Shown piece after piece: positions 1 through 64,000 of a stretch of 64,000 nt of DNA (the first letter of the stretch is position 1; each line of letters begins with the position of its first letter). The notes beneath the pieces are model-generated. The model worked only from the letters and a program-made list of their open reading frames with translations. It made no database searches and was not told where the DNA came from. Source of the DNA: Thermogemmata fonticola (GTDB taxonomy: Bacteria; Planctomycetota; Planctomycetia; Gemmatales; Gemmataceae); NCBI RefSeq assembly GCF_013694095.1, contig NZ_JACEFB010000003.1, positions 248,001 through 312,000 of the forward strand. The letters run 5' to 3'. Both the position numbers and the translations under genes were made by a program.

Positions 1-1
1 G

Positions 2-364
2 GGTCAGTTGGGGGGAGGATATGCGGAAGCTGTCGAGCTGATCCGCCGCGCCGACGCTGCCGGTGTTTTGTCATCCGCTGTGCTCGTTGATGCCATTCCT
101 CTCGAGCTAAACCTACGACAACTGGCCTATTTCGCCCGTCATGATCCCAGCCTTCGCCGAGCGGACGCCGAGGTGTCGCGCCTGGGGGTCAGCCGCACTT
201 CCGTCGAGAACGCTAATCTCACTCTTCCCACACCGGAAACAGACCCAACGAATCAGCCGCCGCCACCCCCACGTCCCCCTTTGAATCGAGAACCCGGACG
301 CCTCTTCGGTCCGAAACGTCACGAACCTCCTTCGACTCCTCCCATCATCCCAAATAACAAGTAA
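2..364 (+). CDS. C-terminal end of an unknown protein (5' truncated by window)
   Basis: An open frame enters from the left edge and ends at a TAA just before smc. About 120 residues are visible. The first 60 or so look like an ordinary helical domain with Ala- and Leu-rich stretches. The last 50 are Pro-rich and probably disordered, ending in PIIPNNK. I do not recognise a family. The stop lies 44 nt before the smc start, so the two could be co-transcribed, but the AT-rich spacer may also hold the smc promoter. No start can be assigned because the gene begins outside the window. Confidence 0.5.
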   Translation, partial: GQLGGGYAEAVELIRRADAAGVLSSAVLVDAIPLELNLRQLAYFARHDPSLRRADAEVSRLGVSRTSVENANLTLPTPETDPTNQPPPPPRPPLNREPGRLFGPKRHEPPSTPPIIPNNK

Positions 365-408
365 TACAATTTTAGATTAATTGATGTAATATAAATCAGG
401 AAAAAATT

Positions 409-3400
409 ATGCTTTTGCGGCTGGAATTGACAGGATTTAAATCTTTTGCCGATAAAACGAGTTTAGATTTTGCTCCAGGTATTACAGCAATTGTTGGACC
501 TAATGGTTCCGGAAAGAGTAATGTTGTTGATGCCATTCGCTGGCTCATGGGAGAGCAGTCGATTCGTAGTCTTCGCGGCGGCGAAATGGTGGATGTAATC
601 TTCCACGGTTCTCCGCGGCGGAAAAGCTTGGGAATGGCCGAAGTTAGCCTGGTTCTCGACAATCGCCGCCGATGGCTTGCCATCGAAGCGGATGAAGTTC
701 AGTTGACACGACGCATCTATCGAGACGGTAACGGTGAATACCTGATCAACGGACAGCCGGCGCGTCTCAAAGATTTCCGAGACCTATTCATGGGCAGTGG
801 AGCCGGTGCCAAGGGATACACCATCATTGCTCAAGGCCGCGTCGAGGAGTTGCTCCAAGCCAATCCTCAACAGCGTCGGGAACTATTTGACGAAGCCGCC
901 GGTATCAGCCGCTTCAAGATTCGTAAGTACGAGGCACTACGGAAACTCTCCGAGGTGGAAAGCAATTTGACCCGTTCCCAGGATCGCCTCCACAGCTTGG
1001 AAACACAACTCCGTACCTGCCGCCTTCAGGCCACTAAGGCCCAAAAGTACCTCGAATATCAAACCCGCCTCCGGCAACTTCGAATTATCTGGGGAAAATA
1101 TGAGGATCAACGCTTGAAGCAGGCCATATGTCAATTAGATCATTTAATACATCAAGTAAATGTTGAAATTGAGAAAAAACAGCAAAGTATTTATACATAT
1201 AACAACACCAAGATATCGAGAGAGCAAAAATTGAATGATTACGAAAAAAGGTGTAAAGAACTATCTGCTATTTTAGCAGATTGTGAACGACGAATCTCTA
1301 CAGAACAAATCTCTATTCGGCACTTATATCTGAGTTTGACAACACTCGAAAATGAGATGCTCCAGCTCACCCACAGGCGTTCCGATATTACACATCGCCT
1401 TCGCAGGGCGGAACAGGAGCACCTAGAGGCGGAATCACAGTACCGGCACACAGAGTCCGAAATCCAAGGAGTTCATGAAGAAAAACAGCAATGGGAGGCC
1501 ACGCTCAAGGCCCTGCAATCCCGATGCCAGGAGATTGACACCGAAATAGCCCGGCAGCGGGAGCAACAATTTGATGCTGTTCGAGTCACTGCGTCTGCGC
1601 GGTCCGCCGCCAATGCTGCCTTGGCCAACGTCACACGACTTCAACAGGAACTGCAACGCCGCCACAGGGATTCTACCGTGGCAACAATCCAGCGACAAAC
1701 TTTGCAGGAAACATTAGATAAACTAATGGAAAATGACATTCAAAAACAACAATCGATTCAAGATATTCGCAATAAAATTGATGAGCTTATTTTAAAGAGA
1801 AAATACTTACAACAAGATATACAATTACACTACGATGAATTAGAAAAACTCCGCGTCCAATACAGTGATGTCCGCGGAAGGATGGAATTGCTCGATGAAT
1901 GGGAACGCTCCCGCGCTGGAGTGGAAGAAGGAGTTCGACAGCTTTTGGAAAAAAAAGCCCGCCTCGCTGCAAAAGATCCTCTTCATCCCCTTGTCACGGA
2001 AATGATCGGTCTCGTGGCTGACCTGCTTGTAGTTCCTCACGATATAGCGCCTCTAGTGGAAATCGCGTTGGGTGATAAGGCTCAATATATGGTGGTGCGC
2101 TCCGAGGAATCTCTCCTCACCTTGCTTGCAACACTCCAGGACGATTTGTTCAACCGTATAGGACTGCTTCCTCTCAATACACCTCCATATACAAAATCAC
2201 ATGATTATGAAATTGAGACCTTAGCTGAGCGAGTTCAGTCGCCTGTTCTCGATCTGCCCGCACAACTGCTCGGCAATGTCATTCTCGTCGATGATTGGCA
2301 GCAAGCTGTTTCGCTTCGCAAGCGCTATGCCCATGTTCGCATCATAACTAAACAAGGGCACCTATGGGAAACTGACGGATCCGTCATCCTCGGTTCATTC
2401 CATACCGGAAGAGGACTTGTCTCGCAAAAAAGCGAACTCCGCGAGCTTCAAGCCCAAGCGCGCGATATCCTTGATCAACTCCAGCAAAAAGAAAATGCTC
2501 TAACATCCTTGCAGTATGAATTGAAAGATATTGAAAGTCAGTTGACCGAACTAGAAGCACAGCAGGAGACGCTAGAAAAAGCAACGATCGAGGCACGCCA
2601 GACTCTGGACAGGCACCGGCAGGCTCTTGAACACTGGAATGAACGCTGGGTACTCCTGTGCCAAGAGACCCAATATCTGGAGGAAGAATTACGCCGAGCG
2701 GAAAGCGCATGGCTAGAAAGTCACCGGCAAGCTGAAAGCGCCGAGCAAGCAGCCAAAGAAATCGAGCAGAATCTGGAACTGCTTCAGCAGACCCTGCAAT
2801 CGTTACAAGGCGACTGCGAGACCACACGCCAACACCTGCATGCTGCCGAAATGAAACTGACCCAACTGCTCTCCGCGCGAGAACACTCGATGGATTGGAA
2901 GGCCCAACTCGAAAAGGAAATCCGCAAGCGACGTGTGGAAATTCTGGATGTTCAATCGGCGATACATACTCTCCGCACACGATACCAGGAAGCCACGGTC
3001 GAGATTCTCAACAAGGAAATGCGATTGTCGCAGCTTTATGCTGACAAAGAAAAATTTGAACTAGAACTACAACAATTAGACCAGTATTGTGAAATGGAAC
3101 GTCAAAGTTGTGACGAGTTTTATTCTTGTTTTCAGGAGTTACAACAGCAGCTTGAACAACTGCGGCATCGTTTGTATGAGTTGGAATTACAACGGCAAGA
3201 CCTTAAGAATCAACATCAATACCTCCTCATACGACTCCAGGAAGAGCTGGAGGTTGACTCTCAGGGTCTGCAATCACTTCTGGATACCAAGGATGGAGAA
3301 GTGGCCTCCAATCCAGACTCTCTGGTTCAGGAGATGGATGAACTCAAGCAAAAAATGACCCGCGCTGGGCCTGTGAATCTGGAGGCCGTGGACCAGCTTC

Positions 3401-3984
3401 GCCTCCTGGAGGGCGAGTATCAGACTCATTTGAGCCAACATCAGGATTTACAACAGGCCCACCGGACTTTGCTGGAGATTATCGACCAGTTGAATAAGGA
3501 TAGTTGCAAGCTCTTTCTAGATATGCTCGCAGCAGTACGGAGCCATTTTCAAGATTTGTTCCGCAAGCTCTTCGGCGGAGGGCAAGCGGATATCGTTCTC
3601 GAAAATGAGGCTGACGTTCTGGAAAGTGGTGTAGACATCATTGCTCGTCCGCCGGGCAAAGAGTTGCGTTCGCTCTCGCTGCTGTCGGGAGGGGAAAAGA
3701 CTCTGACTGCGATCGCTCTGCTATTAGCAATTTTCCGCACCAAACCCAGCCCGTTCTGCATTCTCGACGAAGTGGATGCCGCCTTAGACGAAGCCAACAC
3801 GGTTCGGCTGGCCTCCATTCTGCGCGAGTTTCTGAATATCAGCCAGTTTATCATTGTCACCCATAAAAAACGTACGATGGCGGCGGCGGACCGACTGTGG
3901 GGAGTCACCATGACCGATCAGGGAGTCAGCCGTGTCTTGCCGCTACGGTTTGAGGAATGGGAGTCCCCTGCCCAAGCCGCCTGA
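409..3984 (+). CDS. smc: Chromosome segregation protein SMC
   Basis: This is a full-length SMC ATPase of 1191 residues, the usual size for bacterial SMC. It forms the arms and ATPase heads of the condensin that, with ScpA and ScpB, compacts and separates replicated chromosomes. Walker A (GPNGSGKSN) is at residues 30-38, long coiled coils flank a hinge at about 525-680, the ABC signature LSGGEK starts at about 1092, and Walker B with the catalytic Glu (ILDEVDAALDE) is at about 1117-1127. The start MLLRLELTGFKSF is the classic SMC N-terminus. Several coiled-coil stretches (about 1125-1300, 1700-1860 and 3040-3140 of the window) are much more AT-rich than the rest of the gene. scpA and scpB are not in this window. 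Confidence 0.97.
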   Translation: MLLRLELTGFKSFADKTSLDFAPGITAIVGPNGSGKSNVVDAIRWLMGEQSIRSLRGGEMVDVIFHGSPRRKSLGMAEVSLVLDNRRRWLAIEADEVQLTRRIYRDGNGEYLINGQPARLKDFRDLFMGSGAGAKGYTIIAQGRVEELLQANPQQRRELFDEAAGISRFKIRKYEALRKLSEVESNLTRSQDRLHSLETQLRTCRLQATKAQKYLEYQTRLRQLRIIWGKYEDQRLKQAICQLDHLIHQVNVEIEKKQQSIYTYNNTKISREQKLNDYEKRCKELSAILADCERRISTEQISIRHLYLSLTTLENEMLQLTHRRSDITHRLRRAEQEHLEAESQYRHTESEIQGVHEEKQQWEATLKALQSRCQEIDTEIARQREQQFDAVRVTASARSAANAALANVTRLQQELQRRHRDSTVATIQRQTLQETLDKLMENDIQKQQSIQDIRNKIDELILKRKYLQQDIQLHYDELEKLRVQYSDVRGRMELLDEWERSRAGVEEGVRQLLEKKARLAAKDPLHPLVTEMIGLVADLLVVPHDIAPLVEIALGDKAQYMVVRSEESLLTLLATLQDDLFNRIGLLPLNTPPYTKSHDYEIETLAERVQSPVLDLPAQLLGNVILVDDWQQAVSLRKRYAHVRIITKQGHLWETDGSVILGSFHTGRGLVSQKSELRELQAQARDILDQLQQKENALTSLQYELKDIESQLTELEAQQETLEKATIEARQTLDRHRQALEHWNERWVLLCQETQYLEEELRRAESAWLESHRQAESAEQAAKEIEQNLELLQQTLQSLQGDCETTRQHLHAAEMKLTQLLSAREHSMDWKAQLEKEIRKRRVEILDVQSAIHTLRTRYQEATVEILNKEMRLSQLYADKEKFELELQQLDQYCEMERQSCDEFYSCFQELQQQLEQLRHRLYELELQRQDLKNQHQYLLIRLQEELEVDSQGLQSLLDTKDGEVASNPDSLVQEMDELKQKMTRAGPVNLEAVDQLRLLEGEYQTHLSQHQDLQQAHRTLLEIIDQLNKDSCKLFLDMLAAVRSHFQDLFRKLFGGGQADIVLENEADVLESGVDIIARPPGKELRSLSLLSGGEKTLTAIALLLAIFRTKPSPFCILDEVDAALDEANTVRLASILREFLNISQFIIVTHKKRTMAAADRLWGVTMTDQGVSRVLPLRFEEWESPAQAA

Positions 3985-4418
3985 AATCTATTTCGTTCCG
4001 CCAATTTGATTCGTTCAGATGCCTCTCCTTTCTCGGTTCTCCAAGTATTGTCATCCCGCGATACAGTTGAGCTTACCTATGAGCCAGTCAGGCTAGGGTG
4101 GGTTCCCCAGCGAACTCATGCAGCTTTCATCGAGGTTTTGCGGGACCTTCATATGATACATGTAGGGTGACAGATGGATAGCATAGCCGAGGAGGCCGAA
4201 TGGCTGAGAGAAGCCAACAGTAGGAAAAGCTGCAAGAACGGTGGATCACCAAGCTCGCGGTGATTTGCGGATAATGTGGCGAGGGAATCGTAACACCGTG
4301 GACCAAACTCAGGATGGGGGATTGCTGAGATCGGGAGAGTCACGTTATGGATGAATTATCTGGTGTGGCGTCTATGGCAAGCGGTGCATTGGCTATGATG
4401 GCAACAAGGGGAGAAACG
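3985..4418. other. Intergenic region, no gene recognised
   Basis: 434 nt between smc and the response regulator. No open frame has a convincing start signal or family resemblance, and there is no clear terminator after smc. The last part carries the ribosome-binding site AAGGGGAGA at about 4405-4413 for the response regulator. Confidence 0.5.
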
Positions 4419-5138
4419 ATGCCACAACCGCGGATTCTGATCATCGAGGATGAGCGGGGATTGACTCAGTCCCTGTCGTGGTATTTCAACCGTGAAGGGT
4501 ACGAGACCCATGTTGCTCACGATGGTCAGGAAGGATTGCGCAAAGCTCAGACGTTGTTGCCAGATGTCGTCCTGCTGGACCTGATGTTGCCCGGAATGGA
4601 TGGCCTGGAGGTATGCCGCCTGCTGCGAGCCGGCGAACGGACACGGGACATTCCGATCATCATGATCACAGCCAAGACGGAGGAGACGGACCAGGTCGTG
4701 GGCTACTCCATGGGTGCGGATGACTACGTCGCCAAACCTTTCAGCAACAAGGTGCTACTGCACAAGGTAAAGGCTCTCCTGCGGCGGGTGGCGGGCCAAG
4801 GTGAAGCAGGCGATGTGATTGAACATCTGGGAGTAAGGATTGATCGTCTCCGACATCGCGCCACGATTCATGGGAAGCCCCTGGTTCTCACCCCGACGGA
4901 GTTTCGTCTGCTGGAAACGCTCGTCCGCCAGCCGGGCCGGGCCTTCAGCCGCCACCAGCTCATGGATGCCGCCATCGGGGAAGGGGCAATCGTCCTGGAG
5001 CGCACGATTGATGTCCACATTAAAACCTTGCGCCGTAAGTTGGCGGAAGCGGGAGGAAGCGCGGACTTGATCGAGACGGTACGCGGCGTCGGTTACCGAT
5101 TCCGGGAGGAACCGCCAGCAACATCGGGTGGTACATGA
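4419..5138 (+). CDS. OmpR/PhoB-family response regulator
   Basis: A two-component response regulator of 239 residues with an N-terminal receiver domain and a C-terminal winged-helix DNA-binding domain (about 135-230). The acidic pocket IIEDE (8-12), the phospho-acceptor Asp54 in VVLLDLMLPGMDG, the Thr84 switch and Lys106 in AKPF are all present. The output domain has the typical LTPTEFRLLETLV and TVRGVGYRF signatures. An in-frame upstream start at 4347 exists, but the ATG at 4419 follows AAGGGGAGA at good spacing and gives the normal MPQPRILIIEDE start. No histidine kinase lies beside it, so it is an orphan here and its signal and targets are unknown. Confidence 0.93.
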   Translation: MPQPRILIIEDERGLTQSLSWYFNREGYETHVAHDGQEGLRKAQTLLPDVVLLDLMLPGMDGLEVCRLLRAGERTRDIPIIMITAKTEETDQVVGYSMGADDYVAKPFSNKVLLHKVKALLRRVAGQGEAGDVIEHLGVRIDRLRHRATIHGKPLVLTPTEFRLLETLVRQPGRAFSRHQLMDAAIGEGAIVLERTIDVHIKTLRRKLAEAGGSADLIETVRGVGYRFREEPPATSGGT

Positions 5139-5230
5139 GCCAACTGGGCAGGTTCTTCCCACCGTCATGATCCACTCACTTTGTCGAGGAACAACCGAAA
5201 CTCCGCTGAATCTTCGATGAAAAAGGGAAA

Positions 5231-5268
5231 CGGGACAGAGGGGAGCAACTCTGTCCCGCTGTTTTTTG
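5231..5268 (+). terminator. Rho-independent terminator after response regulator
   Basis: A perfect 10-bp stem (CGGGACAGAG at 5231-5240 with CTCTGTCCCG at 5249-5258), an 8-nt loop, then a run of six T at 5262-5267. It lies about 90 nt after the response-regulator stop and just before the end of the convergent gene on the other strand. On the minus strand the stem is followed by TTTCCCTTTTT, so it may act weakly in both directions. Confidence 0.88.
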
Positions 5269-5309
5269 CCTGGAAGGTTCAGGAGAGAGAACCGACCAAC
5301 GTGACGATA

Positions 5310-8309
5310 TCATTGCGGGGGTGGTGTCCTCGGATTACCACCCGGAGCTGGAGGATTGGGTCCGGGATTACCCGGTACACCACCGGGCCGCGGTCCGCCA
5401 GGGAGCAGAGGTAGCAAGGGTGAGCTTGCTCCCCCACCGGGAGGAGAGGGAGGCGGAGGAGGTGGCGTCGCCCCACCGCCACCCGGTAAACCACCGGGGA
5501 AACCACCGCCACCTGGGGCGGGAGGAATTCCAGGAGGTACAACTCCACTGTTCCCGTTAGGAGCGGGAGGAATATCCGGGGGTGTCGCCCCGCCGCCACC
5601 CGGTAATCCTCCAGGGAAACCGCCTCCCCCACCCGGCAAACCACCCGGAAAACCGCCTGTTCCGCCACCCGGCACCCCCCCTGCACCGACACCGCCAGCA
5701 TTTCCAGGTTCCGCCAAGCGGCCACCGGCATCTTCGCCGTCAATAATCACGCCGTTGTGGAAGATCAGATGTTTCCCATCGGGAGCCAGGAAGAAGTGGC
5801 CGCCGATCTTTTCTCCACCAGCCGATGTGAGAGCGACACGGTGCTTGAGTTCGACAGGGTCATCCGGATCGGCAATGTCGTAGATGTCGAGGCCTACATC
5901 TTGCAAGGAAGAGACATACAAAGATTTGCCATCCGGGGAAAACTCGACAAATCCGTTGTTGGCAGCTTTCCAGCCGGCGGGGAGTTTGAGTTCTTGGACG
6001 CCTTTGTCAGAGGCGACAACGATTTTCGCTTGGATGCGGGTCGTTTGAGCTGTACCACCGCCGATCCCTGGAGCAGACCCAGGACCTGCATCTCCACCCG
6101 GTCCGCCGGGTGGCACAGGTGGCAAGCCAACACCACCGAGGCCGCCGGCACCCGGTCCACCAGGAATACCCGCAGGTCCGCCGTAAGCTCCTCCGCCACC
6201 AAAGCCAGTGCCTTGGGGTGGCAGCCCTGGCGGTCCGGCACCAATTCCTCCACCGACTCCTCCTGGAGGTCCGATACCAGGACCCGGCCGTCCGGGCCGC
6301 CCTCCGCCTGGTCCGGGTTGGGGTGCCCCTGCCGAAGGCGGTTGGGATACGACGGAAACCAGAATGTGTCCCTTCGCTGTGGCAGCCAGATCGTAAGGAG
6401 CACCGTCCACAGGCAGGGGATAGGCTTTGACAATAGTCAGGTCACTGGCATTCACGAGGCGGACCGCCCCTCGTCCCCCTCGCGACATCTCGGTGAGGAT
6501 GAGGTGCTTACCATCGGGAGAGAGAATCATATCCCCGGCCGGTTCGGGCAAATCGCGGGTCCTATCCACCTTACGAGAGGCGGTATTCACCACACTGATT
6601 GTGGACTTGCTGGCCCGCCCGCCCGTGACTTGGGTGGTGAGCACATAGAGTTGGCTGCCGTCTCCACTGAGAACGAGACCGCGGATGAGGCGGTTCGTGG
6701 CGTAGAAGGGGATGGTCGCTACGGGTTTGAGTTCCGAGCTGTCTTCGACTTTGCCCTGATAAAGAGGCTTGAGGTCGTAAACGACGACGTCTCCCATGGC
6801 GACGGGCAGAGCCATCGCCTGCTGGGCCAACTGAGCGAGTGCGACTTGAGAGTCAGCCCGTGCCGCGACGGCATAGAGCAAACTTTGCTTATCATCCACC
6901 ACACCGCGAGCCAGCAGGTGGGGCAGTTTGTAGCGGCCCGCCGGGGCAAAGTTGTTATTGGCATCGTATCGCTGGAGGAATCCCTGCAAGCGGCCTCGCT
7001 GTTCCATCCGCGGGCTGAAAGTCAGAAGCTCTCCCTTAGCCTTGTCAAAAGCCGCAGAATAGAAAGGTTCAATCTGGGCCTTACGCTTGCCATCGGTCAC
7101 GCTACCTGGCGGCGGTTGATTGGGATTGAACCCACCGGAGGTCCCGCCGACACCAGGAGGCGTGAAGCCTCCACCGCCACCTTGCGGGGGACCGATCACA
7201 TCACCACCACTTCCCGGAGGCGGCACCACCCCACCGGGCGGATTGAACCCGCCACCTGGCGGTACGCCAACACCGGGGGGCGCACCGACGCCAGGTGGAA
7301 CACCAACTCCCGGCGGTACGCCAACACCGGGGGGTGCACCAACGCCAGGTGGAACACCAACTCCCGGCGGTACGCCAACCCCACCCGGCGGACCCACCGA
7401 TGAACCACCTCCTGGGGGAAAGCGCGGGGTATTGCCACCGGGCGGGTCTACGACAGCGCCGGAACCATCATCCGCTCCCCCCGGTGCTGTAGCACCTGGA
7501 TAACCTGGTGGAAACGAAGAGCCTCCACCGGGAGGAGAGCCAAAGCCGCCACTCCCTGGAGGCTGACCCCCGCCCGGAAAGCTCGGCGGACCACCTCCTG
7601 GCGGTATCCCCGGCGGTACCGCTGCTCCGGCGCCCGGACCACTACCACCCCCTGCTGGAGGTATAAAGCCGCCACTCCCTGGAGGCCGACCCCCGCCTGG
7701 AAAGTTCGGCGGACCACCTCCTGGCGGTATCCCCGGCGGCACCGCCGCCCCCGCCCCTGGACCGCCGCCACTATCAGCCGGAGTACCGCTGTTACCACTA
7801 TCGCTAGGGGGCGGGGTACTATTGTTGCTATTGCCTGAGGAAGAGCCGGCACTGGAACTGTTTTGGGCACTGGTGGTGTTACTGCTTCTGTCACCCAACA
7901 GGAAGATGGCACCTACCACAAGCAGCACGACCAGTAAACCGCCCCCACCGATCGCTGCGATAAGGACCGTGTTATTCCCGGAGGACTTTTTCTTGCCACT
8001 GCGGCGCGGGCGATCTTCCTCATCATCGTCCTCATACTTGGCGAAGGACTGGAGGCGGGCATTCATCTGCTGAGCCACCGGAGCCGCAACGGGGGGAGTA
8101 CCCTTCGCACCTCCGTTCGCTCCTGGGCCAGTGCCTGGTGGAACAACCTTCGGACCACCAGTCGCACCGGCACTTGCCACGAGCGTCGCCGTTTTCACCG
8201 GAACTTGGATCTCCGTCTGACAACTGGTGCACCGGATCCATTTCCCAGCCAGATGGTCCGGTAGCTGTAAGTTAGCTTTACAGCCGGGACAGGTCGTAGA
8301 AATGGCCAT
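5310..8309 (-). CDS. Membrane-anchored Gly/Pro-repeat protein with zinc ribbon and propeller-like end
   Basis: A 999-residue protein of composite build. Residues 1-35 form an MJ0042-like zinc ribbon (Cys7, Cys10, Cys27, Cys30). An acidic then basic linker leads to one membrane segment at about 114-137. Residues 140-400 are almost entirely Gly, Pro and Val, including VPPGVG-type hexapeptides and a 41-residue unit present twice. After this a folded region has strand patterns like beta-propeller blades (SPDGKHL, SPDGKSLYV, APDGKHLIF), interrupted and ended by more Gly/Pro-rich stretches. The zinc ribbon should be cytoplasmic and the rest outside, but this is inferred. The start ATG follows AGGAAAG. 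The function is unknown; a surface or envelope role fits best. Confidence 0.8.
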   Translation of the reverse strand: MAISTTCPGCKANLQLPDHLAGKWIRCTSCQTEIQVPVKTATLVASAGATGGPKVVPPGTGPGANGGAKGTPPVAAPVAQQMNARLQSFAKYEDDDEEDRPRRSGKKKSSGNNTVLIAAIGGGGLLVVLLVVGAIFLLGDRSSNTTSAQNSSSAGSSSGNSNNSTPPPSDSGNSGTPADSGGGPGAGAAVPPGIPPGGGPPNFPGGGRPPGSGGFIPPAGGGSGPGAGAAVPPGIPPGGGPPSFPGGGQPPGSGGFGSPPGGGSSFPPGYPGATAPGGADDGSGAVVDPPGGNTPRFPPGGGSSVGPPGGVGVPPGVGVPPGVGAPPGVGVPPGVGVPPGVGAPPGVGVPPGGGFNPPGGVVPPPGSGGDVIGPPQGGGGGFTPPGVGGTSGGFNPNQPPPGSVTDGKRKAQIEPFYSAAFDKAKGELLTFSPRMEQRGRLQGFLQRYDANNNFAPAGRYKLPHLLARGVVDDKQSLLYAVAARADSQVALAQLAQQAMALPVAMGDVVVYDLKPLYQGKVEDSSELKPVATIPFYATNRLIRGLVLSGDGSQLYVLTTQVTGGRASKSTISVVNTASRKVDRTRDLPEPAGDMILSPDGKHLILTEMSRGGRGAVRLVNASDLTIVKAYPLPVDGAPYDLAATAKGHILVSVVSQPPSAGAPQPGPGGGRPGRPGPGIGPPGGVGGGIGAGPPGLPPQGTGFGGGGAYGGPAGIPGGPGAGGLGGVGLPPVPPGGPGGDAGPGSAPGIGGGTAQTTRIQAKIVVASDKGVQELKLPAGWKAANNGFVEFSPDGKSLYVSSLQDVGLDIYDIADPDDPVELKHRVALTSAGGEKIGGHFFLAPDGKHLIFHNGVIIDGEDAGGRLAEPGNAGGVGAGGVPGGGTGGFPGGLPGGGGGFPGGLPGGGGATPPDIPPAPNGNSGVVPPGIPPAPGGGGFPGGLPGGGGATPPPPPPSPPGGGASSPLLPLLPGGPRPGGVPGNPGPNPPAPGGNPRTPPPQ
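7258..7380 (-). repeat. 54-bp in-gene tandem repeat (VPPGVG-type units)
   Basis: Two nearly identical 54-bp units begin at 7258 and 7312, and a partial third begins at 7366. Each encodes 18 residues, made of three six-residue PPGVG-type units, inside the Gly/Pro-repeat protein. The near identity at DNA level suggests recent expansion by slippage or unequal recombination. Confidence 0.85.
7543..7762 (-). repeat. 123-bp in-gene repeat, two copies
   Basis: Two copies start at 7543 and 7666, a period of 123 bp or 41 codons. Each encodes a block that includes AAVPPGIPPGGGPP followed by FPGGG and PPGSGGF. Copies differ at scattered positions, so this duplication looks older than the 54-bp repeat nearby. 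Confidence 0.8.
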
Positions 8310-8619
8310 GGCTTTCCTCGCAAAGGGAGCGGGGTAAGATTCCGCGTGCTTCCTAACACGAGAGTCGGCAGCGCGATCTTATACTATGATGACGAAACAG
8401 CCCCACAAAACGTTGGCAAAAATCACCCTAGAACCGATCTTATCCTTAGCCTACCGTCCTATCCCTGGGAATGCAACAGTCAAATGGAAAAACGTGACCT
8501 ACTTACCCCTGGCCAGGGATCCCACGGCTACTAGCCTGGCTCACCAGGAATAGCCACCAGGATAAATAAAAAGGACTGCCCACGTCGGCTCTTCAGACCA
8601 CCCGAGGAAAGTTAGCTCC
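8310..8619. other. Intergenic region, no gene recognised
   Basis: 310 nt between two minus-strand genes. It should hold the promoter of the Gly/Pro-repeat protein and the end of the PEP-CTERM gene transcript. I see no strong terminator hairpin, and the one plus-strand open frame (8346-8534) starts at GTG without a ribosome-binding site. Confidence 0.4.
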
Positions 8620-10677
8620 TCAGGCTGCCAGAGAAGAGGGTGTCTGATCCGGTCGTTTACGCCAGCGCCGCAGGCCGTAGATCAGCAGGCCGAGACCCGC
8701 CGTCGTGGCCAGAATGCCTGCCGGTTCCGGCACTGGTACCAACTCATACACCCCGGCAGTTGTGGTGCTGAGAAAAAAGCCACCGCTGGGAAAACCTGCA
8801 AAGCGCACCGCGTTGAGAAAACCGTTGTACTGCTGGTTGGGATTCTCGCCGATGTTGCTGAAATAGAGGCGGCCTGCTGTGCCCGGCTGGAAGATGTCAC
8901 CTGACCAGCCGCTGATCGTCAGATTGCCACTAGGTGTGCCGCTGATGCCGGTGAATGTCAGGCTGTGTTGTCCGCTCGCCAAGGCGACGGTAGACGAGCT
9001 GGCTAACTCCAAAGCACCGAGAATATCGCTGTGCCCCACCCCTTCCCCTGTGCGGAGCGTTCCGCCTTCCAGTCGTACTGTGCCGCTATTGGGCAATTGA
9101 TGATCGGCCGCCAGTAACACCGTACCACCGCTGGCGATGGTCAGGTTCCCCCCAATGGCGTTCTGGCCCGCGGTTTTGTTCAACATCAGGATACCCCCGG
9201 CGACAGTCGTCCTGCCGCTGAAAGTGTTAGCAGTGTTGCCGCTGATCTCCAGAATGTAATTCCCTTGTTTCGTCAGATCGCCAGTTCCGCTGATGGTCCC
9301 GCTGAGAGTCACACGACCAGTACCGGTCCCCTCCACAGTGAGTCCAGTCCAACCGCCACTGCTGGCTGTGTTGGTCACAACCAGGTCGCTGGCAATGACG
9401 AAGGCTCCGCTCCCTTGCTGGATGATCTTCGGAGCCAACACGCTGGGGCTGCCATCACTGTTGACTCCGAAGAGCAATGAACCCCCAGTGATGGTGTTGG
9501 CGGCGCTGGCACTGCTGTTGAGGTTCAAGCGAGCCAGTCGAACAGAACCGATATCGTTGGTGGCCGTGTAACCTGTGCTCCCACTGCCCCCAAAATTGAG
9601 CACGATGTTCGAGGTCACTTGTCCATAGGGCGGCAGGACGGGGGCCGGATCGGAAAAACCATAGCGGTTGTACCACTGGCCATTCAGGAGGACGATACCC
9701 GACGTGGAGCGCCAGCGGGAATCGCTGACATTCAGATTGCTCCCGGAGATCCCATCCAACCAGTTGCCCGTGGTATTGTTCCAATCGTAAACGTTCCAGC
9801 CGATATCCAGCAGCATCGCGATCTCAAAATGGAGCAATCGCTTCACGGTGTTCGGAGGTGTGGAATAGTACATAACGGCATTATTGATGTTGACATGGCT
9901 GACACTGGATCCCTCGCGATAAGGATTGGGAGCGTACAAGGGGATTGCACCGCCATAAACTTCCTTGCTGTAGGGACCGATGAAGAAGAGGCCGTTGTTG
10001 GGATCGTTTCCGGCTGTGAACACCGAAGGATTACCGACAAAGGATGCATAATTGGGGCTACTGATATCCGTATTGAAAAGTGCCGTGGCATTACTTCCGC
10101 TTCCCCGGTAGAGGTAACGGTCGTAACCCGCGTAGATATCGGGTGTCGGCGGTGTTCGGTCCGCTAATCCTCTTCCTTGTGCATCGGTGAAACTTAAAAA
10201 TCCCACCCCGTGCAAAAGCTCGTGAATGGCCACGGAAACCATATCGTATTTATTCGATGCCGGCGATTGACCCACATAATTCCAGCCATAACTGAAATTA
10301 AAATCTCCACTTCCATCCACTCCACTGAAAGGACGCGTATTGGTGCGAGCCGCTTGATAGACTCCGCCGTTCTGGAAACTCCCATTGCTGTGGATCACGA
10401 TCTGACTTGGACCGAAGGAGGCAAGATAGGTGGCGCCACTCGGAGCGGAACGGAACTCGATATTGACGGTTCCTCGTCCATCCAAAACGGTGTTGAGGTA
10501 CTGAGTGGCAGCGAGGATGGAGTCCCGGCGGAGTTGCCCCTCGATGGGGTCATTGAATCCTGTACCTGAGGGGTCCGAATAGGTAATATTCCATGTGATC
10601 TGAGCAGGTAGGGGAGCGGACCAGAATAAAAGCCCTATCAGTGACCACAGTGGCGCGAACCGAAGCCGCCGCTTCAT
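8620..10677 (-). CDS. Secreted PEP-CTERM protein with HEXXH metallopeptidase-like domain and autotransporter-type strand repeats
   Basis: A 685-residue exported protein. A signal peptide (MKRRLRFAPLWSLIGLLF, ending near PLPAQ) is followed by a domain with HELLHGVG at residues 152-159, resembling the zinc site of metallopeptidases. The usual third ligand of metzincins, expected three residues after the Gly, is Ser here. The second half has repeats such as FSGRTTVAGGILML and ASGGTVLL, typical of autotransporter-associated beta-strand repeats. The C-terminus has VPEPAG, a hydrophobic helix and RRWRKR, the PEP-CTERM signal recognised by exosortase. The ATG at 10677 follows AAGGAAGAG and gives a proper signal peptide; a start 30 nt upstream is less likely. 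The substrate is unknown. Confidence 0.85.
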   Translation of the reverse strand: MKRRLRFAPLWSLIGLLFWSAPLPAQITWNITYSDPSGTGFNDPIEGQLRRDSILAATQYLNTVLDGRGTVNIEFRSAPSGATYLASFGPSQIVIHSNGSFQNGGVYQAARTNTRPFSGVDGSGDFNFSYGWNYVGQSPASNKYDMVSVAIHELLHGVGFLSFTDAQGRGLADRTPPTPDIYAGYDRYLYRGSGSNATALFNTDISSPNYASFVGNPSVFTAGNDPNNGLFFIGPYSKEVYGGAIPLYAPNPYREGSSVSHVNINNAVMYYSTPPNTVKRLLHFEIAMLLDIGWNVYDWNNTTGNWLDGISGSNLNVSDSRWRSTSGIVLLNGQWYNRYGFSDPAPVLPPYGQVTSNIVLNFGGSGSTGYTATNDIGSVRLARLNLNSSASAANTITGGSLLFGVNSDGSPSVLAPKIIQQGSGAFVIASDLVVTNTASSGGWTGLTVEGTGTGRVTLSGTISGTGDLTKQGNYILEISGNTANTFSGRTTVAGGILMLNKTAGQNAIGGNLTIASGGTVLLAADHQLPNSGTVRLEGGTLRTGEGVGHSDILGALELASSSTVALASGQHSLTFTGISGTPSGNLTISGWSGDIFQPGTAGRLYFSNIGENPNQQYNGFLNAVRFAGFPSGGFFLSTTTAGVYELVPVPEPAGILATTAGLGLLIYGLRRWRKRPDQTPSSLAA

Positions 10678-11012
10678 CGTGGCTCTTCCTTGGAGGCTTA
10701 TCCACAAGCAAAACGAACGACCGGGAGCTGCGAGTCATTCCCGGAATAATCGAATCGATTTTTCAATTTACACTCTCTCCATCTCCGTCGCCAAGAGCTT
10801 TTGGAAAAATTTCCCAAAATTCATTTCGGGGCGAAAAAAGTGTGAGGAGGGGACGAGAAAGCGTCAGAGGGAGGGGAAAGGAAGGGAGGGGGTCGTAGCG
10901 AGAGGTGGAGGATTACAAAACGGAGGAGGATGAAGGAGAGACACAGAGGAGGAGTCCGCAGGGAAGCATTCGCAGGGAATTTCCCCCTCCTGAGACCTCC
11001 GAAACCGTGAGG
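10678..11012. other. Intergenic region upstream of the PEP-CTERM gene
   Basis: 335 nt between the start of the PEP-CTERM gene and the end of sat, both on the minus strand. It contains an AT-rich near-palindrome (TTTTGG at 10799-10804 with CCAAAA at 10814-10819), about 120 nt upstream of the PEP-CTERM start, then a purine-rich stretch on the plus strand. No gene is supported. Confidence 0.4.
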
Positions 11013-12254
11013 TCAGCGGCTGGTGGCATAACGTTCGATGAGGACCCGCGCTGTTTCAGGCCGCATGATGGCGGGGTCCGGCATTTCCCCGCGCCGGAGC
11101 ATTTCGCGCAGAGCAGTCCCACTGATGTTCACCGGTTGCCAGCCTCGATCGGCGTAATCTTCCACCAAGGCGACGCGCCCCAGTTCCTTGTAATAAGCGG
11201 CGAAACCGACTTTCACGGGTCGAATGAGGAGTTCGCCGGGGAGGTGATCGAAAATCCGCTGGGCTGCCAAAGGGTCCCAAATGTCCGTTTTGTCGTCGTA
11301 GGGAGCGTCCGCGTGTTTGCGGCCAATGATGATATCGGTGAAGCCGTAATTCTGGCGGTAAATAGCATGCATGACAGCTTCCTTCGGACCCGCGTAAAAC
11401 ATCTTGATGTCCAAGGCGATCAATAGGACGTGATCGTGGAAATTGCGGCCGACTTTGCGCCACAGCTCTTCATCAATATCCCCCTGGCCGAGCGCGCGGG
11501 ATTCAATCAGGGCACGATAGGTCTTGATACGGGTGGCGGCATCCACATCATCGCTTTTGGTTTCTCCCACGAGCGGATTGAGAACGGCCCCCGCAAAGTA
11601 CCCCGCCCGGGTGAGGCGCTCCAGTCCCACCACCAGGGCATACTCATGGGCGCGGTGCAAAGCGTTACGAGTCTGGAAGGCGACGATCCGTTCCCATCCC
11701 TTCTGTTGGAACAACGCACGGGTCTCTCGCGGGGACAGAATCAAATCCCCATATTCCGGATGTTTAGGCTGGGGGAGGGCCACAATCTCCCCTCCGACCA
11801 GGTAGGTCCGAGGATCATGATTGGCAATGCGAGCGCCGGGGTGGTCCTCCCGCGGCGTGCCATAGACGCTGTGGTTGTACTTCTTCTTGTCCCACGGGTA
11901 CACATCATGGACTTCGATAACTCCGACGCATTGGCCGCGCTCATTGACGAGAGGATGCTTGCTACCCGTGTTCAAATGCCGAGCGACACGTGCATCCACG
12001 GGAAACGCCAAGGGAATAGTCCAGGCATACTTGCGGCCCTGGCGGACGATCACCTGCTCCTCCAGCACCCGGTCGTACTCTTCTCGTGTCATCGGTCCCG
12101 TCAGCGGCGACAAGGCTCCGTCCGCCATCCGGTAGAGAGTGGAAAGATCGGCATCCGAGACAACAATTTCGTGAGTCGATGGGGGATCGAGCACAGCGAC
12201 AGTGCGGTTGATCGGTTCCGGCACACCACCATGGGGCGGGATCAATTCCGGCAT
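11013..12254 (-). CDS. sat: Sulfate adenylyltransferase (ATP sulfurylase)
   Basis: Single-chain Sat of 413 residues, which makes adenosine 5'-phosphosulfate (APS) and pyrophosphate from sulfate and ATP, the first step of sulfate assimilation. It is unrelated to the CysD/CysN type. The N-terminal PUA-like part contains LSPLTGPMTREEY. The active-site sequence is QTRNALHRAHE, where most homologues have Pro at the Ala. GRKHADAP is at the position of the second nucleotide-binding motif. An in-frame start at 12320 exists, but the ATG at 12254 sits behind GGAGGATTCC and is preferred. It is the last gene of the cysH-rrf2-sat block, 118 nt after the regulator gene. Confidence 0.95.
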   Translation of the reverse strand: MPELIPPHGGVPEPINRTVAVLDPPSTHEIVVSDADLSTLYRMADGALSPLTGPMTREEYDRVLEEQVIVRQGRKYAWTIPLAFPVDARVARHLNTGSKHPLVNERGQCVGVIEVHDVYPWDKKKYNHSVYGTPREDHPGARIANHDPRTYLVGGEIVALPQPKHPEYGDLILSPRETRALFQQKGWERIVAFQTRNALHRAHEYALVVGLERLTRAGYFAGAVLNPLVGETKSDDVDAATRIKTYRALIESRALGQGDIDEELWRKVGRNFHDHVLLIALDIKMFYAGPKEAVMHAIYRQNYGFTDIIIGRKHADAPYDDKTDIWDPLAAQRIFDHLPGELLIRPVKVGFAAYYKELGRVALVEDYADRGWQPVNISGTALREMLRRGEMPDPAIMRPETARVLIERYATSR

Positions 12255-12372
12255 GGAATCCTCCGTGATCGTGCTGACTACTGATAATGAAACCAGTCCT
12301 CTCTCCACGAGCGCGGGCAAACCATGGGCCAGGGGTTACGTGGAAGCCTCACGGACCTTTGCCTCACGCCTG

Positions 12373-12795
12373 TCAAATGACGTACTGGGGACCTTCACAT
12401 TGGGCGACCAAGTCCGCCAAGGTGATTTGTTTGAGCACTTGTTCCTCGGCCTGGCGTACCCGGAGCCAGACACCCTGTAACTGGCGGAAAAACGGACTGA
12501 GGTGGGAACGCCCATCCTGGTTTTCTGGTTTATGGGTGGGGTCAGTCACTTGCAGAATGTCGTAGAGGGTGATGGTTTCCGGAGGCCGGCTCAGCGTGTA
12601 TCCCCCCGCAGCTCCGCGGACACTTTCCACCAATCCGGCATACTTGAGAGCCAACAGGATTTGCACCAAAAAGCGGTCCGAAATGTTATGGCGTTGGGCA
12701 ATGTCCGCCACGCGAATCGGGCGTTTCTCCGGATAGCGGGCAGCCAACTCCAACATGGCGACACAGGCGTATTCGGCTTTGGCAGAAGGTTGCAT
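12373..12795 (-). CDS. Rrf2-family transcriptional regulator
   Basis: A 140-residue Rrf2 protein. The N-terminal winged helix (about 8-60) contains IRVADIAQRHNISDRFLVQIL, and the wing is followed by the family hallmark GAAGGYTLSRPPETITLYDIL. The three-Cys cluster that holds an Fe-S centre in IscR and NsrR is absent; the only cysteines are near residues 11 and 133. This makes it more like CymR, the cysteine-metabolism repressor. Its place between cysH and sat suggests it controls sulfur assimilation, which is inference. A motif about 160 nt upstream is shared with the cysH upstream region. Confidence 0.9.
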   Translation of the reverse strand: MQPSAKAEYACVAMLELAARYPEKRPIRVADIAQRHNISDRFLVQILLALKYAGLVESVRGAAGGYTLSRPPETITLYDILQVTDPTHKPENQDGRSHLSPFFRQLQGVWLRVRQAEEQVLKQITLADLVAQCEGPQYVI

Positions 12796-12956
12796 GGCAG
12801 CTTATTATCAATGGGGGCGAAGACCTCGAGAGACTCAATCGGTTGACAAACTCAGTTCCATTGGCAGCGATACGTTTCTTCAGGGGTGAGCAACCTGTGG
12901 TATTTTCAGGAATAGTGGGCGATCCAGCCACTCCAGTGTCCAATTTATATACATAA

Positions 12957-12978
12957 GTTCACTATAGGACAAAACTTA
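12957..12978 (-). promoter_or_regulatory. Candidate sulfur-regulon operator, copy A
   Basis: Read on the plus strand, GTTCACTA, eight bases, then AAACTTA-type sequence. Nearly the same two blocks with almost the same spacing occur at 13909-13931. Copy A lies just after the cysH stop and about 160 nt upstream of the Rrf2 gene start. The function is inferred from repetition and position only. Confidence 0.4.
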
Positions 12979-12981
12979 CGA

Positions 12982-13890
12982 TCAAATGCCGCTGCCGTCC
13001 GTGTGTTCGATCACATGTAACCCGCATTCTTTTTTCACCTTACCGGCCCAGCGTCCCGCCCGGTCATCCTCGCCGGGTTGCACCGGCCGCGTGCACGGCC
13101 AGCAGCCTATACTGGGATAACCGCGATCGTGCAAGGGATTGTAGGGAACATCATGGCGGACAATAAAGTTCCAAACATCGCGCTTGGTCCAATGGAGGAG
13201 GGGATTGACCTTGACTAACTGGAACTTGGCGTCCCACTGCACCACCTGGGCCTTACTTCGGACGTCCGTCTGATCCTTGCGGATGGCACTGATCCATGCC
13301 AACGGGGCGTAACGGGCCAAAGCTCGCCGCAATGGAAGGATTTTCCGATCGTGACAACATTGATCCGGCCGGATGGTGTACAGGGGACCACCGTGTTCCG
13401 CCTCGTACTCCGCGACACTCTGCTCCGGGTAAATATATTCGACCGCGATACCGTAGCGCTGGAGAATCCTCTCGCGTAACTCCAGCGTTTCCGGAAATTG
13501 ATAACCGGTTTCCAGATTGATGCAGATTACCGACGGTTCGATTTCTGCCAGCATGTGGAGGACACAGCAACCCTCCGCGCCAAATGCTGTAGCCATCAGC
13601 AAGCGGGGATGGAAGCGCCGCACAGCCCAGCGGAGAATCTCTTGGGGGGAAGCCTGATCCAACTGCTGGCAAGCCTCGGCAATCTCTTCAGGCGTCATGG
13701 GGGAAGGAACGGATGGTCCCGCCGAGGCGTCCGACGCCCCCCCCTCCTTCAGCGCGCAGCCGGTCGCTGGGCCAACCGGGGTTCCCAACGAATCCGGGGT
13801 GCGTTCCGCGCTACTCACCTGGCCAGCGGTTTCGGAGGTCACCCTGGCAGCGGCGGATTGAGCTGTTGTAGCGAAGGGCAACCGAGTCAT
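12982..13890 (-). CDS. cysH: Assimilatory adenylyl-sulfate (APS) reductase, CysH family
   Basis: 302 residues. CysH enzymes reduce activated sulfate to sulfite. Four cysteines of the APS-type 4Fe-4S cluster are present: CC at 178-179 and CxxC at 263 and 266. With the catalytic KECGLH near the end (Cys289), this points to direct use of APS rather than PAPS. The PP-loop type core runs from about residue 90 to 250. The first 64 residues are Ala, Ser and Gly-rich with no known domain, so translation may really start at the internal ATG at 13698 (MTPEEIAEAC); neither start has a strong ribosome-binding site. No kinase making PAPS is nearby, consistent with an APS route. It is the first gene of the cysH-rrf2-sat block. 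Confidence 0.93.
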   Translation of the reverse strand: MTRLPFATTAQSAAARVTSETAGQVSSAERTPDSLGTPVGPATGCALKEGGASDASAGPSVPSPMTPEEIAEACQQLDQASPQEILRWAVRRFHPRLLMATAFGAEGCCVLHMLAEIEPSVICINLETGYQFPETLELRERILQRYGIAVEYIYPEQSVAEYEAEHGGPLYTIRPDQCCHDRKILPLRRALARYAPLAWISAIRKDQTDVRSKAQVVQWDAKFQLVKVNPLLHWTKRDVWNFIVRHDVPYNPLHDRGYPSIGCWPCTRPVQPGEDDRAGRWAGKVKKECGLHVIEHTDGSGI

Positions 13891-13908
13891 ATGGCATCAC
13901 TTTTATTG

Positions 13909-13931
13909 GTTCACTAATGATGCTAAACTTA
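13909..13931 (-). promoter_or_regulatory. Candidate sulfur-regulon operator, copy B
   Basis: Read on the plus strand, GTTCACTA, eight bases, AAACTTA. It lies 19 nt upstream of the annotated cysH start and matches the motif at 12957-12978 upstream of the Rrf2 gene. At this spacing it would overlap the cysH promoter or leader. Regulation by the neighbouring Rrf2 protein is inference. Confidence 0.42.
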
Positions 13932-14131
13932 GGGGAGAAACACCACTCATCCGAGCTAAATCCCCATATTCTCCATCGATATCGTAGTCTTTCAACGCAT
14001 TTCGACAAGTATTTCGTGAGAAGCGGGAATGGAAAAAAATGTGACAGCGGCCGTTGGAAACGCACAACACCCAGCTTCGCGGAGAAGCCGGGTGCGTGCG
14101 GTCGCCCGTCACGAACGACGGAGGGGCTGCC

Positions 14132-14698
14132 TCAGTATTTGGTCATCTCCTGGGTGATTTGCCGCTGCATGTCGGCATTCGGCCCTACGTAAAGGTGGAG
14201 GTGGTCCTTGTCAATGTACACAACCTGAACACGGTTCCGCTTTGTATATTGCGGGAAGGGATAATCGCTTTGGATCACTTCCGTGTAGTACACCACGCAT
14301 TCCCAATGGCAATGGTGCAGTTGGGCCATACCAATCAACGGGAAAAAGCGAGGCGGGTCGATTTTGTCTACAAGCCGGTTCTTGACAATAGTAACATCAT
14401 CGCGAAACTCTTCATAGATGTAGGGAATACCACGAGCCACCTTTGGCAAAGCACGAAGCACTTCGGCATCACTGGGTGGGTCTTCACAAATAGGCGGCGG
14501 GTAGCCGTTACGAATCGGCGGCAAGATGGGCACCCGGCCATCATTGCGGTGGTTGTACTTTTGGTCCATTCGTTCCGCCACCCACGGCTGAACAGGAATG
14601 GGTGTAAACCACCCCAAAGTCAACGGATTGCAACCGCCACTCAGGGTCGGCAGGGCGACCACCGCCGCCCACAACAACTTGCGATACCATCCGGTCAT
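14132..14698 (-). CDS. Conserved-looking lipoprotein of unknown function
   Basis: 188 residues. The ATG at 14698 follows a strong GGAGGGGGAGC site and gives a lipoprotein signal peptide with the lipobox LSGGC (Cys23). The mature part contains PPPICEDPPSDAEVLRALPKVARGIPYIYEE and a C-terminal stretch with several His and Tyr residues (GMAQLHHCHWECVVYY, VVYIDKDHLHLYVGP). I do not recognise a named family. It is probably anchored on the periplasmic side of a membrane. It is divergent from the cobalamin adenosyltransferase gene, with about 300 nt between the two starts. Confidence 0.8.
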   Translation of the reverse strand: MTGWYRKLLWAAVVALPTLSGGCNPLTLGWFTPIPVQPWVAERMDQKYNHRNDGRVPILPPIRNGYPPPICEDPPSDAEVLRALPKVARGIPYIYEEFRDDVTIVKNRLVDKIDPPRFFPLIGMAQLHHCHWECVVYYTEVIQSDYPFPQYTKRNRVQVVYIDKDHLHLYVGPNADMQRQITQEMTKY

Positions 14699-14994
14699 GC
14701 TCCCCCTCCGTGCGAGCCGGATTGTTACTCCGTTGCCTACTGTATCGGCCAAGCGTGTCAGGAAATTGAATCAGAATACGCCGAGTCTGCCGGAAAATGC
14801 GAAGAAAATCCCTCATGGTAGAACCCATGCTGCCACCCCGTGTCATTCATTCCTCGTAGGGCACCCTTCACCTGGAGACGACTTTTGACAACTTTTGGAA
14901 GGAGTACCTCCTAGGATTTCTCCATATCCCCTAAACCCTGGCGAAACCTCCCCGGAAGATCAATCCTGGGAGAGAGAATTGGGAGAACGACAAT

Positions 14995-15582
14995 ATGGTT
15001 TACCTCTCACGGATTTACACGCGTTCCGGCGATGGCGGTGAGACGGGGTTGGGCGATGGAACCCGCGTACCCAAGAACGACCCCCGCGTGTGCGCCTATG
15101 GTGAAGTGGACGAACTGAACGCTGTGCTGGGTTTGGTTTTGGCCAGTGTCCCAGAATGTCCCGAAGCGGTATTGCTGGAAAGCCTCCAGCATGATTTGTT
15201 TGACGTGGGCGCTGATTTGTGCGTACCGCTGTCAGAGTCAGAACAAGCCGGACAACACTTGCGGGTAACCGCTCAACAGGTAGCCCGGCTGGAAGCAGCC
15301 ATTGACCGCCTCAATGCCCATTTGGAACCTCTGCACAGTTTTGTGTTGCCGGGGGGAAGTCCGGCGGCGGCTTGGCTGCACTTCGCCCGGACAGTCTGCC
15401 GGCGCGCTGAACGGGCTGTGGTAACCCTTCAACAGCATGTCCCCATCAATCCTCAAGTCCTCATCTATCTAAACCGTTTGTCCGATTTGCTATTCGTTTT
15501 GGCCCGTGTCGCTAATGACAACGGGCAGCGTGATCGCCTTTGGAAGCCCGGACAATTTCGAGAGGGAGAACCACCCTCCTAG
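14995..15582 (+). CDS. Corrinoid adenosyltransferase, PduO type
   Basis: 195 residues, the normal length for a PduO-type ATP:cob(I)alamin adenosyltransferase, which makes adenosylcobalamin from cob(I)alamin and ATP. The N-terminal ATP-binding motif IYTRSGDGGETGLGDG is intact, followed by YGEVDELNAVLG and the C-terminal helices with RRAERAVVTL and NRLSDLLFVLAR. There is no cobalamin biosynthesis or B12-dependent enzyme gene nearby. I saw no cobalamin riboswitch in the 296-nt upstream gap. The next gene begins 186 nt downstream. Confidence 0.94.
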   Translation: MVYLSRIYTRSGDGGETGLGDGTRVPKNDPRVCAYGEVDELNAVLGLVLASVPECPEAVLLESLQHDLFDVGADLCVPLSESEQAGQHLRVTAQQVARLEAAIDRLNAHLEPLHSFVLPGGSPAAAWLHFARTVCRRAERAVVTLQQHVPINPQVLIYLNRLSDLLFVLARVANDNGQRDRLWKPGQFREGEPPS

Positions 15583-15768
15583 GCTTCCGGGCAGCCAGAT
15601 GTGGGAGGGAATCCAACAAGGTCTAGGCGGCGGAGAATTCCCTCCCCTGTTCGGCACGGTGACACTCATAAGATCAACTTTAGAACCGGAATCGCCCGTC
15701 CCCGTCAACGGGCAGGCACTCCCTCGAATAGCAGCGCACCACGACCAGGGAAAGGGTCAGGCAGAACC

Positions 15769-17178
15769 ATGAATCCTCATGCCCCGACGAAACTCCATCC
15801 AGAAGGCCGGGTCGAACCTGCGGAATCCCAGGCGGATCCCACCGTCCATTTGCCAGCTCCAGCAAGGCGACTATGGGAACGGATCCGGCAGCGCCAGGCT
15901 TGCGTTGGGATCATTGGTCTGGGTTATGTGGGTTTACCTCTGGCCAAGGCTTTCAGCCAAGCCGGATTTCCTGTCCTGGGTTTTGACATTGATCCCGCGA
16001 AAGTCGAAAAGCTCCAACGGGGGGAAAGTTACATCGGGCACATTCCTCCCGCCACAGTCCGTGAGATGCTAGTCCGGGGGTTTTCCGCGACCAGTGACTT
16101 CCACCGGCTGGGGGAAGCCGATGCCATCCTCATTTGCGTGCCCACACCGCTGACGGAAGCCCGCGAACCAGATTTGACCTATGTGGTCAATTCGGTACAA
16201 GCCGTAGCCCAAACCTTGCGCCCCGGCCAACTGGTGGTCCTGGAAAGCACCACCTATCCCCGCACCACGCGGGATGTCGTTCTGCCTCTATTGGCTCAAC
16301 GAGGGCAGACGGTGGGAGTGGACTTTTTCCTCGCCTATAGCCCCGAACGGGAAGACCCCGGCAACGCCCGTTATTCCACCACCAGCATCCCGAAGGTCGT
16401 CGGCGGCATCGATCCCGTCAGCGGGGAAGTGGCAGCCGCCCTGTATCGTCAGGTGGTAGTGGAAGTGGTGCCGGTATCCACTCCAGAGGTCGCCGAGGCA
16501 TGCAAAATCCTGGAAAATACCTACCGGGCGGTCAACATCGCCTTGGTCAACGAATTGAAAGTGCTCTACGACCGCATGGGTATCGATGTTTGGGAAGTGA
16601 TCGACGCGGCCCGGACCAAACCGTTCGGCTTCCAGGCCTTCTACCCCGGTCCCGGTCTGGGAGGACATTGCATCCCCATCGACCCGTTCTACCTGACCTG
16701 GATCGCACGCAAATATGGCTTGAGCACGCGCTTCATTGAATTGGCAGGCGAGGTCAACACCGCCATGCCAGCCTATGTGGTCAGCAAAGTGACCGACGCC
16801 CTCAACGAACGCAGGAAACCAGTCAAGGGAAGCCGAATCCTACTGTTGGGGATGGCCTACAAGAAGGACGTGGATGATCCCCGCGAAAGCCCCGGCTTTG
16901 AACTGCTTGATCTGCTCCTCAAGAAAGGCGCCGTCGTCCAGTACAATGACCCGCACATTCCGGTCCTCCCCCGCATGCGGCACTGGCCGCACCTCCAACC
17001 TCTCCAAAGCCTGCCGCTGACGGCAGATACCCTGGCCTCCCAGGATTGCGTCCTGATTGTTACCGACCATTCCGCCTACGACTACCCCTGGATCGTGCAG
17101 CATAGCCGCCTGATCGTCGATACTCGCAACGCCACCCGATACGTCCGGGAGGGACGTGAGAAGATCGTCAAGGCGTAA
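15769..17178 (+). CDS. Nucleotide-sugar (UDP-GlcNAc/ManNAc-type) dehydrogenase
   Basis: 469 residues. It oxidises C6 of a UDP-sugar twice to a uronic acid using NAD, supplying precursors for surface polysaccharide. The Rossmann motif GIIGLGYVGLPLAKAF starts near residue 47. The catalytic Cys301 sits in GLGGHCIPIDPFYL, a form typical of the WecC/TviB/CapL branch rather than UDP-glucose dehydrogenase. MAYKKDVDDPRESP in the C-terminal domain is also typical of that branch. An upstream in-frame start at 15601 would add a Arg-rich, non-conserved stretch, so the ATG at 15769 is used. No glycosyltransferase genes are adjacent, so the polymer it serves cannot be named. Confidence 0.92.
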   Translation: MNPHAPTKLHPEGRVEPAESQADPTVHLPAPARRLWERIRQRQACVGIIGLGYVGLPLAKAFSQAGFPVLGFDIDPAKVEKLQRGESYIGHIPPATVREMLVRGFSATSDFHRLGEADAILICVPTPLTEAREPDLTYVVNSVQAVAQTLRPGQLVVLESTTYPRTTRDVVLPLLAQRGQTVGVDFFLAYSPEREDPGNARYSTTSIPKVVGGIDPVSGEVAAALYRQVVVEVVPVSTPEVAEACKILENTYRAVNIALVNELKVLYDRMGIDVWEVIDAARTKPFGFQAFYPGPGLGGHCIPIDPFYLTWIARKYGLSTRFIELAGEVNTAMPAYVVSKVTDALNERRKPVKGSRILLLGMAYKKDVDDPRESPGFELLDLLLKKGAVVQYNDPHIPVLPRMRHWPHLQPLQSLPLTADTLASQDCVLIVTDHSAYDYPWIVQHSRLIVDTRNATRYVREGREKIVKA

Positions 17179-17612
17179 TTATTGTGGAGGCCGTGATGTT
17201 TTTAGCTTTTAGGGGAGTGCCGCTGCATCTCACTGCTGGCGGAATCCGCCGGGAATGGCGCACCGGTTCGCCATCCTCTGAAAGCATTAGTAACCCGACA
17301 GGATGCTCTTGCCGGGAAATGAGAGTTCGAGGGTAGTTGGTCGATTCGTAAACACATTAGATCGGAAACCGAAGGAAACTGGACCGAGGCGGTGACAATC
17401 ATCTGGAAGGTTGATAACCTAAAACAAAAGGCATAATTTTTGCTGGTGGGGTAGGCGCGGGGGAAAGTGCGTCCTATAGTAACTGTTCTCATGCAGTGAT
17501 GGGGATCAGAGCCGGCGAAGGGAAAATGCCTGCGTTCCTCGCCAAGGAGTGCCCGCCCCCATCTTCGCTGGTTTCCCGCCGAATCTCGTGGCCTTGTCAA
17601 GGAGAAGCGACC
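17179..17612. other. Intergenic region upstream of secG
   Basis: 434 nt with no gene I can support. Stop codons break all long frames with good starts. It should contain the promoter for the secG-yicC-gmk-rpoZ run. AAGGAGAAG at about 17599-17607 is the ribosome-binding site for secG. Confidence 0.45.
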
Positions 17613-17909
17613 GTGGCCCTGTGGAGTGTGTGGTGGTTGTCCCACTTGCTCAATCTCATCATCATCCTGGTAGGTCTATTTTTGATGCTCGTGGTGTTGA
17701 TTCAGCGAGGCAAAGGTGGAGGATTGGCCGGCGCCTTTGGAGGTGTGGGCGGCTCCAGTCCCTTCGGTTCGCGAGCGGCGGATCAGTTCGTCAAGATCAC
17801 CCTATGGGTCGCGGGGGTGTGGGTCTTACTCATCATGATCCATGTCAAGGTGGTCAAATACGACTCGCGGGAACTTGAAGAGCAGCCCTTGGTCGGGTCC
17901 GTGCGGTAA
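17613..17909 (+). CDS. secG: Preprotein translocase subunit SecG
   Basis: 98 residues with two membrane helices (about 6-26 and 53-75) joined by LIQRGKGGGLAGAFGGVGGSSPFGSRAADQF. This Gly-rich loop is the SecG hallmark. SecG joins SecY and SecE in the inner-membrane channel and helps SecA-driven export. The frame is open from 17496, but the GTG at 17613 lies 7 nt after AAGGAGAAG and gives the usual short N-terminus. It is the first gene of a same-direction run with yicC, gmk and rpoZ. Confidence 0.93.
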   Translation: MALWSVWWLSHLLNLIIILVGLFLMLVVLIQRGKGGGLAGAFGGVGGSSPFGSRAADQFVKITLWVAGVWVLLIMIHVKVVKYDSRELEEQPLVGSVR

Positions 17910-18027
17910 AAGTCAGTCTTCTGGGAGAAAAAACGGCGGGAGGGCGGATTAGGCTAGCCAAAGCGGTTCCAGGGGTTCCGACAGGCGGGCATCGGTGGCG
18001 GACAGGTGCGGGTGTAGGGTGGTCAGT

Positions 18028-18915
18028 GTGTTGCACAGCATGACTGGTTTCGGGGCGGCACGTCAGGAACACTCCGGACGAGCCGCAGCAGTGGAGGTTC
18101 GTAGCCTCAACAACCGCTATTTGAAGGTGGTGGTGCGCGGCGATGACCCCTACCCGATGTACGAGGCGGAAATCGAACGGGTTGTCCGGCGATGGGTCCG
18201 TCGGGGTACGATTACGGTTCACATCACTGTAGAGCGGCCCACGCTGCCGGCCCTCCGTTGGCCAGCAGATACTCTCCGAGCATGTTTGGTGGAACTCCGC
18301 CAGATTTGCCAAAGCGCCGGTTGTCCCGAAGCCTTCCCGCATTTGACTAGCGGTCTGCTCCTGCTTCCCGGCCTGGTCACGACCTCTCCTTATCTCGGCA
18401 CTCCCCCGGCGGATGAATGGTCGCTGGTCGAATCCACACTCGAAGCCGCCCTGGAACGGCTCTGCGACATGCGGCAGCGCGAGGGGCAAGCCATGGCGGA
18501 GGACCTGCTCCACATCCACCACCAATTGCATGCGGAATTGGCACGCGTGCAGCAACGTCTGCCCCAAGTGAAAGAGGACTACCAGCAGCGACTGCGGGAA
18601 CGCGTCCGGCAACTGCTCGGCGAAGCCGCGGTCCCGGTGGAGGAAACCCATCTGCTCCGGGAGGTGGCCCTATTCGCGGAACGCAGCGACGTGAGCGAGG
18701 AAGTGGCACGCTTGCAAGCTCATTTGGATCAATTCGCCGACCTCGTGCGCCAAGGGCGGGAAGCGGGCCGCAAACTGGAATTCCTCGTTCAGGAAATGGG
18801 GCGGGAAGCGAATACCTTGGGAGCCAAAGCCGCGGATGTCACCGTCTCCCGGCATGTGGTGGAAATCAAAGCCCTGCTGGAAAAGGCCCGCGAACTCGTG
18901 CAGAACATCGAGTGA
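18028..18915 (+). CDS. YicC/YloC-family endoribonuclease
   Basis: 295 residues. YicC proteins are endoribonucleases involved in RNA turnover. The GTG at 18028 gives the conserved N-terminus HSMTGFGAA, and EVRSLNNRYLKV follows. The C-terminal part ends in the conserved block with EVARLQAHLDQF, GRKLEFLVQEMGREANTLGAKA and IKALLEKARELVQNIE. A start at 17995 is possible but would add 11 unconserved residues. It lies 118 nt after secG and 22 nt before gmk; yicC next to gmk and rpoZ is common in bacteria. Confidence 0.94.
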   Translation: MLHSMTGFGAARQEHSGRAAAVEVRSLNNRYLKVVVRGDDPYPMYEAEIERVVRRWVRRGTITVHITVERPTLPALRWPADTLRACLVELRQICQSAGCPEAFPHLTSGLLLLPGLVTTSPYLGTPPADEWSLVESTLEAALERLCDMRQREGQAMAEDLLHIHHQLHAELARVQQRLPQVKEDYQQRLRERVRQLLGEAAVPVEETHLLREVALFAERSDVSEEVARLQAHLDQFADLVRQGREAGRKLEFLVQEMGREANTLGAKAADVTVSRHVVEIKALLEKARELVQNIE

Positions 18916-18937
18916 ACCTGGCAGGGGGAGGCGGACG

Positions 18938-19594
18938 GTGAACTTCATCGCGGTGTCCGTTCGGGATATTTTTGCGATGCAGACGGCAGAGCCAGAACCG
19001 GTCCAACCGGGGCCATTGATCGTCCTGTCCGGTCCCAGCGGCGTGGGAAAATCGACTTTAGTCGAGCGTCTCGTTGCCACCAGTCCCTGGCCTCTGCGGC
19101 GGGCGATCACAGCCACCACCCGCCCTCCCCGTCCCGGCGAAATTCCGGGAAAAAGTTACCATTTCTGGACCCGCGAAGAATTTGAACGGGCCATCCGCAA
19201 CCAGCATCTTTTAGAGTGGGCTCGTGTTTTTGATACGGATTATTACGGTACGCCGCGGGACGAAGTGGAGCCATATCGGGCCAAGGGGTATGGCGTCATT
19301 TTGGTTATCGACGTGCAGGGGGCCGCCCGCATCCGCGAACTTGTCCCCGATGCACTGCATATATTTCTTATGCCCCCCAATTGGGAGACGCTGGAACAAC
19401 GCTTGCGCCAGCGAGGCGATCTGTCGGAGGAGCGGTTGCAGCGCCGCCTGCAAACGGCCCAAACCGAACTAGCCGCCGCGCCTCACTTTGATGTGGTCGT
19501 TATCAACGACAACCTTGACTCTGCCTTGCAACAGGTGCAGCAAGCCATCGCTCCCCGCTTCGCCGCCTTGAAATCCCGAAACACCAACCCGTAA
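18938..19594 (+). CDS. gmk: Guanylate kinase
   Basis: 218 residues from the GTG at 18938, which lies behind a strong AGGGGGAGG site. An ATG at 18977 would give 205 residues and is the alternative. The enzyme phosphorylates GMP to GDP with ATP. The P-loop LSGPSGVGKST, the GMP-binding segment TATTRPPRPGE and YHFW, and DVQGA are all intact. It sits between yicC and rpoZ, 22 nt after the former and 29 nt before the latter, and is likely co-transcribed with them. Confidence 0.95.
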   Translation: MNFIAVSVRDIFAMQTAEPEPVQPGPLIVLSGPSGVGKSTLVERLVATSPWPLRRAITATTRPPRPGEIPGKSYHFWTREEFERAIRNQHLLEWARVFDTDYYGTPRDEVEPYRAKGYGVILVIDVQGAARIRELVPDALHIFLMPPNWETLEQRLRQRGDLSEERLQRRLQTAQTELAAAPHFDVVVINDNLDSALQQVQQAIAPRFAALKSRNTNP

Positions 19595-19623
19595 CATTTT
19601 CCCAGGGAGGAGGAACCCAAGCG

Positions 19624-20043
19624 ATGCTCGAAGAACTGAAAGAAGAGGCGATTGTCAACAAAGTGGGCGGACGTTTCAAACTGTCCACGCTGATCCAGAA
19701 GCGCTTGATCGCCCTCAACAAAGGGGCCAAGCCGCTGGTCGATCTCCGCACCAATGACAAAATGGCCATCGTCATCCAGGAGATTTTGCAAGACAAAATT
19801 TACCTGGATACATCCGGCAACATCCAAACTCGCAATCAGACAGCCCTGGCCAATCTGCCCGGCGGCAGCTTCGGAGTACCCGCCATCAACATTCCCCCGC
19901 CTTCGCATCCCCCAGAAAGCCGCGAGGAAGCGGAGGCCAAGAGCGAACCGTCCGCCCCTTCCTCGCAACCGGCACCTTCGACCGCTAAGGCAGCCAAGGA
20001 CGCCAAAGGCGATAAATCGACCAAGAAAAAAGGGAAAAAATAA
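19624..20043 (+). CDS. rpoZ: RNA polymerase omega subunit
   Basis: 139 residues. The first 65 match omega: NKVGGRFKLSTLIQKRLIALNKGAKPLV then DKMAIVIQEILQDKI. Omega binds the beta-prime subunit and assists polymerase assembly. The C-terminal half (about 80-139) is a Pro, Ala and Ser-rich tail ending in Lys-rich KSTKKKGKK and is longer than in most bacteria; it looks disordered. The ATG follows GGGAGGAGG. The position after gmk is a classical arrangement. The next gene is convergent, 34 nt away. Confidence 0.92.
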   Translation: MLEELKEEAIVNKVGGRFKLSTLIQKRLIALNKGAKPLVDLRTNDKMAIVIQEILQDKIYLDTSGNIQTRNQTALANLPGGSFGVPAINIPPPSHPPESREEAEAKSEPSAPSSQPAPSTAKAAKDAKGDKSTKKKGKK

Positions 20044-20077
20044 CCCCGGTTTCATCGGCCAATCGGCCTACCCTTCG

Positions 20078-20731
20078 TCATCGGCGGGGGTTCGCTCGAA
20101 GGAGGGACGTTTCCTGGAGCAACTCCGGCGGGGCAGTCTGCTGCCGCCTCCGGGGAGTGTACGAGCGGAGGTAAGCAGCCAAGTCCTGTTCCATTTCTTC
20201 TGGCTCAAATCCGCAATGGTGCATTTCCGCTAGCGCTTGTTCCAGGGTCCAACCCTGGTATTCCATGCGGAAGATGGCCACCATGGTCCCCGTGCGATGG
20301 ATCCCGGCAAAGCAGTGCACCAGAACCGGATAATTTTCGGGATGGTCCATCACTTCCAGAAACTGGCGCACCGCTTGCTCAGCGGGAATATCCCCCTCCT
20401 CATCTGCCGCCCAAACCCGCGGAACGATCCGCACATGCCGAACACCTCGTTCGGAGCAGAAGGCTTCCTCCCATCCGTCGGAACGCTCGTGGTTTTTCCG
20501 CAAGCTCACCACAGTGCGGATGCCCCGTTCCCGGATGATGCGATCCAGCCCCGCCGGCGTCAATTGGCCGCTGCGATACAGAATACCATCCGCCACAACC
20601 CGGAAGTTCCGCTCGTGGAGTTCCCGATGGCGATAGAAGGCCACCGGACCCGCTGCTATCACGAGAAGCACTCCCAAGGCCAACATTGTCTGCACTTTCA
20701 CGATTATTCTTGCCTCCGCTACTTTCGTCAC
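20078..20731 (-). CDS. Membrane-anchored tyrosine/dual-specificity phosphatase
   Basis: 217 residues. One hydrophobic segment at about 17-32 probably anchors the protein. The catalytic P-loop is HCFAGIHRTG with nucleophile Cys140, followed by a helix starting with MVAIFRME. The upstream part, LYRSGQLTPAGLDRIIRERGIRTVVSLR, is typical of Siw14-like and other dual-specificity phosphatases, so the substrate could be phosphoprotein or an inositol-type phosphate. The GTG at 20731 lies 8 nt after GGAGG and is preferred to the GTG at 20746. The product would face outside or inside depending on whether the segment is an uncleaved anchor. Confidence 0.85.
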   Translation of the reverse strand: MTKVAEARIIVKVQTMLALGVLLVIAAGPVAFYRHRELHERNFRVVADGILYRSGQLTPAGLDRIIRERGIRTVVSLRKNHERSDGWEEAFCSERGVRHVRIVPRVWAADEEGDIPAEQAVRQFLEVMDHPENYPVLVHCFAGIHRTGTMVAIFRMEYQGWTLEQALAEMHHCGFEPEEMEQDLAAYLRSYTPRRRQQTAPPELLQETSLLRANPRR

Positions 20732-20951
20732 TATCCTCACCTCCACTTCCGCTGCTTATTCCCTTCCCCAGGTAGGGGGCGATGCCCATGACTGCATTCA
20801 TCTCCCGGCCGCCCAATTCGGACTTCTCCCGCCACCGCCCCAACGAACCATAACCGCTCGACTCCGGCCCAACTCATACTGGCCACAGCACCATAACACC
20901 CCGGAGTTGACAGAGGAAGGGGAAATGACTCCGACGGTCCCCAAATGCCTG

Positions 20952-21593
20952 CTAATCTGCGCCGTGGACATGATCTAGAAGGGTGAGGTAGAGCAGACCG
21001 CCTAGAAGAAGGTAGCAGAAGGCCGTGGCGAAGTAGGAGCGGGAGTACAGCTTCAAGGCGCTTCCCGCAGACGGTTTGAGGCGGGGTACCAACCCCCGCC
21101 AATCCACCGCGAAGATTTCATCCAGAAGCAGGTGGGACAGAAAGCCAAGCATGACCCCGGTAGCCAGCAGCCAGCGGAGGGGGCGATCTGGACCTCCATA
21201 GGCCAAGTAAACCGCCAGTCCTGCGATCAGCATGGCGGGTATGCTGTGGAACATTCCCCGGTGTACGGTGAAACGCCGGAAGATGTAGGTCATGAAAAAT
21301 CGCACACTCACGTAGGCAATGAGCAGCACGGCCAAGAGGGTTTCACGCGTCAGGTCCAAGGGGATTAGACGGGGTAAGAGCATCAAGGGGACGAGGACCG
21401 AGGTCAGGTGGCTCATTTCGCGCATCGGTACGCCGGTATCGCTGTCGATGTCCGGAAGCATTCCGCCCACAGCGGTGAGCAGAGCGGCCAGCAAGCCGGC
21501 CTCACTGGGAAACCCCAGAGGCTGAACGGCCGCGGCGCCATAAACGACGCCCAAACCACTCGAAACAGCTATGTGTGTGCGGAAACCTGCCAC
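20952..21593 (-). CDS. YdjM/DUF457-family membrane-bound metal-dependent hydrolase
   Basis: 213 residues with about five membrane segments. The family motifs are present: GGMLPDIDSDTG, then HRGMFHSIPAM, then a helix with HLLLDEIFAVDWRG. These His and Asp residues are thought to bind a metal in the family. The cellular role of YdjM-like proteins is not settled. The C-terminus ends in a further hydrophobic helix and HVHGAD. The start is GTG, without a strong ribosome-binding site. It stands alone, 205 nt upstream of the phosphatase on the same strand. Confidence 0.82.
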   Translation of the reverse strand: MAGFRTHIAVSSGLGVVYGAAAVQPLGFPSEAGLLAALLTAVGGMLPDIDSDTGVPMREMSHLTSVLVPLMLLPRLIPLDLTRETLLAVLLIAYVSVRFFMTYIFRRFTVHRGMFHSIPAMLIAGLAVYLAYGGPDRPLRWLLATGVMLGFLSHLLLDEIFAVDWRGLVPRLKPSAGSALKLYSRSYFATAFCYLLLGGLLYLTLLDHVHGAD

Positions 21594-21827
21594 TGGAGTC
21601 GCAATCCAATTCCCTCAGGAAAACCCGCCAGCCCGCAATGTTACCTCCACCATCCACCCCGTCCCACCCTGACGGCGCAGTTCCCCACGCTTCTTTGAGC
21701 GATGTTGTTCCTCACCATACTGATGCGCGCGCGAACCCTTGGCAAGAGGATTCTTCGAGCTGTTCGAGAATCCTCGATTCATCTTTTGGTCCCTTTAGGC
21801 CGCCGAGACAAGACCGAGACACTAGTA

Positions 21828-21930
21828 GGGTGTAACTAGATTCTCTGGGGGTGGGGGCTGAACCCGCGAGGTGTTTCCCCAGACTAGCGGACTACCCGGC
21901 AGGGAACCCCCAGAAAATCTGGTTGCACCC
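21828..21930 (-). mobile_element. MITE-like element, copy 1
   Basis: 103 bp, no coding capacity. The left terminal inverted repeat (21828-21852, starts GGGTGTAAC) matches the right one (21906-21930, ends GTTGCACCC when read on the plus strand) over 25 bp with three mismatches. The 53-bp interior is about 90 percent identical to the reverse complement of the interior of the copy at 49534-49637. No clear target duplication flanks this copy, so it may be older or its flanks may have changed. The strand is arbitrary and set relative to copy 2. Confidence 0.88.
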
Positions 21931-21970
21931 ACCCGACCGGCAAGGTGGAATTGCTCTCGACAATTCTGCT

Positions 21971-22063
21971 GGATTCCCGTAGTCTGGGGGAGGTTCCGGA
22001 AGCAGGACTGCAAATTGCGGCAGTTCCGCTTACGAAGCGGCGGCCTTTGCCTCACGGGAATCC
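21971..22063. repeat. Inverted 10-mers spanning 93 bp
   Basis: GGATTCCCGT at 21971-21980 and its exact reverse complement ACGGGAATCC at 22054-22063. Further partial complementarity lies between them (AGCAGGACTGC region against GCGGCAGTTCCGC). It could fold as a long imperfect hairpin or be the remnant of a second small inverted-repeat element beside MITE copy 1. Confidence 0.5.
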
Positions 22064-22166
22064 ATGTTTTCCGATCGAAAGGAATGAAGTTGTTTCTCCA
22101 GCGGCATCCGGCAAGGGACCGCTGTGAATCCACACCGTGCCTCGCACTAGCACAAGGAGGTCCAGA

Positions 22167-22526
22167 ATGTCACGCTTGTTCAGCCTGAGTCTGCTGATCC
22201 TGAGCCTCAGCACCGCCATCACCCTGGCGCAGGAGAAGCTCGACCCGAAGAAGTTGCTCGGCAAATGGGAGCCGGTCGATAGCAAACTGACCAATCTCAC
22301 GCTCGAGTTCGCGGATAAAGGGAAGTGGACGCTAACCGTCGAGATCATGGGGAAAACGGAAAAAGCCGAGGGAACCTACAAACTGGACGGGAACAAGCTA
22401 GAGGTCACCATCGCCTTCGCCGGTCAAGAGCAGAAAGAGGTGCTCACGGTGAAGAAGCTAACCGATACCGAGTTTGTGACCACAGATTCCAAAGGGAAGG
22501 ATGAAGCCTTTCGGAGAAAGAAATAA
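22167..22526 (+). CDS. Small secreted protein resembling Gemmata paralogous family TIGR03066
   Basis: 119 residues. A clean signal peptide (MSRLFSLSLLILSLS, ending near TLAQ) is followed by an all-beta pattern: LGKWEPVDSKLTNLTLEFADKG, KWTLTV, GTYKLDGNKLEVTI. This layout of LLGKWE then LTLEF, GTYKLDGNKLEVT is like the lipocalin-like planctomycete paralogous families described from Gemmata (TIGR03066 and TIGR03067). The assignment is from memory of the pattern. AAGGAGG precedes the ATG by 6 nt. The function is unknown; it is likely periplasmic. Confidence 0.82.
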   Translation: MSRLFSLSLLILSLSTAITLAQEKLDPKKLLGKWEPVDSKLTNLTLEFADKGKWTLTVEIMGKTEKAEGTYKLDGNKLEVTIAFAGQEQKEVLTVKKLTDTEFVTTDSKGKDEAFRRKK

Positions 22527-22577
22527 GGCGATAGCGGAAAAGCCCGCCGGGAACGAGTGGCAGGGGAAGCTGCGGGA

Positions 22578-23624
22578 TCAAGCTGGCCGAAGGCTGCGGA
22601 AAACCTCTGCCGCATAGCGGCAATCCTCAGCGCTGGCGTCCAAATGGGTCACGGCACGGAGCAGTCGCGGGCCGAGGACCGCCACCAGAACGCCCCGCTG
22701 GCGGAGGAGTTCGGCCACCTGCTGGGCAGAGGTCCAAGGCGGCTCCGCTTCAAACCAGATGAGATTACTCTGGACTTCCGGAGGCGTGAGCTTCAAGCCT
22801 CTCACATCGGCGATCGCCTGCGCAAGCTGCTGAGCATGGGCGTGATCCTCAATCAGCCGGTCGATATGGTGATCGAGCGCGTAAAGGCAAGCCGCCGCCA
22901 AGTAGCCTGCCTGGCGCATCCCTCCGCCGAACAGTTTACGATAGCGGCGAGCCTGCACCATCTGCTCCCGGCTTCCCAGGATCATGGAACCCACCGGTGC
23001 TCCCAAACCTTTGCTGAAGCAAACCGCGAGAGTGTCGCAATACTGCCCCCAATGAGCTGCCGGGATGCCAGTCGCTGCCATCGCATTCCAGATACGGGCG
23101 CCGTCCATGTGAACAGCCAGGCCGTGCTCTCTAGCCCATGCTGCCAGTTGAGCTACCTCTCCCAGGGGATAAATGGTCCCGCCCCCGCGATTGTGAGTAT
23201 TCTCCAGGCACAACAGGCGAGTGCGAACATAATGGTAATCATTCGGGCGGATGGCATCGGCGAGGTGGCTGACGCGAAGTTGTCCTCCCGGAGCCGGGAT
23301 CGGCCGGCAGGTCACCCCGCTGAGTGCTGCCGGTCCGCCAGCTTCCCACAGGTAGATGTGACTGGTGGCTTCGACCAAGGCTTCATCCTGCGGCTGGCAG
23401 TGCAAGCGCACGGCAATTTGATTGGCCATCGTTCCGCTGGGCACGAACACCGCCGCTTCCTTGCCGAACAGAGCCGCCGTCCGCTCTTCCAGGGTCCGAA
23501 CCGTCGGGTCCTCGCCAAAAACGTCGTCCCCCACGCGGGCCGCCATCATCGCCGCCAGCATCCCTGGCGTCGGACGGGTCACCGTGTCACTCCGGAGATC
23601 GATGAGATGATCGGGAGTCGTCAC
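22578..23624 (-). CDS. ltaE: Low-specificity L-threonine aldolase
   Basis: 348 residues of a PLP-dependent fold-type I enzyme that splits L-threonine or L-allo-threonine to glycine and acetaldehyde. The N-terminal [15 protein letters not shown] is a family hallmark, with [11 protein letters not shown] after it. The PLP-binding Lys lies in [12 protein letters not shown] (about residue 205), and [10 protein letters not shown] supplies the conserved Asp that contacts the PLP ring. The GTG start follows GGAGGAGG. It stands alone; the gene upstream on the same strand ends 155 nt away. Confidence 0.93.
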
Positions 23625-23779
23625 GGCATTTCCTCCTCCACGGCGAGAGTCGTCTACTTCCCCTCACAGAGACCAGTGCTCGCCCTAACGCGGGTCCCAA
23701 GCGAGAGTCTTGAACATTCTCGAGGGCATGAAGACAGGTTTCCTCCCTCAGAAGGACAGCCGGCGGATACATGCCGGTC

Positions 23780-24511
23780 TCAGTCTTCCTTGTCTTTGGG
23801 CGATGGCTCTTTGGAGGCGGGCGGCGGACTGGGTGAATCCTCCCGGCGATTGTCGATGAACCAGCGCGGCCCGATCTGGCGGAAGTATACCGCGCCGTCG
23901 AGCACCTCCGGGTGGCTGGCCTTGACTCCATTGGCCGTGTCCGTGAATTGACCCGCGGCCAGGATTTTCGCCAAACTCCGGAGGATGTGCGGTTCAGCCT
24001 CCAGCCGCTGCTGCACCTGCTGCACCAATTCGCGGAAGGCATGCTCGCGAGCACGCTGGAGGACCAATTCTTTCCACTGCTGCGGTTCGGCGGGCAGGCG
24101 CGGCTCTGAGGGAACCAGAGTCTTCTGCTGGCGGAGGCGCTCCTGGCGCAATTCCTTCTCGGCACGGTCCAGGAAGAGCATGGCGCGATCACTCAACCGG
24201 CCATCGACTGTGGCAGGGTCCAACAGATGAGCCACGGCATAGGCATATTGTTTCTTCTCAATCGCCGTGAGCAGAGACTGCAATGCCGCTTTCGGTGTAT
24301 CTTGGGGATAGAGGCGTAAGTTGAGGCGGATACCGTAGCGCTGGTCGTCCACTTTGGCCGCGGGAGGCGGGGGAGGTTGGGCCACAACGGCCAGCGGTGC
24401 GAGGCCTAGCAGAAACAGCACAATATTCCCGAAGCACCGTCCGAGCCGACCGAGGTCCGAGTCTGGGCCAGTGCGGGCGTTTGTCCAGGAACAGGCACGC
24501 ATCCAAAGCAT
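23780..24511 (-). CDS. Secreted protein of unknown function
   Basis: 243 residues. The ATG at 24511 follows GGAGG with 8-nt spacing and gives an N-terminus with a hydrophobic stretch at about 26-44 ending in VVAQ, a likely signal peptide or anchor. The mature part is mainly helical and charged, with [35 protein letters not shown] resembling helical scaffolds, and [17 protein letters not shown] near the end. The tail is Pro, Ser and Lys-rich. It diverges from aroC, with only 34 nt between starts, so promoters must overlap. I do not recognise a family. Confidence 0.72.
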
Positions 24512-24545
24512 TCCGGCATCCTCCGCGACTGATATAATCAGGTTT

Positions 24546-25712
24546 ATGGCAGGTAACACGTTCGGGACACTGTTTCGCGTGACCACAGCAGGGGTCAGCC
24601 ACGGCCCCGGCTATCTCTGCATTATTGACGGCTGCCCGGCAGGACTGGAGCTATCCGTAGCGGACCTGCTCCCGGACCTCGCACGCCGTCGTCCCGGCCA
24701 GAGCAAACTCACCACCCAGCGGGACGAAGCCGACCTCCCGGAAATCTGGTCCGGTGTCTTTGAGGGCAAGACCGACGGCACTCCTATCGGTATTCTGTTC
24801 CGCAACAGCGATTCCCGCAGCAGCGATTACGCCGAAATCCGGGAGACCTACCGGCCAGGGCATGCGGATTATACCTTCGAGGCAAAGTACGGCCGGCGCG
24901 ACTATCGCGGAGGAGGGCGGAGTAGCGCTCGGGAGACGATCTGCCGAGTCGCGGCCGGGGCTGTGGCCAAAAAACTGCTGGCACGTGCAGGAATCCGCAT
25001 CCTCGGTTACGTCATTCAGATTGGACCGATCCGCGCAACAATTCCGGACCCCACCCGCCTCACTCTCGAACAGATTGAAGCTTCCCCGACACGCTGCCCG
25101 GACCCGCAGGCTGCCCGGCAGATGGAAGAGTTGATCGAATCGGTCCGCAAGGATCGTGATTCCATCGGCGGGGTCTGCGAGTTGGTGGCCGTGGGTGTCC
25201 CGCCCGGATTAGGCGAGCCGGTCTTCGACAAACTCAAAGCCGACCTGGCCAAAGCCCTGCTCTCTTTGCCCGCGGTGGTTGGTTTCGAGTATGGCTCCGG
25301 GTTTGCGGCAGCAGCCATGCGCGGCAGTGAGCATAACGATGCCTTTCTGCCCGCCGCTCGGCCGTATCCCCCACCAGCCGACCCGAACATCCCCCCCTTG
25401 GCGAGCGAGACCAACCGCCACGGCGGCATGCTCGGCGGCATTTCCAGCGGCCAACCTATCCTGTGCCGAGTGGCTCTTAAGCCGACCAGTTCAATTCCTC
25501 GCCCGCAGCGGACCGTTACCCGCAGCGGCCAGCCGACGCAGTTGCTCGTCAAAGGCCGCCATGACCCCTGCCTCTTGCCACGCTTCGTCGTCATGGGGGA
25601 AGCCATGCTGGCTTTGGTTCTGGCCGACCACTGGCTCCGTGCCCAATGCAACCGCCTGGATCAGCTTCCGGCTGCCCCCGCCCCCGTGCCATCACAGGAA
25701 CAACACTCCTGA
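24546..25712 (+). CDS. aroC: Chorismate synthase
   Basis: 388 residues. The enzyme makes chorismate from EPSP with reduced flavin, the last step of the shikimate pathway. The start [22 protein letters not shown] carries the conserved SHG signature. [31 protein letters not shown] is the second signature. [17 protein letters not shown] near the C-terminus contains the conserved Arg-His-Asp. An upstream in-frame start at 24354 would overlap the divergent gene and adds non-conserved sequence, so the ATG at 24546 is used. Confidence 0.96.
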
Positions 25713-25787
25713 GCCGATAGGACGTGCGCTCTCCCCTCGTGAGGACAACCGCTTTCCCTCCGAGAAATTCACGGATATGGAATCGAT

Positions 25788-28700
25788 TCAGGGCCGGTTC
25801 GGAAGCATATCGGGATAGCGGAGTTTGCGATCGGGATCGAGGAAGCGTAGATACAACGGACTGCCCTGAGGCGCCACAGACTCAAGGCGGACGGTCACCG
25901 TGTGCTTCCCGGCGGAGAGCCGTACCGGAATGGCATCCATATCGGGACGAACACGCCCGGCGGCACCCGTCCCTCGACCAATCCGCTGGCCGTCCAGAAA
26001 GATTTCGTAAGGCGCAGCGGAACCGATGAGCAGGCGCGTCTCCAGAGCTGCTGTGGCCGTAAAGGTCGCTTCCAGAATGGCCTTCCCCTTACCCTCGCTG
26101 CCGGGACGTAGGACAAAGCGCCCGGATACTCCCACCGCCACGGTTTCGCCATTGACTCGGCCTTCGGTGATGAAGGGATGCGCCATCAGGTAGCGGATCA
26201 GGTCCCGGAACTCCTGGAGACTCATGTTGTTGCTCAAGCCTTCCGGCATGAGCGACTTCTCGGCGATGCGTACTTCGGCGATGTTGGCCTTGCGGATGGT
26301 CTTGAAGGCGCCGCCTTCCAGCTTCAAGGTAATGCTTTGGTCATCCTCTTCTGCCAGAATGCCCTGGAAGACGATGTCGTCGTGCGTGACGACGGTGCGG
26401 ACGAAGTAGGGAGCGCCGATGACGCGATTGGGGTCGAGTACGTTGACGAGGATGTAATCGATGTCGCGTCCCGCGCCGTCGAGAGCGGGTCCCACCTCTG
26501 CGCCTTGGCCCTCAAATTTGTGGCATTTGGCACATTGGTTTTCAAATACCTTGCGACCCCGCAGGAAGGAGGCGGGGGCTTGCTCCAAAGCGGTGCGGGT
26601 CCGCTCGATGAGTTGAGCCAGCTCCGCAGGGGTGGGACGGGTGCGCCCCCAGTGTTTCTCGATCAAGGCATCGAGTTCCTTGTCCTGGAAGGCTTGCAAG
26701 CGGAGGATGACATTGTCCGTCAGAGCAGTCCGCTCGATGGTTCCCTGCGCCACGTGCTGGAGCAGCATTCTGGCCCATTCCTTGCGGCTGGCGAGTGTTT
26801 GCAGGGTTTCCGCCCGCACCCCTGGTGTCTGGCGCGGCCAGGAGCGGAGCAAACCGTGGGCCACTTCCGGGCCGGAGTACGCCGCCAGAGCGCGCACCGC
26901 CTCCACGGCTACCATCTCCTGCCCGCCCTGAACGGCTAAGCGCAACAAGACGGGTACCCCCTCCGCCGGTTGTAACAGAGCCAGTTGCCGGATCGCCTCG
27001 ATCCGCGCCGGTACCGCCTGCCCTTCCTCCTGCAAGGTTTGCAGAGCCTGTTGCACCGCACGGGGATCGCGGAAGCTCACAGACAATCGCTGGACTGCCG
27101 TGAGGAACGGCGGGTGCTGGCTACGGAGCAATTCTTCTCGGACGGCCGGCCAGTTGGCCGGTGGCGGAACCACTTGCTTGTCCAACGCCGCCATCAGTCC
27201 TTCCAAGGCCTTTTCGCGCGTGGTCCGATCCGCCACCTGTTGCACGAAATCGAGGCAGCGCTGCAAATGTTCCCGCCGACCGCTGGCTGCCAGGCGCCGC
27301 ATGACCCGCGGTACCATCTGCTCTCGGATCAAGTCATTGCCCGGCGACTGCTGAGCTAGCCACGCCAACTCTTTCTCCACTTCCTTCTCCCCAGGGGGAA
27401 CCGACGGCTCCACGGCTGGCGCTGCTTGGCGACCTTCGCCGGAGAAATCACCAACTCCGGCGGGCGCTGCCTCTGGACGCCGCTGGCTACTATCGTTCGA
27501 GCCAGGGGGAGAGTCCTGCTGATTTGAGGGCGTAGTCGAGGTCGCATCCCGCCGCATCTGCTGACTGAGCAGCTTCTCGTAGGTCAGCCAAAGCAGTTGT
27601 GGGATGACCGGATCGCGGGCGTCCTCCTTATGGGCCAACAAGGCTCGCAGCAGGGGAGTGACATCGCTCTGATCCGCCCAGCGCAGAGCCGCGGAAGCCA
27701 GTTCCCGCCGCACCGTGGCTGAGGGTTGTTTTGCAGCCCAACTCGCCACTTTTGCCATTACCTTGTCACTAATTTTGCTGGACTCTGCTAGGAACCGGAC
27801 CTGCCAGGCGAGCACTTCCGGCGGTGCGTTCTGAGAGGATGGATGGTCCGGCGCGAACTCCGCCGGTTCCTGCGCCGCAGAGCGAGTTAAGGCTTGGGCA
27901 ATCCAGACCCGGCGAAGCGGATGGCGGCGGAACAGGTCCAGGCGTTCGGCCTCGGTCCAGGCGGGTTTGCGCTCCGCGGGCAACTCGTAAAGCAGGCGCA
28001 AGGCGGTCCGCCAGCGATAGGGATGATCCGACAGGGCTTCCCGCAGCAGGGCTGTTCCGTCCAATCGGCCCAGATCGTCCGCGCGTCGCCCAGCCGTTCC
28101 CCGCAATTGAATCCGGTAAATCCGCCCGTGGTCATAATCCCAGTCATCGGGATGGGTCTGGTGACAAGGATGCTGATCGTGCCAGTCAATGACGTAAATA
28201 TCGCCCCACGGACCCCATTTGAGATTGATCGGGCGGAAGTTTTTGTCTCCCGAACGCAGGAAATCCTCGCCGCGCCGGGCCAGATAGGTGCTTCCCCGCG
28301 ACTCCAGGATATTCTGCTTGATACTACACCCGTGGATGGAGCCGAAGATGACACTGTTCTGAAAGCGCGGAGGAAAATGGGGCACATCCAGACTGATCAA
28401 ACCCGCATGGGCCCAACCGCTCTCTTTATGGAAGGTGTGATCGCAAATTTCCCGCAGATAGCCGTACACGTAGGGGTGGTAGCTGGCACCCGCCTGCCGC
28501 TGATAAATCCCTCCCGGTACGATGTGATACAAGTGGGGAATCACGCAGCAGCAAAGAATAAATTGGCCGTCGCTATTGCGCCAGTCCATACCCCACGGGT
28601 TGCTTGTCCCCTCCGCAAAAATCTCGAACCGTTTCGAGCGGGGATGGTAACGCCAGACGGCGGCATTGAGGCGCACCGGAGGCGTATTGGCCGCCGCCTG

Positions 28701-29360
28701 AGCCGGCCGCACCTCGGACTGCGTAAAGATGCCATGCAAGCCATACAACCAGCCATCCGGACCCCACTGGAACGTGTTAAGCGTTTCATGGGTATCCTGG
28801 CTGCCGAACCCTTCCAGCAACACCTCGAAACGCCCCGGCTTGTCACCGCGATTCTCGATGAACCACAGGTAAGGGGGGGCACCGACAAAGACTCCCCCGT
28901 ATCCCACCTCGATACCGCTGGCCAGGTCAAAAGCCCCCAAACCGGCGCGCCGACGCGCTTCGGGAACTGGAAAATCTTTACCCTCCGCGAAAACGGTGCG
29001 CTTATCAGCCACACCATCCCCATCCGTATCTTCCAGGATCACGATCCGATCCCGCGGCGCTCGCCCCTTCGGCGTCCGCTTGGGATACTCGAAGCATTCG
29101 ATGACCCAAATCCGGCCCTTCTCATCGACCGTGAAGGCGATGGGATTCGTCACCAACGGCTCCGCCGCGAACAACTTCACCTCAAACTCCGCAGGCACCT
29201 GAAAGCGCGCGACCGTCTCCTGCGGCGGAAGGTACGGCTGGCCTGAACCCTTGCGGTTATCAAATCCATACTCCCGCTGGGCCAAAACATCGGCAGAAAA
29301 ACTGCCCAGACCCACCAGGCATACACCTGCCAACCACAACCCGCGAAACAACTGGGACAT
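25788..29360 (-). CDS. Secreted planctomycete-type membrane-bound dehydrogenase with heme c and C-terminal sugar-binding-like domain
   Basis: 1190 residues from the ATG at 29360, which follows AGGAAG and gives a signal peptide (MSQLFRGLWLAGVCLVGLG, ending near VLAQ). Residues 40-400 form a beta-propeller-like dehydrogenase part (LVTNPIAFTVDEKGRIWVIE, ILEDTDGDGVADK, WGMDWRNSDGQFIL). A helical, HEAT-like middle region follows. The heme c motif CAKCH is at 943-947, in FENQCAKCHKFEGQGAEVGPAL, a form typical of planctomycete c-type domains. The last 120 residues look like a carbohydrate-binding or NPCBM-like strand domain. It is probably a periplasmic redox enzyme on sugars or other alcohols; the substrate is unknown. 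About 450 nt of open frame upstream lack conserved sequence. Confidence 0.88.
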   Translation of the reverse strand: MSQLFRGLWLAGVCLVGLGSFSADVLAQREYGFDNRKGSGQPYLPPQETVARFQVPAEFEVKLFAAEPLVTNPIAFTVDEKGRIWVIECFEYPKRTPKGRAPRDRIVILEDTDGDGVADKRTVFAEGKDFPVPEARRRAGLGAFDLASGIEVGYGGVFVGAPPYLWFIENRGDKPGRFEVLLEGFGSQDTHETLNTFQWGPDGWLYGLHGIFTQSEVRPAQAAANTPPVRLNAAVWRYHPRSKRFEIFAEGTSNPWGMDWRNSDGQFILCCCVIPHLYHIVPGGIYQRQAGASYHPYVYGYLREICDHTFHKESGWAHAGLISLDVPHFPPRFQNSVIFGSIHGCSIKQNILESRGSTYLARRGEDFLRSGDKNFRPINLKWGPWGDIYVIDWHDQHPCHQTHPDDWDYDHGRIYRIQLRGTAGRRADDLGRLDGTALLREALSDHPYRWRTALRLLYELPAERKPAWTEAERLDLFRRHPLRRVWIAQALTRSAAQEPAEFAPDHPSSQNAPPEVLAWQVRFLAESSKISDKVMAKVASWAAKQPSATVRRELASAALRWADQSDVTPLLRALLAHKEDARDPVIPQLLWLTYEKLLSQQMRRDATSTTPSNQQDSPPGSNDSSQRRPEAAPAGVGDFSGEGRQAAPAVEPSVPPGEKEVEKELAWLAQQSPGNDLIREQMVPRVMRRLAASGRREHLQRCLDFVQQVADRTTREKALEGLMAALDKQVVPPPANWPAVREELLRSQHPPFLTAVQRLSVSFRDPRAVQQALQTLQEEGQAVPARIEAIRQLALLQPAEGVPVLLRLAVQGGQEMVAVEAVRALAAYSGPEVAHGLLRSWPRQTPGVRAETLQTLASRKEWARMLLQHVAQGTIERTALTDNVILRLQAFQDKELDALIEKHWGRTRPTPAELAQLIERTRTALEQAPASFLRGRKVFENQCAKCHKFEGQGAEVGPALDGAGRDIDYILVNVLDPNRVIGAPYFVRTVVTHDDIVFQGILAEEDDQSITLKLEGGAFKTIRKANIAEVRIAEKSLMPEGLSNNMSLQEFRDLIRYLMAHPFITEGRVNGETVAVGVSGRFVLRPGSEGKGKAILEATFTATAALETRLLIGSAAPYEIFLDGQRIGRGTGAAGRVRPDMDAIPVRLSAGKHTVTVRLESVAPQGSPLYLRFLDPDRKLRYPDMLPNRP

Positions 29361-29812
29361 AACCAAGCTTCCTGTGTGCTGGACCAGATGCCCGCTCTGA
29401 CCGGAAGACCCCAGGGGTAAGGAAGAGGGGTTGGCTCCGGAATTACCGGGGGGGGTGCTCTGCCTCGCTCTCGCAAGGTCCCTCCTAGCTAAAACCCGCC
29501 TATTTTCCCCTCTTCTGACATCATAGTATCTCGGCGGCGAACACCCGGCATCCTCGCCGGAATACTTGCCTTTCGGCATCGCACCGACGAAAACCGCTTC
29601 CACCCAGAAAACCTCCCCTCGCGTGCGACCCGCCCAACGGCCTGACGGCTTCCGTAGTCCCTGAATCCTGTGCACCAGCAGGCGGTCAGGTGGAAGATGT
29701 TCAGTTGGAAGAAGCAGAAGGAAGATGTTCAGTTGGAAGAAGAAATGGTCACGGGTGGAGAATCCCCTTCCCTGGATTTGTTCTTCTCCACGCCATGCAG
29801 CAAAGGGAATTG
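29361..29812. other. Intergenic region between ung and the heme dehydrogenase
   Basis: 452 nt. The frame of the downstream gene stays open through it, but the encoded sequence looks random and has no start signal. It holds a 23-bp direct repeat at 29692-29742 and should hold the promoter of the heme protein gene. Confidence 0.5.
29692..29742. repeat. 23-bp direct repeat, period 28
   Basis: GGAAGATGTTCAGTTGGAAG is part of a 23-bp perfect repeat at 29692-29714 and 29720-29742, spaced by 5 nt. It is intergenic, upstream of the heme dehydrogenase gene and beyond the end of ung. Confidence 0.85.
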
Positions 29813-30517
29813 TCACAGAGTAGCGGGCAGTCGCCAGTCAATCGGGGGAAGACCCATCTGCTCCAGGGCAGCGTTGGTCCGGGAGAAAGGACGGCAGCCA
29901 AAAAAACCTTGATGCGCGGACAGGGGGGAAGGATGGGGTGCCTTTAGCAAATGATGGCGTCGCGGGTCGATTCCCGCGGCGGCTTTCTGAGCTGCATTTC
30001 CCCACAGGAGAAAGACTAGAGGATGGGAATGGGCATTGAGGACCTGGAGCACGGCCTGGGTAAATTGTTCCCAACCCCGACCAGCATGGGATTGGGGTTG
30101 GCCTGCGCGCACCGTCAGACAAGTGTTGAGCAACAGCACACCCTGCCGCGCCCAGGGGATCAAACAGCCATGGGAGGGCGAAGGGATACCTAAATCACTG
30201 TGTAGCTCCCGGAAAATGTTGCGGAGTGAAGCCGGACAAGACACACCGGGAGGCACCGAAAAGCACAAGCCGTGAGCTTGACCAGGGTTGGGATAGGGGT
30301 CCTGACCCAACAGAACCACGCGCACTTGGGAAAGTGGCGTGTAGCGGAAGGCATTGAAAATATCTTCCCCCGGCGGATAAACGGTATGATTCTGCCACTC
30401 AGATGCCAGAAATGCCTTCAGGTTTTCCCAGTAGGACTGCCGGGTTTGCTCTTCCAACACAGCACGCCAGCCTGACTCCAAATCATCCGGCAGAGCTAAC
30501 GAAAACGCTTTCCCCAT
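29813..30517 (-). CDS. ung: Uracil-DNA glycosylase, family 1
   Basis: 234 residues. It removes uracil from DNA as the first step of base-excision repair. The catalytic water-activating motif VVLLGQDPYPNPGQAHGLCFSV is intact, as is LLNTCLTV, and the C-terminal motif HPSPLSAHQGFFG carries the catalytic His. The start chosen is the ATG at 30517; a TTG two codons upstream (30523) is possible. Neither has a strong ribosome-binding site. It is a single gene on the minus strand. Confidence 0.96.
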   Translation of the reverse strand: MGKAFSLALPDDLESGWRAVLEEQTRQSYWENLKAFLASEWQNHTVYPPGEDIFNAFRYTPLSQVRVVLLGQDPYPNPGQAHGLCFSVPPGVSCPASLRNIFRELHSDLGIPSPSHGCLIPWARQGVLLLNTCLTVRAGQPQSHAGRGWEQFTQAVLQVLNAHSHPLVFLLWGNAAQKAAAGIDPRRHHLLKAPHPSPLSAHQGFFGCRPFSRTNAALEQMGLPPIDWRLPATL

Positions 30518-30694
30518 GAACAAATCTCTGGACGATCCGAAACTCCTGTGTCGCTCGCTGCCAGAAACCTAAAGATCGGGGTTATATCCTATGCAGTTGG
30601 GAAGAAAAGAGGAACCCTCGCCTCATTTAGTTAGGGTGACTGGCTCAGTGTTTGCCTGAAGTGCCAGCCTTTTGATTCCTGTTTCCCGCCCGCA

Positions 30695-31936
30695 GTGCGG
30701 TCCTGGGGATGTGACAGCGAAGGGATCGCGTTCTATGTTCCTGACATGAGGCGCTTTGGGCTGGTCATCGCATTGGGTGGTGGAGCAGCAGGCCTGCTCG
30801 CTAGTCAGGTGGGCTATTTGTGGCGGCATCCGGAGGTTTGGCCTCCAGATGACAGCATTGAGTACTGGGCGGCGGCTCATCTGCTGCGGCAGGGGCAAAA
30901 TCCTTATGCGGCGGAACTGTTACTGCCCCTCCAGCAAGCAGGGGGGCGTTCGACAGACACAGCCGTCATGATGTGGAATCCGCCGTGGACCCTGGCGGTG
31001 GTGCTACCTTTGGCTTGGCTGTCGGCGCGCGCGGCCCAACTGCTCTGGCTAGCCGTCCAGGCCAGTGTGCTGCTGTATTGCGGAGATCGCTTGTGGCGGA
31101 TGTATGGGGGCAGTTCTGAGCGGCGCTGGGTGGGGTGGCTGCTGACCCTCGCTTGGCTGCCCTCTTTGTTCGCCTTGCAGGCTGGCCAGATTACGCCCCT
31201 GGTCCTGCTCGGTGCCGTCCTGTGGATGGACAGCCAGGCCGCACGCCGTTCCTGGCAGGCCGGGATCGCGCTGGGACTATTAGCCATCAAGCCCCATTTG
31301 GTGATCCTGTTGGGTATGCTTCAGGTGTTCTGGATCGTGCAGCAGCGGCAGTGGACCGTGTTGCTGGCAGGGGCGGCGGCGGCCGCTCTGGCAGTTGGAG
31401 TGGTGATGCTGGGGCGCCCAGCGATTCTCCTGGACTACGGAGAAGCCTTGCTCCACCGTCCCCCGGCCCAGTGGTACTCGCCGACTTTGGGGGCGTATCT
31501 TCGGGCCTGGCTGGGTGCGGAATACTTTTCTCTGCAATTTGTGCCGACCCTACTGGGATTGGTGGCTTTGGGCGCGGCAATGGCAAGCGGCTGGCCTAGA
31601 CATTGGTGCTGGCGCACACTCACTCCACCACTTCTGCTCGCGTCATTCGTGGTCGCACCGTATGGCGCTTGGCCTTTTGACCTGGTCTTGCTGCTGCCTG
31701 CTGGCTTTTTCCTGTTGCTTCAGCAAGCTCCCCGCCTGGGAACCTGGAGCTTTTGGATGGTAGGTGGTACCCTGGCCGCCATCGACCTGGGTTGCTTGCT
31801 GTTCAACCTGTTCCGCCAGCCGTCTTACACCTTCGGGTGGGTGGCGCCGGCTGTGGCCTTGCTGTACGGAACAATTGCCATTCTGACGACAATTTCCTCG
31901 CGAGAACGTGAAAAACAAGGCGTGAACACTGCATGA
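30695..31936 (+). CDS. Polytopic membrane protein, GT87/DUF2029-like glycosyltransferase
   Basis: 413 residues with about nine or ten membrane helices. The N-terminal region DSIEYWAAAHLLRQGQNPYAAELL followed by MMWNPPWTLAVVLPLAW matches the layout of DUF2029/GT87 polyprenyl-phosphate mannosyltransferases, with a conserved Asp soon after the first helix and an NPY motif. These enzymes move mannose or related sugars from polyprenol carriers on the outer face of the inner membrane. A start at 30746 (MRRFGLVIALGGG) is equally plausible. Its stop overlaps the next start (ATGA), so the two genes are translationally coupled. Confidence 0.8.
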   Translation: MRSWGCDSEGIAFYVPDMRRFGLVIALGGGAAGLLASQVGYLWRHPEVWPPDDSIEYWAAAHLLRQGQNPYAAELLLPLQQAGGRSTDTAVMMWNPPWTLAVVLPLAWLSARAAQLLWLAVQASVLLYCGDRLWRMYGGSSERRWVGWLLTLAWLPSLFALQAGQITPLVLLGAVLWMDSQAARRSWQAGIALGLLAIKPHLVILLGMLQVFWIVQQRQWTVLLAGAAAAALAVGVVMLGRPAILLDYGEALLHRPPAQWYSPTLGAYLRAWLGAEYFSLQFVPTLLGLVALGAAMASGWPRHWCWRTLTPPLLLASFVVAPYGAWPFDLVLLLPAGFFLLLQQAPRLGTWSFWMVGGTLAAIDLGCLLFNLFRQPSYTFGWVAPAVALLYGTIAILTTISSREREKQGVNTA

Positions 31937-33459
31937 CAGGGCACCGTTGGTGGCATCCGACCCCGCTGGTTTTTCTCACGGTCTGGCTTGTGCTCATGGC
32001 CGTGGGACCCTCCCGCTTATTCCGCGATCCGGGCACTTTTTGGCATACACGCGTCGGGGAATTGCTATGGCAAGAGGGTTTCTTCCGGCAGGACCCGTTC
32101 ACTTTTACCTTCGGCGGCAACCTGTGGATTCCCCATCAATGGCTGGGCGAGATGGGTATGGCCTGGCTGTACTGGTGGGGCGGATTCGAATTGCAGTTGT
32201 GGGCAGCGGCGGTATTACTAGCGGGGATTTTCGCCCTCTTGGGTCAACGTCTTTTGACAGCAGGCTGGCATCCGGTGGCGATGGCAGCTGCGGTTGCCAT
32301 GGCTCTGGCTGCCGCGGGAACCCATTTCCATGTCCGCCCCCACCTGGTCACCATCGCCGGTATGGCCATCATCGCGATCCTGTTAGCTGAAGTGGAAACG
32401 GGCCGGGCGCCTCTGAGAAAGCTGAGCTGGTTAGTCCCCCTTTTGGTGCTCTGGGCCAACCTTCACGGCGGGGTATTAGGCGGCTGGGGAAGCCTGCTCA
32501 TCACCTTTGGCGGCTGGTTTCTCTTGTGGCGGATGGGCGGCCCCTCTCCCCTGCGGCACAAGCAGGACCTGTTCCTCCTCGTCGCGGTACTGCTACTGCC
32601 CCCTCTGCTGATGCTGGCCAATCCCTATGGTTGGGACTTGTGCCGCGCCTGGCAATCCATCCTGGACGAACCGGTACTCCGGCAGATCATTCAGGAACAC
32701 CGGCCCTTATCGGCGTTCGATCCGGCTGCCTGGCCGGCCTGGTTCCTGATCGCCGCCTACGGTTTCCTGCTGTTGGGTCTGCCAAAGCGGGCGTGGCGCG
32801 TCACGTGGTTCCTACCGCTGCTCTGGGCTGTGCAAGCTGTGGAACGTTGTCGCCATGCCGCTCTGTTCGTGGTGGTGGTATTGCCGATCCTGGCCGCCTT
32901 TTGGCCCCAGACCTGTTGGGCGCGGATGGCCCAAAGCACCCGTCCCGATTGGTTCCGCTCCGCTCCGTACCACTGGCCCTGTCCGTGGCGGTCTTGGATT
33001 CTCCCTTTGAGTGTCCTACTCATGTCACTGGTACTCCAGGCCGGAAACCTCTCCCTCCCCCCGCTCAGCCAGCCGGATGCTATTCCACCGTCCACTGAGT
33101 GGCCTGTCGGGGTGCTCCCCATCCTGCAATCCGAGCAGGATCGGTCGCATCTACCGGCACGCTTGTTCAATGATTACCGTGATGGCGGCTTCGTTATCTT
33201 CTACGCGCCGGCCTATAAGGTTTTCGTCGATGATCGGTGTGAACTGTTCGGGGGAGAATGGCTCCATGCGTTCGTCCTGGCTGCCAGCGATGACAGCCGA
33301 GCCGCTCAAGCTATCCCACAGTGGGAGGAACGATACGGCACCTTCGACTATGCCCTGGTCCGCCACAACACACCCTTTGCACGCTACTTTGCAACACGGC
33401 CCCAGGAATGGGAACTGCTCGCTCATGACACCCTGGCCGCCTTCTACCGCCGCCGTTGA
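31933..33459 (+). CDS. Polytopic membrane protein, GT-C-like, unknown function
   Basis: 508 residues with about ten membrane segments in the first 400, then a soluble C-terminal domain. RDPGTFWHTRVGELLWQEG after the first helix gives an extracytoplasmic loop of the kind seen in GT-C glycosyltransferases, with an early acidic residue. The C-terminal part has LPARLFNDYRDGGFVIF and KVFVDDRCELFG, a pattern recurring in uncharacterised GT-C-like proteins. It starts inside the stop of the GT87-like gene (ATGA overlap), which suggests joint work on a surface glycan or lipid-linked sugar. The function is not established. Confidence 0.78.
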   Translation: MTGHRWWHPTPLVFLTVWLVLMAVGPSRLFRDPGTFWHTRVGELLWQEGFFRQDPFTFTFGGNLWIPHQWLGEMGMAWLYWWGGFELQLWAAAVLLAGIFALLGQRLLTAGWHPVAMAAAVAMALAAAGTHFHVRPHLVTIAGMAIIAILLAEVETGRAPLRKLSWLVPLLVLWANLHGGVLGGWGSLLITFGGWFLLWRMGGPSPLRHKQDLFLLVAVLLLPPLLMLANPYGWDLCRAWQSILDEPVLRQIIQEHRPLSAFDPAAWPAWFLIAAYGFLLLGLPKRAWRVTWFLPLLWAVQAVERCRHAALFVVVVLPILAAFWPQTCWARMAQSTRPDWFRSAPYHWPCPWRSWILPLSVLLMSLVLQAGNLSLPPLSQPDAIPPSTEWPVGVLPILQSEQDRSHLPARLFNDYRDGGFVIFYAPAYKVFVDDRCELFGGEWLHAFVLAASDDSRAAQAIPQWEERYGTFDYALVRHNTPFARYFATRPQEWELLAHDTLAAFYRRR

Positions 33460-33844
33460 TCCTTCCTCGTTCGTTCGCATCGGTCTGCACTTCTCTGGGC
33501 ATACGAAAGCACCAAGGGGTCAAACGCGTGCGGGAAAATATCTCCCGGGATCAAAACGTGCGGGAAAATATCTTCGTATGAACGTAGCCCTGGGAGACCG
33601 CCTCTGGCAATTCAGCGGACGGTGGACGAAACTGGCAACTCCCCTGCGGACAACTGGGTCGGGAAGCGTATGTAAAGCGTTTAGATAGATGCGAAGATTT
33701 CCCGCCTCAGTGCCACATTGCGCGCCGAGACTTGATTATCAGTTGAGAGAGCCAAATGTAACCAACGCAGCTCGTGGGTCCGTTGTTGCATAGAATGTCG
33801 AGAAAGGGGATAAGGATTCCCGTCTCACTTCCGCCGGGTGTGCT
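33460..33844. other. Intergenic region with tandem GGGAAAATATCT motifs
   Basis: 385 nt between two plus-strand genes. It carries two copies of a 17-bp sequence 30 nt apart (33527-33573). No gene is supported. The region should hold the promoter of the zinc-ribbon gene. Confidence 0.5.
33527..33573. repeat. 17-bp direct repeat, period 30, with GGGAAAATATCT core
   Basis: CGTGCGGGAAAATATCT at 33527-33543 and again at 33557-33573. Each is preceded by TCAAA. A very similar core occurs at 38087-38099 and, on the minus strand, at about 62770-62785. All four sites are intergenic. Confidence 0.8.
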
Positions 33845-35113
33845 ATGCCGACAATTATTGCCATTTGTCCGTATTGTCGAGAGGGGGGAGTTCGCGCACC
33901 GGAGTCGGCGGTGGGGGTCAGTGCTACCTGTCCGCGGTGCCGGAGTAATTTTACGGTGGTCCCCTCGGAAGGCGCTCCCGGCTGGTCCACAAGTTTGCCC
34001 TCTTCTCCCGCGCAGTCCACTGTTCCTTCCCCGGAGCCATACCCGGGCAGTGCCGAGACCTTGTCCAATGCTGAGACCAGCAGCAGCGCGGCGTGGGGCC
34101 ACGCAGACACCACCGAACCCTCCCCCGTCTTGAGGGAACGCCATTCCCGGAGCCGGCCATCGAGTTCCACGCTTCCACCTTCCAGTAGCCTGACATCGGC
34201 CTCCCCTCAGGCCGAGGAAGGGGACTCTGGACGTGCTCCCGTGGAAACGGCTTTTGTCTTTGCCCTCATTTCGGCAATCCTGGTCGGCCCCGCAGCGCTG
34301 GCCACTCAACTGCCTTATGGTCGATTCGTCAGCTTGGCTGTAGCGGCGATCGGCGCCTTCACCGGTCTGCTCACACTGGGTGCGGAAGGACGGGCACGCT
34401 GGCTAGGAGCAGCGGGAAGCGGATTGCACTTTCTGCTGATCCTTTTGGTGCTGCTAGCACCAGAATGGTTCCGTCTGGATCCGCAAGGCGCATACCGGCA
34501 GCCTGGTTTTTCCGGACCGGTGATGCTCGATCACGCCACCCAACGCCGTACTCCCCTGGAACCGCAGCAATGGCTGGATGCTGCCCAAGTGTCCTGGGAA
34601 TACCAGGATCTGCGCGTAACGGTCACCAACGCCGCCATCGCCCCCGTGGAGCTACGAGGCCCGCAGTCCACCCGAAGGAAGACACAAGAGGCTTACCTCC
34701 ATCTCACAGTGCAAGTGACCCATGTGGGAATGGAGCGATTGATCGACCTGTCCCAGTGGGCAGTGGGAGAAGCTTCTGGAGTGACGCTGCGGGAACCTTC
34801 CGGCAAAGCGCTAGCCGTGGCCCAATGGCCCCCCGGTTGGTCGGTGGAGCGGGGCCGACCCTCGCGCCGCCTGATGCCTGGCCTGGCCTCGCACGTCCAT
34901 CTGCTGTTCGCCGCACCCACTGCCTCTGCTGGCCCTCTGCAACTAGAATTGGCCGGTGCCGCTCTCGGCTGGCCGGAGGAAACGATCCGCTTCCGTATCA
35001 GCCCGCAGAACAGCCTATCCCCCCTGGGGGGATTACCCGCTTCCGGTGGAGTTATCGCACCGCTTCCCCAACCGCCGGGAGGCGGCTTTGCATTTCCCCC
35101 CGCAGGAAGATGA
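33845..35113 (+). CDS. Zinc-ribbon membrane protein of unknown function
   Basis: 422 residues. An N-terminal MJ0042-like zinc ribbon (Cys8, Cys11, Cys29, Cys32) is followed by a Ser and Pro-rich linker to about residue 135. Three hydrophobic segments follow (about 138-155, 160-180 and 190-204). The C-terminal 200 residues look like a beta-rich extracytoplasmic domain (VTVTNAAIAPVELRGP, YLHLTVQVTHVG), reminiscent of DUF4352-like folds. The end is Pro and Gly-rich. The layout parallels the zinc-ribbon protein at 5310-8309, which suggests a shared planctomycete design. It lies 70 nt upstream of the DUF1559 gene. Confidence 0.75.
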   Translation: MPTIIAICPYCREGGVRAPESAVGVSATCPRCRSNFTVVPSEGAPGWSTSLPSSPAQSTVPSPEPYPGSAETLSNAETSSSAAWGHADTTEPSPVLRERHSRSRPSSSTLPPSSSLTSASPQAEEGDSGRAPVETAFVFALISAILVGPAALATQLPYGRFVSLAVAAIGAFTGLLTLGAEGRARWLGAAGSGLHFLLILLVLLAPEWFRLDPQGAYRQPGFSGPVMLDHATQRRTPLEPQQWLDAAQVSWEYQDLRVTVTNAAIAPVELRGPQSTRRKTQEAYLHLTVQVTHVGMERLIDLSQWAVGEASGVTLREPSGKALAVAQWPPGWSVERGRPSRRLMPGLASHVHLLFAAPTASAGPLQLELAGAALGWPEETIRFRISPQNSLSPLGGLPASGGVIAPLPQPPGGGFAFPPAGR

Positions 35114-35183
35114 CCCCAACTTTGGAAGCCTTGCATACCCCGATTCGCGCTCCCGTTCCCTCTCACACTCCGGAGAAACTCCT

Positions 35184-36104
35184 ATGTCTCTTACAAGCCG
35201 CTCTGTCACCCGCGGGCACCAGGCGTTCACCCTCATCGAGTTGCTTGTGGTGATTGCCATCATTTCCATTCTGATGGGAATGCTGCTACCGGCGGTGCAA
35301 AAAGCTCGTGAGGCAGCGGCCCGCATCGCTTGTGCCAACAATCTCAAGCAACTGGGTTTGGCGATGCACATGTACCACAACGACCACGAGCGGCTTCCCC
35401 CTTCACGATTAGGCCCTACCCAGGCGACGTGGGCGGTGTTGATCCTGCCCTACCTGGAGCAAGACAACCTATATCGAGCGTGGGATTTCCGGCCTGATGG
35501 CTTGCGGGGCATCTATGTTCTGCAAAGCCCAATGGCACGGCAAACGTCAGTCAAGGTGTACTTCTGCCCTTCCCGGCGTTCCAGCGGGGAATTGAGTGTG
35601 TGGGGAGATTTTGCCCAATACGACCCGAATGACCCGCAACAACAACTGGTCCACATCCCCGGAGCCTTGGGCGACTACGCCGCGCTTGTGGACCGGAGCG
35701 GGCAGGACAGCCCCTGTCACTATGTGCCGTCGCTCCACGGGGCCTTTGAAATGGGCCGCGGATTGAGTTTTTCCGCCTTCACGGATGGCCTCAGCAACAC
35801 CCTGCTCATTGGCGAAAAACATGTCCCCCTCACGCGCCACGGCTACGGTTGGTGGGATTGTTCCCTCTACGATGGCACGGCCAGTCCGTTCAGTTCGTTC
35901 TGCTCCACCCGTGCAGCCTCCGCGGACCTTCCCCCAACTACTCATCCGCAGGATATGGGATGGAAGTTTGGCAGCCGCCATATGACGGTCGTGCAGTTCT
36001 GCTTGGGCGATGGCAGTGTGCGGCCGATTCCTACCACCATCAACCCCTACACCTTTGAATTGCTGGGAAACCGCAACGACGGGCAAGTGATTCCCGATTG
36101 GTAA
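35184..36104 (+). CDS. DUF1559 prepilin-like protein
   Basis: 306 residues. The start at 35184 gives a short basic leader and the type IV pilin cleavage and methylation region QAFTLIELLVVIAIISILMGMLLPAVQKARE. This is followed by CANNLKQLGLAMHMYHNDHERLPPS, the standard opening of planctomycete DUF1559 proteins. Near the C-terminus HMTVVQFCLGDG is the H-X9-DG signature. These proteins are probably processed by prepilin peptidase and assembled or anchored outside the inner membrane; they exist in many paralogues in planctomycetes. A pilB/gspE gene appears at the end of the window. Confidence 0.93.
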   Translation: MSLTSRSVTRGHQAFTLIELLVVIAIISILMGMLLPAVQKAREAAARIACANNLKQLGLAMHMYHNDHERLPPSRLGPTQATWAVLILPYLEQDNLYRAWDFRPDGLRGIYVLQSPMARQTSVKVYFCPSRRSSGELSVWGDFAQYDPNDPQQQLVHIPGALGDYAALVDRSGQDSPCHYVPSLHGAFEMGRGLSFSAFTDGLSNTLLIGEKHVPLTRHGYGWWDCSLYDGTASPFSSFCSTRAASADLPPTTHPQDMGWKFGSRHMTVVQFCLGDGSVRPIPTTINPYTFELLGNRNDGQVIPDW

Positions 36105-36250
36105 GCGCACCGATGATGGACGAGGCATTCCCAGGCGAGGCATCCCCGACGAGGCTCTCTGCCGCTCGGCAAACCAATCGATGCCTGACAATTGGTACCG
36201 CTCGCATCTCTATTTTCGGGTCGGCGTTATAGCCTGGAGTTAGGCAGATT

Positions 36251-37255
36251 CTACGTCCGGGGACGGGCCAACTGAACGATGAACCGTTCGAGCTGCACCC
36301 GTTCGGGGAGCGGATCACCGCCTTTGAGTCCGGCGTTAAGTTCGGCCAGCCAGTGGGACAGTTGGCTCAGCCGCCGCCGTCCGAGATGACGGAGCTGCTG
36401 CTCAGCATTTTGCCTGGCTCTGGGCCAAGAGGGAATGCCAGCGGCATCCATCGCGGCACTAAGAGATTGACCTGCCGAGACATGGCGGGCCACGGCGGCG
36501 AGCTTGCGCAGTTGGGCGGACAGCGGCGCGAGAATGGCCAGGGGATCCTCCCCCTCCGTGAACAACTCTTCGAGAATACTCAGTGCTTCCGCAGGATTGC
36601 CAGCGCCGATGGCTTCCAGAATCCGAAAAACATCCGCCGCACGACTTCGATGGACATAACGTTGGACATCCGCCACGCCGATACTTTCCGCTTGGCCGAC
36701 CGCAGTCGCCAATTTGGCCAACTCCTGATCCAGAACGCCCAGGGTGGACCCCGCCAATTCGACCAGCAATTCCGCGGCATCAGGAGCCAAGCGTTTCCCA
36801 TAGCGATGCTCAGCCCACTCCCCGCACCAAGCTGCCAGCCGGTAACTCGGCGGCGCTTTGCAACTGATCTTGGCGGTATCAGGCAAGCCCTTGGCCAGTC
36901 GTGTCGTTTCCGGAAAGGTTTTGACCTCCAGAATGAGTACGTTGGTTGGCGGCGGGTGGGCTGCCAGTTGTTCCAGCGCCGGACGATGGGCCGTGATGAA
37001 AGAATCCGCGTTTTCGACCACCACCACGCGGCAGGACGTCAGAAAGGGCAAGGTGTCCAGTTCGTTACGCAGGGTGGAATAATCCAGTTGCTCGCCAGGG
37101 AGGACCACCGGGGCGAGGTCCCGCTCGTCGGAAGGAACCAGGGCGGAAAGCAGTTTTTCACGGGCTTGGCGCTTGAGAAAATCCTCTTCGCCGCTGAGCA
37201 CGTAAATCGCATGCCTCGGAACTGTCTTACGCTGGAGGAAAGCCAAGGCTTCCAT
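36251..37255 (-). CDS. holA: DNA polymerase III delta subunit
   Basis: 334 residues, the usual HolA length. Delta is the clamp-loader subunit that opens the beta sliding clamp. It contains IYVLSGEEDFLKRQAREKLL at the N-terminus, LPFLTSCRVVVVENAD in the AAA-like first domain, and the C-terminal collar-type helices (AAEQLLVELAG-like pattern, ILEELFTEGEDPLAILAPLSAQLRKL). The ATG at 37255 is preferred to a TTG two codons upstream. It follows nnrE on the same strand, 119 nt downstream. Confidence 0.92.
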   Translation of the reverse strand: MEALAFLQRKTVPRHAIYVLSGEEDFLKRQAREKLLSALVPSDERDLAPVVLPGEQLDYSTLRNELDTLPFLTSCRVVVVENADSFITAHRPALEQLAAHPPPTNVLILEVKTFPETTRLAKGLPDTAKISCKAPPSYRLAAWCGEWAEHRYGKRLAPDAAELLVELAGSTLGVLDQELAKLATAVGQAESIGVADVQRYVHRSRAADVFRILEAIGAGNPAEALSILEELFTEGEDPLAILAPLSAQLRKLAAVARHVSAGQSLSAAMDAAGIPSWPRARQNAEQQLRHLGRRRLSQLSHWLAELNAGLKGGDPLPERVQLERFIVQLARPRT

Positions 37256-37374
37256 GTTCAACTGCGGGAAAAAGGTTTGTGGCTACGGGCAACCTACGAC
37301 GCGAGGCCGTCCCGGAAAGTACCAACTTGCTCCGTTCAGTTTATCGGCGCTATGCTTGGAACATCTTTCTGCCG

Positions 37375-38028
37375 TCAGGACACTCCGCTGCCGTATTGTT
37401 CGACTAACCGGCGGGGTGCTCCAATATCGATGACGCGCACCTGGCCGGTCCAACGGGCGGCAGCCGGGTTATCAAAGCCCCGCTTGCGGGCCACAAAGGT
37501 GGCGGTGTATTGAGCGCAAATGGCCGGACCCAAGGGCACACCACTGTCACAATCCAAGCCGGAGGGAATATCGACGGCGAAAATCGGATTGCCGGAGGCA
37601 TTCAGGGCAGCAATCAAGGTGTCGTAAGGCGGCCCTAGCGGGCGAGTCAGACCGGTGCCAAAGAGGGCATCGACAATCCAACCCCGGAACTGGGGCGGCG
37701 GAGGAGCCAGCAGACCGGAGCGCTGAGCGATGGCGAAATTGACAGCAGCATCCGGCGGCAAACGGCTGGCATCGCCGTAGAGCCAAGCGGTCACCGGCCA
37801 ACCGTGATTGTCGAGATGGCGGGCGATGACAAAACCGTCGCCACCGTTATTTCCCGGACCGCACACCACCAGCGTCGGCAGCCGTTCGGCGTTCAATGCC
37901 ATCAGCCACTCGGCGCATCCCCGCCCGGCATTTTCCATCAGCACCAGGCCCGGCACGCCGAACTCCTCCATCGCCCGCCGATCCAGTTCGCGCACCTGTT
38001 CGCGGGTCAGAGAGTGCACCGCCTCCAT
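37375..38028 (-). CDS. nnrE: NAD(P)H-hydrate epimerase (YjeF N-terminal domain)
   Basis: 217 residues. It interconverts the R and S forms of damaged, hydrated NAD(P)H so that the partner dehydratase can repair them. The motifs MENAGRGCAEWL, VVCGPGNNGGDGFVIARHL, DALFGTGLTRPL and AVDIPSGLDCDSG are intact. Only the epimerase domain is present; many bacteria have it fused to the NnrD dehydratase, which is not in this window. The ATG at 38028 lies 6 nt after GAGGAAGG and is preferred to upstream in-frame starts at 38049 and 38058. Confidence 0.93.
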   Translation of the reverse strand: MEAVHSLTREQVRELDRRAMEEFGVPGLVLMENAGRGCAEWLMALNAERLPTLVVCGPGNNGGDGFVIARHLDNHGWPVTAWLYGDASRLPPDAAVNFAIAQRSGLLAPPPPQFRGWIVDALFGTGLTRPLGPPYDTLIAALNASGNPIFAVDIPSGLDCDSGVPLGPAICAQYTATFVARKRGFDNPAAARWTGQVRVIDIGAPRRLVEQYGSGVS

Positions 38029-38086
38029 ACGTCCTTCCTCAAGTTCCATACCGCCCAAATCTCGTGCCCACCGGAATCCTCGGCTA

Positions 38087-38099
38087 GGGAAGTATCTTA
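38087..38099 (+). promoter_or_regulatory. GGGAAGTATCTT intergenic motif
   Basis: AGGGAAGTATCTT in the gap between the start of nnrE and the end of kdgK. It resembles the cores at 33532-33543 and 33562-33573 and, on the minus strand, at about 62770-62785, with one A fewer. The role is unknown; the grouping is by eye. Confidence 0.3.
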
Positions 38100-38166
38100 C
38101 CGGCTCGGCGCGTGCGCCTCATCCTATCAGGGACCGGGGGCACTTCTATCGCTGAAGACGGTACTG

Positions 38167-39150
38167 CTACCGCCGTATGCGAAGGCTGTCGCCGCGGAGC
38201 ACAGCTTCCACATCATCAGGATCGATCCAGGGCAGATCACCCACGATGGTGTGCTTGAGCGCTGCCATCGCCGCGCCATAACGCACCGCCTGTTGCAGGC
38301 TGCCAGCGAGCAAGCCGTGGATAACACCGGCAGCCATAGCGTCCCCCGCCCCAAGGCGATCGACAATTTCCACTTCGTACCAATTCGATTCTTCCACCTG
38401 ATGTTCATCCGCTCCAAGCACCGCCAGACGTTGCCGCCAGACTAGCTCGGCTTCCCGCCGGCTGCCTACGACGGTGGCCACACCGAAGCGTTGCCGCAGA
38501 CCCGCCGCCACTTCGTCGAAACTTTCACCTCGGATGCCGAAGAGGAACTCCGCATCCGCCTCACTGGTGAACAGGACGTGGCAGAACGGAAGAAGGGAAC
38601 CGAGCACACGGGCGGCGGTGTCGCGATCCCAGAGTTTGGCCCGATAATTGAGGTCGAAGCTGATCTGCACCTGAGATCGGCGTGCGGCTTGTAAGGCCTC
38701 GGCGACCACGGCGGCGGTCCCTTCGCTCAGGGCTGCGGTGATGCCACTGACATGAAACCAACGCGCCCCCGCCAAAATGCGCTCCCACTCCAACTGGCCC
38801 GGTCTCAGGCGGGAAAAGGCTGAGTCTTTGCGATCGTAAAGCAACGCACTGGCACGTGGAGCAGCTCCAAACTCCAAAAAGTACAAACCGCAGCGCCCCT
38901 CATCTGTGAACCGAATCCAGCGATCCTCCACCCCCGCCTCACGCACACGCCGGGCTATCAAGCGGCCTAAGGGGTTCGCCGGTAGGACTGACACCCAGGC
39001 CACGGTATGCCCCAGCCGTGCGAGACCCACCGCCGTGTTCAATTCCGCCCCGCCGATTTCCACATCGAAGCTGCGGGCTTGCTCAATCCGCTGAAAATGC
39101 GGCGGCGACAGCCGCACCATCGCCTCGCCCAAAGTGACAACTTCCGCCAT
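38167..39150 (-). CDS. kdgK: PfkB-family sugar kinase, probable 2-keto-3-deoxygluconate kinase
   Basis: 327 residues of the ribokinase/PfkB fold. The start EVVTLGEAMVRLSPP, the early IGGAELNTAVGLARLG and the C-terminal DRLGAGDAMAAG with the catalytic Asp are all present. KDG kinases phosphorylate 2-keto-3-deoxygluconate to KDPG, which fits well with the KDPG aldolase gene 200 nt upstream on the same strand. The substrate is inferred mainly from that neighbour and from the LGEAMVRLSPP opening. The ATG follows GAGGAAGGG. Confidence 0.88.
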   Translation of the reverse strand: MAEVVTLGEAMVRLSPPHFQRIEQARSFDVEIGGAELNTAVGLARLGHTVAWVSVLPANPLGRLIARRVREAGVEDRWIRFTDEGRCGLYFLEFGAAPRASALLYDRKDSAFSRLRPGQLEWERILAGARWFHVSGITAALSEGTAAVVAEALQAARRSQVQISFDLNYRAKLWDRDTAARVLGSLLPFCHVLFTSEADAEFLFGIRGESFDEVAAGLRQRFGVATVVGSRREAELVWRQRLAVLGADEHQVEESNWYEVEIVDRLGAGDAMAAGVIHGLLAGSLQQAVRYGAAMAALKHTIVGDLPWIDPDDVEAVLRGDSLRIRR

Positions 39151-39193
39151 TTTCCCTTCCTCTGCGAGGAAACTCTAGCCGCCGCGACGCGCT

Positions 39194-39243
39194 GACGTCC
39201 GATGCCAACCCATCAATGCAACGACGTCCAATGCCAAGCCATC
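39194..39243. repeat. Two-copy direct repeat, period 29
   Basis: GACGTCCGATGCCAACCCATC at 39194-39214 and a copy with two mismatches starting at 39223. It lies in the 199-nt gap between eda and kdgK. Confidence 0.75.
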
Positions 39244-39349
39244 GGACTTTGTAAACTAGAGATCAATTACAGGCCACTCTGCTGGAAATTTTGATTCCGA
39301 TCCCAGCAACAGGCTGGTGTTGCCGACTCCGAGCGAAAAAAGAGGAAGT

Positions 39350-40006
39350 TCACGTTCGGCGACGCTGTCGGGCTTGGCGCACGGCCTGCACATACTGGCG
39401 GGCTAATTCAGTCAGCCGATCCCACTGACGGGCCGCCACAGCCGCTGGCTCCAAAAGCTGTCCTCCCACCCCGACACACGCGACACCGGCAGCAATGTAG
39501 TCCCCTAAAGTGGACAGGTCCACACCGCCCGTCGGCATGAGTCGGATCTGGGGCAGCGGTCCGCGCATGGCCCGGAAAAACTCTGGACCCAGCACATTCG
39601 CAGGGAAGACTTTGACAATATCCGCCCCGGCTTCCCATGCCGTCAGAATTTCCGTGGGGGTGAAAGCACCGGGCATCACCACCTTGTCATACCGGCGGCA
39701 CAAGCGAATGACCTCGGTATTGACTGTGGGGGCCACGATGAACTCCGCTCCCGCCAACAAGGCAGCTCCGGCGGCTTCCGGGTCCAGAACGGTGCCCGCT
39801 CCGAGCAGCACGCGTTCCCCCAGGCGCTGCCGCGCTGCCCGAATAACCTCTAAGGCCTGGGGAACCGTCAAGGTCACTTCAGCCACCGTTATGCCGCCCG
39901 CTGCCAAAGCGGTCAAAGCCTCGACGAGCGGCTCAGGGTCCTCAAAACGGACCACAGCCACCAAGCCGCTTTCCAGTATCCGCTCTAGCGCGTCAGCTCG
40001 GTTCAT
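39350..40006 (-). CDS. eda: KDPG/KHG aldolase
   Basis: 218 residues. It cleaves 2-keto-3-deoxy-6-phosphogluconate to pyruvate and glyceraldehyde 3-phosphate. The Schiff-base Lys is in DIVKVFPANVLGPEF, the conserved Glu is in ITVAEVTLTVP, and VLLGAGTVLDPEAA, PGAFTPTEI and LMPTGGVDLSTL are typical. With the next gene (kdgK) this forms the last two steps of uronate or KDG breakdown, joining the Entner-Doudoroff pathway. The ATG follows AAAGGAGGAAGC. The C-terminus is Arg-rich. Confidence 0.94.
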   Translation of the reverse strand: MNRADALERILESGLVAVVRFEDPEPLVEALTALAAGGITVAEVTLTVPQALEVIRAARQRLGERVLLGAGTVLDPEAAGAALLAGAEFIVAPTVNTEVIRLCRRYDKVVMPGAFTPTEILTAWEAGADIVKVFPANVLGPEFFRAMRGPLPQIRLMPTGGVDLSTLGDYIAAGVACVGVGGQLLEPAAVAARQWDRLTELARQYVQAVRQARQRRRT

Positions 40007-40171
40007 GCTTCCTCCTTTGGGCCGCCGCTAGCACCTTCCATTTCACTCCTCACACATGCCCGGCTGCCAATCACCTGTCAGACAGCCCCATTGACGATTA
40101 CGCGCCGTCTGCGCCTGGGTACCAATCTACCTCGCGCCCTCCACGGCCCCACTCGTTCTTTTCCCGCCTGT

Positions 40172-40900
40172 TTATTTCCATGGCCAAAGCGAACCCAAGG
40201 CCTTTTTCTGTTCTGCCGTGATCGCACGAATACCCGCTTGGCCCAGTTGAATCAGTCTGTCGAGTTGTTCGCGGGTGAAGGTGGCTTCCTCCCCTGTGCC
40301 TTGCACTTCGACGAACCGTCCATTGCCTGTCATGACCAGGTTAAAGTCCACTTCCGCACCGCTGTCCTCTTCGTAATCCAGGTCTAAGCGTTCTTCGCCA
40401 TCGACGATGCCTACGCTGACTGCTGCCACGCTGTCTTTGAGGATGCGATCCAGGGTATGCGGCAACTCCTTACGCAAAGCATGCAAGGCATCTACCACGG
40501 CCACAAAAGCGCCGTTGATGGAGGCTGTCCGGGTACCCCCATCTGCTTCCAGCACATCGCAATCGATCCACAAGGTTCGCGGTCCGAGGGCCTCCAGGTC
40601 CACCACTGCCCGCAAACTCCGCCCGATCAAGCGCTGGATTTCCACGGTGCGGCCATCCACCTTGCCCTTATCCCGCGGCTTACGAGTCGCCGTGGAACTA
40701 GGCAACATGCCATATTCTGCGGTCAGCCACCCTTTGTTTTGCCCTTCGAGAAACTCCGGTACCCGGCTATCCACACAACAAGTGCACAAGACTGTCGTGC
40801 GGCCCATCTTCACCAGGACCGAGCCGGCGGCATTGCGCGTGAACTTCCGCTTGAAGCTTATGGGACGGAGTTGATTTGCCTTCCGCTCATCCGGTCGCAT
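40172..40900 (-). CDS. rph: Ribonuclease PH
   Basis: 242 residues, the usual length. It is a phosphate-dependent 3'-5' exonuclease that trims tRNA 3' ends. [19 protein letters not shown] at the start, [55 protein letters not shown] and [16 protein letters not shown] are all classic. The ATG follows AAGGGGATC. It lies upstream of eda on the same strand, with 165 nt between. Confidence 0.97.
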
Positions 40901-41452
40901 GATCCCCTTCTCCCCACTCGGCAGTACCTTCCGGTTGGCTCTCCACTTGCCGCTCCGCCTCCCCTTGGCCGTGGTGACATCCTAACGAAAAGAGCCGCTC
41001 AGGAAAACATCCACCCTCACTTCGACCCCTCCCTTCCTGCACAATTTCAACTTCATTCGCCAGGACAAGGACCCTGATGAAGCGACGAGTCGCCTCTCGA
41101 TAGGATGACTCAACAGGTGATTTCTCCTGCACCTCTTCGTTGCCTTTCCTGTCTTCGAGGATCGCTAGAGTTTACCCACAGCGTAATATTTTGCAGCCAG
41201 AAGAAAGAAAAAAGCATTATTTGGGATTTTTTCTGCAGCGGGATTTGCACGACCTCGTATCCTGGCGTAAAGAAGAAATGTACTACGACGTTTGTCCCGT
41301 GCTGTGTGTGCGAGGAATCCGTACGACGGATAGGAGCAAACCGGGAAAGGAATCGTCGGTAAAGACGACAGCACTGGGGATACTATACGACGTGTGATTC
41401 CCTCCCAATCCTCTGGCGATTCCTCAAGGAGGAGGTAGACCGCTAAGAGTCA
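40901..41452. other. Intergenic region between rph and the kinase-TPR gene
   Basis: 552 nt between divergent genes. Two overlapping open frames (41105-41362 and 41140-41397) are Cys or Arg-rich, have no ribosome-binding site and match no family I know. AAGGAGGAGG at about 41426-41435 is a strong ribosome-binding-like sequence, but lies 17 nt before the GTG start of the kinase, farther than usual. Confidence 0.45.
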
Positions 41453-44326
41453 GTGTTCGAGGTTGGAGCGGTGGATGACCTCCCGTCCTCGGTGGTGTTT
41501 TTACCCAATCATGCCCGGGGTCTGCCACCGGATGCAGAACTTCCACGCACGGCGGTGCTCTCGGACATCCCGCTGATTGCCAACGCCGAGGCTTCCGCCG
41601 GTGTGGAGATGACGCCTCTCCCCTTGCGGTACCGCTCCTCGGAGGTTCCCTCTTCGCATCCCGCCTCGGCGGACAACAGCGGGGACAGCACCCAGGAATT
41701 ACGCCCCGGAGACAGCTTCTACGGCTTCGAGTTAGTGGAAGAGCTGGGGCAAGGGGCATTCGCACGGGTCTTTCTGGCTCGGCAGAGAGCGTTAGCGGGA
41801 CGGCTCGTCGTTTTGAAAATCTCTCGCCGCCCCACGCGGGAGGCGGAACGCCTGGCCCGTTTGCAACACACCAATGTCGTCCCCGTGTACTCGGTCCACG
41901 ACGATCCGCCCCTGCAAATCATCTGCATGCCTTTCCTGGGCCGGAGGACAATCGCCGACGTCCTGCGGCAATACCGCTGGCAGCGGTCCACAGAATCTTC
42001 CTCGAGCAGCGGCCGCTGGAGCCTGACGCGCCGCGGGCGCTCCACGCGTTGGGAGAGCCATCGCACTTCGGCCCGTCCTGCTCGCGCTGAGAAAACTTCT
42101 CCTCCTTTCGTGTCCGCTTCTGCCGCCGCAACCGAGCCGCAGGAGTCCTTCATCGGCAACCCTCTCGCCGTGCTCCGCTTGCTCAGTCAACTGGCCGCGG
42201 GATTGCATCACGCCCACGAGCGCGGCATCCTGCACCTTGACATCAAACCGGCGAATGTGCTCCTGGCGGAAACGGGCGAGCCGATGCTGTTCGACTTCAA
42301 TCTCGCCTTCGATGCTCACGAGCAGGATCGGGAACTCATCGGCGGTACGATCGCCTACATGGCCATTGAGCAATTGGAGGATATGCGCAGCCGAGGGCAG
42401 GGACAGATCGATGCCCGCACAGACCTATATGCCTTGGGGGTGATGGCCTGGGAGATGCTCACCGGGGAAGTGCCCTTCCCTCCCGGTCCGCGCGGTCTTG
42501 TGGACCTCGACGAACTCATCGCCGCCCGCCGGGGTGAATTGCCATCCCTGCGCAAGCTCAATCCCGCCGTCACCCCAGCGGTGGAAGCCATCATCCGCAA
42601 ACTCCTGGCACCTGAACCCGCCGATCGGTACCAATCCGCCGCGGAACTGAAAGCCGACATCGACCGGCATTTGGCTGATCTGCCCCTCCTTTATGCTGCC
42701 GAACCTTCCTGGCGCGAGCGCTTCCAGAAATGGCGCCGCCGTAACCCGCGACTCTTGCGCCGCCTGACGATCTCGGCTTCTCTACTCCTGACCGCCCTCA
42801 CCGCTGGCCTGACCTACCATTACTTGGAAACCCAGGCCATCGCCGCAGCGCGGAACAAATATCACGACCTCATCCCCCGCATGCAGTCGGCCCACATCGA
42901 ACTTCTGGTCCAGGGCGAATACACCTGGCAGGAGCAAGGCCGTCTCCACGCCTTCGACATTCTTCAAGAATACGGCCTGCCCTATGATCCGGAGTGGCGG
43001 GAGCGTCCCGAATTCCAGCGCCTGCCTCCCGAAGAGCAGCGTGAATTGTCCGCCTCGCTAGCCGACCTGCTCCTGCTCGTAGTCCAGAGCCGCTGGGAGG
43101 AAGATCGCTGGCGTCCGCCGGATGCTCAACGCCAAGCAGCCGCCGAACTGCTTGAACTCAACCGCCTCGCTCAACGACTCTATCCCACCGATGTGATTCC
43201 TCCGCTGCTCATCCAGCAGGCGCGGGAGATGGCGGAAATTCTCGGAGCGGACACCGCGACCCTGCCGCCGCAAGCCCCGCCGGCCAGCTTCCGCGATCAT
43301 TATCTCGAAGCAGCTCGCGACATCTTGGCCGGGCGCTTTACCCAAGCCCTCGGCCGCCTCGAACCGCTGGTGGCCCAGCGACCAAGCGACGGCCTGGTTC
43401 ATTTTTGGATCGCCTTCTGCCGCCAACAGCTTGGCCAATACGACAATGCCCTCGACCGCTACGACATCGCGGCTGTCCTCTTGCCGCACGATTCCCGGCC
43501 CGTTTTCTTCCGCGGAACAATCCACTCCCAAAATCTGCACCCTTCCGTCGCCGAGTTGCAATACACCCAAGCCATCTACATGACGCCGAAGGAGCCACTC
43601 TACTATCGAGCGCGCGGCATGACCCGTTGGCGGCTCCGTAAATACGAGGAAGCCGAGGAAGACCTCGATCACGCCCTCCGCTTAGGCGGACCGGACATTC
43701 AGGCCCACATCTATCGAGCCTGGATCCGCAAAGCTCGGGGCAATCACCAGGGGGCACACGAAGACCTGGAGAAAGCTTTCACGCTCAAGCCGCAAACCGC
43801 CGGAGATCACGTGGCCCGCGGCCTGGAACTCATGCAGACACGGCCCGCAGTCGCTTTGGACGAATTCCAAGCCGCTGAGCGTCTTGATCCACAATCTCTA
43901 CCCGCATTGTTCAATCAAATCAATGTGCTCGGCAACTTGGGACAATGGCACCAAGCTGTAGAAGTCTCTCGCCGCCTGGTTGCCATGCGCCCGGATTATG
44001 TCATGGGCTGGGTGTCCCATGCGGTGGTTCTCGCCCAGTTAGGACAGCGAGAGGAAGCCCACCACTCAGCCCAGAAGGCTCTCAGCTTGTCGCAAGATGT
44101 TGTGGTGCTGTTTCGATTATCGAGTGTCTATGCCTTACTCACCCAGAAGCATCCTGAAGACGGAGAAATTGCCATCGACTTGCTGGAAAAAGCCTTCCAA
44201 GCTGGCTTTCGGCGTGTCGATCTGGTCGAAAATAACAAGCTATTTTTGCCGCTGCGCAACTACCCCCGCTATCAGAAACTCATCTCTTCGGCCAAGTCCC
44301 TCTTTGGTAAGAGAAAAATCAATTAG
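41453..44326 (+). CDS. Hanks-type protein kinase-like receptor with TPR repeats and altered catalytic motifs
   Basis: 957 residues. The kinase-like domain spans about 88-410: Gly-rich loop LGQGAFARVFLA (99-109), Lys122 in VVLKIS, HLDIKPANVL at 261-270, DFN at 281-283, and AYMAIEQLED where APE is expected. The invariant Asp263 and Asn268 remain, but the HRD Arg is Leu, DFG is DFN and APE is AIE. A 50-residue Ser and Arg-rich insert sits at about 176-230, between the lobes. One membrane helix (about 439-457) leads to an outside part with six or more TPR units. It starts at a GTG with the ribosome-binding sequence 17 nt upstream. It may be a weakly active kinase or pseudokinase sensor. Confidence 0.87.
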   Translation: MFEVGAVDDLPSSVVFLPNHARGLPPDAELPRTAVLSDIPLIANAEASAGVEMTPLPLRYRSSEVPSSHPASADNSGDSTQELRPGDSFYGFELVEELGQGAFARVFLARQRALAGRLVVLKISRRPTREAERLARLQHTNVVPVYSVHDDPPLQIICMPFLGRRTIADVLRQYRWQRSTESSSSSGRWSLTRRGRSTRWESHRTSARPARAEKTSPPFVSASAAATEPQESFIGNPLAVLRLLSQLAAGLHHAHERGILHLDIKPANVLLAETGEPMLFDFNLAFDAHEQDRELIGGTIAYMAIEQLEDMRSRGQGQIDARTDLYALGVMAWEMLTGEVPFPPGPRGLVDLDELIAARRGELPSLRKLNPAVTPAVEAIIRKLLAPEPADRYQSAAELKADIDRHLADLPLLYAAEPSWRERFQKWRRRNPRLLRRLTISASLLLTALTAGLTYHYLETQAIAAARNKYHDLIPRMQSAHIELLVQGEYTWQEQGRLHAFDILQEYGLPYDPEWRERPEFQRLPPEEQRELSASLADLLLLVVQSRWEEDRWRPPDAQRQAAAELLELNRLAQRLYPTDVIPPLLIQQAREMAEILGADTATLPPQAPPASFRDHYLEAARDILAGRFTQALGRLEPLVAQRPSDGLVHFWIAFCRQQLGQYDNALDRYDIAAVLLPHDSRPVFFRGTIHSQNLHPSVAELQYTQAIYMTPKEPLYYRARGMTRWRLRKYEEAEEDLDHALRLGGPDIQAHIYRAWIRKARGNHQGAHEDLEKAFTLKPQTAGDHVARGLELMQTRPAVALDEFQAAERLDPQSLPALFNQINVLGNLGQWHQAVEVSRRLVAMRPDYVMGWVSHAVVLAQLGQREEAHHSAQKALSLSQDVVVLFRLSSVYALLTQKHPEDGEIAIDLLEKAFQAGFRRVDLVENNKLFLPLRNYPRYQKLISSAKSLFGKRKIN

Positions 44327-44437
44327 CACCCCAATCTTTGTCCCAAGATTTACTTGGGGTCGAGTCGAGCGCATCACTCACGAGATTATTTACTGAAAAT
44401 TATTCCACTTCACAGGTAAAAGGCCCACTCGCCTGAC

Positions 44438-44641
44438 TCACGGACCAATGGGATCCAGAGGCTCCCAAGGATCATCCGGCTGATCAAGCGGGATTTCCGG
44501 ATGCTGATCCAGAGGTTCGCCATTGGGCAGAAGTGGACTCGGCAGCTCCGGAGGAATGGGGAAAGGCAGAGGTGGTCCCCAATCATTCGGGTTTTCCCGT
44601 GACTCCAACACGGTCAGGACGGGACAGAAGCGGACGTTCAT
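44438..44641 (-). CDS. Very small Pro-rich protein with a planctomycete LExR-like N-terminus
   Basis: 67 residues. The ATG at 44641 follows AAAAGGAG at good spacing, so translation is credible. The N-terminus MNVRFCPVLTVLESRENPN resembles the RPxLExLExR-type leader of many planctomycete surface proteins. The remainder is mostly Pro, Leu, Asp and Glu (PFPIPPELPSPLLPNGEPLD, DQPDDPWEPLDPIGP). A perfect 9-bp inverted repeat lies directly upstream of the ribosome-binding site. The function is unknown. Confidence 0.6.
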   Translation of the reverse strand: MNVRFCPVLTVLESRENPNDWGPPLPFPIPPELPSPLLPNGEPLDQHPEIPLDQPDDPWEPLDPIGP

Positions 44642-44651
44642 GCGCTACTCC

Positions 44652-44677
44652 TTTTCGGTTGAGGGGGTAACCGAAAA
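44652..44677 (-). promoter_or_regulatory. Perfect 9-bp inverted repeat abutting the ribosome-binding site of the small protein gene
   Basis: TTTTCGGTT at 44652-44660 and AACCGAAAA at 44669-44677, with an 8-nt loop. On the minus-strand transcript the stem ends just before GGAG of the ribosome-binding site of the gene starting at 44641, so folding could affect its translation. It could also bind a protein as DNA. Confidence 0.45.
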
Positions 44678-44686
44678 ATTCAGACT

Positions 44687-44705
44687 GGTTCAGACCGCCT
44701 GAACC
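44687..44705. repeat. Perfect 7-bp inverted repeat
   Basis: GGTTCAG at 44687-44693 and CTGAACC at 44699-44705 with a 5-nt loop. It lies upstream of the small Pro-rich protein gene. It could be an operator or an RNA hairpin; no T-run follows on either strand directly. Confidence 0.5.
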
Positions 44706-45022
44706 GACCTCTATTTTCACCAAAAATCTTTACTTGTCCAGAAAAAACTTTCTGCTTTGGAAATTTTTTCTGCCCAGGTCAATCTTTATCATCGAAAAAT
44801 TCGATATAAAGCGAACATTTTTCAGATTTTGCGTGAAATGAGACTACCAAATCCGAAATGGGAGACGGTATCAGAAGCAATCCTCCAAGTTTTTGCAATG
44901 GCAAACTTTTATGGTATATTCCGAGTATTTCGCCTGATGATTTATGTGATCATATTACCATAAATGTTATTCAGTACAGTATTCCATAATCGATTGAGTC
45001 CTGGAAACACGGAGGAGGCGAC

Positions 45023-45066
45023 TATCGCGTCCCGCGGTTAGGACTGGGTAACCATCGCATCCCGCG
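45023..45066. repeat. 14-bp direct repeat, period 30
   Basis: ATCGCGTCCCGCGG at 45023-45036 and ATCGCATCCCGCGG at 45053-45066, with partly similar sequence between (GGACTGGG and GGATTGGG). Intergenic, upstream of the acyltransferase gene. Confidence 0.75.
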
Positions 45067-45306
45067 GCCCGGATTGGGCCTTGAGTTCGATTTGGGATTG
45101 AGAATGCTTACCGGAGGAAGTTAGGATGGCGACCTGGGAAGACGACCGGGGAAGGGGTGTGGAAAGGGATTGACCCTGCTCCGAAGCTGCCTTGCAGATA
45201 CTGACACCCATTCGGCAAGGAAGAAACGAACTCTCTCGGCGTTGGGAGAGGGGAAAGCGCGGAGCTTGGAGTGGGGAAGGCCGGACTTGAGGATGAGGAG
45301 GAAGAG

Positions 45307-46272
45307 GTGGCCCGCCGGCGACGTCGGAGCATCGATTGGGCAGTCTATGTGATATTGCGCTTGGTTGTGTGCCTGGTCCAAGCCCTACCCGTGTGGCTGG
45401 CCTTGGCAGCAGCGGAGGGGATCGCCTGGCTGCTATATCACACCGTCCCCTCCCGCCGGAGGATCGCCCAAGCTAACGTCGCCGCAGCGTTTCCCGATTG
45501 GTCTCCGGCCCGCCAGCAGAGGGTGGTCTTGGGGATGTATCGCCATTTCGTCCGGGCCGTGGTGGAAGGTTTGTTCCTATCGCGGAAGCTGCATTTGCAC
45601 ACCTGGCGAGCTTATCTAGACATCCGTCAGGCAAGCCAATTGCCTGAAGTGCTTCTCGATGCACGGCCCGTCCTGCTCGTCACAGGCCACTTCGGGAATT
45701 GGGAAGTCGGGGGTTACGTGCCAGCTCTTTTAGGGTTTCAGACCTACGCCATTGCTCGCGTGCTGGACAATCCCTATTTGGATCGTTTGGTGCGGCGGCT
45801 GCGGCAGTCGTCGGGCCAGACGCTGATCGCCAAAAAGGATGACTTTGAGCGTTTGACTGCGGTCCTGGCCTCTGGCGGCAAGGTAGCTACCCTGGCGGAT
45901 CAAGATGCCGGTCCTCGTGGAGTGTTTGTGCCGTTTTTCGGCCGTGCGGCCAGCACCCATAAGGCCGTGGCGCTCATGGCGTTGGAGTTTGATGCCCTCA
46001 TCGTGGTCCTTGGCATGCCGCGCATTCCCCGGAGCAGTCGCCGATTCGCCCCTCCTCCGCCGGGAAGTGAAGAGATTTGTTACGCCGTGGAAATCGAGGA
46101 GGTCATCGAACCGCGGGACTATGCCGGTTTACCCAACGCCGTCGTCCGAATTACGGAGCGTTACACCGCCGCTTTGGAAAGGCTCATCCGCCGCCACCCC
46201 CAGCAGTATTTCTGGGTGCATCGCCGCTGGAAACATCAGCCCCGGTCGTCTGCAGTACGCCAGGCAGCATGA
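45307..46272 (+). CDS. Lysophospholipid/lipid A acyltransferase, LpxL/HtrB family
   Basis: 321 residues. An N-terminal membrane segment (about 9-34) is followed by RRRIAQANVAAAFPDWSP and the catalytic HFGNWE (H-x4-E) in VLLVTGHFGNWEVGGY, then LADQDAGPRGVFVPFFGRAASTHKAVALMAL, which matches the LpxL/HtrB family. These enzymes add secondary acyl chains to lipid A. YFWVHRRWKHQP at the end is also typical. The GTG at 45307 follows GAGGAGGAAG and is preferred to a GTG at 45271. Whether it acts on lipid A or another lipid here is unknown. Confidence 0.9.
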   Translation: MARRRRRSIDWAVYVILRLVVCLVQALPVWLALAAAEGIAWLLYHTVPSRRRIAQANVAAAFPDWSPARQQRVVLGMYRHFVRAVVEGLFLSRKLHLHTWRAYLDIRQASQLPEVLLDARPVLLVTGHFGNWEVGGYVPALLGFQTYAIARVLDNPYLDRLVRRLRQSSGQTLIAKKDDFERLTAVLASGGKVATLADQDAGPRGVFVPFFGRAASTHKAVALMALEFDALIVVLGMPRIPRSSRRFAPPPPGSEEICYAVEIEEVIEPRDYAGLPNAVVRITERYTAALERLIRRHPQQYFWVHRRWKHQPRSSAVRQAA

Positions 46273-46446
46273 GAGAACACACCGCTTTGTGCCCAGCACT
46301 CCTCATAGACCAGACCGGTCTAAGAGCCTGGAAGCGTGGGAGACTGGATGCCTACGACGACTCCGGTTTTTTCCTCAAGAACTTGCCGAGACTCTCCCGT
46401 GGCTTCGGGAAAAGTCTTTCATGCGAGGGATAAACACTGGAGCTTA

Positions 46447-48342
46447 TCACGCGAGGCGGAAGGCTTCGCGGAGGCATTCGAGGGCTTCAGCTCCCCGCTC
46501 CTGATCGACCACCACGGCGACGCAGACTTCGCTGGTGTTGATCATATGGATGTTGATCTGTCGGGCGGCCAAAGCACCGAACATGGTCCGAGCCACACCG
46601 GTATGAGTCCGCATACCTACGCCGGTGACGTACAAGACGGCGATGTCCGCATCCCCCACCACGCGGCAGGACGGGTCGATACTGCGAAGCACCTCTTCTG
46701 TGCAATGCAAGGCTTGCTGGTAATCTCTGCGGGTGACCGTAAACGAAAGCTCAGCGCGGCCAGGGGCTACGATATTCTGCACGATCATATCCACCAAAAT
46801 GCCGGCCTGAGCCACCGCCGTGAACACACGAGCACAATTGCCGGGCCGGTCGGGCAAGTCGTGGATGGTCAAGCGGCACTGCTCGGTGTTGAGGTAGACG
46901 CCGCTGACCAGGACATCCTCCATGCCGGCCAGCCGGGCGATGGCGGCTTCATGATCTGCTTCCGAGTGCACCACCATTGGTTGGGGACGCGGGCGAAAGC
47001 CGTTATCCGCCGGTTCCGCGGGCACCCCCGCTCCCTTGCGGGGCAAGGCCAGGCCGAAAGCATCATGCACTGTGCGTAAGGCCCGCCGGCCCACCACGGC
47101 CTTGCGCGCCTCCAAATGGGCCTTCTTCGTCGGTTCCGAGGGCGTCTCCGTTGCCCACTCTTCCGCGGTAGTATTTTCCTCAACCAAAACGCTGATTTTG
47201 ATGTCCCCCGTGGTAATCATCTGGATATTGATCCCCGCTTGGGCCAAGGCCGAGAACATACGTTCGGCAACACCGGCGAGCGTCCGCATTCCCGCCCCGA
47301 CCACGGAAACCTTGCTGACCCGCCCGCTTTCCAGCAAGGTGGCCCCCATCTCGGCAACAATCGGCATCAGGATTTTTCGAGTCCGATCCAACTCACTGTT
47401 GAGCACGGTAAAGCCGATAGTCGCTCGTCCCCCGCGCCCCACACTCTGGGCGATCATGTCCACGGCAATGTTGGCATCGGCCAGGGCGGAGAAGATGCGG
47501 TGGGATACGCCCGGCCGATCCGGCACCCCTTCGAGGACCAAGCGGGATTCATCGGCGGCTAGCGCTGCACCACAGACCGGGAACTCGCTCATCCAGGGAG
47601 CTTCGGGCAAAATCCAGGTGCCCAGGGCATCGGAACGGGCGTTGCGCACCATAAGCGGCACATCGTATTTCTTGGCAAACTCGATGGAGCGGGAATGCAT
47701 CACACCTGCCCCCATGCTCGCCATCTCCAGCATCTCGTCGTAGCTGATCGCATCCATCTTGCGGGCATCGGGAACCAGACGCGGATCGCTGGTGTACACC
47801 CCATCCACATCGGTGTAGATTTCGCAGGTCACGTCATAGCCGGCCAATTTCATCGCCGCAGCTACGGCCACCGCTGTGGTGTCGCTCCCACCCCGGCCCA
47901 AGGTGGTAATGTCTCCTTCATCCGTCATCCCCTGGAAGCCAGCCAAGACCACGATCTGCCCCGCATCCAGCGCCGCACGCAACCGTCGGATGTCGATCGA
48001 ACGAATCCGAGCCTTGCGGTGATTCCGGTCGGTGAGGATGCCCACCTGCGGCCCCGTAAAACTGATCGCCTGTTCTCCCAACTCCTGGATCGCCATCGCC
48101 GTCAAGGCAATGGAGACCTGCTCGCCGGTAGCCAACAAAACATCCATCTCACGCGGCGAGGGCGTTGCCGTTATCTCGGCGGCCTTAGCGATCAGATCAT
48201 CCGTTGTTGTGCCTTGAGCCGACACGACCATAATAACCTGATAACCGGCATGTTTGGCCCGGATCGCCTTGCGCGCCGCCGCCAGGACCGACTCCGCATC
48301 CCGCAGACTTGAACCGCCAAACTTCTGGACAATTAGTCGCAC
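46447..48342 (-). CDS. lysC: Aspartate kinase with four ACT units
   Basis: 631 residues, about 200 more than single-pair enzymes. The kinase domain (1-250) has VQKFGGSSLRD, TTTDDLIAKA, ITTLGRGGSDTTAVA and EIYTDVDGVYTSDPR. It makes aspartyl phosphate, the first step to lysine, threonine and methionine. Two ACT pairs follow: one at about 265-410 (GVPDRPGVSHRIFSALADANI, VVGAGMRTLAGVAERMFSALAQAGIN) and a second at about 475-631 (DLPDRPGNCARVFTAVAQAGI, VTGVGMRTHTGVARTMFGALAARQIN). An Ala and Arg-rich linker joins them. Four-ACT aspartate kinases are known from cyanobacteria and some planctomycetes; two effector inputs are likely. The GTG start follows GGGGAGGGGAAC. Confidence 0.95.
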   Translation of the reverse strand: MRLIVQKFGGSSLRDAESVLAAARKAIRAKHAGYQVIMVVSAQGTTTDDLIAKAAEITATPSPREMDVLLATGEQVSIALTAMAIQELGEQAISFTGPQVGILTDRNHRKARIRSIDIRRLRAALDAGQIVVLAGFQGMTDEGDITTLGRGGSDTTAVAVAAAMKLAGYDVTCEIYTDVDGVYTSDPRLVPDARKMDAISYDEMLEMASMGAGVMHSRSIEFAKKYDVPLMVRNARSDALGTWILPEAPWMSEFPVCGAALAADESRLVLEGVPDRPGVSHRIFSALADANIAVDMIAQSVGRGGRATIGFTVLNSELDRTRKILMPIVAEMGATLLESGRVSKVSVVGAGMRTLAGVAERMFSALAQAGINIQMITTGDIKISVLVEENTTAEEWATETPSEPTKKAHLEARKAVVGRRALRTVHDAFGLALPRKGAGVPAEPADNGFRPRPQPMVVHSEADHEAAIARLAGMEDVLVSGVYLNTEQCRLTIHDLPDRPGNCARVFTAVAQAGILVDMIVQNIVAPGRAELSFTVTRRDYQQALHCTEEVLRSIDPSCRVVGDADIAVLYVTGVGMRTHTGVARTMFGALAARQINIHMINTSEVCVAVVVDQERGAEALECLREAFRLA

Positions 48343-49112
48343 GTTCCCCTCCCCGCTTGCCCTTCAACCGGGCGAGAACCTCAGTTGGGCCAGCATCGTC
48401 CCTCGCCCTCGCTCACTCACCTTGACATACCCCGCCGAGCCTTGGGAACTTGCGGAATGGTACGCTCCCCTTGGACCTATTGGGGCTGTCTCGTGACCGA
48501 TGCCAAGGCACGACCTGCCAACGCCGTCATTTCTAAGGAACCTCTCCCCCGATTGCCAGGGGGTCTATTCCTCCCGTTGGTGACACACACTTCCACTCCT
48601 CCCCTTCCTTATCAGGATGAGTCACTTTCCCGTAATCCAAGTCCAAGGAGTTCTTCTCAAACTTTGTCGGTGGCCGAAAAATGGCCATCCTCTGAAGCGT
48701 CTGACCGATTTTCGTACAGGGCAAAATCACCTTGACCTCTCTCCAATCCCTTATACCGCCCCCTTTTATGAGTAAGCCCCCACAAAGTATGCCGAGAAAT
48801 ATGTGAAACAGCACGGCTGAAAATGGCGGCTTCCTAGGGCTGAGCTGACTGTGGACAGCAAGTAAGGGTAAGGAGCTTTGGCATAATTTGGGTGATATAG
48901 ACGATTTGGTGCTGGTTTGGCACCGTATTTGCGGCAACAGGAATCAGTTGTTATCGACCCTCCTCCAGAAAAACTTGAAAAAAAATTTCGATTTTCTGGA
49001 AATGGGAATGGGAGAGAAACGTATAGTAGTGTAGGAAGTACGGCGTTGCATCCTCAAAGAGGTAATTCATCACTCTCTGAGCAACGCTGGCAGCTCCAGG
49101 AGGGACGCATCC
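48343..49112. other. Long intergenic region between lysC and csrA
   Basis: 770 nt between divergent genes with no supported protein gene. It includes a C-rich/G-rich inverted pair (CCCCC and GGGGG around 48546-48565), a small hairpin TGGCCGAAAAATGGCCA at about 48670-48686, and an AT-rich stretch at 48970-49030 that probably contains the csrA promoter (TATAGT at 49022-49027 is a possible -10). Several GGA triplets lie in the csrA leader. I see no known riboswitch. Confidence 0.45.
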
Positions 49113-49394
49113 ATGCTCGTGCTCACCCGTCGTCAAGGCGAGTCGATTGTAATCGGCAATGACATCAAAATCACTGTGGTGAGCTTAGGACCCGGGCGGG
49201 TAAAGCTAGGGATCGAAGCTCCGCCTCAAGTCCGAGTAGATCGGGAGGAAATCCACGCCCGGATCGTGCAGGAACAATCCGCGGATGTGTTGGCGGCGGT
49301 TGCTTCGGAAGCGACAGAAGATGGGAATGGTCCGAACACCTCCCAGCTCAGCAAGACGGAAGTTTTTTCGTCAGTCCCCCGGAAGCCCCGCTGA
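49113..49394 (+). CDS. csrA: Carbon storage regulator CsrA
   Basis: 93 residues. CsrA is an RNA-binding dimer that binds GGA motifs in leaders and changes translation or stability of target mRNAs. The core is intact: [51 protein letters not shown]. The tail from about residue 52 on is longer than in typical 61 to 75-residue CsrA and ends in basic RKPR. AGGAGGG precedes the ATG. In planctomycetes CsrA has been linked to central regulation, but its targets here are not known; its own leader has several GGA motifs. Confidence 0.95.
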
Positions 49395-49525
49395 CAGAAC
49401 CACTTTCCATAATAGCAGGCAATGCTCGCACTTCGGGTGAGTATTGTCGCCCTCTCTTCTTTTTCTGATATCGAAGCGATCCTGTTCTGTACCGGCTCAG
49501 TTTCCTGATAACCCCTACCCCCGCC

Positions 49526-49645
49526 AATACCCAGGGTGTAACTAGATTCTCTGGGGGTTCTCTGCCGGGCAGCTCTGCTAGTCTGGGGAAACACCTCGCG
49601 GGTTCAGCCCCCACCCCCAGAAAATCTGGTTACACCCAATACCCA
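49526..49645. repeat. 8-bp target-site duplication flanking the mobile element
   Basis: AATACCCA at 49526-49533 and AATACCCA at 49638-49645 directly border the element. A ninth base (G) also matches on the right sides of both, so the duplication is 8 bp, or 9 bp if one terminal base is shared. Confidence 0.88.
49534..49637 (+). mobile_element. MITE-like element, copy 2, with target duplication
   Basis: 104 bp with no coding capacity. The terminal inverted repeats begin GGGTGTAAC and extend 25 bp (49534-49558 and 49613-49637) with two mismatches. The 54-bp interior is the reverse complement of that in copy 1 at about 90 percent identity. The perfect 8-bp flanking duplication shows it was inserted by a transposase supplied in trans. 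The parent transposase is not in the window; its family cannot be named from this alone. Confidence 0.92.
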
Positions 49646-49796
49646 GCGGCGGAGCAATTCGGCTTGCGATCCTGCAAGCCCCACGCTATCTCGCAAAAGG
49701 TCCAGGCTATTTCCCAAACGCCCTGAAGGGAGCTTAGCCTGGTCGCGGATTGGAAGCACCGAGGCGCAGGTCGAGGAATGACCGGGGAGGGGGACG

Positions 49797-50744
49797 GTGC
49801 CACGCTGGACGATCCTGGGGATTGGCGGTATTTGGCCCCTACTGAGCGCCGGTTGTGCCCATACTTGGGACGCCCTAACCAGCCAGCGCTTTCGGGACGC
49901 TCCCTTCGCCACCTTACGGCATCTGATCCAACCGGAAGACTCTGTGGCGGTGCTTTTAGCGGATCCACCCCGAAGCGGGGATGAGCGCGCGTCTGCTTGG
50001 CAGCGCCTGAGTGCGGAACGGTTCCACCAGTGTGCTCCGGAGCAACAGGTGCAGTTATGGCACATGCTGCAACACGACGCCACGCGGGAAGCTAGCCCCT
50101 GGGTACGCCTCTCGGCGATTCAGGCTCTGGGCCGGCTCCCTGACCCCCGCACGGTGGGCGTGCTCATCACAGCTTACCACCAGGCGGATGGCTATCCGGA
50201 AGGCTATCTCCCTCCGACGACCGCATCCCCTCACAACTCTGCAGTAAACACTGGGACCAGCGCGGGGCGCTTGCCGACCCGTGTGGGACATGATCCGCTG
50301 TTGGCCCTCAGCGGCCCCCGTGGCTTTCCCCCAGAATGGAGCAATGCGATCCGCTGTCGGGCGCTGGAAGCTCTGGGACAGACTCAAAGTGTGGAGGCTG
50401 TCCGATTCCTCGCTGCTGTCGCAGGGGCCTATCCAGACAACGCTGTCCCGGGAGCAGATGAGCGCGATGTGCGCTTGGCCGCCATCCGGGCCTTATCCCG
50501 CTGCCGACAACCCGAAGCGGTCGAGGCGTTGTTCCAAGTGCTCAAAAACAATACGCATTCCACCGATACCGCTCTTCTCCATCGCACCCATGAAGGGCTG
50601 GTCCGGCTGACCGGGCGGGATTTGCCTCCTGATCCTCAAAGCTGGCAAGAGGTTCTGCAAGCCGGTGTGACACTCGCTCCAGAGCCGGCTTGGTGGGAGG
50701 AAGCTGCTGACAAAGTCGTTCAAGCCGTCCGCTGGCTCCGCTAA
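49797..50744 (+). CDS. HEAT-repeat-like lipoprotein
   Basis: 315 residues. The GTG at 49797 follows GGGGAGGGGG and gives a lipoprotein signal ending in LLSAGC (Cys20). The rest has HEAT-like helical pairs: ASPWVRLSAIQALGRLPDPRTVGVLITAYHQ, IRCRALEALGQTQSVEAVRFLAAVA, DVRLAAIRALSRCRQPEAVEALFQVLK. A low-complexity insertion at about 140-180 breaks the series. It is probably a membrane-attached scaffold or binding protein. The next gene is convergent and 78 nt away. Confidence 0.8.
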   Translation: MPRWTILGIGGIWPLLSAGCAHTWDALTSQRFRDAPFATLRHLIQPEDSVAVLLADPPRSGDERASAWQRLSAERFHQCAPEQQVQLWHMLQHDATREASPWVRLSAIQALGRLPDPRTVGVLITAYHQADGYPEGYLPPTTASPHNSAVNTGTSAGRLPTRVGHDPLLALSGPRGFPPEWSNAIRCRALEALGQTQSVEAVRFLAAVAGAYPDNAVPGADERDVRLAAIRALSRCRQPEAVEALFQVLKNNTHSTDTALLHRTHEGLVRLTGRDLPPDPQSWQEVLQAGVTLAPEPAWWEEAADKVVQAVRWLR

Positions 50745-50822
50745 CGCCTCCAGGGGCTGGGCACGGAGGGGTCGCAAAAACCACCCTCCGGGGACGAACG
50801 CTTCGCTTCCGACCTGCGGTTC

Positions 50823-51584
50823 TCACTTGCCCGATTTCGGCGATTCCTGCTGGTCAGAGGAGACCTTCTCGAAAATGAGGCAGTAGTTCTCCTTCAAGCC
50901 AAGTTCCTTCTCTTCCCGCAGTCTCCGGAAGCCACAGGAAAGAATCTCTTTCTCGAAAACTTCCTGTCCTGCCCGCACATGGCCCAGCACCCACTCGGAG
51001 CTTTTACCGGGTATGCGGTGGAAGTCGATCAGAACCACTCTGCCCTGCGGCTTGAGGGCCTTATGGATGGCCGTCATCATCCGGAACGGATACTCGAAGT
51101 GGTGGTAGGTGTCGCAGATGAAGACCAAATCGACACTGTTCGATGGCAGATTTGGAGAAACGTCGCTTCCCTGTACAGTGATGACATTGCGTAGCCCCGC
51201 CTCACGGCACGTCCGTTCTATGTAAGCGAGGAATTTCTCGGAAATATCCACCGCGTACACCTTCCCCTCCGGTCCGACCTCTTGGGCAAAAAGGCGAGTG
51301 AACAAGCCTGTACCGGCCCCGATGTCGGCCACAATCATCCCGGCCCGGAGTCCACACACACCGACAATTTTCTGCCGCTGCTGGTAAATCTCCCGGCTTT
51401 CACCTTCAAAGGTTTTCAGATATTTGTTGATGTCCGGGTTCTTGAAAGCGTCGTTGATCCCCGGTTTGACGCTTTTCTCCTGGGCATACAGGGAAACACG
51501 CAGGGGGACAGCACCCACCAGCGTCAGGCCCAACATGACACTAGCTAGCGCGGCTGCTCCCAGCAGGCGATAGAATCCCGGCAT
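50823..51584 (-). CDS. Exported class I SAM-dependent methyltransferase
   Basis: 253 residues. The ATG at 51584 follows GGAGGAAG and gives a hydrophobic leader (about residues 7-27) resembling a signal peptide or anchor. The methyltransferase core has motif I VADIGAGTGLFTRLFA, followed by VYAVDISEKFLAYIE, DLVFICDTYHHFEYP and the later strand GRVVLIDFHRIPG. The substrate is unknown. Methyltransferases with export signals are unusual in most bacteria but occur in planctomycetes. It lies 52 nt downstream of the PQQ dehydrogenase gene on the same strand, so it may be co-transcribed with it. Confidence 0.85.
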   Translation of the reverse strand: MPGFYRLLGAAALASVMLGLTLVGAVPLRVSLYAQEKSVKPGINDAFKNPDINKYLKTFEGESREIYQQRQKIVGVCGLRAGMIVADIGAGTGLFTRLFAQEVGPEGKVYAVDISEKFLAYIERTCREAGLRNVITVQGSDVSPNLPSNSVDLVFICDTYHHFEYPFRMMTAIHKALKPQGRVVLIDFHRIPGKSSEWVLGHVRAGQEVFEKEILSCGFRRLREEKELGLKENYCLIFEKVSSDQQESPKSGK

Positions 51585-51636
51585 TTGTACTTCCTCCACG
51601 AAGGTGTGAAGACCCTGGTATCTACTGGGGCTTAGG

Positions 51637-54600
51637 TTAGCGGGATTGGACAAGGAATTCGAGCAGATCGGCAGCCTGCTGCGGAGTGAGGTTGGCCAGC
51701 AGACCGTCAGGCATCAGGGAAAGACGCGACGGCGTGACAGAGACCACCTCCTGGCTCCGGAAGCGATGTTCCTTGTTGTCCGCATCGCGCAGGACGAGGA
51801 CTTGCGAGCTCCGTTGCACGAGCAAACCAGTCAGTTGCCGCTCGTCTTCGGTACGCACCAGGTATACCGCATAACGGGGGTCGATCTCCCGCGAGGGTTC
51901 CAGCAGGCTTGTGAGTAGTTCGGTACGGGTGCGCTGGCGGCCGATGTGGGTCAATTCCGGCCCCAAATCATTCCCTTGGCCGCTGTGTTTGTGACAATTG
52001 AGGCATTTCAGTTCGCTGCTGCGGAAGAGCACTTGTCCCCTTTGGGGATCGCCTGGAAGCGTCAGGATAGCCTGGGGTTTGGGGTTTGGCCCTAGCTTGC
52101 GGCCTTGCGGGTCGGGGGGAAAGTATCCCTCGAACAGATCGCGCATTGGTCCGGGTTCCAAGCGTTGGGCAGAGGTGAGGAGCCGTTGCCATTCCTCTGG
52201 GGTATGCGGCCCTCGGAGCAGTCGCAGGACAGCGGGGAAGTGGCGGAGTTTGCGGTCCAAGTCGTTCCAGTCGCGGTCGGGAGTCAAGGGGGGATGCTGG
52301 CCAAGGCTGCAAATCCAGTCGCTGAGCAATTCTATGGCAGCACGATCGGGCCATTCCGAACCCCAGTGCGGCATGCGGCCCCGGCCGAACTTGGCTACCC
52401 GATAAAGTAGCACGCTGCGGCCTGGTTCGCCGGGCGCCAGCAAGCGGGCATTGGCGAGTCCAAAATCTCCTTGCCGCGGACGTTCGTTGTAAATCCCCGT
52501 TTGGGACAGCGGCTTGGACAGCTCCAGTTCCAGGACCACCTGGCCGCCCCCGCCGCCAAAGCGATGGCAGTGCGCACAATTGACGTGCAGATAGCTGCGG
52601 GCCCGCCGCTCCAGGGACTGTCGGGCGTCGTAAGGATTGACCAATGCGGGCAGCCGACTGGCGGCCTGCTCCTCAAGGGGCGGCAAGGGGCGATTTTGGG
52701 CATCGACCCGTCGGATCAAACCCAGCCGCTGGAAGGCCAGCAGTTGGTTCCCTGAAGCGTTCGCCTTTGTGCAGCCCGGTCCGTTGAGCTGAGCCAGGTT
52801 GAACGCCAGAGTGAACTCCGCCCAGACATTATGGCAGGCCAGGCATTGGGCACGGCTCGGTACTTGCCAAAGCCAGTGGCGCCGGCCGCCCAGCACTTGG
52901 GCATCCGAAACAGCGAATATCCGTTCCAGTCCCTCCGCGGGGACCAAGTCCGCATCACTCTGGTCATCGCGCCACCAGTAGCTGTAACCGCGCCAGTCTT
53001 CCCCATCGTGATGGAGGATTTGCGTCTCGATCCGCTTACGTCCTTGGTCAGTTCGGATCGAGAGGGTTTTGACCAGTACGGCATCGGGGGGAAACTGCAA
53101 GTGGAAATTATGCCAATAGACCTGGCCGGGGAGAGGCCGCGGCTGCTCGAATTGCGTGACGAAGGTCAGGCCGGGTAAGGCGATATGCCATTCGGCTTCC
53201 GCTCCATCGAGCCATTGCCGGGCATTGGGAGCAAAGGAAAAGACACCAGGGGCGAGGCGATATTCCCGCACATTCTCGAATAGCCCCGTAGCACTTAGAG
53301 TGGTAGGAAACTGCTCGTTGGCGGCCGGAGCAGTATTGCGTTCCAGGGTGTATAAGTAACCGGTGTCGTAGTCGAGAAAATACAACTCCCCGGCGGCATC
53401 CTCGCCAAAGGCCACCACCCGCACGGAGGGCTTGACCAACTCCGGCATGTCACGGACCCGGCCGTCCGCTATGCGAGCGGCCCAAATACGCCGCGTCTCC
53501 CAATCGCCGAAAATATAAGCCCCTTCCAACTCCGGAAACTTCTGGCCGCGATAGACATAGCCTCCCGTCACACTCGCTGCGATCGTATGGGGCAGCTCAA
53601 TGAGCGGCGGGCGAATAGGAGTCGGACCGACTTTCTGATCCGGTTTGATCGGCTGCCGGCCCTCGACGATGCTCCAGCCGTAGTTCCCCCCTTTCTCCAC
53701 TTTGTGGACCATCTCCCACAATTCCCAGCCCACATCCCCGACCCACAGCTCCCCCGTTTGGCGATCGAAGCTCATCCGCCAGGGATTGCGGAAACCGTAG
53801 GCCCAAATCTCGCCGCGGATACCGGCTTGACCTACAAAGGGGTTGTCCGGGGGAATGGCATAAGGGCGTCCTTCTTGGCGGCGATCCACATCGATGCGCA
53901 GAATCGACGAGAGGAGATCGGAACAGTCTTGGCCCGTGTTGAGCGGGTCAGGGGGATTCGGACCGGCAGCATCACCCGTGGAGATGTAAAGCATGCCATC
54001 GGGACCAAAATGCAAATCCCCGCCATTGTGACCGCCGCCGACAAAGGTCAAAATAACTTCCTCGCTGGACGGATCGATGCGGGGCGGATCAGTATCCAGC
54101 ATGCGGAAACGGCTGACACGGGTGCCATCGGGGAAGCGTTCCCCTTCAGGTTTCTTCGGCACCAGGGTGTAGCAGACGAAACAGAGGCGGTTGCGAGCGA
54201 AGTGCGGATGAAACGCCAGACCGTAGAGCAGGCCGATACCGGCGGCACGCTCGTCCGGCCGTAATTGTCCCTTGGCCCAAGCCGACCGCAGGTCCAGCAC
54301 CAGGTCTTTGCGCGGTTCTCCGTTGCCTTCTGCTGGCCAGGTTACAGCATAGATGGCTCCCCCTTCCTCGCCAACATACAGGCGTTTCTCGGCCAGCGGT
54401 GTCCGAGCAATCAGCAGGGGCTTACGAAACTGCAACTGGCGGCCGATGCGAACGGGACGATACGGCGGCGGCGGGTCCGGCGAGCCTTTGATCCGGGAAG
54501 TGGTCCATCCAGGACCTTTGCGGGGGACAATCGTCGATTCCTTGGGAGATTCTGTTCCGGACGATTCCTGCTCAACCTGGTGCGATCCCCAAGCCAATGA

Positions 54601-54762
54601 CTGACCGAATACGGTAGGGTGAGGGTTCCTCGGTCCGGTGGGGAGGGCAGGAACGCTCAGGCCCATCGCCACAACCCCAGCTATCACGAGGATGACCCAT
54701 CGCCAACCCCTTGGACCTATTCCGGGGGAACACACACTTCTGGGGCTTTCCGTCGCTGTCAT
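51637..54762 (-). CDS. PQQ-type sugar dehydrogenase with three heme c motifs
   Basis: 1041 residues. An N-terminal hydrophobic segment (about 19-40) suggests export. Residues 95-480 form a glucose/sorbosone dehydrogenase-type propeller (GGDLHFGPDGMLYISTGD, PYAIPPDNPFVG, IWAYGFRNPWRMSFD, VGWELWEMVHKVEKGGNYGW). The second half holds three heme c motifs: CLACH (640-644), CAHCH (729-733) and CLNCH (920-924). The region between matches the layout of secreted dehydrogenase-cytochrome fusions. Electrons from sugar oxidation would pass to the hemes. The substrate is not known. The ATG follows AAGGGAAATCC. The exported methyltransferase follows directly. Confidence 0.88.
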   Translation of the reverse strand: MTATESPRSVCSPGIGPRGWRWVILVIAGVVAMGLSVPALPTGPRNPHPTVFGQSLAWGSHQVEQESSGTESPKESTIVPRKGPGWTTSRIKGSPDPPPPYRPVRIGRQLQFRKPLLIARTPLAEKRLYVGEEGGAIYAVTWPAEGNGEPRKDLVLDLRSAWAKGQLRPDERAAGIGLLYGLAFHPHFARNRLCFVCYTLVPKKPEGERFPDGTRVSRFRMLDTDPPRIDPSSEEVILTFVGGGHNGGDLHFGPDGMLYISTGDAAGPNPPDPLNTGQDCSDLLSSILRIDVDRRQEGRPYAIPPDNPFVGQAGIRGEIWAYGFRNPWRMSFDRQTGELWVGDVGWELWEMVHKVEKGGNYGWSIVEGRQPIKPDQKVGPTPIRPPLIELPHTIAASVTGGYVYRGQKFPELEGAYIFGDWETRRIWAARIADGRVRDMPELVKPSVRVVAFGEDAAGELYFLDYDTGYLYTLERNTAPAANEQFPTTLSATGLFENVREYRLAPGVFSFAPNARQWLDGAEAEWHIALPGLTFVTQFEQPRPLPGQVYWHNFHLQFPPDAVLVKTLSIRTDQGRKRIETQILHHDGEDWRGYSYWWRDDQSDADLVPAEGLERIFAVSDAQVLGGRRHWLWQVPSRAQCLACHNVWAEFTLAFNLAQLNGPGCTKANASGNQLLAFQRLGLIRRVDAQNRPLPPLEEQAASRLPALVNPYDARQSLERRARSYLHVNCAHCHRFGGGGGQVVLELELSKPLSQTGIYNERPRQGDFGLANARLLAPGEPGRSVLLYRVAKFGRGRMPHWGSEWPDRAAIELLSDWICSLGQHPPLTPDRDWNDLDRKLRHFPAVLRLLRGPHTPEEWQRLLTSAQRLEPGPMRDLFEGYFPPDPQGRKLGPNPKPQAILTLPGDPQRGQVLFRSSELKCLNCHKHSGQGNDLGPELTHIGRQRTRTELLTSLLEPSREIDPRYAVYLVRTEDERQLTGLLVQRSSQVLVLRDADNKEHRFRSQEVVSVTPSRLSLMPDGLLANLTPQQAADLLEFLVQSR

Positions 54763-55296
54763 GCTGGATTTCCCTTGCCTTGCCTCGGTTTGTCAAAAGT
54801 GGAACAGATGCCAGGCCGTGAGGCGGCTGTTCCCTCAAGGGGGAGTTCCAGACTCCTCAGCAGACCACACGGAACCCGCGATCTCTGGGATGGCACTGCC
54901 AGAGCAGAGGGCGCGATCCGAGCAGGTGGCACTGCTCTGGTAGGTAGCACTGCTCTATAGTAGTTGATGCGAGGCTGGTTGTAACAGCACTCTTCCCGTT
55001 TTCCGATCGAATGAAGGCTCAGTGCGAGGGGGGGGACTCGAACCCCCACGGCCGTTTTGGGGCCACTGGATCCTAAGTCCAGTGCGTCTGCCAGTTCCGC
55101 CACCCTCGCTACTACGTTGCGAGAACCTACCAGTAATTTATGAACCGCGGTCCTCTCCCGACAAATAAGGGGCACTCCTCCATACCTGATACAGGTTGTG
55201 TATTTTGGATGTTGGTTTCCTTGGCCAACCTGGGCTTCTCTGGACGACTCAGAAGTTACAGGGTACCCCTCTTTCAGGAGTTGCAGGGTAATGCCC
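54763..55296. other. Intergenic region containing tRNA-Leu
   Basis: 534 nt between two minus-strand genes. The tRNA-Leu gene lies at 55023-55108; the rest shows no gene. A short direct repeat GGTAGCACTGCTCT is visible around 54930-54960, where GGCACTGCTCTGGTA precedes GGTAGCACTGCTCTA. Confidence 0.55.
55023..55108 (-). tRNA. tRNA-Leu, anticodon UAG
   Basis: 86 nt on the minus strand. The acceptor stem GCGAGGG pairs with CCCTCGC. The anticodon loop CTTAGGA on the stem CTGGA/TCCAG gives anticodon UAG, reading CUA and probably other CUN leucine codons. A long variable arm (GTGGCCCCAAAACGGCCGT) is as expected for a class II tRNA. The T arm is GGGGGTTCGAGTCCCCC. The CCA end is not encoded. Confidence 0.96.
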
Positions 55297-57705
55297 CTAC
55301 GGAGTCAGGCACCGTACCAACCAATCCGCGATCACTTCCGCTGAACTACGGTCGGACTGCACTACAAACCGGGCAGGGAAATCGGGCTTCGATGCCGGGC
55401 GCTGTTTTGCTAGCGGAGACAAGAGGCTGTCCAACTCCTTTTGACTGTGTGCCTGGTTTCGGCTGTTGACCAAGGCTTCGAGACGCAAGGCTCGCGCTCG
55501 ACTGAGCAGCGCCAAAGCTGGGGTGTCTCGGTCGGTTCCTTCAGATTCCCTTCTCAAAAGACCCGGACGGATAGCGGCGAGCGGCAGATAAACAAAGGGT
55601 GATTCCAAGACGGAACGATAGGTGGCCAGGTCTCCTGGAGCGTACACCGCTTCGACATCCGAGCAAACGCCGCTGAGCATCAGCGCTAGCCGCGGACCAC
55701 TGGGGTCTGCGAAGGGGGGCAGTTGCGGCGCATCCCAAGGAACGGCGACCAACATGTCGGCAGGCTGGCATGGCGCCAGGTTCTCGCCCCAAAGAGCCAA
55801 GCGTTCGACCTTGCGGTTGAGCCTCAAGTCTGCGCCCACCGCTCGACGTAGCCAATGGTAAACCGCGAGCAAGTCGAATAAGCGAAACTCCTCCACGGCC
55901 ATTCCGAGCATAAGGGCTGTAGCCGCATGGCTGGTGCTGGCGGAAGTTCGTCCCGGTGTTCGGCTGGTGGCCGTTTCGCCAGTGTCGCGAACATCCACCA
56001 GGCAGACGGCGATTCCGCGCTGCAACAAGCGAGCGACCCCGGCAGCTTTCTCTTTCAGGAAAGAAGCCTTCCCTTGTGAACAGACCACCAGCACGACATG
56101 ACCCTGCCAGTCAGCCTGCGGTGGAGACAGGAACAAGACGGGGATCGGCATGCCGTCAAGATTGCGCAGCAAGACCCAGTGGGCAACGCCGCCCGGCCAT
56201 GGCTGTTGGCGAACGACCTGGCTCGTTGGCACCGCCGAGACTGGCTGCTTGTGTTGCTGGCACCATCTTTGCCAGAGCACTTCAGCGTTCGGGAGGGGCT
56301 TATCGGAGGGCTGTCGCGGCTCTTGAAGTGCGGCATAGCGTGGAAGCCACTCTTCCCACGGTTGCGGTTGCAAGGTCTGCCGAGCTTGAGGCGTCCAGCA
56401 GGTCAGCTCGGCCGCTGAGTAGCGCTGCGTATTTTCAGCTTCAGGAGGTTTCAAACCAAACCAGGCCTCCAATGCTTGATAGACTCCTGCTTGCCGATGC
56501 ACAGCGCCAATATGGGTGCAGTGGGTACTTTCCGGAGGTTTGCCAGTGAGCCGCCCCTTGCCCTGTGCGGAACGCAACTGTTTTTCCGCACCGTACCAAT
56601 TCCAGATGCGTTGCAGTCGTTTCCAGACCGGGTCACGCTGGCGATCCCAGCTAAACTCGTGGGCATAACATAATCCCCGTGGCGCTATCGAACCGACAAT
56701 CACCCAGGGCAAAAATCCATCCCCGGCCGAGCGGATTAGGTTCCGCGTGGATTCCCATGAGCCGCTGCCCGCATAAGGGAAACTCGCCTCCGCATCTTCC
56801 GGCAACGGATACGGGTCTTCCGGTTCTGGCCCGCCGAAGTTGAAGATGACCGCTGCCTTGATCCGCTCATCCACGGCGGCAGTTACGGCGGCTACATCAC
56901 CCCCACCGGCCACGCTGCCGAGTATCCCAATCCGCTTCTCATCCACTCCCGCATGGTCCAAAAGCACGCTCACGCCGCAACGCAAATCATGCACCATCCA
57001 ACCCATGAGCGTTTCGCCCAGTAGGTACAACTGCAGTGCCAGATTGTAGCGGAAATAATAGTCCTGGCGGCCGGGTCGAAATGGGCCGGGGAAACTCTTT
57101 TCGTCCACGAACGGATGAATACGCCGTTCGCCGTGACCGAGCAAATCCGGCACCAGCACCGCCGCTCCTGCCTTGGCCCACACAATCCCCATGTCTTGCA
57201 ATTCGCCGTGCCATTTCGGCGTATGGTGGCTGTGAACCAAAATCAAACCAGCAGGCCGGCCTCGACGCTGCTGCGGCAGATAAAGGTTGGCACTGACCCA
57301 AAGCCCCGGCCGACTCTCGTATACCAACTTTTCGATGCGATAACCCTCGCCAGCGATCGTTCCGGTTACCACAGTGCGGCGCGGCTTAGGCGGCGCTTCG
57401 GGAATGTTTAGCCCTTGCCGCAGACGTTGCAGTTTTTGGAGGCGAAAGGCTTCCCATTCCTCCCGGCTTTGGAGGCGCTGCCATTCTTCGGAACTGCGAC
57501 GATTGGCTTGCTGTAATTGCTCGGCTAGCCGGCGTGGCCACCCCTGCCGCAATGCTTGCCCCTCAGCGGACTTTTCCGGGTAAACGTCAGCCGTGAGCTG
57601 CCGTAACGCCTCTTGGACTTCTTCTCGTCGCTCTCCAGAGATGGTGACGCTGCACCATACCCCAAACCAGACGCAGCCGACCAGCCAGTAGCGGTGATAC
57701 CACAT
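55297..57705 (-). CDS. Secreted protein with two alpha/beta-hydrolase-like domains lacking a normal nucleophile elbow
   Basis: 802 residues. The N-terminus has a hydrophobic stretch (about 5-21) that may be a signal peptide. The first half has the layout of planctomycete acetylxylan-esterase-like hydrolases: PAGLILVHSHHTP, AVLVPDLLGHGER, then a helix, then KRIGILGSVAGGGDVAAV where the G-x-S-x-G elbow is expected, but Ser264 is out of place and Ala266 sits near the nucleophile position. The second half has GHVVLVVCSQG, GIAVCLVDVRDTGET and LALWGENLAP, where the elbow reads GEN (from 640). Both halves may therefore be non-catalytic or use a different residue. The ATG follows GGAGAAG. Confidence 0.75.
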   Translation of the reverse strand: MWYHRYWLVGCVWFGVWCSVTISGERREEVQEALRQLTADVYPEKSAEGQALRQGWPRRLAEQLQQANRRSSEEWQRLQSREEWEAFRLQKLQRLRQGLNIPEAPPKPRRTVVTGTIAGEGYRIEKLVYESRPGLWVSANLYLPQQRRGRPAGLILVHSHHTPKWHGELQDMGIVWAKAGAAVLVPDLLGHGERRIHPFVDEKSFPGPFRPGRQDYYFRYNLALQLYLLGETLMGWMVHDLRCGVSVLLDHAGVDEKRIGILGSVAGGGDVAAVTAAVDERIKAAVIFNFGGPEPEDPYPLPEDAEASFPYAGSGSWESTRNLIRSAGDGFLPWVIVGSIAPRGLCYAHEFSWDRQRDPVWKRLQRIWNWYGAEKQLRSAQGKGRLTGKPPESTHCTHIGAVHRQAGVYQALEAWFGLKPPEAENTQRYSAAELTCWTPQARQTLQPQPWEEWLPRYAALQEPRQPSDKPLPNAEVLWQRWCQQHKQPVSAVPTSQVVRQQPWPGGVAHWVLLRNLDGMPIPVLFLSPPQADWQGHVVLVVCSQGKASFLKEKAAGVARLLQRGIAVCLVDVRDTGETATSRTPGRTSASTSHAATALMLGMAVEEFRLFDLLAVYHWLRRAVGADLRLNRKVERLALWGENLAPCQPADMLVAVPWDAPQLPPFADPSGPRLALMLSGVCSDVEAVYAPGDLATYRSVLESPFVYLPLAAIRPGLLRRESEGTDRDTPALALLSRARALRLEALVNSRNQAHSQKELDSLLSPLAKQRPASKPDFPARFVVQSDRSSAEVIADWLVRCLTP

Positions 57706-58108
57706 ACCTGACTTCTCCCTGGGTATGCCACAAGAGTGAACACCGAGCCAAACCAGGCGCGTGGGGATAAGAGGCCCCGCCGAGTACGTGCTTCGGAATA
57801 CCTCGATTTATTTCAGTCTTCTGCACCCCTCGCTCGTACACCACCGGTCTGGCGGTGGGTTTCCACCCCCGCAAGCGGCGCACCAACGGCCTGCCCACGC
57901 GAAAGTTGTCAGGGTCGGAGTTATTCCTCGGCGTTCCCTTCCATGCTACAGAAGGAGGTGGTAAAATGAAGCGACAATCCCAAGGTTGCTGCATGGAACC
58001 GGGCTGCCTGATCAGTTCCGGAGTTGGATCTCTGCCACTGACACCGGCGGGAAGTCGGATCGATCGGCTCCGAGCGGCGGCCTGGGGTTGGTCTGTGGAG
58101 TGCGCATC
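57706..58108. other. Intergenic region with a strong ribosome-binding site and an out-of-frame upstream reading frame
   Basis: 403 nt between divergent genes. AAGGAGGTG at 57952-57960 precedes ATG at 57966, starting a 107-codon frame (MKRQSQGCCMEPGCLISSGV at the start) that runs to 58289 and overlaps the DUF4058 gene in another frame. No known family matches it. It may be an upstream reading frame coupled to the DUF4058 gene, or a true small gene. The rest of the gap shows nothing. Confidence 0.4.
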
Positions 58109-58795
58109 ATGCCTAGCCCGTTTCCCGGCATGGATCCCTACCTGGAAGACCCCAAACTTTGGCCAGAGTTCCAACACCAACTTGTGGCAGCTCTCTTTCA
58201 GATGCTTCTGCCCAATTTGTCCGACCGCTACCGAGCACGAATTGCCTGCCGGCAATACACGGCGGAGATTCCCCTGTTCACTTCCGTAATCCGCGAGAAC
58301 CATCAGGAGGAATACCTGGAGATCCGCCAGCGAAGCAGTCAGCGGCTGATCACCCTGGTGGAGGTCGTCAGTCCTGCCAATCGCACCACCGCCGAGGGAC
58401 GCCAAATCTACTTGAAACAGCGGCAGCAAGCGATCGCGGAAGGGGCAGCCACGGTGGAAATCTGCCTGGTACTGCAAGGCAAACCCACCCTCAGTTATCC
58501 CCGCGACGGCTTGCCGGACTTCGATTATGCCGTCTCGGTCACGCGCTCCGGCAGCCCCGAACGCTACGAAATCTACACCACCACGTTGCAAAAACGCCTC
58601 CCCAAATTCAAACTCCCCTTAGCTCCGGATGACCGCGATACCTTGCTCGATTTGCAAACCGCTTTCAGCCGCGCCTATGATCAGACCTTCCGGAATGCGA
58701 TCGATTACTCCCGCCCTCCTCACCCGGATGTGCCTTTGAGCGATGAAAAACGCCGCTGGATCAACGATTGGTTGCGACAGCAGAATGTGCGCTAA
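58109..58795 (+). CDS. DUF4058-family protein
   Basis: 228 residues. The opening MPSPFPGMDPYLEDPKLWPEFQHQLVAAL, then DRYRARIACRQY, RLITLVEVVSPANRT and GRQIYLKQRQQAIAEGA, is the DUF4058 signature; the family is common in planctomycetes and cyanobacteria and has no assigned function. LVEVVSPANR and the following Lys and Gln resemble nuclease-like Glu-x-Lys cores, but this is only a resemblance. The ATG at 58109 gives the conserved start. A strong ribosome-binding site further upstream belongs to a different frame. Confidence 0.88.
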   Translation: MPSPFPGMDPYLEDPKLWPEFQHQLVAALFQMLLPNLSDRYRARIACRQYTAEIPLFTSVIRENHQEEYLEIRQRSSQRLITLVEVVSPANRTTAEGRQIYLKQRQQAIAEGAATVEICLVLQGKPTLSYPRDGLPDFDYAVSVTRSGSPERYEIYTTTLQKRLPKFKLPLAPDDRDTLLDLQTAFSRAYDQTFRNAIDYSRPPHPDVPLSDEKRRWINDWLRQQNVR

Positions 58796-59203
58796 CTGTA
58801 CGCCAGCTCCGCAGCCCTAACCGGAAGGCAGAAACCGGCCAGGATCAGGGCCTCAGCAAACGGAGACCTGGCCCGATAGCCCCAACAATGCGCCGTCCGC
58901 CAGCGAGCGACCCTACGAAGCACGGACAATCCGCCCTGGGGTGGATGCAGCCGCTGCGGGAATTCTGAAAAAGATATGCTCCCAAGAGAAACTCGCGGGA
59001 GATTTGGCCGTCTAACAGGGAAATCTTTTTGAGAGGGGGGAACATTCGCAGAATCAATGCACTATAGAGAAACAGACGTGAAATTGTTCTGAATCGATGA
59101 TATGCTCAAACTACGGGAGCGACTCCTCCCTGGGGGGAACCTGGAGTAACCTAGGAATCGCTTTGTGTAGCCCACCCCGGCGGACCAGCCGGAGCCAACG
59201 CCC
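58796..59203. other. Intergenic region upstream of the second kinase gene
   Basis: 408 nt between same-strand genes, AT-rich near 58970-59110. No gene or clear terminator found. Likely carries the promoter of the kinase gene. Confidence 0.45.
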
Positions 59204-60778
59204 ATGACTCAGGATATGTCCCAGCTCACCACGCTGGGGGATTATGAAATCCTCACCAAGATTGCTGAAGGCGGCATGGGAGCCGTGTACAAAGCACGTC
59301 ATAGTCGCACAGGCGCCATTGTCGCCATCAAGGTGATTGCCAAGGATACGGCTCGCAATCCCGTTCTGCTCCAGCGTTTCAAACAGGAATTCGACGCCGC
59401 TCGCCTGATCGACCACCCCAACGTGGTCAAAGCGCTGGAATATCACGCCCAACCGCACCCCTATATCGTGATGGAATATGTGGATGGCGAGTCGGTAGGG
59501 CAGCGCCTGCAACGCCGCGGCGCCTTCGAGGAACAGGAAGCTATCCGCCTCATTGCCCAAGTATGCGAGGGACTGCAACGAGCCCACAAACAAGGATTGG
59601 TCCATCGGGACGTCAAACCGGACAACATTCTGATCACCCGCGAAGGACAGGCGAAGCTAACCGACTTGGGTCTGGTCAAGGATATAGAAGCTGACCTGAA
59701 TCTGACGCGCACGGGGCGTGGCTTGGGCACTCCGCACTACATGGCGCCGGAGCAGTTCCGCAATGCGAAAAACGTGGACGTTCGCAGCGACATCTACTCG
59801 CTCGGAGCCACGCTTTACGCCATGGTCACCGGTGTCGTCCCCTTCGAGAACACCAACCCGCTGGACTGCTGGATGCGGAAAATCCGCAATGAGTTCCCCA
59901 GCCCCCGCGAATTGAATCCCAAGCTCTCCGAACGGGTGGACTGGGCGATCCGCCGGGCCATGAGTGCCGAACCGGAGCGCCGCCCCGCGAGTTGCCGGGA
60001 GTTCCTCGAAGACCTGACCGGCCAGAGCCGGGCCGCTTCCACCAGTCGGGCGGGCTTGTCTGGAAAACTCGCATCCAGTGCCGGTACTGACATGTGGTAC
60101 ATGGTGTACAAGGACGAGCAGGGAACCACGCACACGGTCAAAGGGACCACTGATGGCATTCGCCGGGCCTTGCAGGATCGCTTGCTGGGCGACCCCGCGA
60201 AGATTTTCGTCAGCCGCCAGAAGAGCGGGCCATTTACTCCTCTGGTCAACGTGACAGAGTTCCGGGATCTGGTGGTCAATCCGGCCCCCCTGGAGGATGC
60301 CCGGCGTTCGGGAGTCATTGGCCGCAGCAGTAGCGGTTCCGGCGTCCTTCCTCCCCCGGCTCTGCGCGCAGACTCTGATCCTGAAGCGGTCAACCTGGGC
60401 GGAACGCCTTCGCCGAGTCTGGCTCGCTCCAGCACCTTCCGCGGGTCGCCTTCCGGCAAACTCGTTTCCCCCTCCGGAAGACTGCCTCAAGTAGCCAGCG
60501 GCGGGCCAACCAGCGGACGCTTGCGTCCGGAACCTCTGGTCGACCCCCATGCCGAAACGATCGCGGTGACTCCCGCCACCGCCACACCGCCTGAAGAATC
60601 CCGCCTACCCGTACCAGCAAAGTCCGCCGCGAAAAAAACCTTACGTCCCAATCACCCCTCGCCCCCGCACCGCCAGGGGCAAACAACACAGTGGCAAACA
60701 ACGCTCGGAATGGCTTTGCTGCTGCTGACTGTGGCCCTCCTCGCCGCTTTCATCGGCTACTTCATCTTCACCCGCTGA
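59204..60778 (+). CDS. Serine/threonine protein kinase with C-terminal membrane anchor
   Basis: 524 residues. The kinase domain (about 14-272) has the Gly-rich loop IAEGGMGAVYKA, Lys43 in VAIKVI, Glu63-region helix QEFDAARLIDHPNVV, VHRDVKPDNIL with catalytic Asp136, DLG (154-156) in place of DFG, and GTPHYMAPEQ. DLG is seen in many active bacterial kinases. A second, non-kinase region (about 290-350: DMWYMVYKDEQGTTHTVKG, IRRALQDRLLGDPAKIFVSR) resembles the GYF-like or DUF4339-like domains of planctomycetes. A Ser and Pro-rich linker leads to a C-terminal membrane helix (about 500-521). The active domain should face the cytoplasm. A start at 59216 is possible. Confidence 0.93.
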   Translation: MTQDMSQLTTLGDYEILTKIAEGGMGAVYKARHSRTGAIVAIKVIAKDTARNPVLLQRFKQEFDAARLIDHPNVVKALEYHAQPHPYIVMEYVDGESVGQRLQRRGAFEEQEAIRLIAQVCEGLQRAHKQGLVHRDVKPDNILITREGQAKLTDLGLVKDIEADLNLTRTGRGLGTPHYMAPEQFRNAKNVDVRSDIYSLGATLYAMVTGVVPFENTNPLDCWMRKIRNEFPSPRELNPKLSERVDWAIRRAMSAEPERRPASCREFLEDLTGQSRAASTSRAGLSGKLASSAGTDMWYMVYKDEQGTTHTVKGTTDGIRRALQDRLLGDPAKIFVSRQKSGPFTPLVNVTEFRDLVVNPAPLEDARRSGVIGRSSSGSGVLPPPALRADSDPEAVNLGGTPSPSLARSSTFRGSPSGKLVSPSGRLPQVASGGPTSGRLRPEPLVDPHAETIAVTPATATPPEESRLPVPAKSAAKKTLRPNHPSPPHRQGQTTQWQTTLGMALLLLTVALLAAFIGYFIFTR

Positions 60779-60912
60779 GGCCGCTCTGCGCCGACGGCAC
60801 TGCTTGCTCGCTCCATCCACGCCACGCCGGGGATACGCTCATGCAGATGGCAGCTAGCATTGCGGGGTATCTCGTATGAGAGCCACGTATGCGAGCCACA
60901 GTTGGAATGCTG

Positions 60913-62343
60913 TCACTGCTTCGCAGGCTCCAGAAGTTGCAAGTCCCGCGCTTCGGTCACCTCGAGCTGGGGACTGTTCCGGTTCAACCGCACCGTCCCG
61001 GTCGCCCGGATTGTCTTATTCAGGAATGTCTCCGCAGACGCTTTGGACCAGGGACCCATCTGGGCGGAGGGTGTTAGAACCACCGCGAAGTTGTCGAGAG
61101 CGCGGAAATCAGTCGTTGAGTTGAGATAGAGATTGGTCTTACCGCCGACAGAACGGACCACGAATTGCACAGTGACCCGCTCCCCGATGCGGCGGCTGGC
61201 TTGCTCCGGTGACAGTACACCGGCAGGTAACGACGGCGAAGACGTTCCCGACCCTTTGCGACGAAGCAAACTCAGGCGCAGTTTCACACCCGCAAGGGCA
61301 TCCCCCTCTACGTCACGCAACTGCACCAATATCTGCGGGTCAGGCTGTTTCCAATCCACCGCGATCCAACCGAAATGATCCCCATACGGCACCGCCGCCA
61401 CTCGTTTGCTGTTGCGCTCCGGCGCCCGCCAGCTCTTCGACGCTTGATTGAAACCGCTCGCCGTGATGTCGTAGAGCGGATAGTGCAGAACCTGAGTATC
61501 CAGACTAATTTCTCCATGATGCCGGTCGCCGCTGAGGATCAAAACGCCTTCGGCTCCCGTCCGTCGCAATAGTTCGTACAACCGCTCGCGTTCCCGCGGG
61601 AAATTGGCCCACTTCTCAAAGGGATGCTCGTCGGCCAGCACTTGAATACTCGATACTAGCAGCCGCAGTTCCGCCGGTTGTTTCAATTGCTCTTCCAGCC
61701 AACGCCACTGTTCGCTCCCCAGCATGGTCGCGTCGGGGTCGGTATTGGGCAGATAGGGAACCAGACGCAGCCGGGGATCAAACACCCCTTTCTTCAGAGG
61801 ACTGCGATGATAGCGCGTATCGAGCAAAATGACTTGGAGGCGCTGTCCCGGAGGTCCAAACACCTGAGCGTGATAGACTCCCTGGCGCTGCCGCCGCGGG
61901 TCAGCCGCGGGCACTCCATAAAAATCCAGCAGGGCCTGTTGGGCCTCGGCTTTATGCTTCCAGTCCGCCCCGGCATCGTTGATCCCATAGTCGTGATCAT
62001 CCCAGGTTCCCAGCATCCGAGGACAAGCCGCCTTGAGTTTCTGAAACGCCGGCACACGCGCGAGCTGAGCGTACTTATCCCGAATCACCTGGGGAGTCAC
62101 CTCGACCTTGCGGTCCAGGTCGGCATACATCGTGTCGCCGAGAAACAGCATCAATTCCGGCCGGGCTGCCGCGATGGTCTCGAAAATGGGCACAGGCTTG
62201 TCCTGATCCGAACAGGACCCGAAGGCGATGCGGCTGATCGACGGCGACTCTGGGGCCGCTGCTCCCAAGGGAAGCACCCAACCCGCCAAAATCCCCAACA
62301 CCACAAGCCATCTCTTCCCCATCGGCCAAGCGTGACAAAACAT
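60913..62343 (-). CDS. PhoD-like phosphodiesterase/alkaline phosphatase, secreted
   Basis: 476 residues. A signal peptide (WPMGKRWLVVLGILAGW, ending near LGAAA) is followed by the metallophosphatase core: RIAFGSCSDQDKP, LFLGDTMYADLD, RMLGTWDDHDYGINDAG, LLDTRYHRSP, VSSIQVLADEHPFEKWANFP and ILSGDRHHGEI. PhoD enzymes cleave phosphomonoesters and diesters with bound metal. The last 100 residues, after a Ser and Pro-rich linker, form a small strand-rich domain (VTVQFVVRSVGGKTNLYLNS) like the OB-type or DUF-type ends of planctomycete secreted enzymes. The ATG at 62343 follows AAGGAGG by about 10 nt; a GTG at 62352 overlaps that site. Confidence 0.9.
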   Translation of the reverse strand: MFCHAWPMGKRWLVVLGILAGWVLPLGAAAPESPSISRIAFGSCSDQDKPVPIFETIAAARPELMLFLGDTMYADLDRKVEVTPQVIRDKYAQLARVPAFQKLKAACPRMLGTWDDHDYGINDAGADWKHKAEAQQALLDFYGVPAADPRRQRQGVYHAQVFGPPGQRLQVILLDTRYHRSPLKKGVFDPRLRLVPYLPNTDPDATMLGSEQWRWLEEQLKQPAELRLLVSSIQVLADEHPFEKWANFPRERERLYELLRRTGAEGVLILSGDRHHGEISLDTQVLHYPLYDITASGFNQASKSWRAPERNSKRVAAVPYGDHFGWIAVDWKQPDPQILVQLRDVEGDALAGVKLRLSLLRRKGSGTSSPSLPAGVLSPEQASRRIGERVTVQFVVRSVGGKTNLYLNSTTDFRALDNFAVVLTPSAQMGPWSKASAETFLNKTIRATGTVRLNRNSPQLEVTEARDLQLLEPAKQ

Positions 62344-62887
62344 CGCCAGCACTCCTCCTTATGGCAGGTGGAACCGTTCGTTCAATTCTCGTTTTTGTCT
62401 CCGCGGAGTTCAGCAGATGTCATTATCTAAACAGACGTCACCCCTCTGATCTTGCCTATTCTTCCCTTGAACCTCATGCCTATCCTTTCCTGAAACATCG
62501 CTTTCCCTACCGATCCGCAGGTGCAGTGTAGTTTTCTGTTCTCCTCTTGCCAGCGGGAATACTGAACTTCGCCGTTTTTTCACTTGCCAACTAGGCTCAT
62601 AGTGGGGAATGATACTTGCGGAAAAGCTCACGCAGCAAAAAATCTCCGGCGCTCTTGAAGGAAGGCTGGCCAAGCGTCATGCTAAATAATGTCCGGTCGT
62701 GTGACTGCCGGGAAAGGTAAGCATTCCAAAAATCGGATAAGATGACACCCATTCCCACGGGAAATCAAGGGCGTGAGATACTTTCCCGGCCGGGAACAGA
62801 GTGGGCGTTCCAAGCCCAATGAGCTGGCACACGCCGGTGACTGGTTGTTCCCCCCTCTACTACCCAACGGCGAGGAGTGACATTATC
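62344..62887. other. Intergenic region between phoD-like gene and pilB/gspE
   Basis: 544 nt between divergent genes. No gene supported. A GGGAAAGTATCTC motif on the minus strand lies at about 62770-62785. GAGGAG at about 62871-62876 is the ribosome-binding site of the ATPase gene. Confidence 0.5.
62770..62785 (-). promoter_or_regulatory. GGGAAAGTATCTC intergenic motif
   Basis: Read on the minus strand, CGGGAAAGTATCTC, closely like the cores at 33532-33543 and 33562-33573. It lies about 105 nt upstream of the pilB/gspE gene, in reverse orientation to it. The role is unknown. Confidence 0.3.
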
Positions 62888-64000
62888 ATGGCCAAATCGC
62901 GCGGTGATTTCGCCGATGTTTTGCTTCGCAAGAAGGTCATCAGCCCCGAACAACTCGCTGAGGCGGAAAACACTGCCACAGCTCAAGGCCTCAAACTCCA
63001 GGATGCGCTGATCAAATTGAATTACGCCACGGCCAACGAGGTGATGGAGGCCATCGCCGAACACCACGGCCTGCAATTCGTGGACCTGACCCAAACGGAG
63101 ATTCCCAAGGCGGTGATCGAATTGGTCCCAGAATCCATCGCCCGCGAAAACGTCGTGATTCCCTTAGCACTTGAGGGGAATAGCTTGAAAATCGTCACCG
63201 CGGACCCGACCAACTACGACACGATCCAGAAGCTGCAATTCATCCTGAATAAGGACATTGTCCCCGTCTTGGCAGTCCCCGAGCAGATCACCGAGGCCAT
63301 CAACCGCTGTTACGGGCAAACCGAGACGGAATCAGTGGACTCGATGCTGGTGGAATTCACGGACACGGCAATCGAGTTCACCCAAACCGAATCGGTCAGC
63401 AGTTTGGCAGCCGCTGAAGATTCCGACGCCCCCGTGGTCCGCCTTTGCAATCTCCTGATCCAGGAAGCCATCAATCTGCGGGCTTCGGACATTCACATCG
63501 AACCGTTTGCCGACCGCGTCCGCATCCGCTACCGCATCGATGGGGTGCTGGTGGAACGGGATGCGGCACCACGCCGGTTGCTGGCCCCGCTTCTGTCCCG
63601 CCTCAAAATCATGGGCAACATCGACATTTCCGAAAAGCGGCGTCCCCAGGACGGACGGATCAAAATGACCGTCAACGGTCGACATTTCGACTTGCGGGTC
63701 AGTATCCTCCCCACCGTCCACGGTCAATCGGCGGTGATGCGTATCTTGGACCGCGGAAACATCCAAATCAATATCCGCGAACTCGGCTTTAGCGAGGAGG
63801 ACTACATCAAATTCCAGCAGATTATTAAGAGGCCGAATGGTATTTTCCTGGTAACAGGGCCGACCGGTTCAGGGAAAACCACAACTCTATACGCTGCTCT
63901 TAACGAATTGAACCGTCCCGATCGCAAAATCATCACTGCGGAAGATCCAGTTGAATACTACCTTCCCGGTGTTAATCAGGTGGAGGTAAAACACAGCATT
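62888..64000 (+). CDS. Type II/IV secretion or pilus assembly ATPase, PilB/GspE family (3' truncated by window)
   Basis: 371 residues are visible and the frame runs off the right edge. The N-terminal MshEN-like part (about 1-140: VLLRKKVISPEQLAEAENTA, NEVMEAIAEHHGLQFVDL) is followed by the catalytic core: SDIHIEPFADRVRIRYRIDG, ISEKRRPQDGRI, LRVSILPTVHGQSAVMRIL, and Walker A GPTGSGKTTT starting at residue 324. AEDPVEY follows. These ATPases drive assembly of type IV pili or type II secretion pseudopili, which may handle the DUF1559 prepilins of this genome. The ATG follows GAGGAG at a longish spacing. Confidence 0.95.
   Translation, partial: MAKSRGDFADVLLRKKVISPEQLAEAENTATAQGLKLQDALIKLNYATANEVMEAIAEHHGLQFVDLTQTEIPKAVIELVPESIARENVVIPLALEGNSLKIVTADPTNYDTIQKLQFILNKDIVPVLAVPEQITEAINRCYGQTETESVDSMLVEFTDTAIEFTQTESVSSLAAAEDSDAPVVRLCNLLIQEAINLRASDIHIEPFADRVRIRYRIDGVLVERDAAPRRLLAPLLSRLKIMGNIDISEKRRPQDGRIKMTVNGRHFDLRVSILPTVHGQSAVMRILDRGNIQINIRELGFSEEDYIKFQQIIKRPNGIFLVTGPTGSGKTTTLYAALNELNRPDRKIITAEDPVEYYLPGVNQVEVKHSI

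Follow-up and report, generated by a model that had tools for sequence, protein, structure and literature searches.

A MITE family of Thermogemmata fonticola with ISKra4-type ends lies at a fixed distance from promoter-like sequences

MITEs in the genome of Thermogemmata fonticola, together with those of several independent families, show a fixed spacing to promoter-like sequence: the -35 box begins 25-27 bp from the element end. This insertion rule is a promoter-locked variant within the known ISKra4/p-MULT4 kind of element. The copy with which the analysis is concerned lies in the window (that is, the whole stretch of 64,000 nucleotides that was analysed), and the host genome is a Gemmataceae draft of 4.8 Mb in 61 contigs, 97% complete. 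The fixed promoter spacing, the tandem copies and a 172-bp sister form of the element are all additional to the original prediction, which had been made from the sequence of the window.

That prediction had described a non-coding element of 104 bp with 25-bp inverted ends, a perfect 8-bp target duplication and a second copy in the window, and all of these were found again. The 25-nt arms of the element at 49534-49637 are complementary at 23 of 25 positions (92%), there is no gene within it, and the octamer AATACCCA stands on both sides. The direct repeat around the element appears longer, CCAATACCCAG, because the element's own CCC/GGG adjoins AATACCCA. The element sits in the spacer between csrA and a gene for a HEAT-repeat protein. 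Towards the latter lies a promoter-like site which, with 7 of 12 consensus matches, is weak alone and stands at the promoter offset of the family. The second copy, of 103 bp, has flanks that do not match, and no target duplication is visible. Furthermore, the end pattern of the family occurs four times in the window, where 0.1 occurrences are expected from shuffles. The features are collected in Table 1.

Table 1. Features of the window and the two 172-bp variants elsewhere in the host genome (coordinates without a contig name refer to the window).
Feature	Coordinates	Strand	Remarks
csrA, left neighbour of the element	49113-49394	+	Pfam PF02599
Left target-site duplication	49526-49533	.	AATACCCA; same octamer at both flanks
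104-bp MITE copy	49534-49637	+	29 near-full copies in the genome; other copies 88-96% identical to this one
Left terminal inverted repeat	49534-49558	+	bears the family's usual right-end sequence, GGGTGTAACTAGATTCTCTGGGGG
Right terminal inverted repeat	49613-49637	-	complementary arm
Right target-site duplication	49638-49645	.	AATACCCA; same octamer at both flanks
Promoter-like site TTGCGA-N17-TATCTC	49664-49692	+	-35 begins 26 bp past the element end; directed toward the HEAT-repeat gene
HEAT-repeat protein gene	49797-50744	+	Pfam PF13646/PF03130; downstream of the element's promoter-facing end
Second MITE copy, 103 bp	21828-21930	-	sequence match to the element
Promoter-like site TCGACA-N17-TAGTCT	21957-21985	+	8/12 matches; -35 26 bp from the end of the second copy
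172-bp variant	C2:146668-146839		ends as in the 104-mer
172-bp variant	C18:50750-50921		ends as in the 104-mer

Further copies are plentiful in the host genome. There are 29 near-full 104-mers with a mean pairwise identity of 93.9%, one of which equals the consensus, and two 172-bp elements that combine the ends of the 104-mer with a different core. Target duplications of 8-9 bp flank 12 of the 29 104-mers, a few of them counted after a shift of 1-3 bases at one of the ends (clear examples are TGCCACTC, TGCTGTTC, TGCCGCTG, CGAGCGGC and CAAGATCA), and both 172-mers (GTCAGGTC, with one extra base on the right side, and GAGCCAGT); at 17 of the 29 104-mers we did not see a clear duplication. Most copies are intergenic. 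Three apparent in-frame insertions (C15:32263, C5:228162 and C17:15805) are upstream of the likely true starts and were rejected as gene disruptions. Being short and non-coding, with inverted ends and 8-bp duplications at many independent sites and about 30 copies, the element is a MITE, and it shares these traits with ordinary bacterial MITEs. It had been read as a mobilised miniature element; the usual marks of a MITE agree with this, and the mobilisation itself we infer.

In all copies, the two ends are identical to each other at 19-22 of 24 positions. The core is less variable than the ends, of which two or three types recur in varied combinations. In the window copy, the left end is identical to the usual right end of the family, which suggests an exchange between ends.

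Outside the host, we were not able to find the 104-mer in 40 relatives, the same-genus genome included (where one 26-base match is not a copy), or in plasmids, and about 390 genomes of the phylum gave no match to the 104-mer or to a related element. The genes for csrA and the HEAT-repeat protein are adjacent in the same-genus genome, too, and the spacer between them is without the element, so the element is not a feature of this locus in all relatives. Note that this spacer is too diverged to align, and hence an empty site cannot be shown base for base. At a third locus (C2:71317), the flanking genes are split between two contigs of the same-genus genome.

Next, we asked which transposase the ends point to. 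The original prediction could not assign them to a known family; judged by their sequence, they are those of the ISKra4/p-MULT4 group of Mutator-like elements. The exact end pattern was matched at three places when 85,000 species genomes were searched, about one match being expected by chance (by arithmetic from the size of the collection). The match on a Micrococcales contig looks like such a chance match, with the inverted partner end absent nearby, and was rejected. In Gemmata sp. IIL30, on the other hand, the match adjoins a transposase gene, and GGGTGTAACCAAATTCTCTGG bounds an ISKra4-family IS there. The second copy in that genome is a complete IS of 1453 bp with the ends GGGTGTATCCAAATTCTCTGG and GGGTGTAACTAACTTCTCTGG. 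The MITE ends agree with those of the IIL30 ISs at 21 of 21 positions (one end) and at 19-20 of 21. For the transposase of the 1453-bp IS, the match is to the ISKra4 family (NF033572, E 2e-51, which is below the curated cut-off). This IS has two reading frames that overlap, with the run A-AAA-AAG lying between the two. Overlapping frames with a slippery run of this type are also reported for the ISMich2 group of p-MULT4, for which promoter targeting is not reported; the survey gives it for the ISKra4 group only (PMC3942029).

The host genome carries ISKra4-family elements of its own. The resident IS at C7:80597-82438 has a 549-aa frame (ISKra4-like, E 2e-44) and an 8-bp duplication, GTCGGAGA, at both sides, and two more copies, on C14 and C18, are truncated by the ends of their contigs. 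At 17 of 21 positions, the resident ends, GG(G)TCTGACCAGAAATTCTGG, are the same as the best end of the MITE. A full IS sharing the ends of the MITE, one of the checks proposed originally, thus exists in Gemmata sp. IIL30; an autonomous IS with exactly these ends was not found in the host assembly, where the resident IS differs at 4 of 21 end positions and two of the three resident copies are incomplete. A 172-bp element of a further Gemmataceae genome (G051), with the 9-bp duplication AAACAAGTG, has like ends as well. Elements of the p-MULT type have ends of 18-39 bp with a terminal C and duplications of 8-9 bp (PMC3942029), and the MITE has all of these traits. From the sequences, the transposase that moves it is apparently of the ISKra4 type, that is, Mutator-like. 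As a side observation, the resident transposase at L081:2623-4272 carries a repetitive insert rich in Ala, Thr and Ser in the middle of the protein (TATPANASTVTATPANAS...).

To quantify the position of promoters, we scored matches to TTGACA-N16-18-TATAAT in 54 flanks of 30 insertions, with tandem neighbours removed; the scores are consensus matches and not mapped starts. At offset 26, the mean score exceeds that at other offsets by 8.7 s.d. A sigma70-like promoter reading away from the element, with the -35 starting 25-27 bp from the end and at least 7 of 12 matches, accompanies 20 of the 30 insertions, compared with 0-6 of 30 for control triplets (binomial probability about 4e-14 at the control rate of 0.095). 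With a stricter 8 of 12 matches, 12 insertions remain versus 0-2 in the controls. At about 10 of the 30 insertions we see no promoter-like match at 25-27 bp. The promoter-facing sides lead into a correctly directed gene in 16 of 22 cases, and the other sides in 16 of 32.

Since the 26-bp offset came from scanning 80 offsets in the host data, it was checked on other sets. Of nine MITEs from G060, which is likewise a Gemmataceae genome, and the G051 element, 9 of 10 have a promoter-like site at 25-27 bp (controls 0-3). The G060 family has a different core, a length of 125-196 bp, the ends GGGTGTAACCAAGTTTTCTGG / GGGTGCATCCAGTTTTTCTTGG and mostly clear duplications of 8-9 bp. Furthermore, the C14 and C18 copies of the resident ISKra4-family IS each have a promoter-like site with 10 of 12 matches, at 25-26 bp. 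The IS copies of Gemmata sp. IIL30, which are few, have promoter-like sites at 17-19 bp and not at 26, which is closer to the published ISKra4-group distance of about 16 bp.

Potentially, the transposase could read a DNA motif directly (TTGAC about 26 bp away), without RNA polymerase. When position-enriched words were collected with no motif supplied, the strongest ones were indeed in the -35 region (CTTG at 25 and TTGAC at 26), next to CTCT at 23. However, the -10-like word TAT is enriched as well, at 49, and in flanks picked by their -35 alone the -10 match is highest with a 17-bp spacer (2.18 of 6, compared with about 1.35). The enriched words at 23-26 and 49 are arranged as in a sigma70 promoter whose spacer is 17 bp, and we consider direct reading of the motif unlikely. 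A second explanation is survival rather than targeting, meaning that intergenic insertions are tolerated best and those upstream of promoters persist. While the intergenic position of most copies is expected from selection alone, such selection would not set a distance to within 1-2 bp; the enrichment is restricted to 25-27 bp, both independent MITE families and the resident IS copies show it again, and we give survival very little credence. Finally, that the element is a REP/REPIN- or ERIC-like structural repeat, retained for a role as an RNA or DNA hairpin, is hardly credible: its strong single-strand fold (z -5.8) and intergenic location would fit, but the fold is due to the inverted ends alone, the element has target duplications and IS-like ends and is absent from the orthologous spacer, and its sole Rfam match is far below threshold, so that no known RNA family was accepted for it.

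The preferred reading, which we hold to be very probable, is that of a non-autonomous MITE mobilised in trans by an ISKra4-family transposase (p-MULT4, Mutator-like DDE) with its target set by a sigma70-type promoter. The transposase would bind the ends of about 21-25 bp (GGGTGYAACCARATTYTCTGG) and excise or copy the element, probably via a circle in which a few flanking bases join the ends. Insertion would then occur by a staggered cut of 8 bp, sometimes 9 bp. A sigma70-type promoter would set the target such that the element end comes to lie 25-27 bp before the -35, or about -61 from the expected transcription start, and either end of the near-symmetrical element could face the promoter. The simplest route to a fixed register would be a contact of the transposase with the promoter-bound RNA polymerase holoenzyme. 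Trans-mobilisation, the circle and the polymerase contact are all three what we infer from sequence comparison.

According to Guerillot et al. (2014, PMC3942029), insertion sites upstream of sigmaA promoters are a property of some elements of the ISKra4 group, and the distance from the end to the -35 is about 16 bp; this figure follows the definition of that paper, is measured from the IR end and was taken as given. Where the ends are symmetrical, the promoter can be on either side (PMC3942029). The members of this group (ISKra2, 4, 5 and 6, ISCasp2, ISLfe1 and others) share with the MITE the duplications of 8-9 bp (PMC3942029), near-symmetrical inverted ends with a terminal C, and a position upstream of sigmaA-type promoters, which may be on either side. 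They differ in that they encode a transposase and have the -35 about 16 bp (range 13-17) from the end, whereas the MITE is non-coding and has it farther out by about one helical turn, at 25-27 bp. Among the host insertions, we were not able to find any enrichment of promoters at 13-17 bp from the MITE ends, the published range. TnGBS and ISLre2 (p-MULT3) also insert upstream of -35 boxes with a constant spacing; unlike the MITE, they are oriented (one end only), have a spacing of 15-17 bp and belong to another transposase family. In the open-licence literature, we found no report that any bacterial MITE family keeps a fixed distance from promoters. With somewhat less confidence than for the reading as a whole, though still on balance, we favour the view that a Gemmataceae lineage of ISKra4 type docks on promoter-bound polymerase one helical turn upstream of the published register (26 vs 16 bp) and that the MITEs may thereby be placed at about -61 of many genes.

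To our knowledge, very few bacterial transposons choose their sites by reading promoters, and how they do so is unproven. A substrate of 104 bp, with symmetrical ends, a register about one DNA turn off the published one and independent families that follow the same rule, makes polymerase docking testable: if it is true, the register should depend on which transposase acts and should turn with the helix. Promoters are poorly mapped in this phylum, and each MITE copy also points to a likely one; if the docking reading is true, the positions of the MITEs could serve as a map of active promoters.

On C10, C24 and C6, two MITE copies follow each other in head-to-tail orientation, separated by 7-8 bases, and on C17 a copy abuts a partial copy across its duplication. 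In p-MULT circular forms, 6-10 flanking bases separate the ends (PMC3942029), and by analogy the tandem copies with their 7-8-bp spacers could derive from circle or dimer intermediates. For the C6 tandem, insertion beside an older copy or unequal exchange explains the arrangement as well, and the outer flanks of the C10 tandem are without a duplication. Contig C24 starts within a head-to-tail array (C24:1-225) with CAGGCGGA spacers; since it begins inside the array, more copies may have been collapsed at the contig break.

Two pairs of loci have further repeats beside the element. At C15:50769 and C21:11777 the MITEs adjoin another dispersed repeat (translation ...GGEGGEPILAA.FEQDACHR...). At C18:68516 and C24:122, about 22 identical bases beside the element are common to both loci (CGCTCAGCTTGGTGGTTTGAGT), and some 45 bases outward of these there is a GGGTGTAAC-like end, as though a further short repeat were present.
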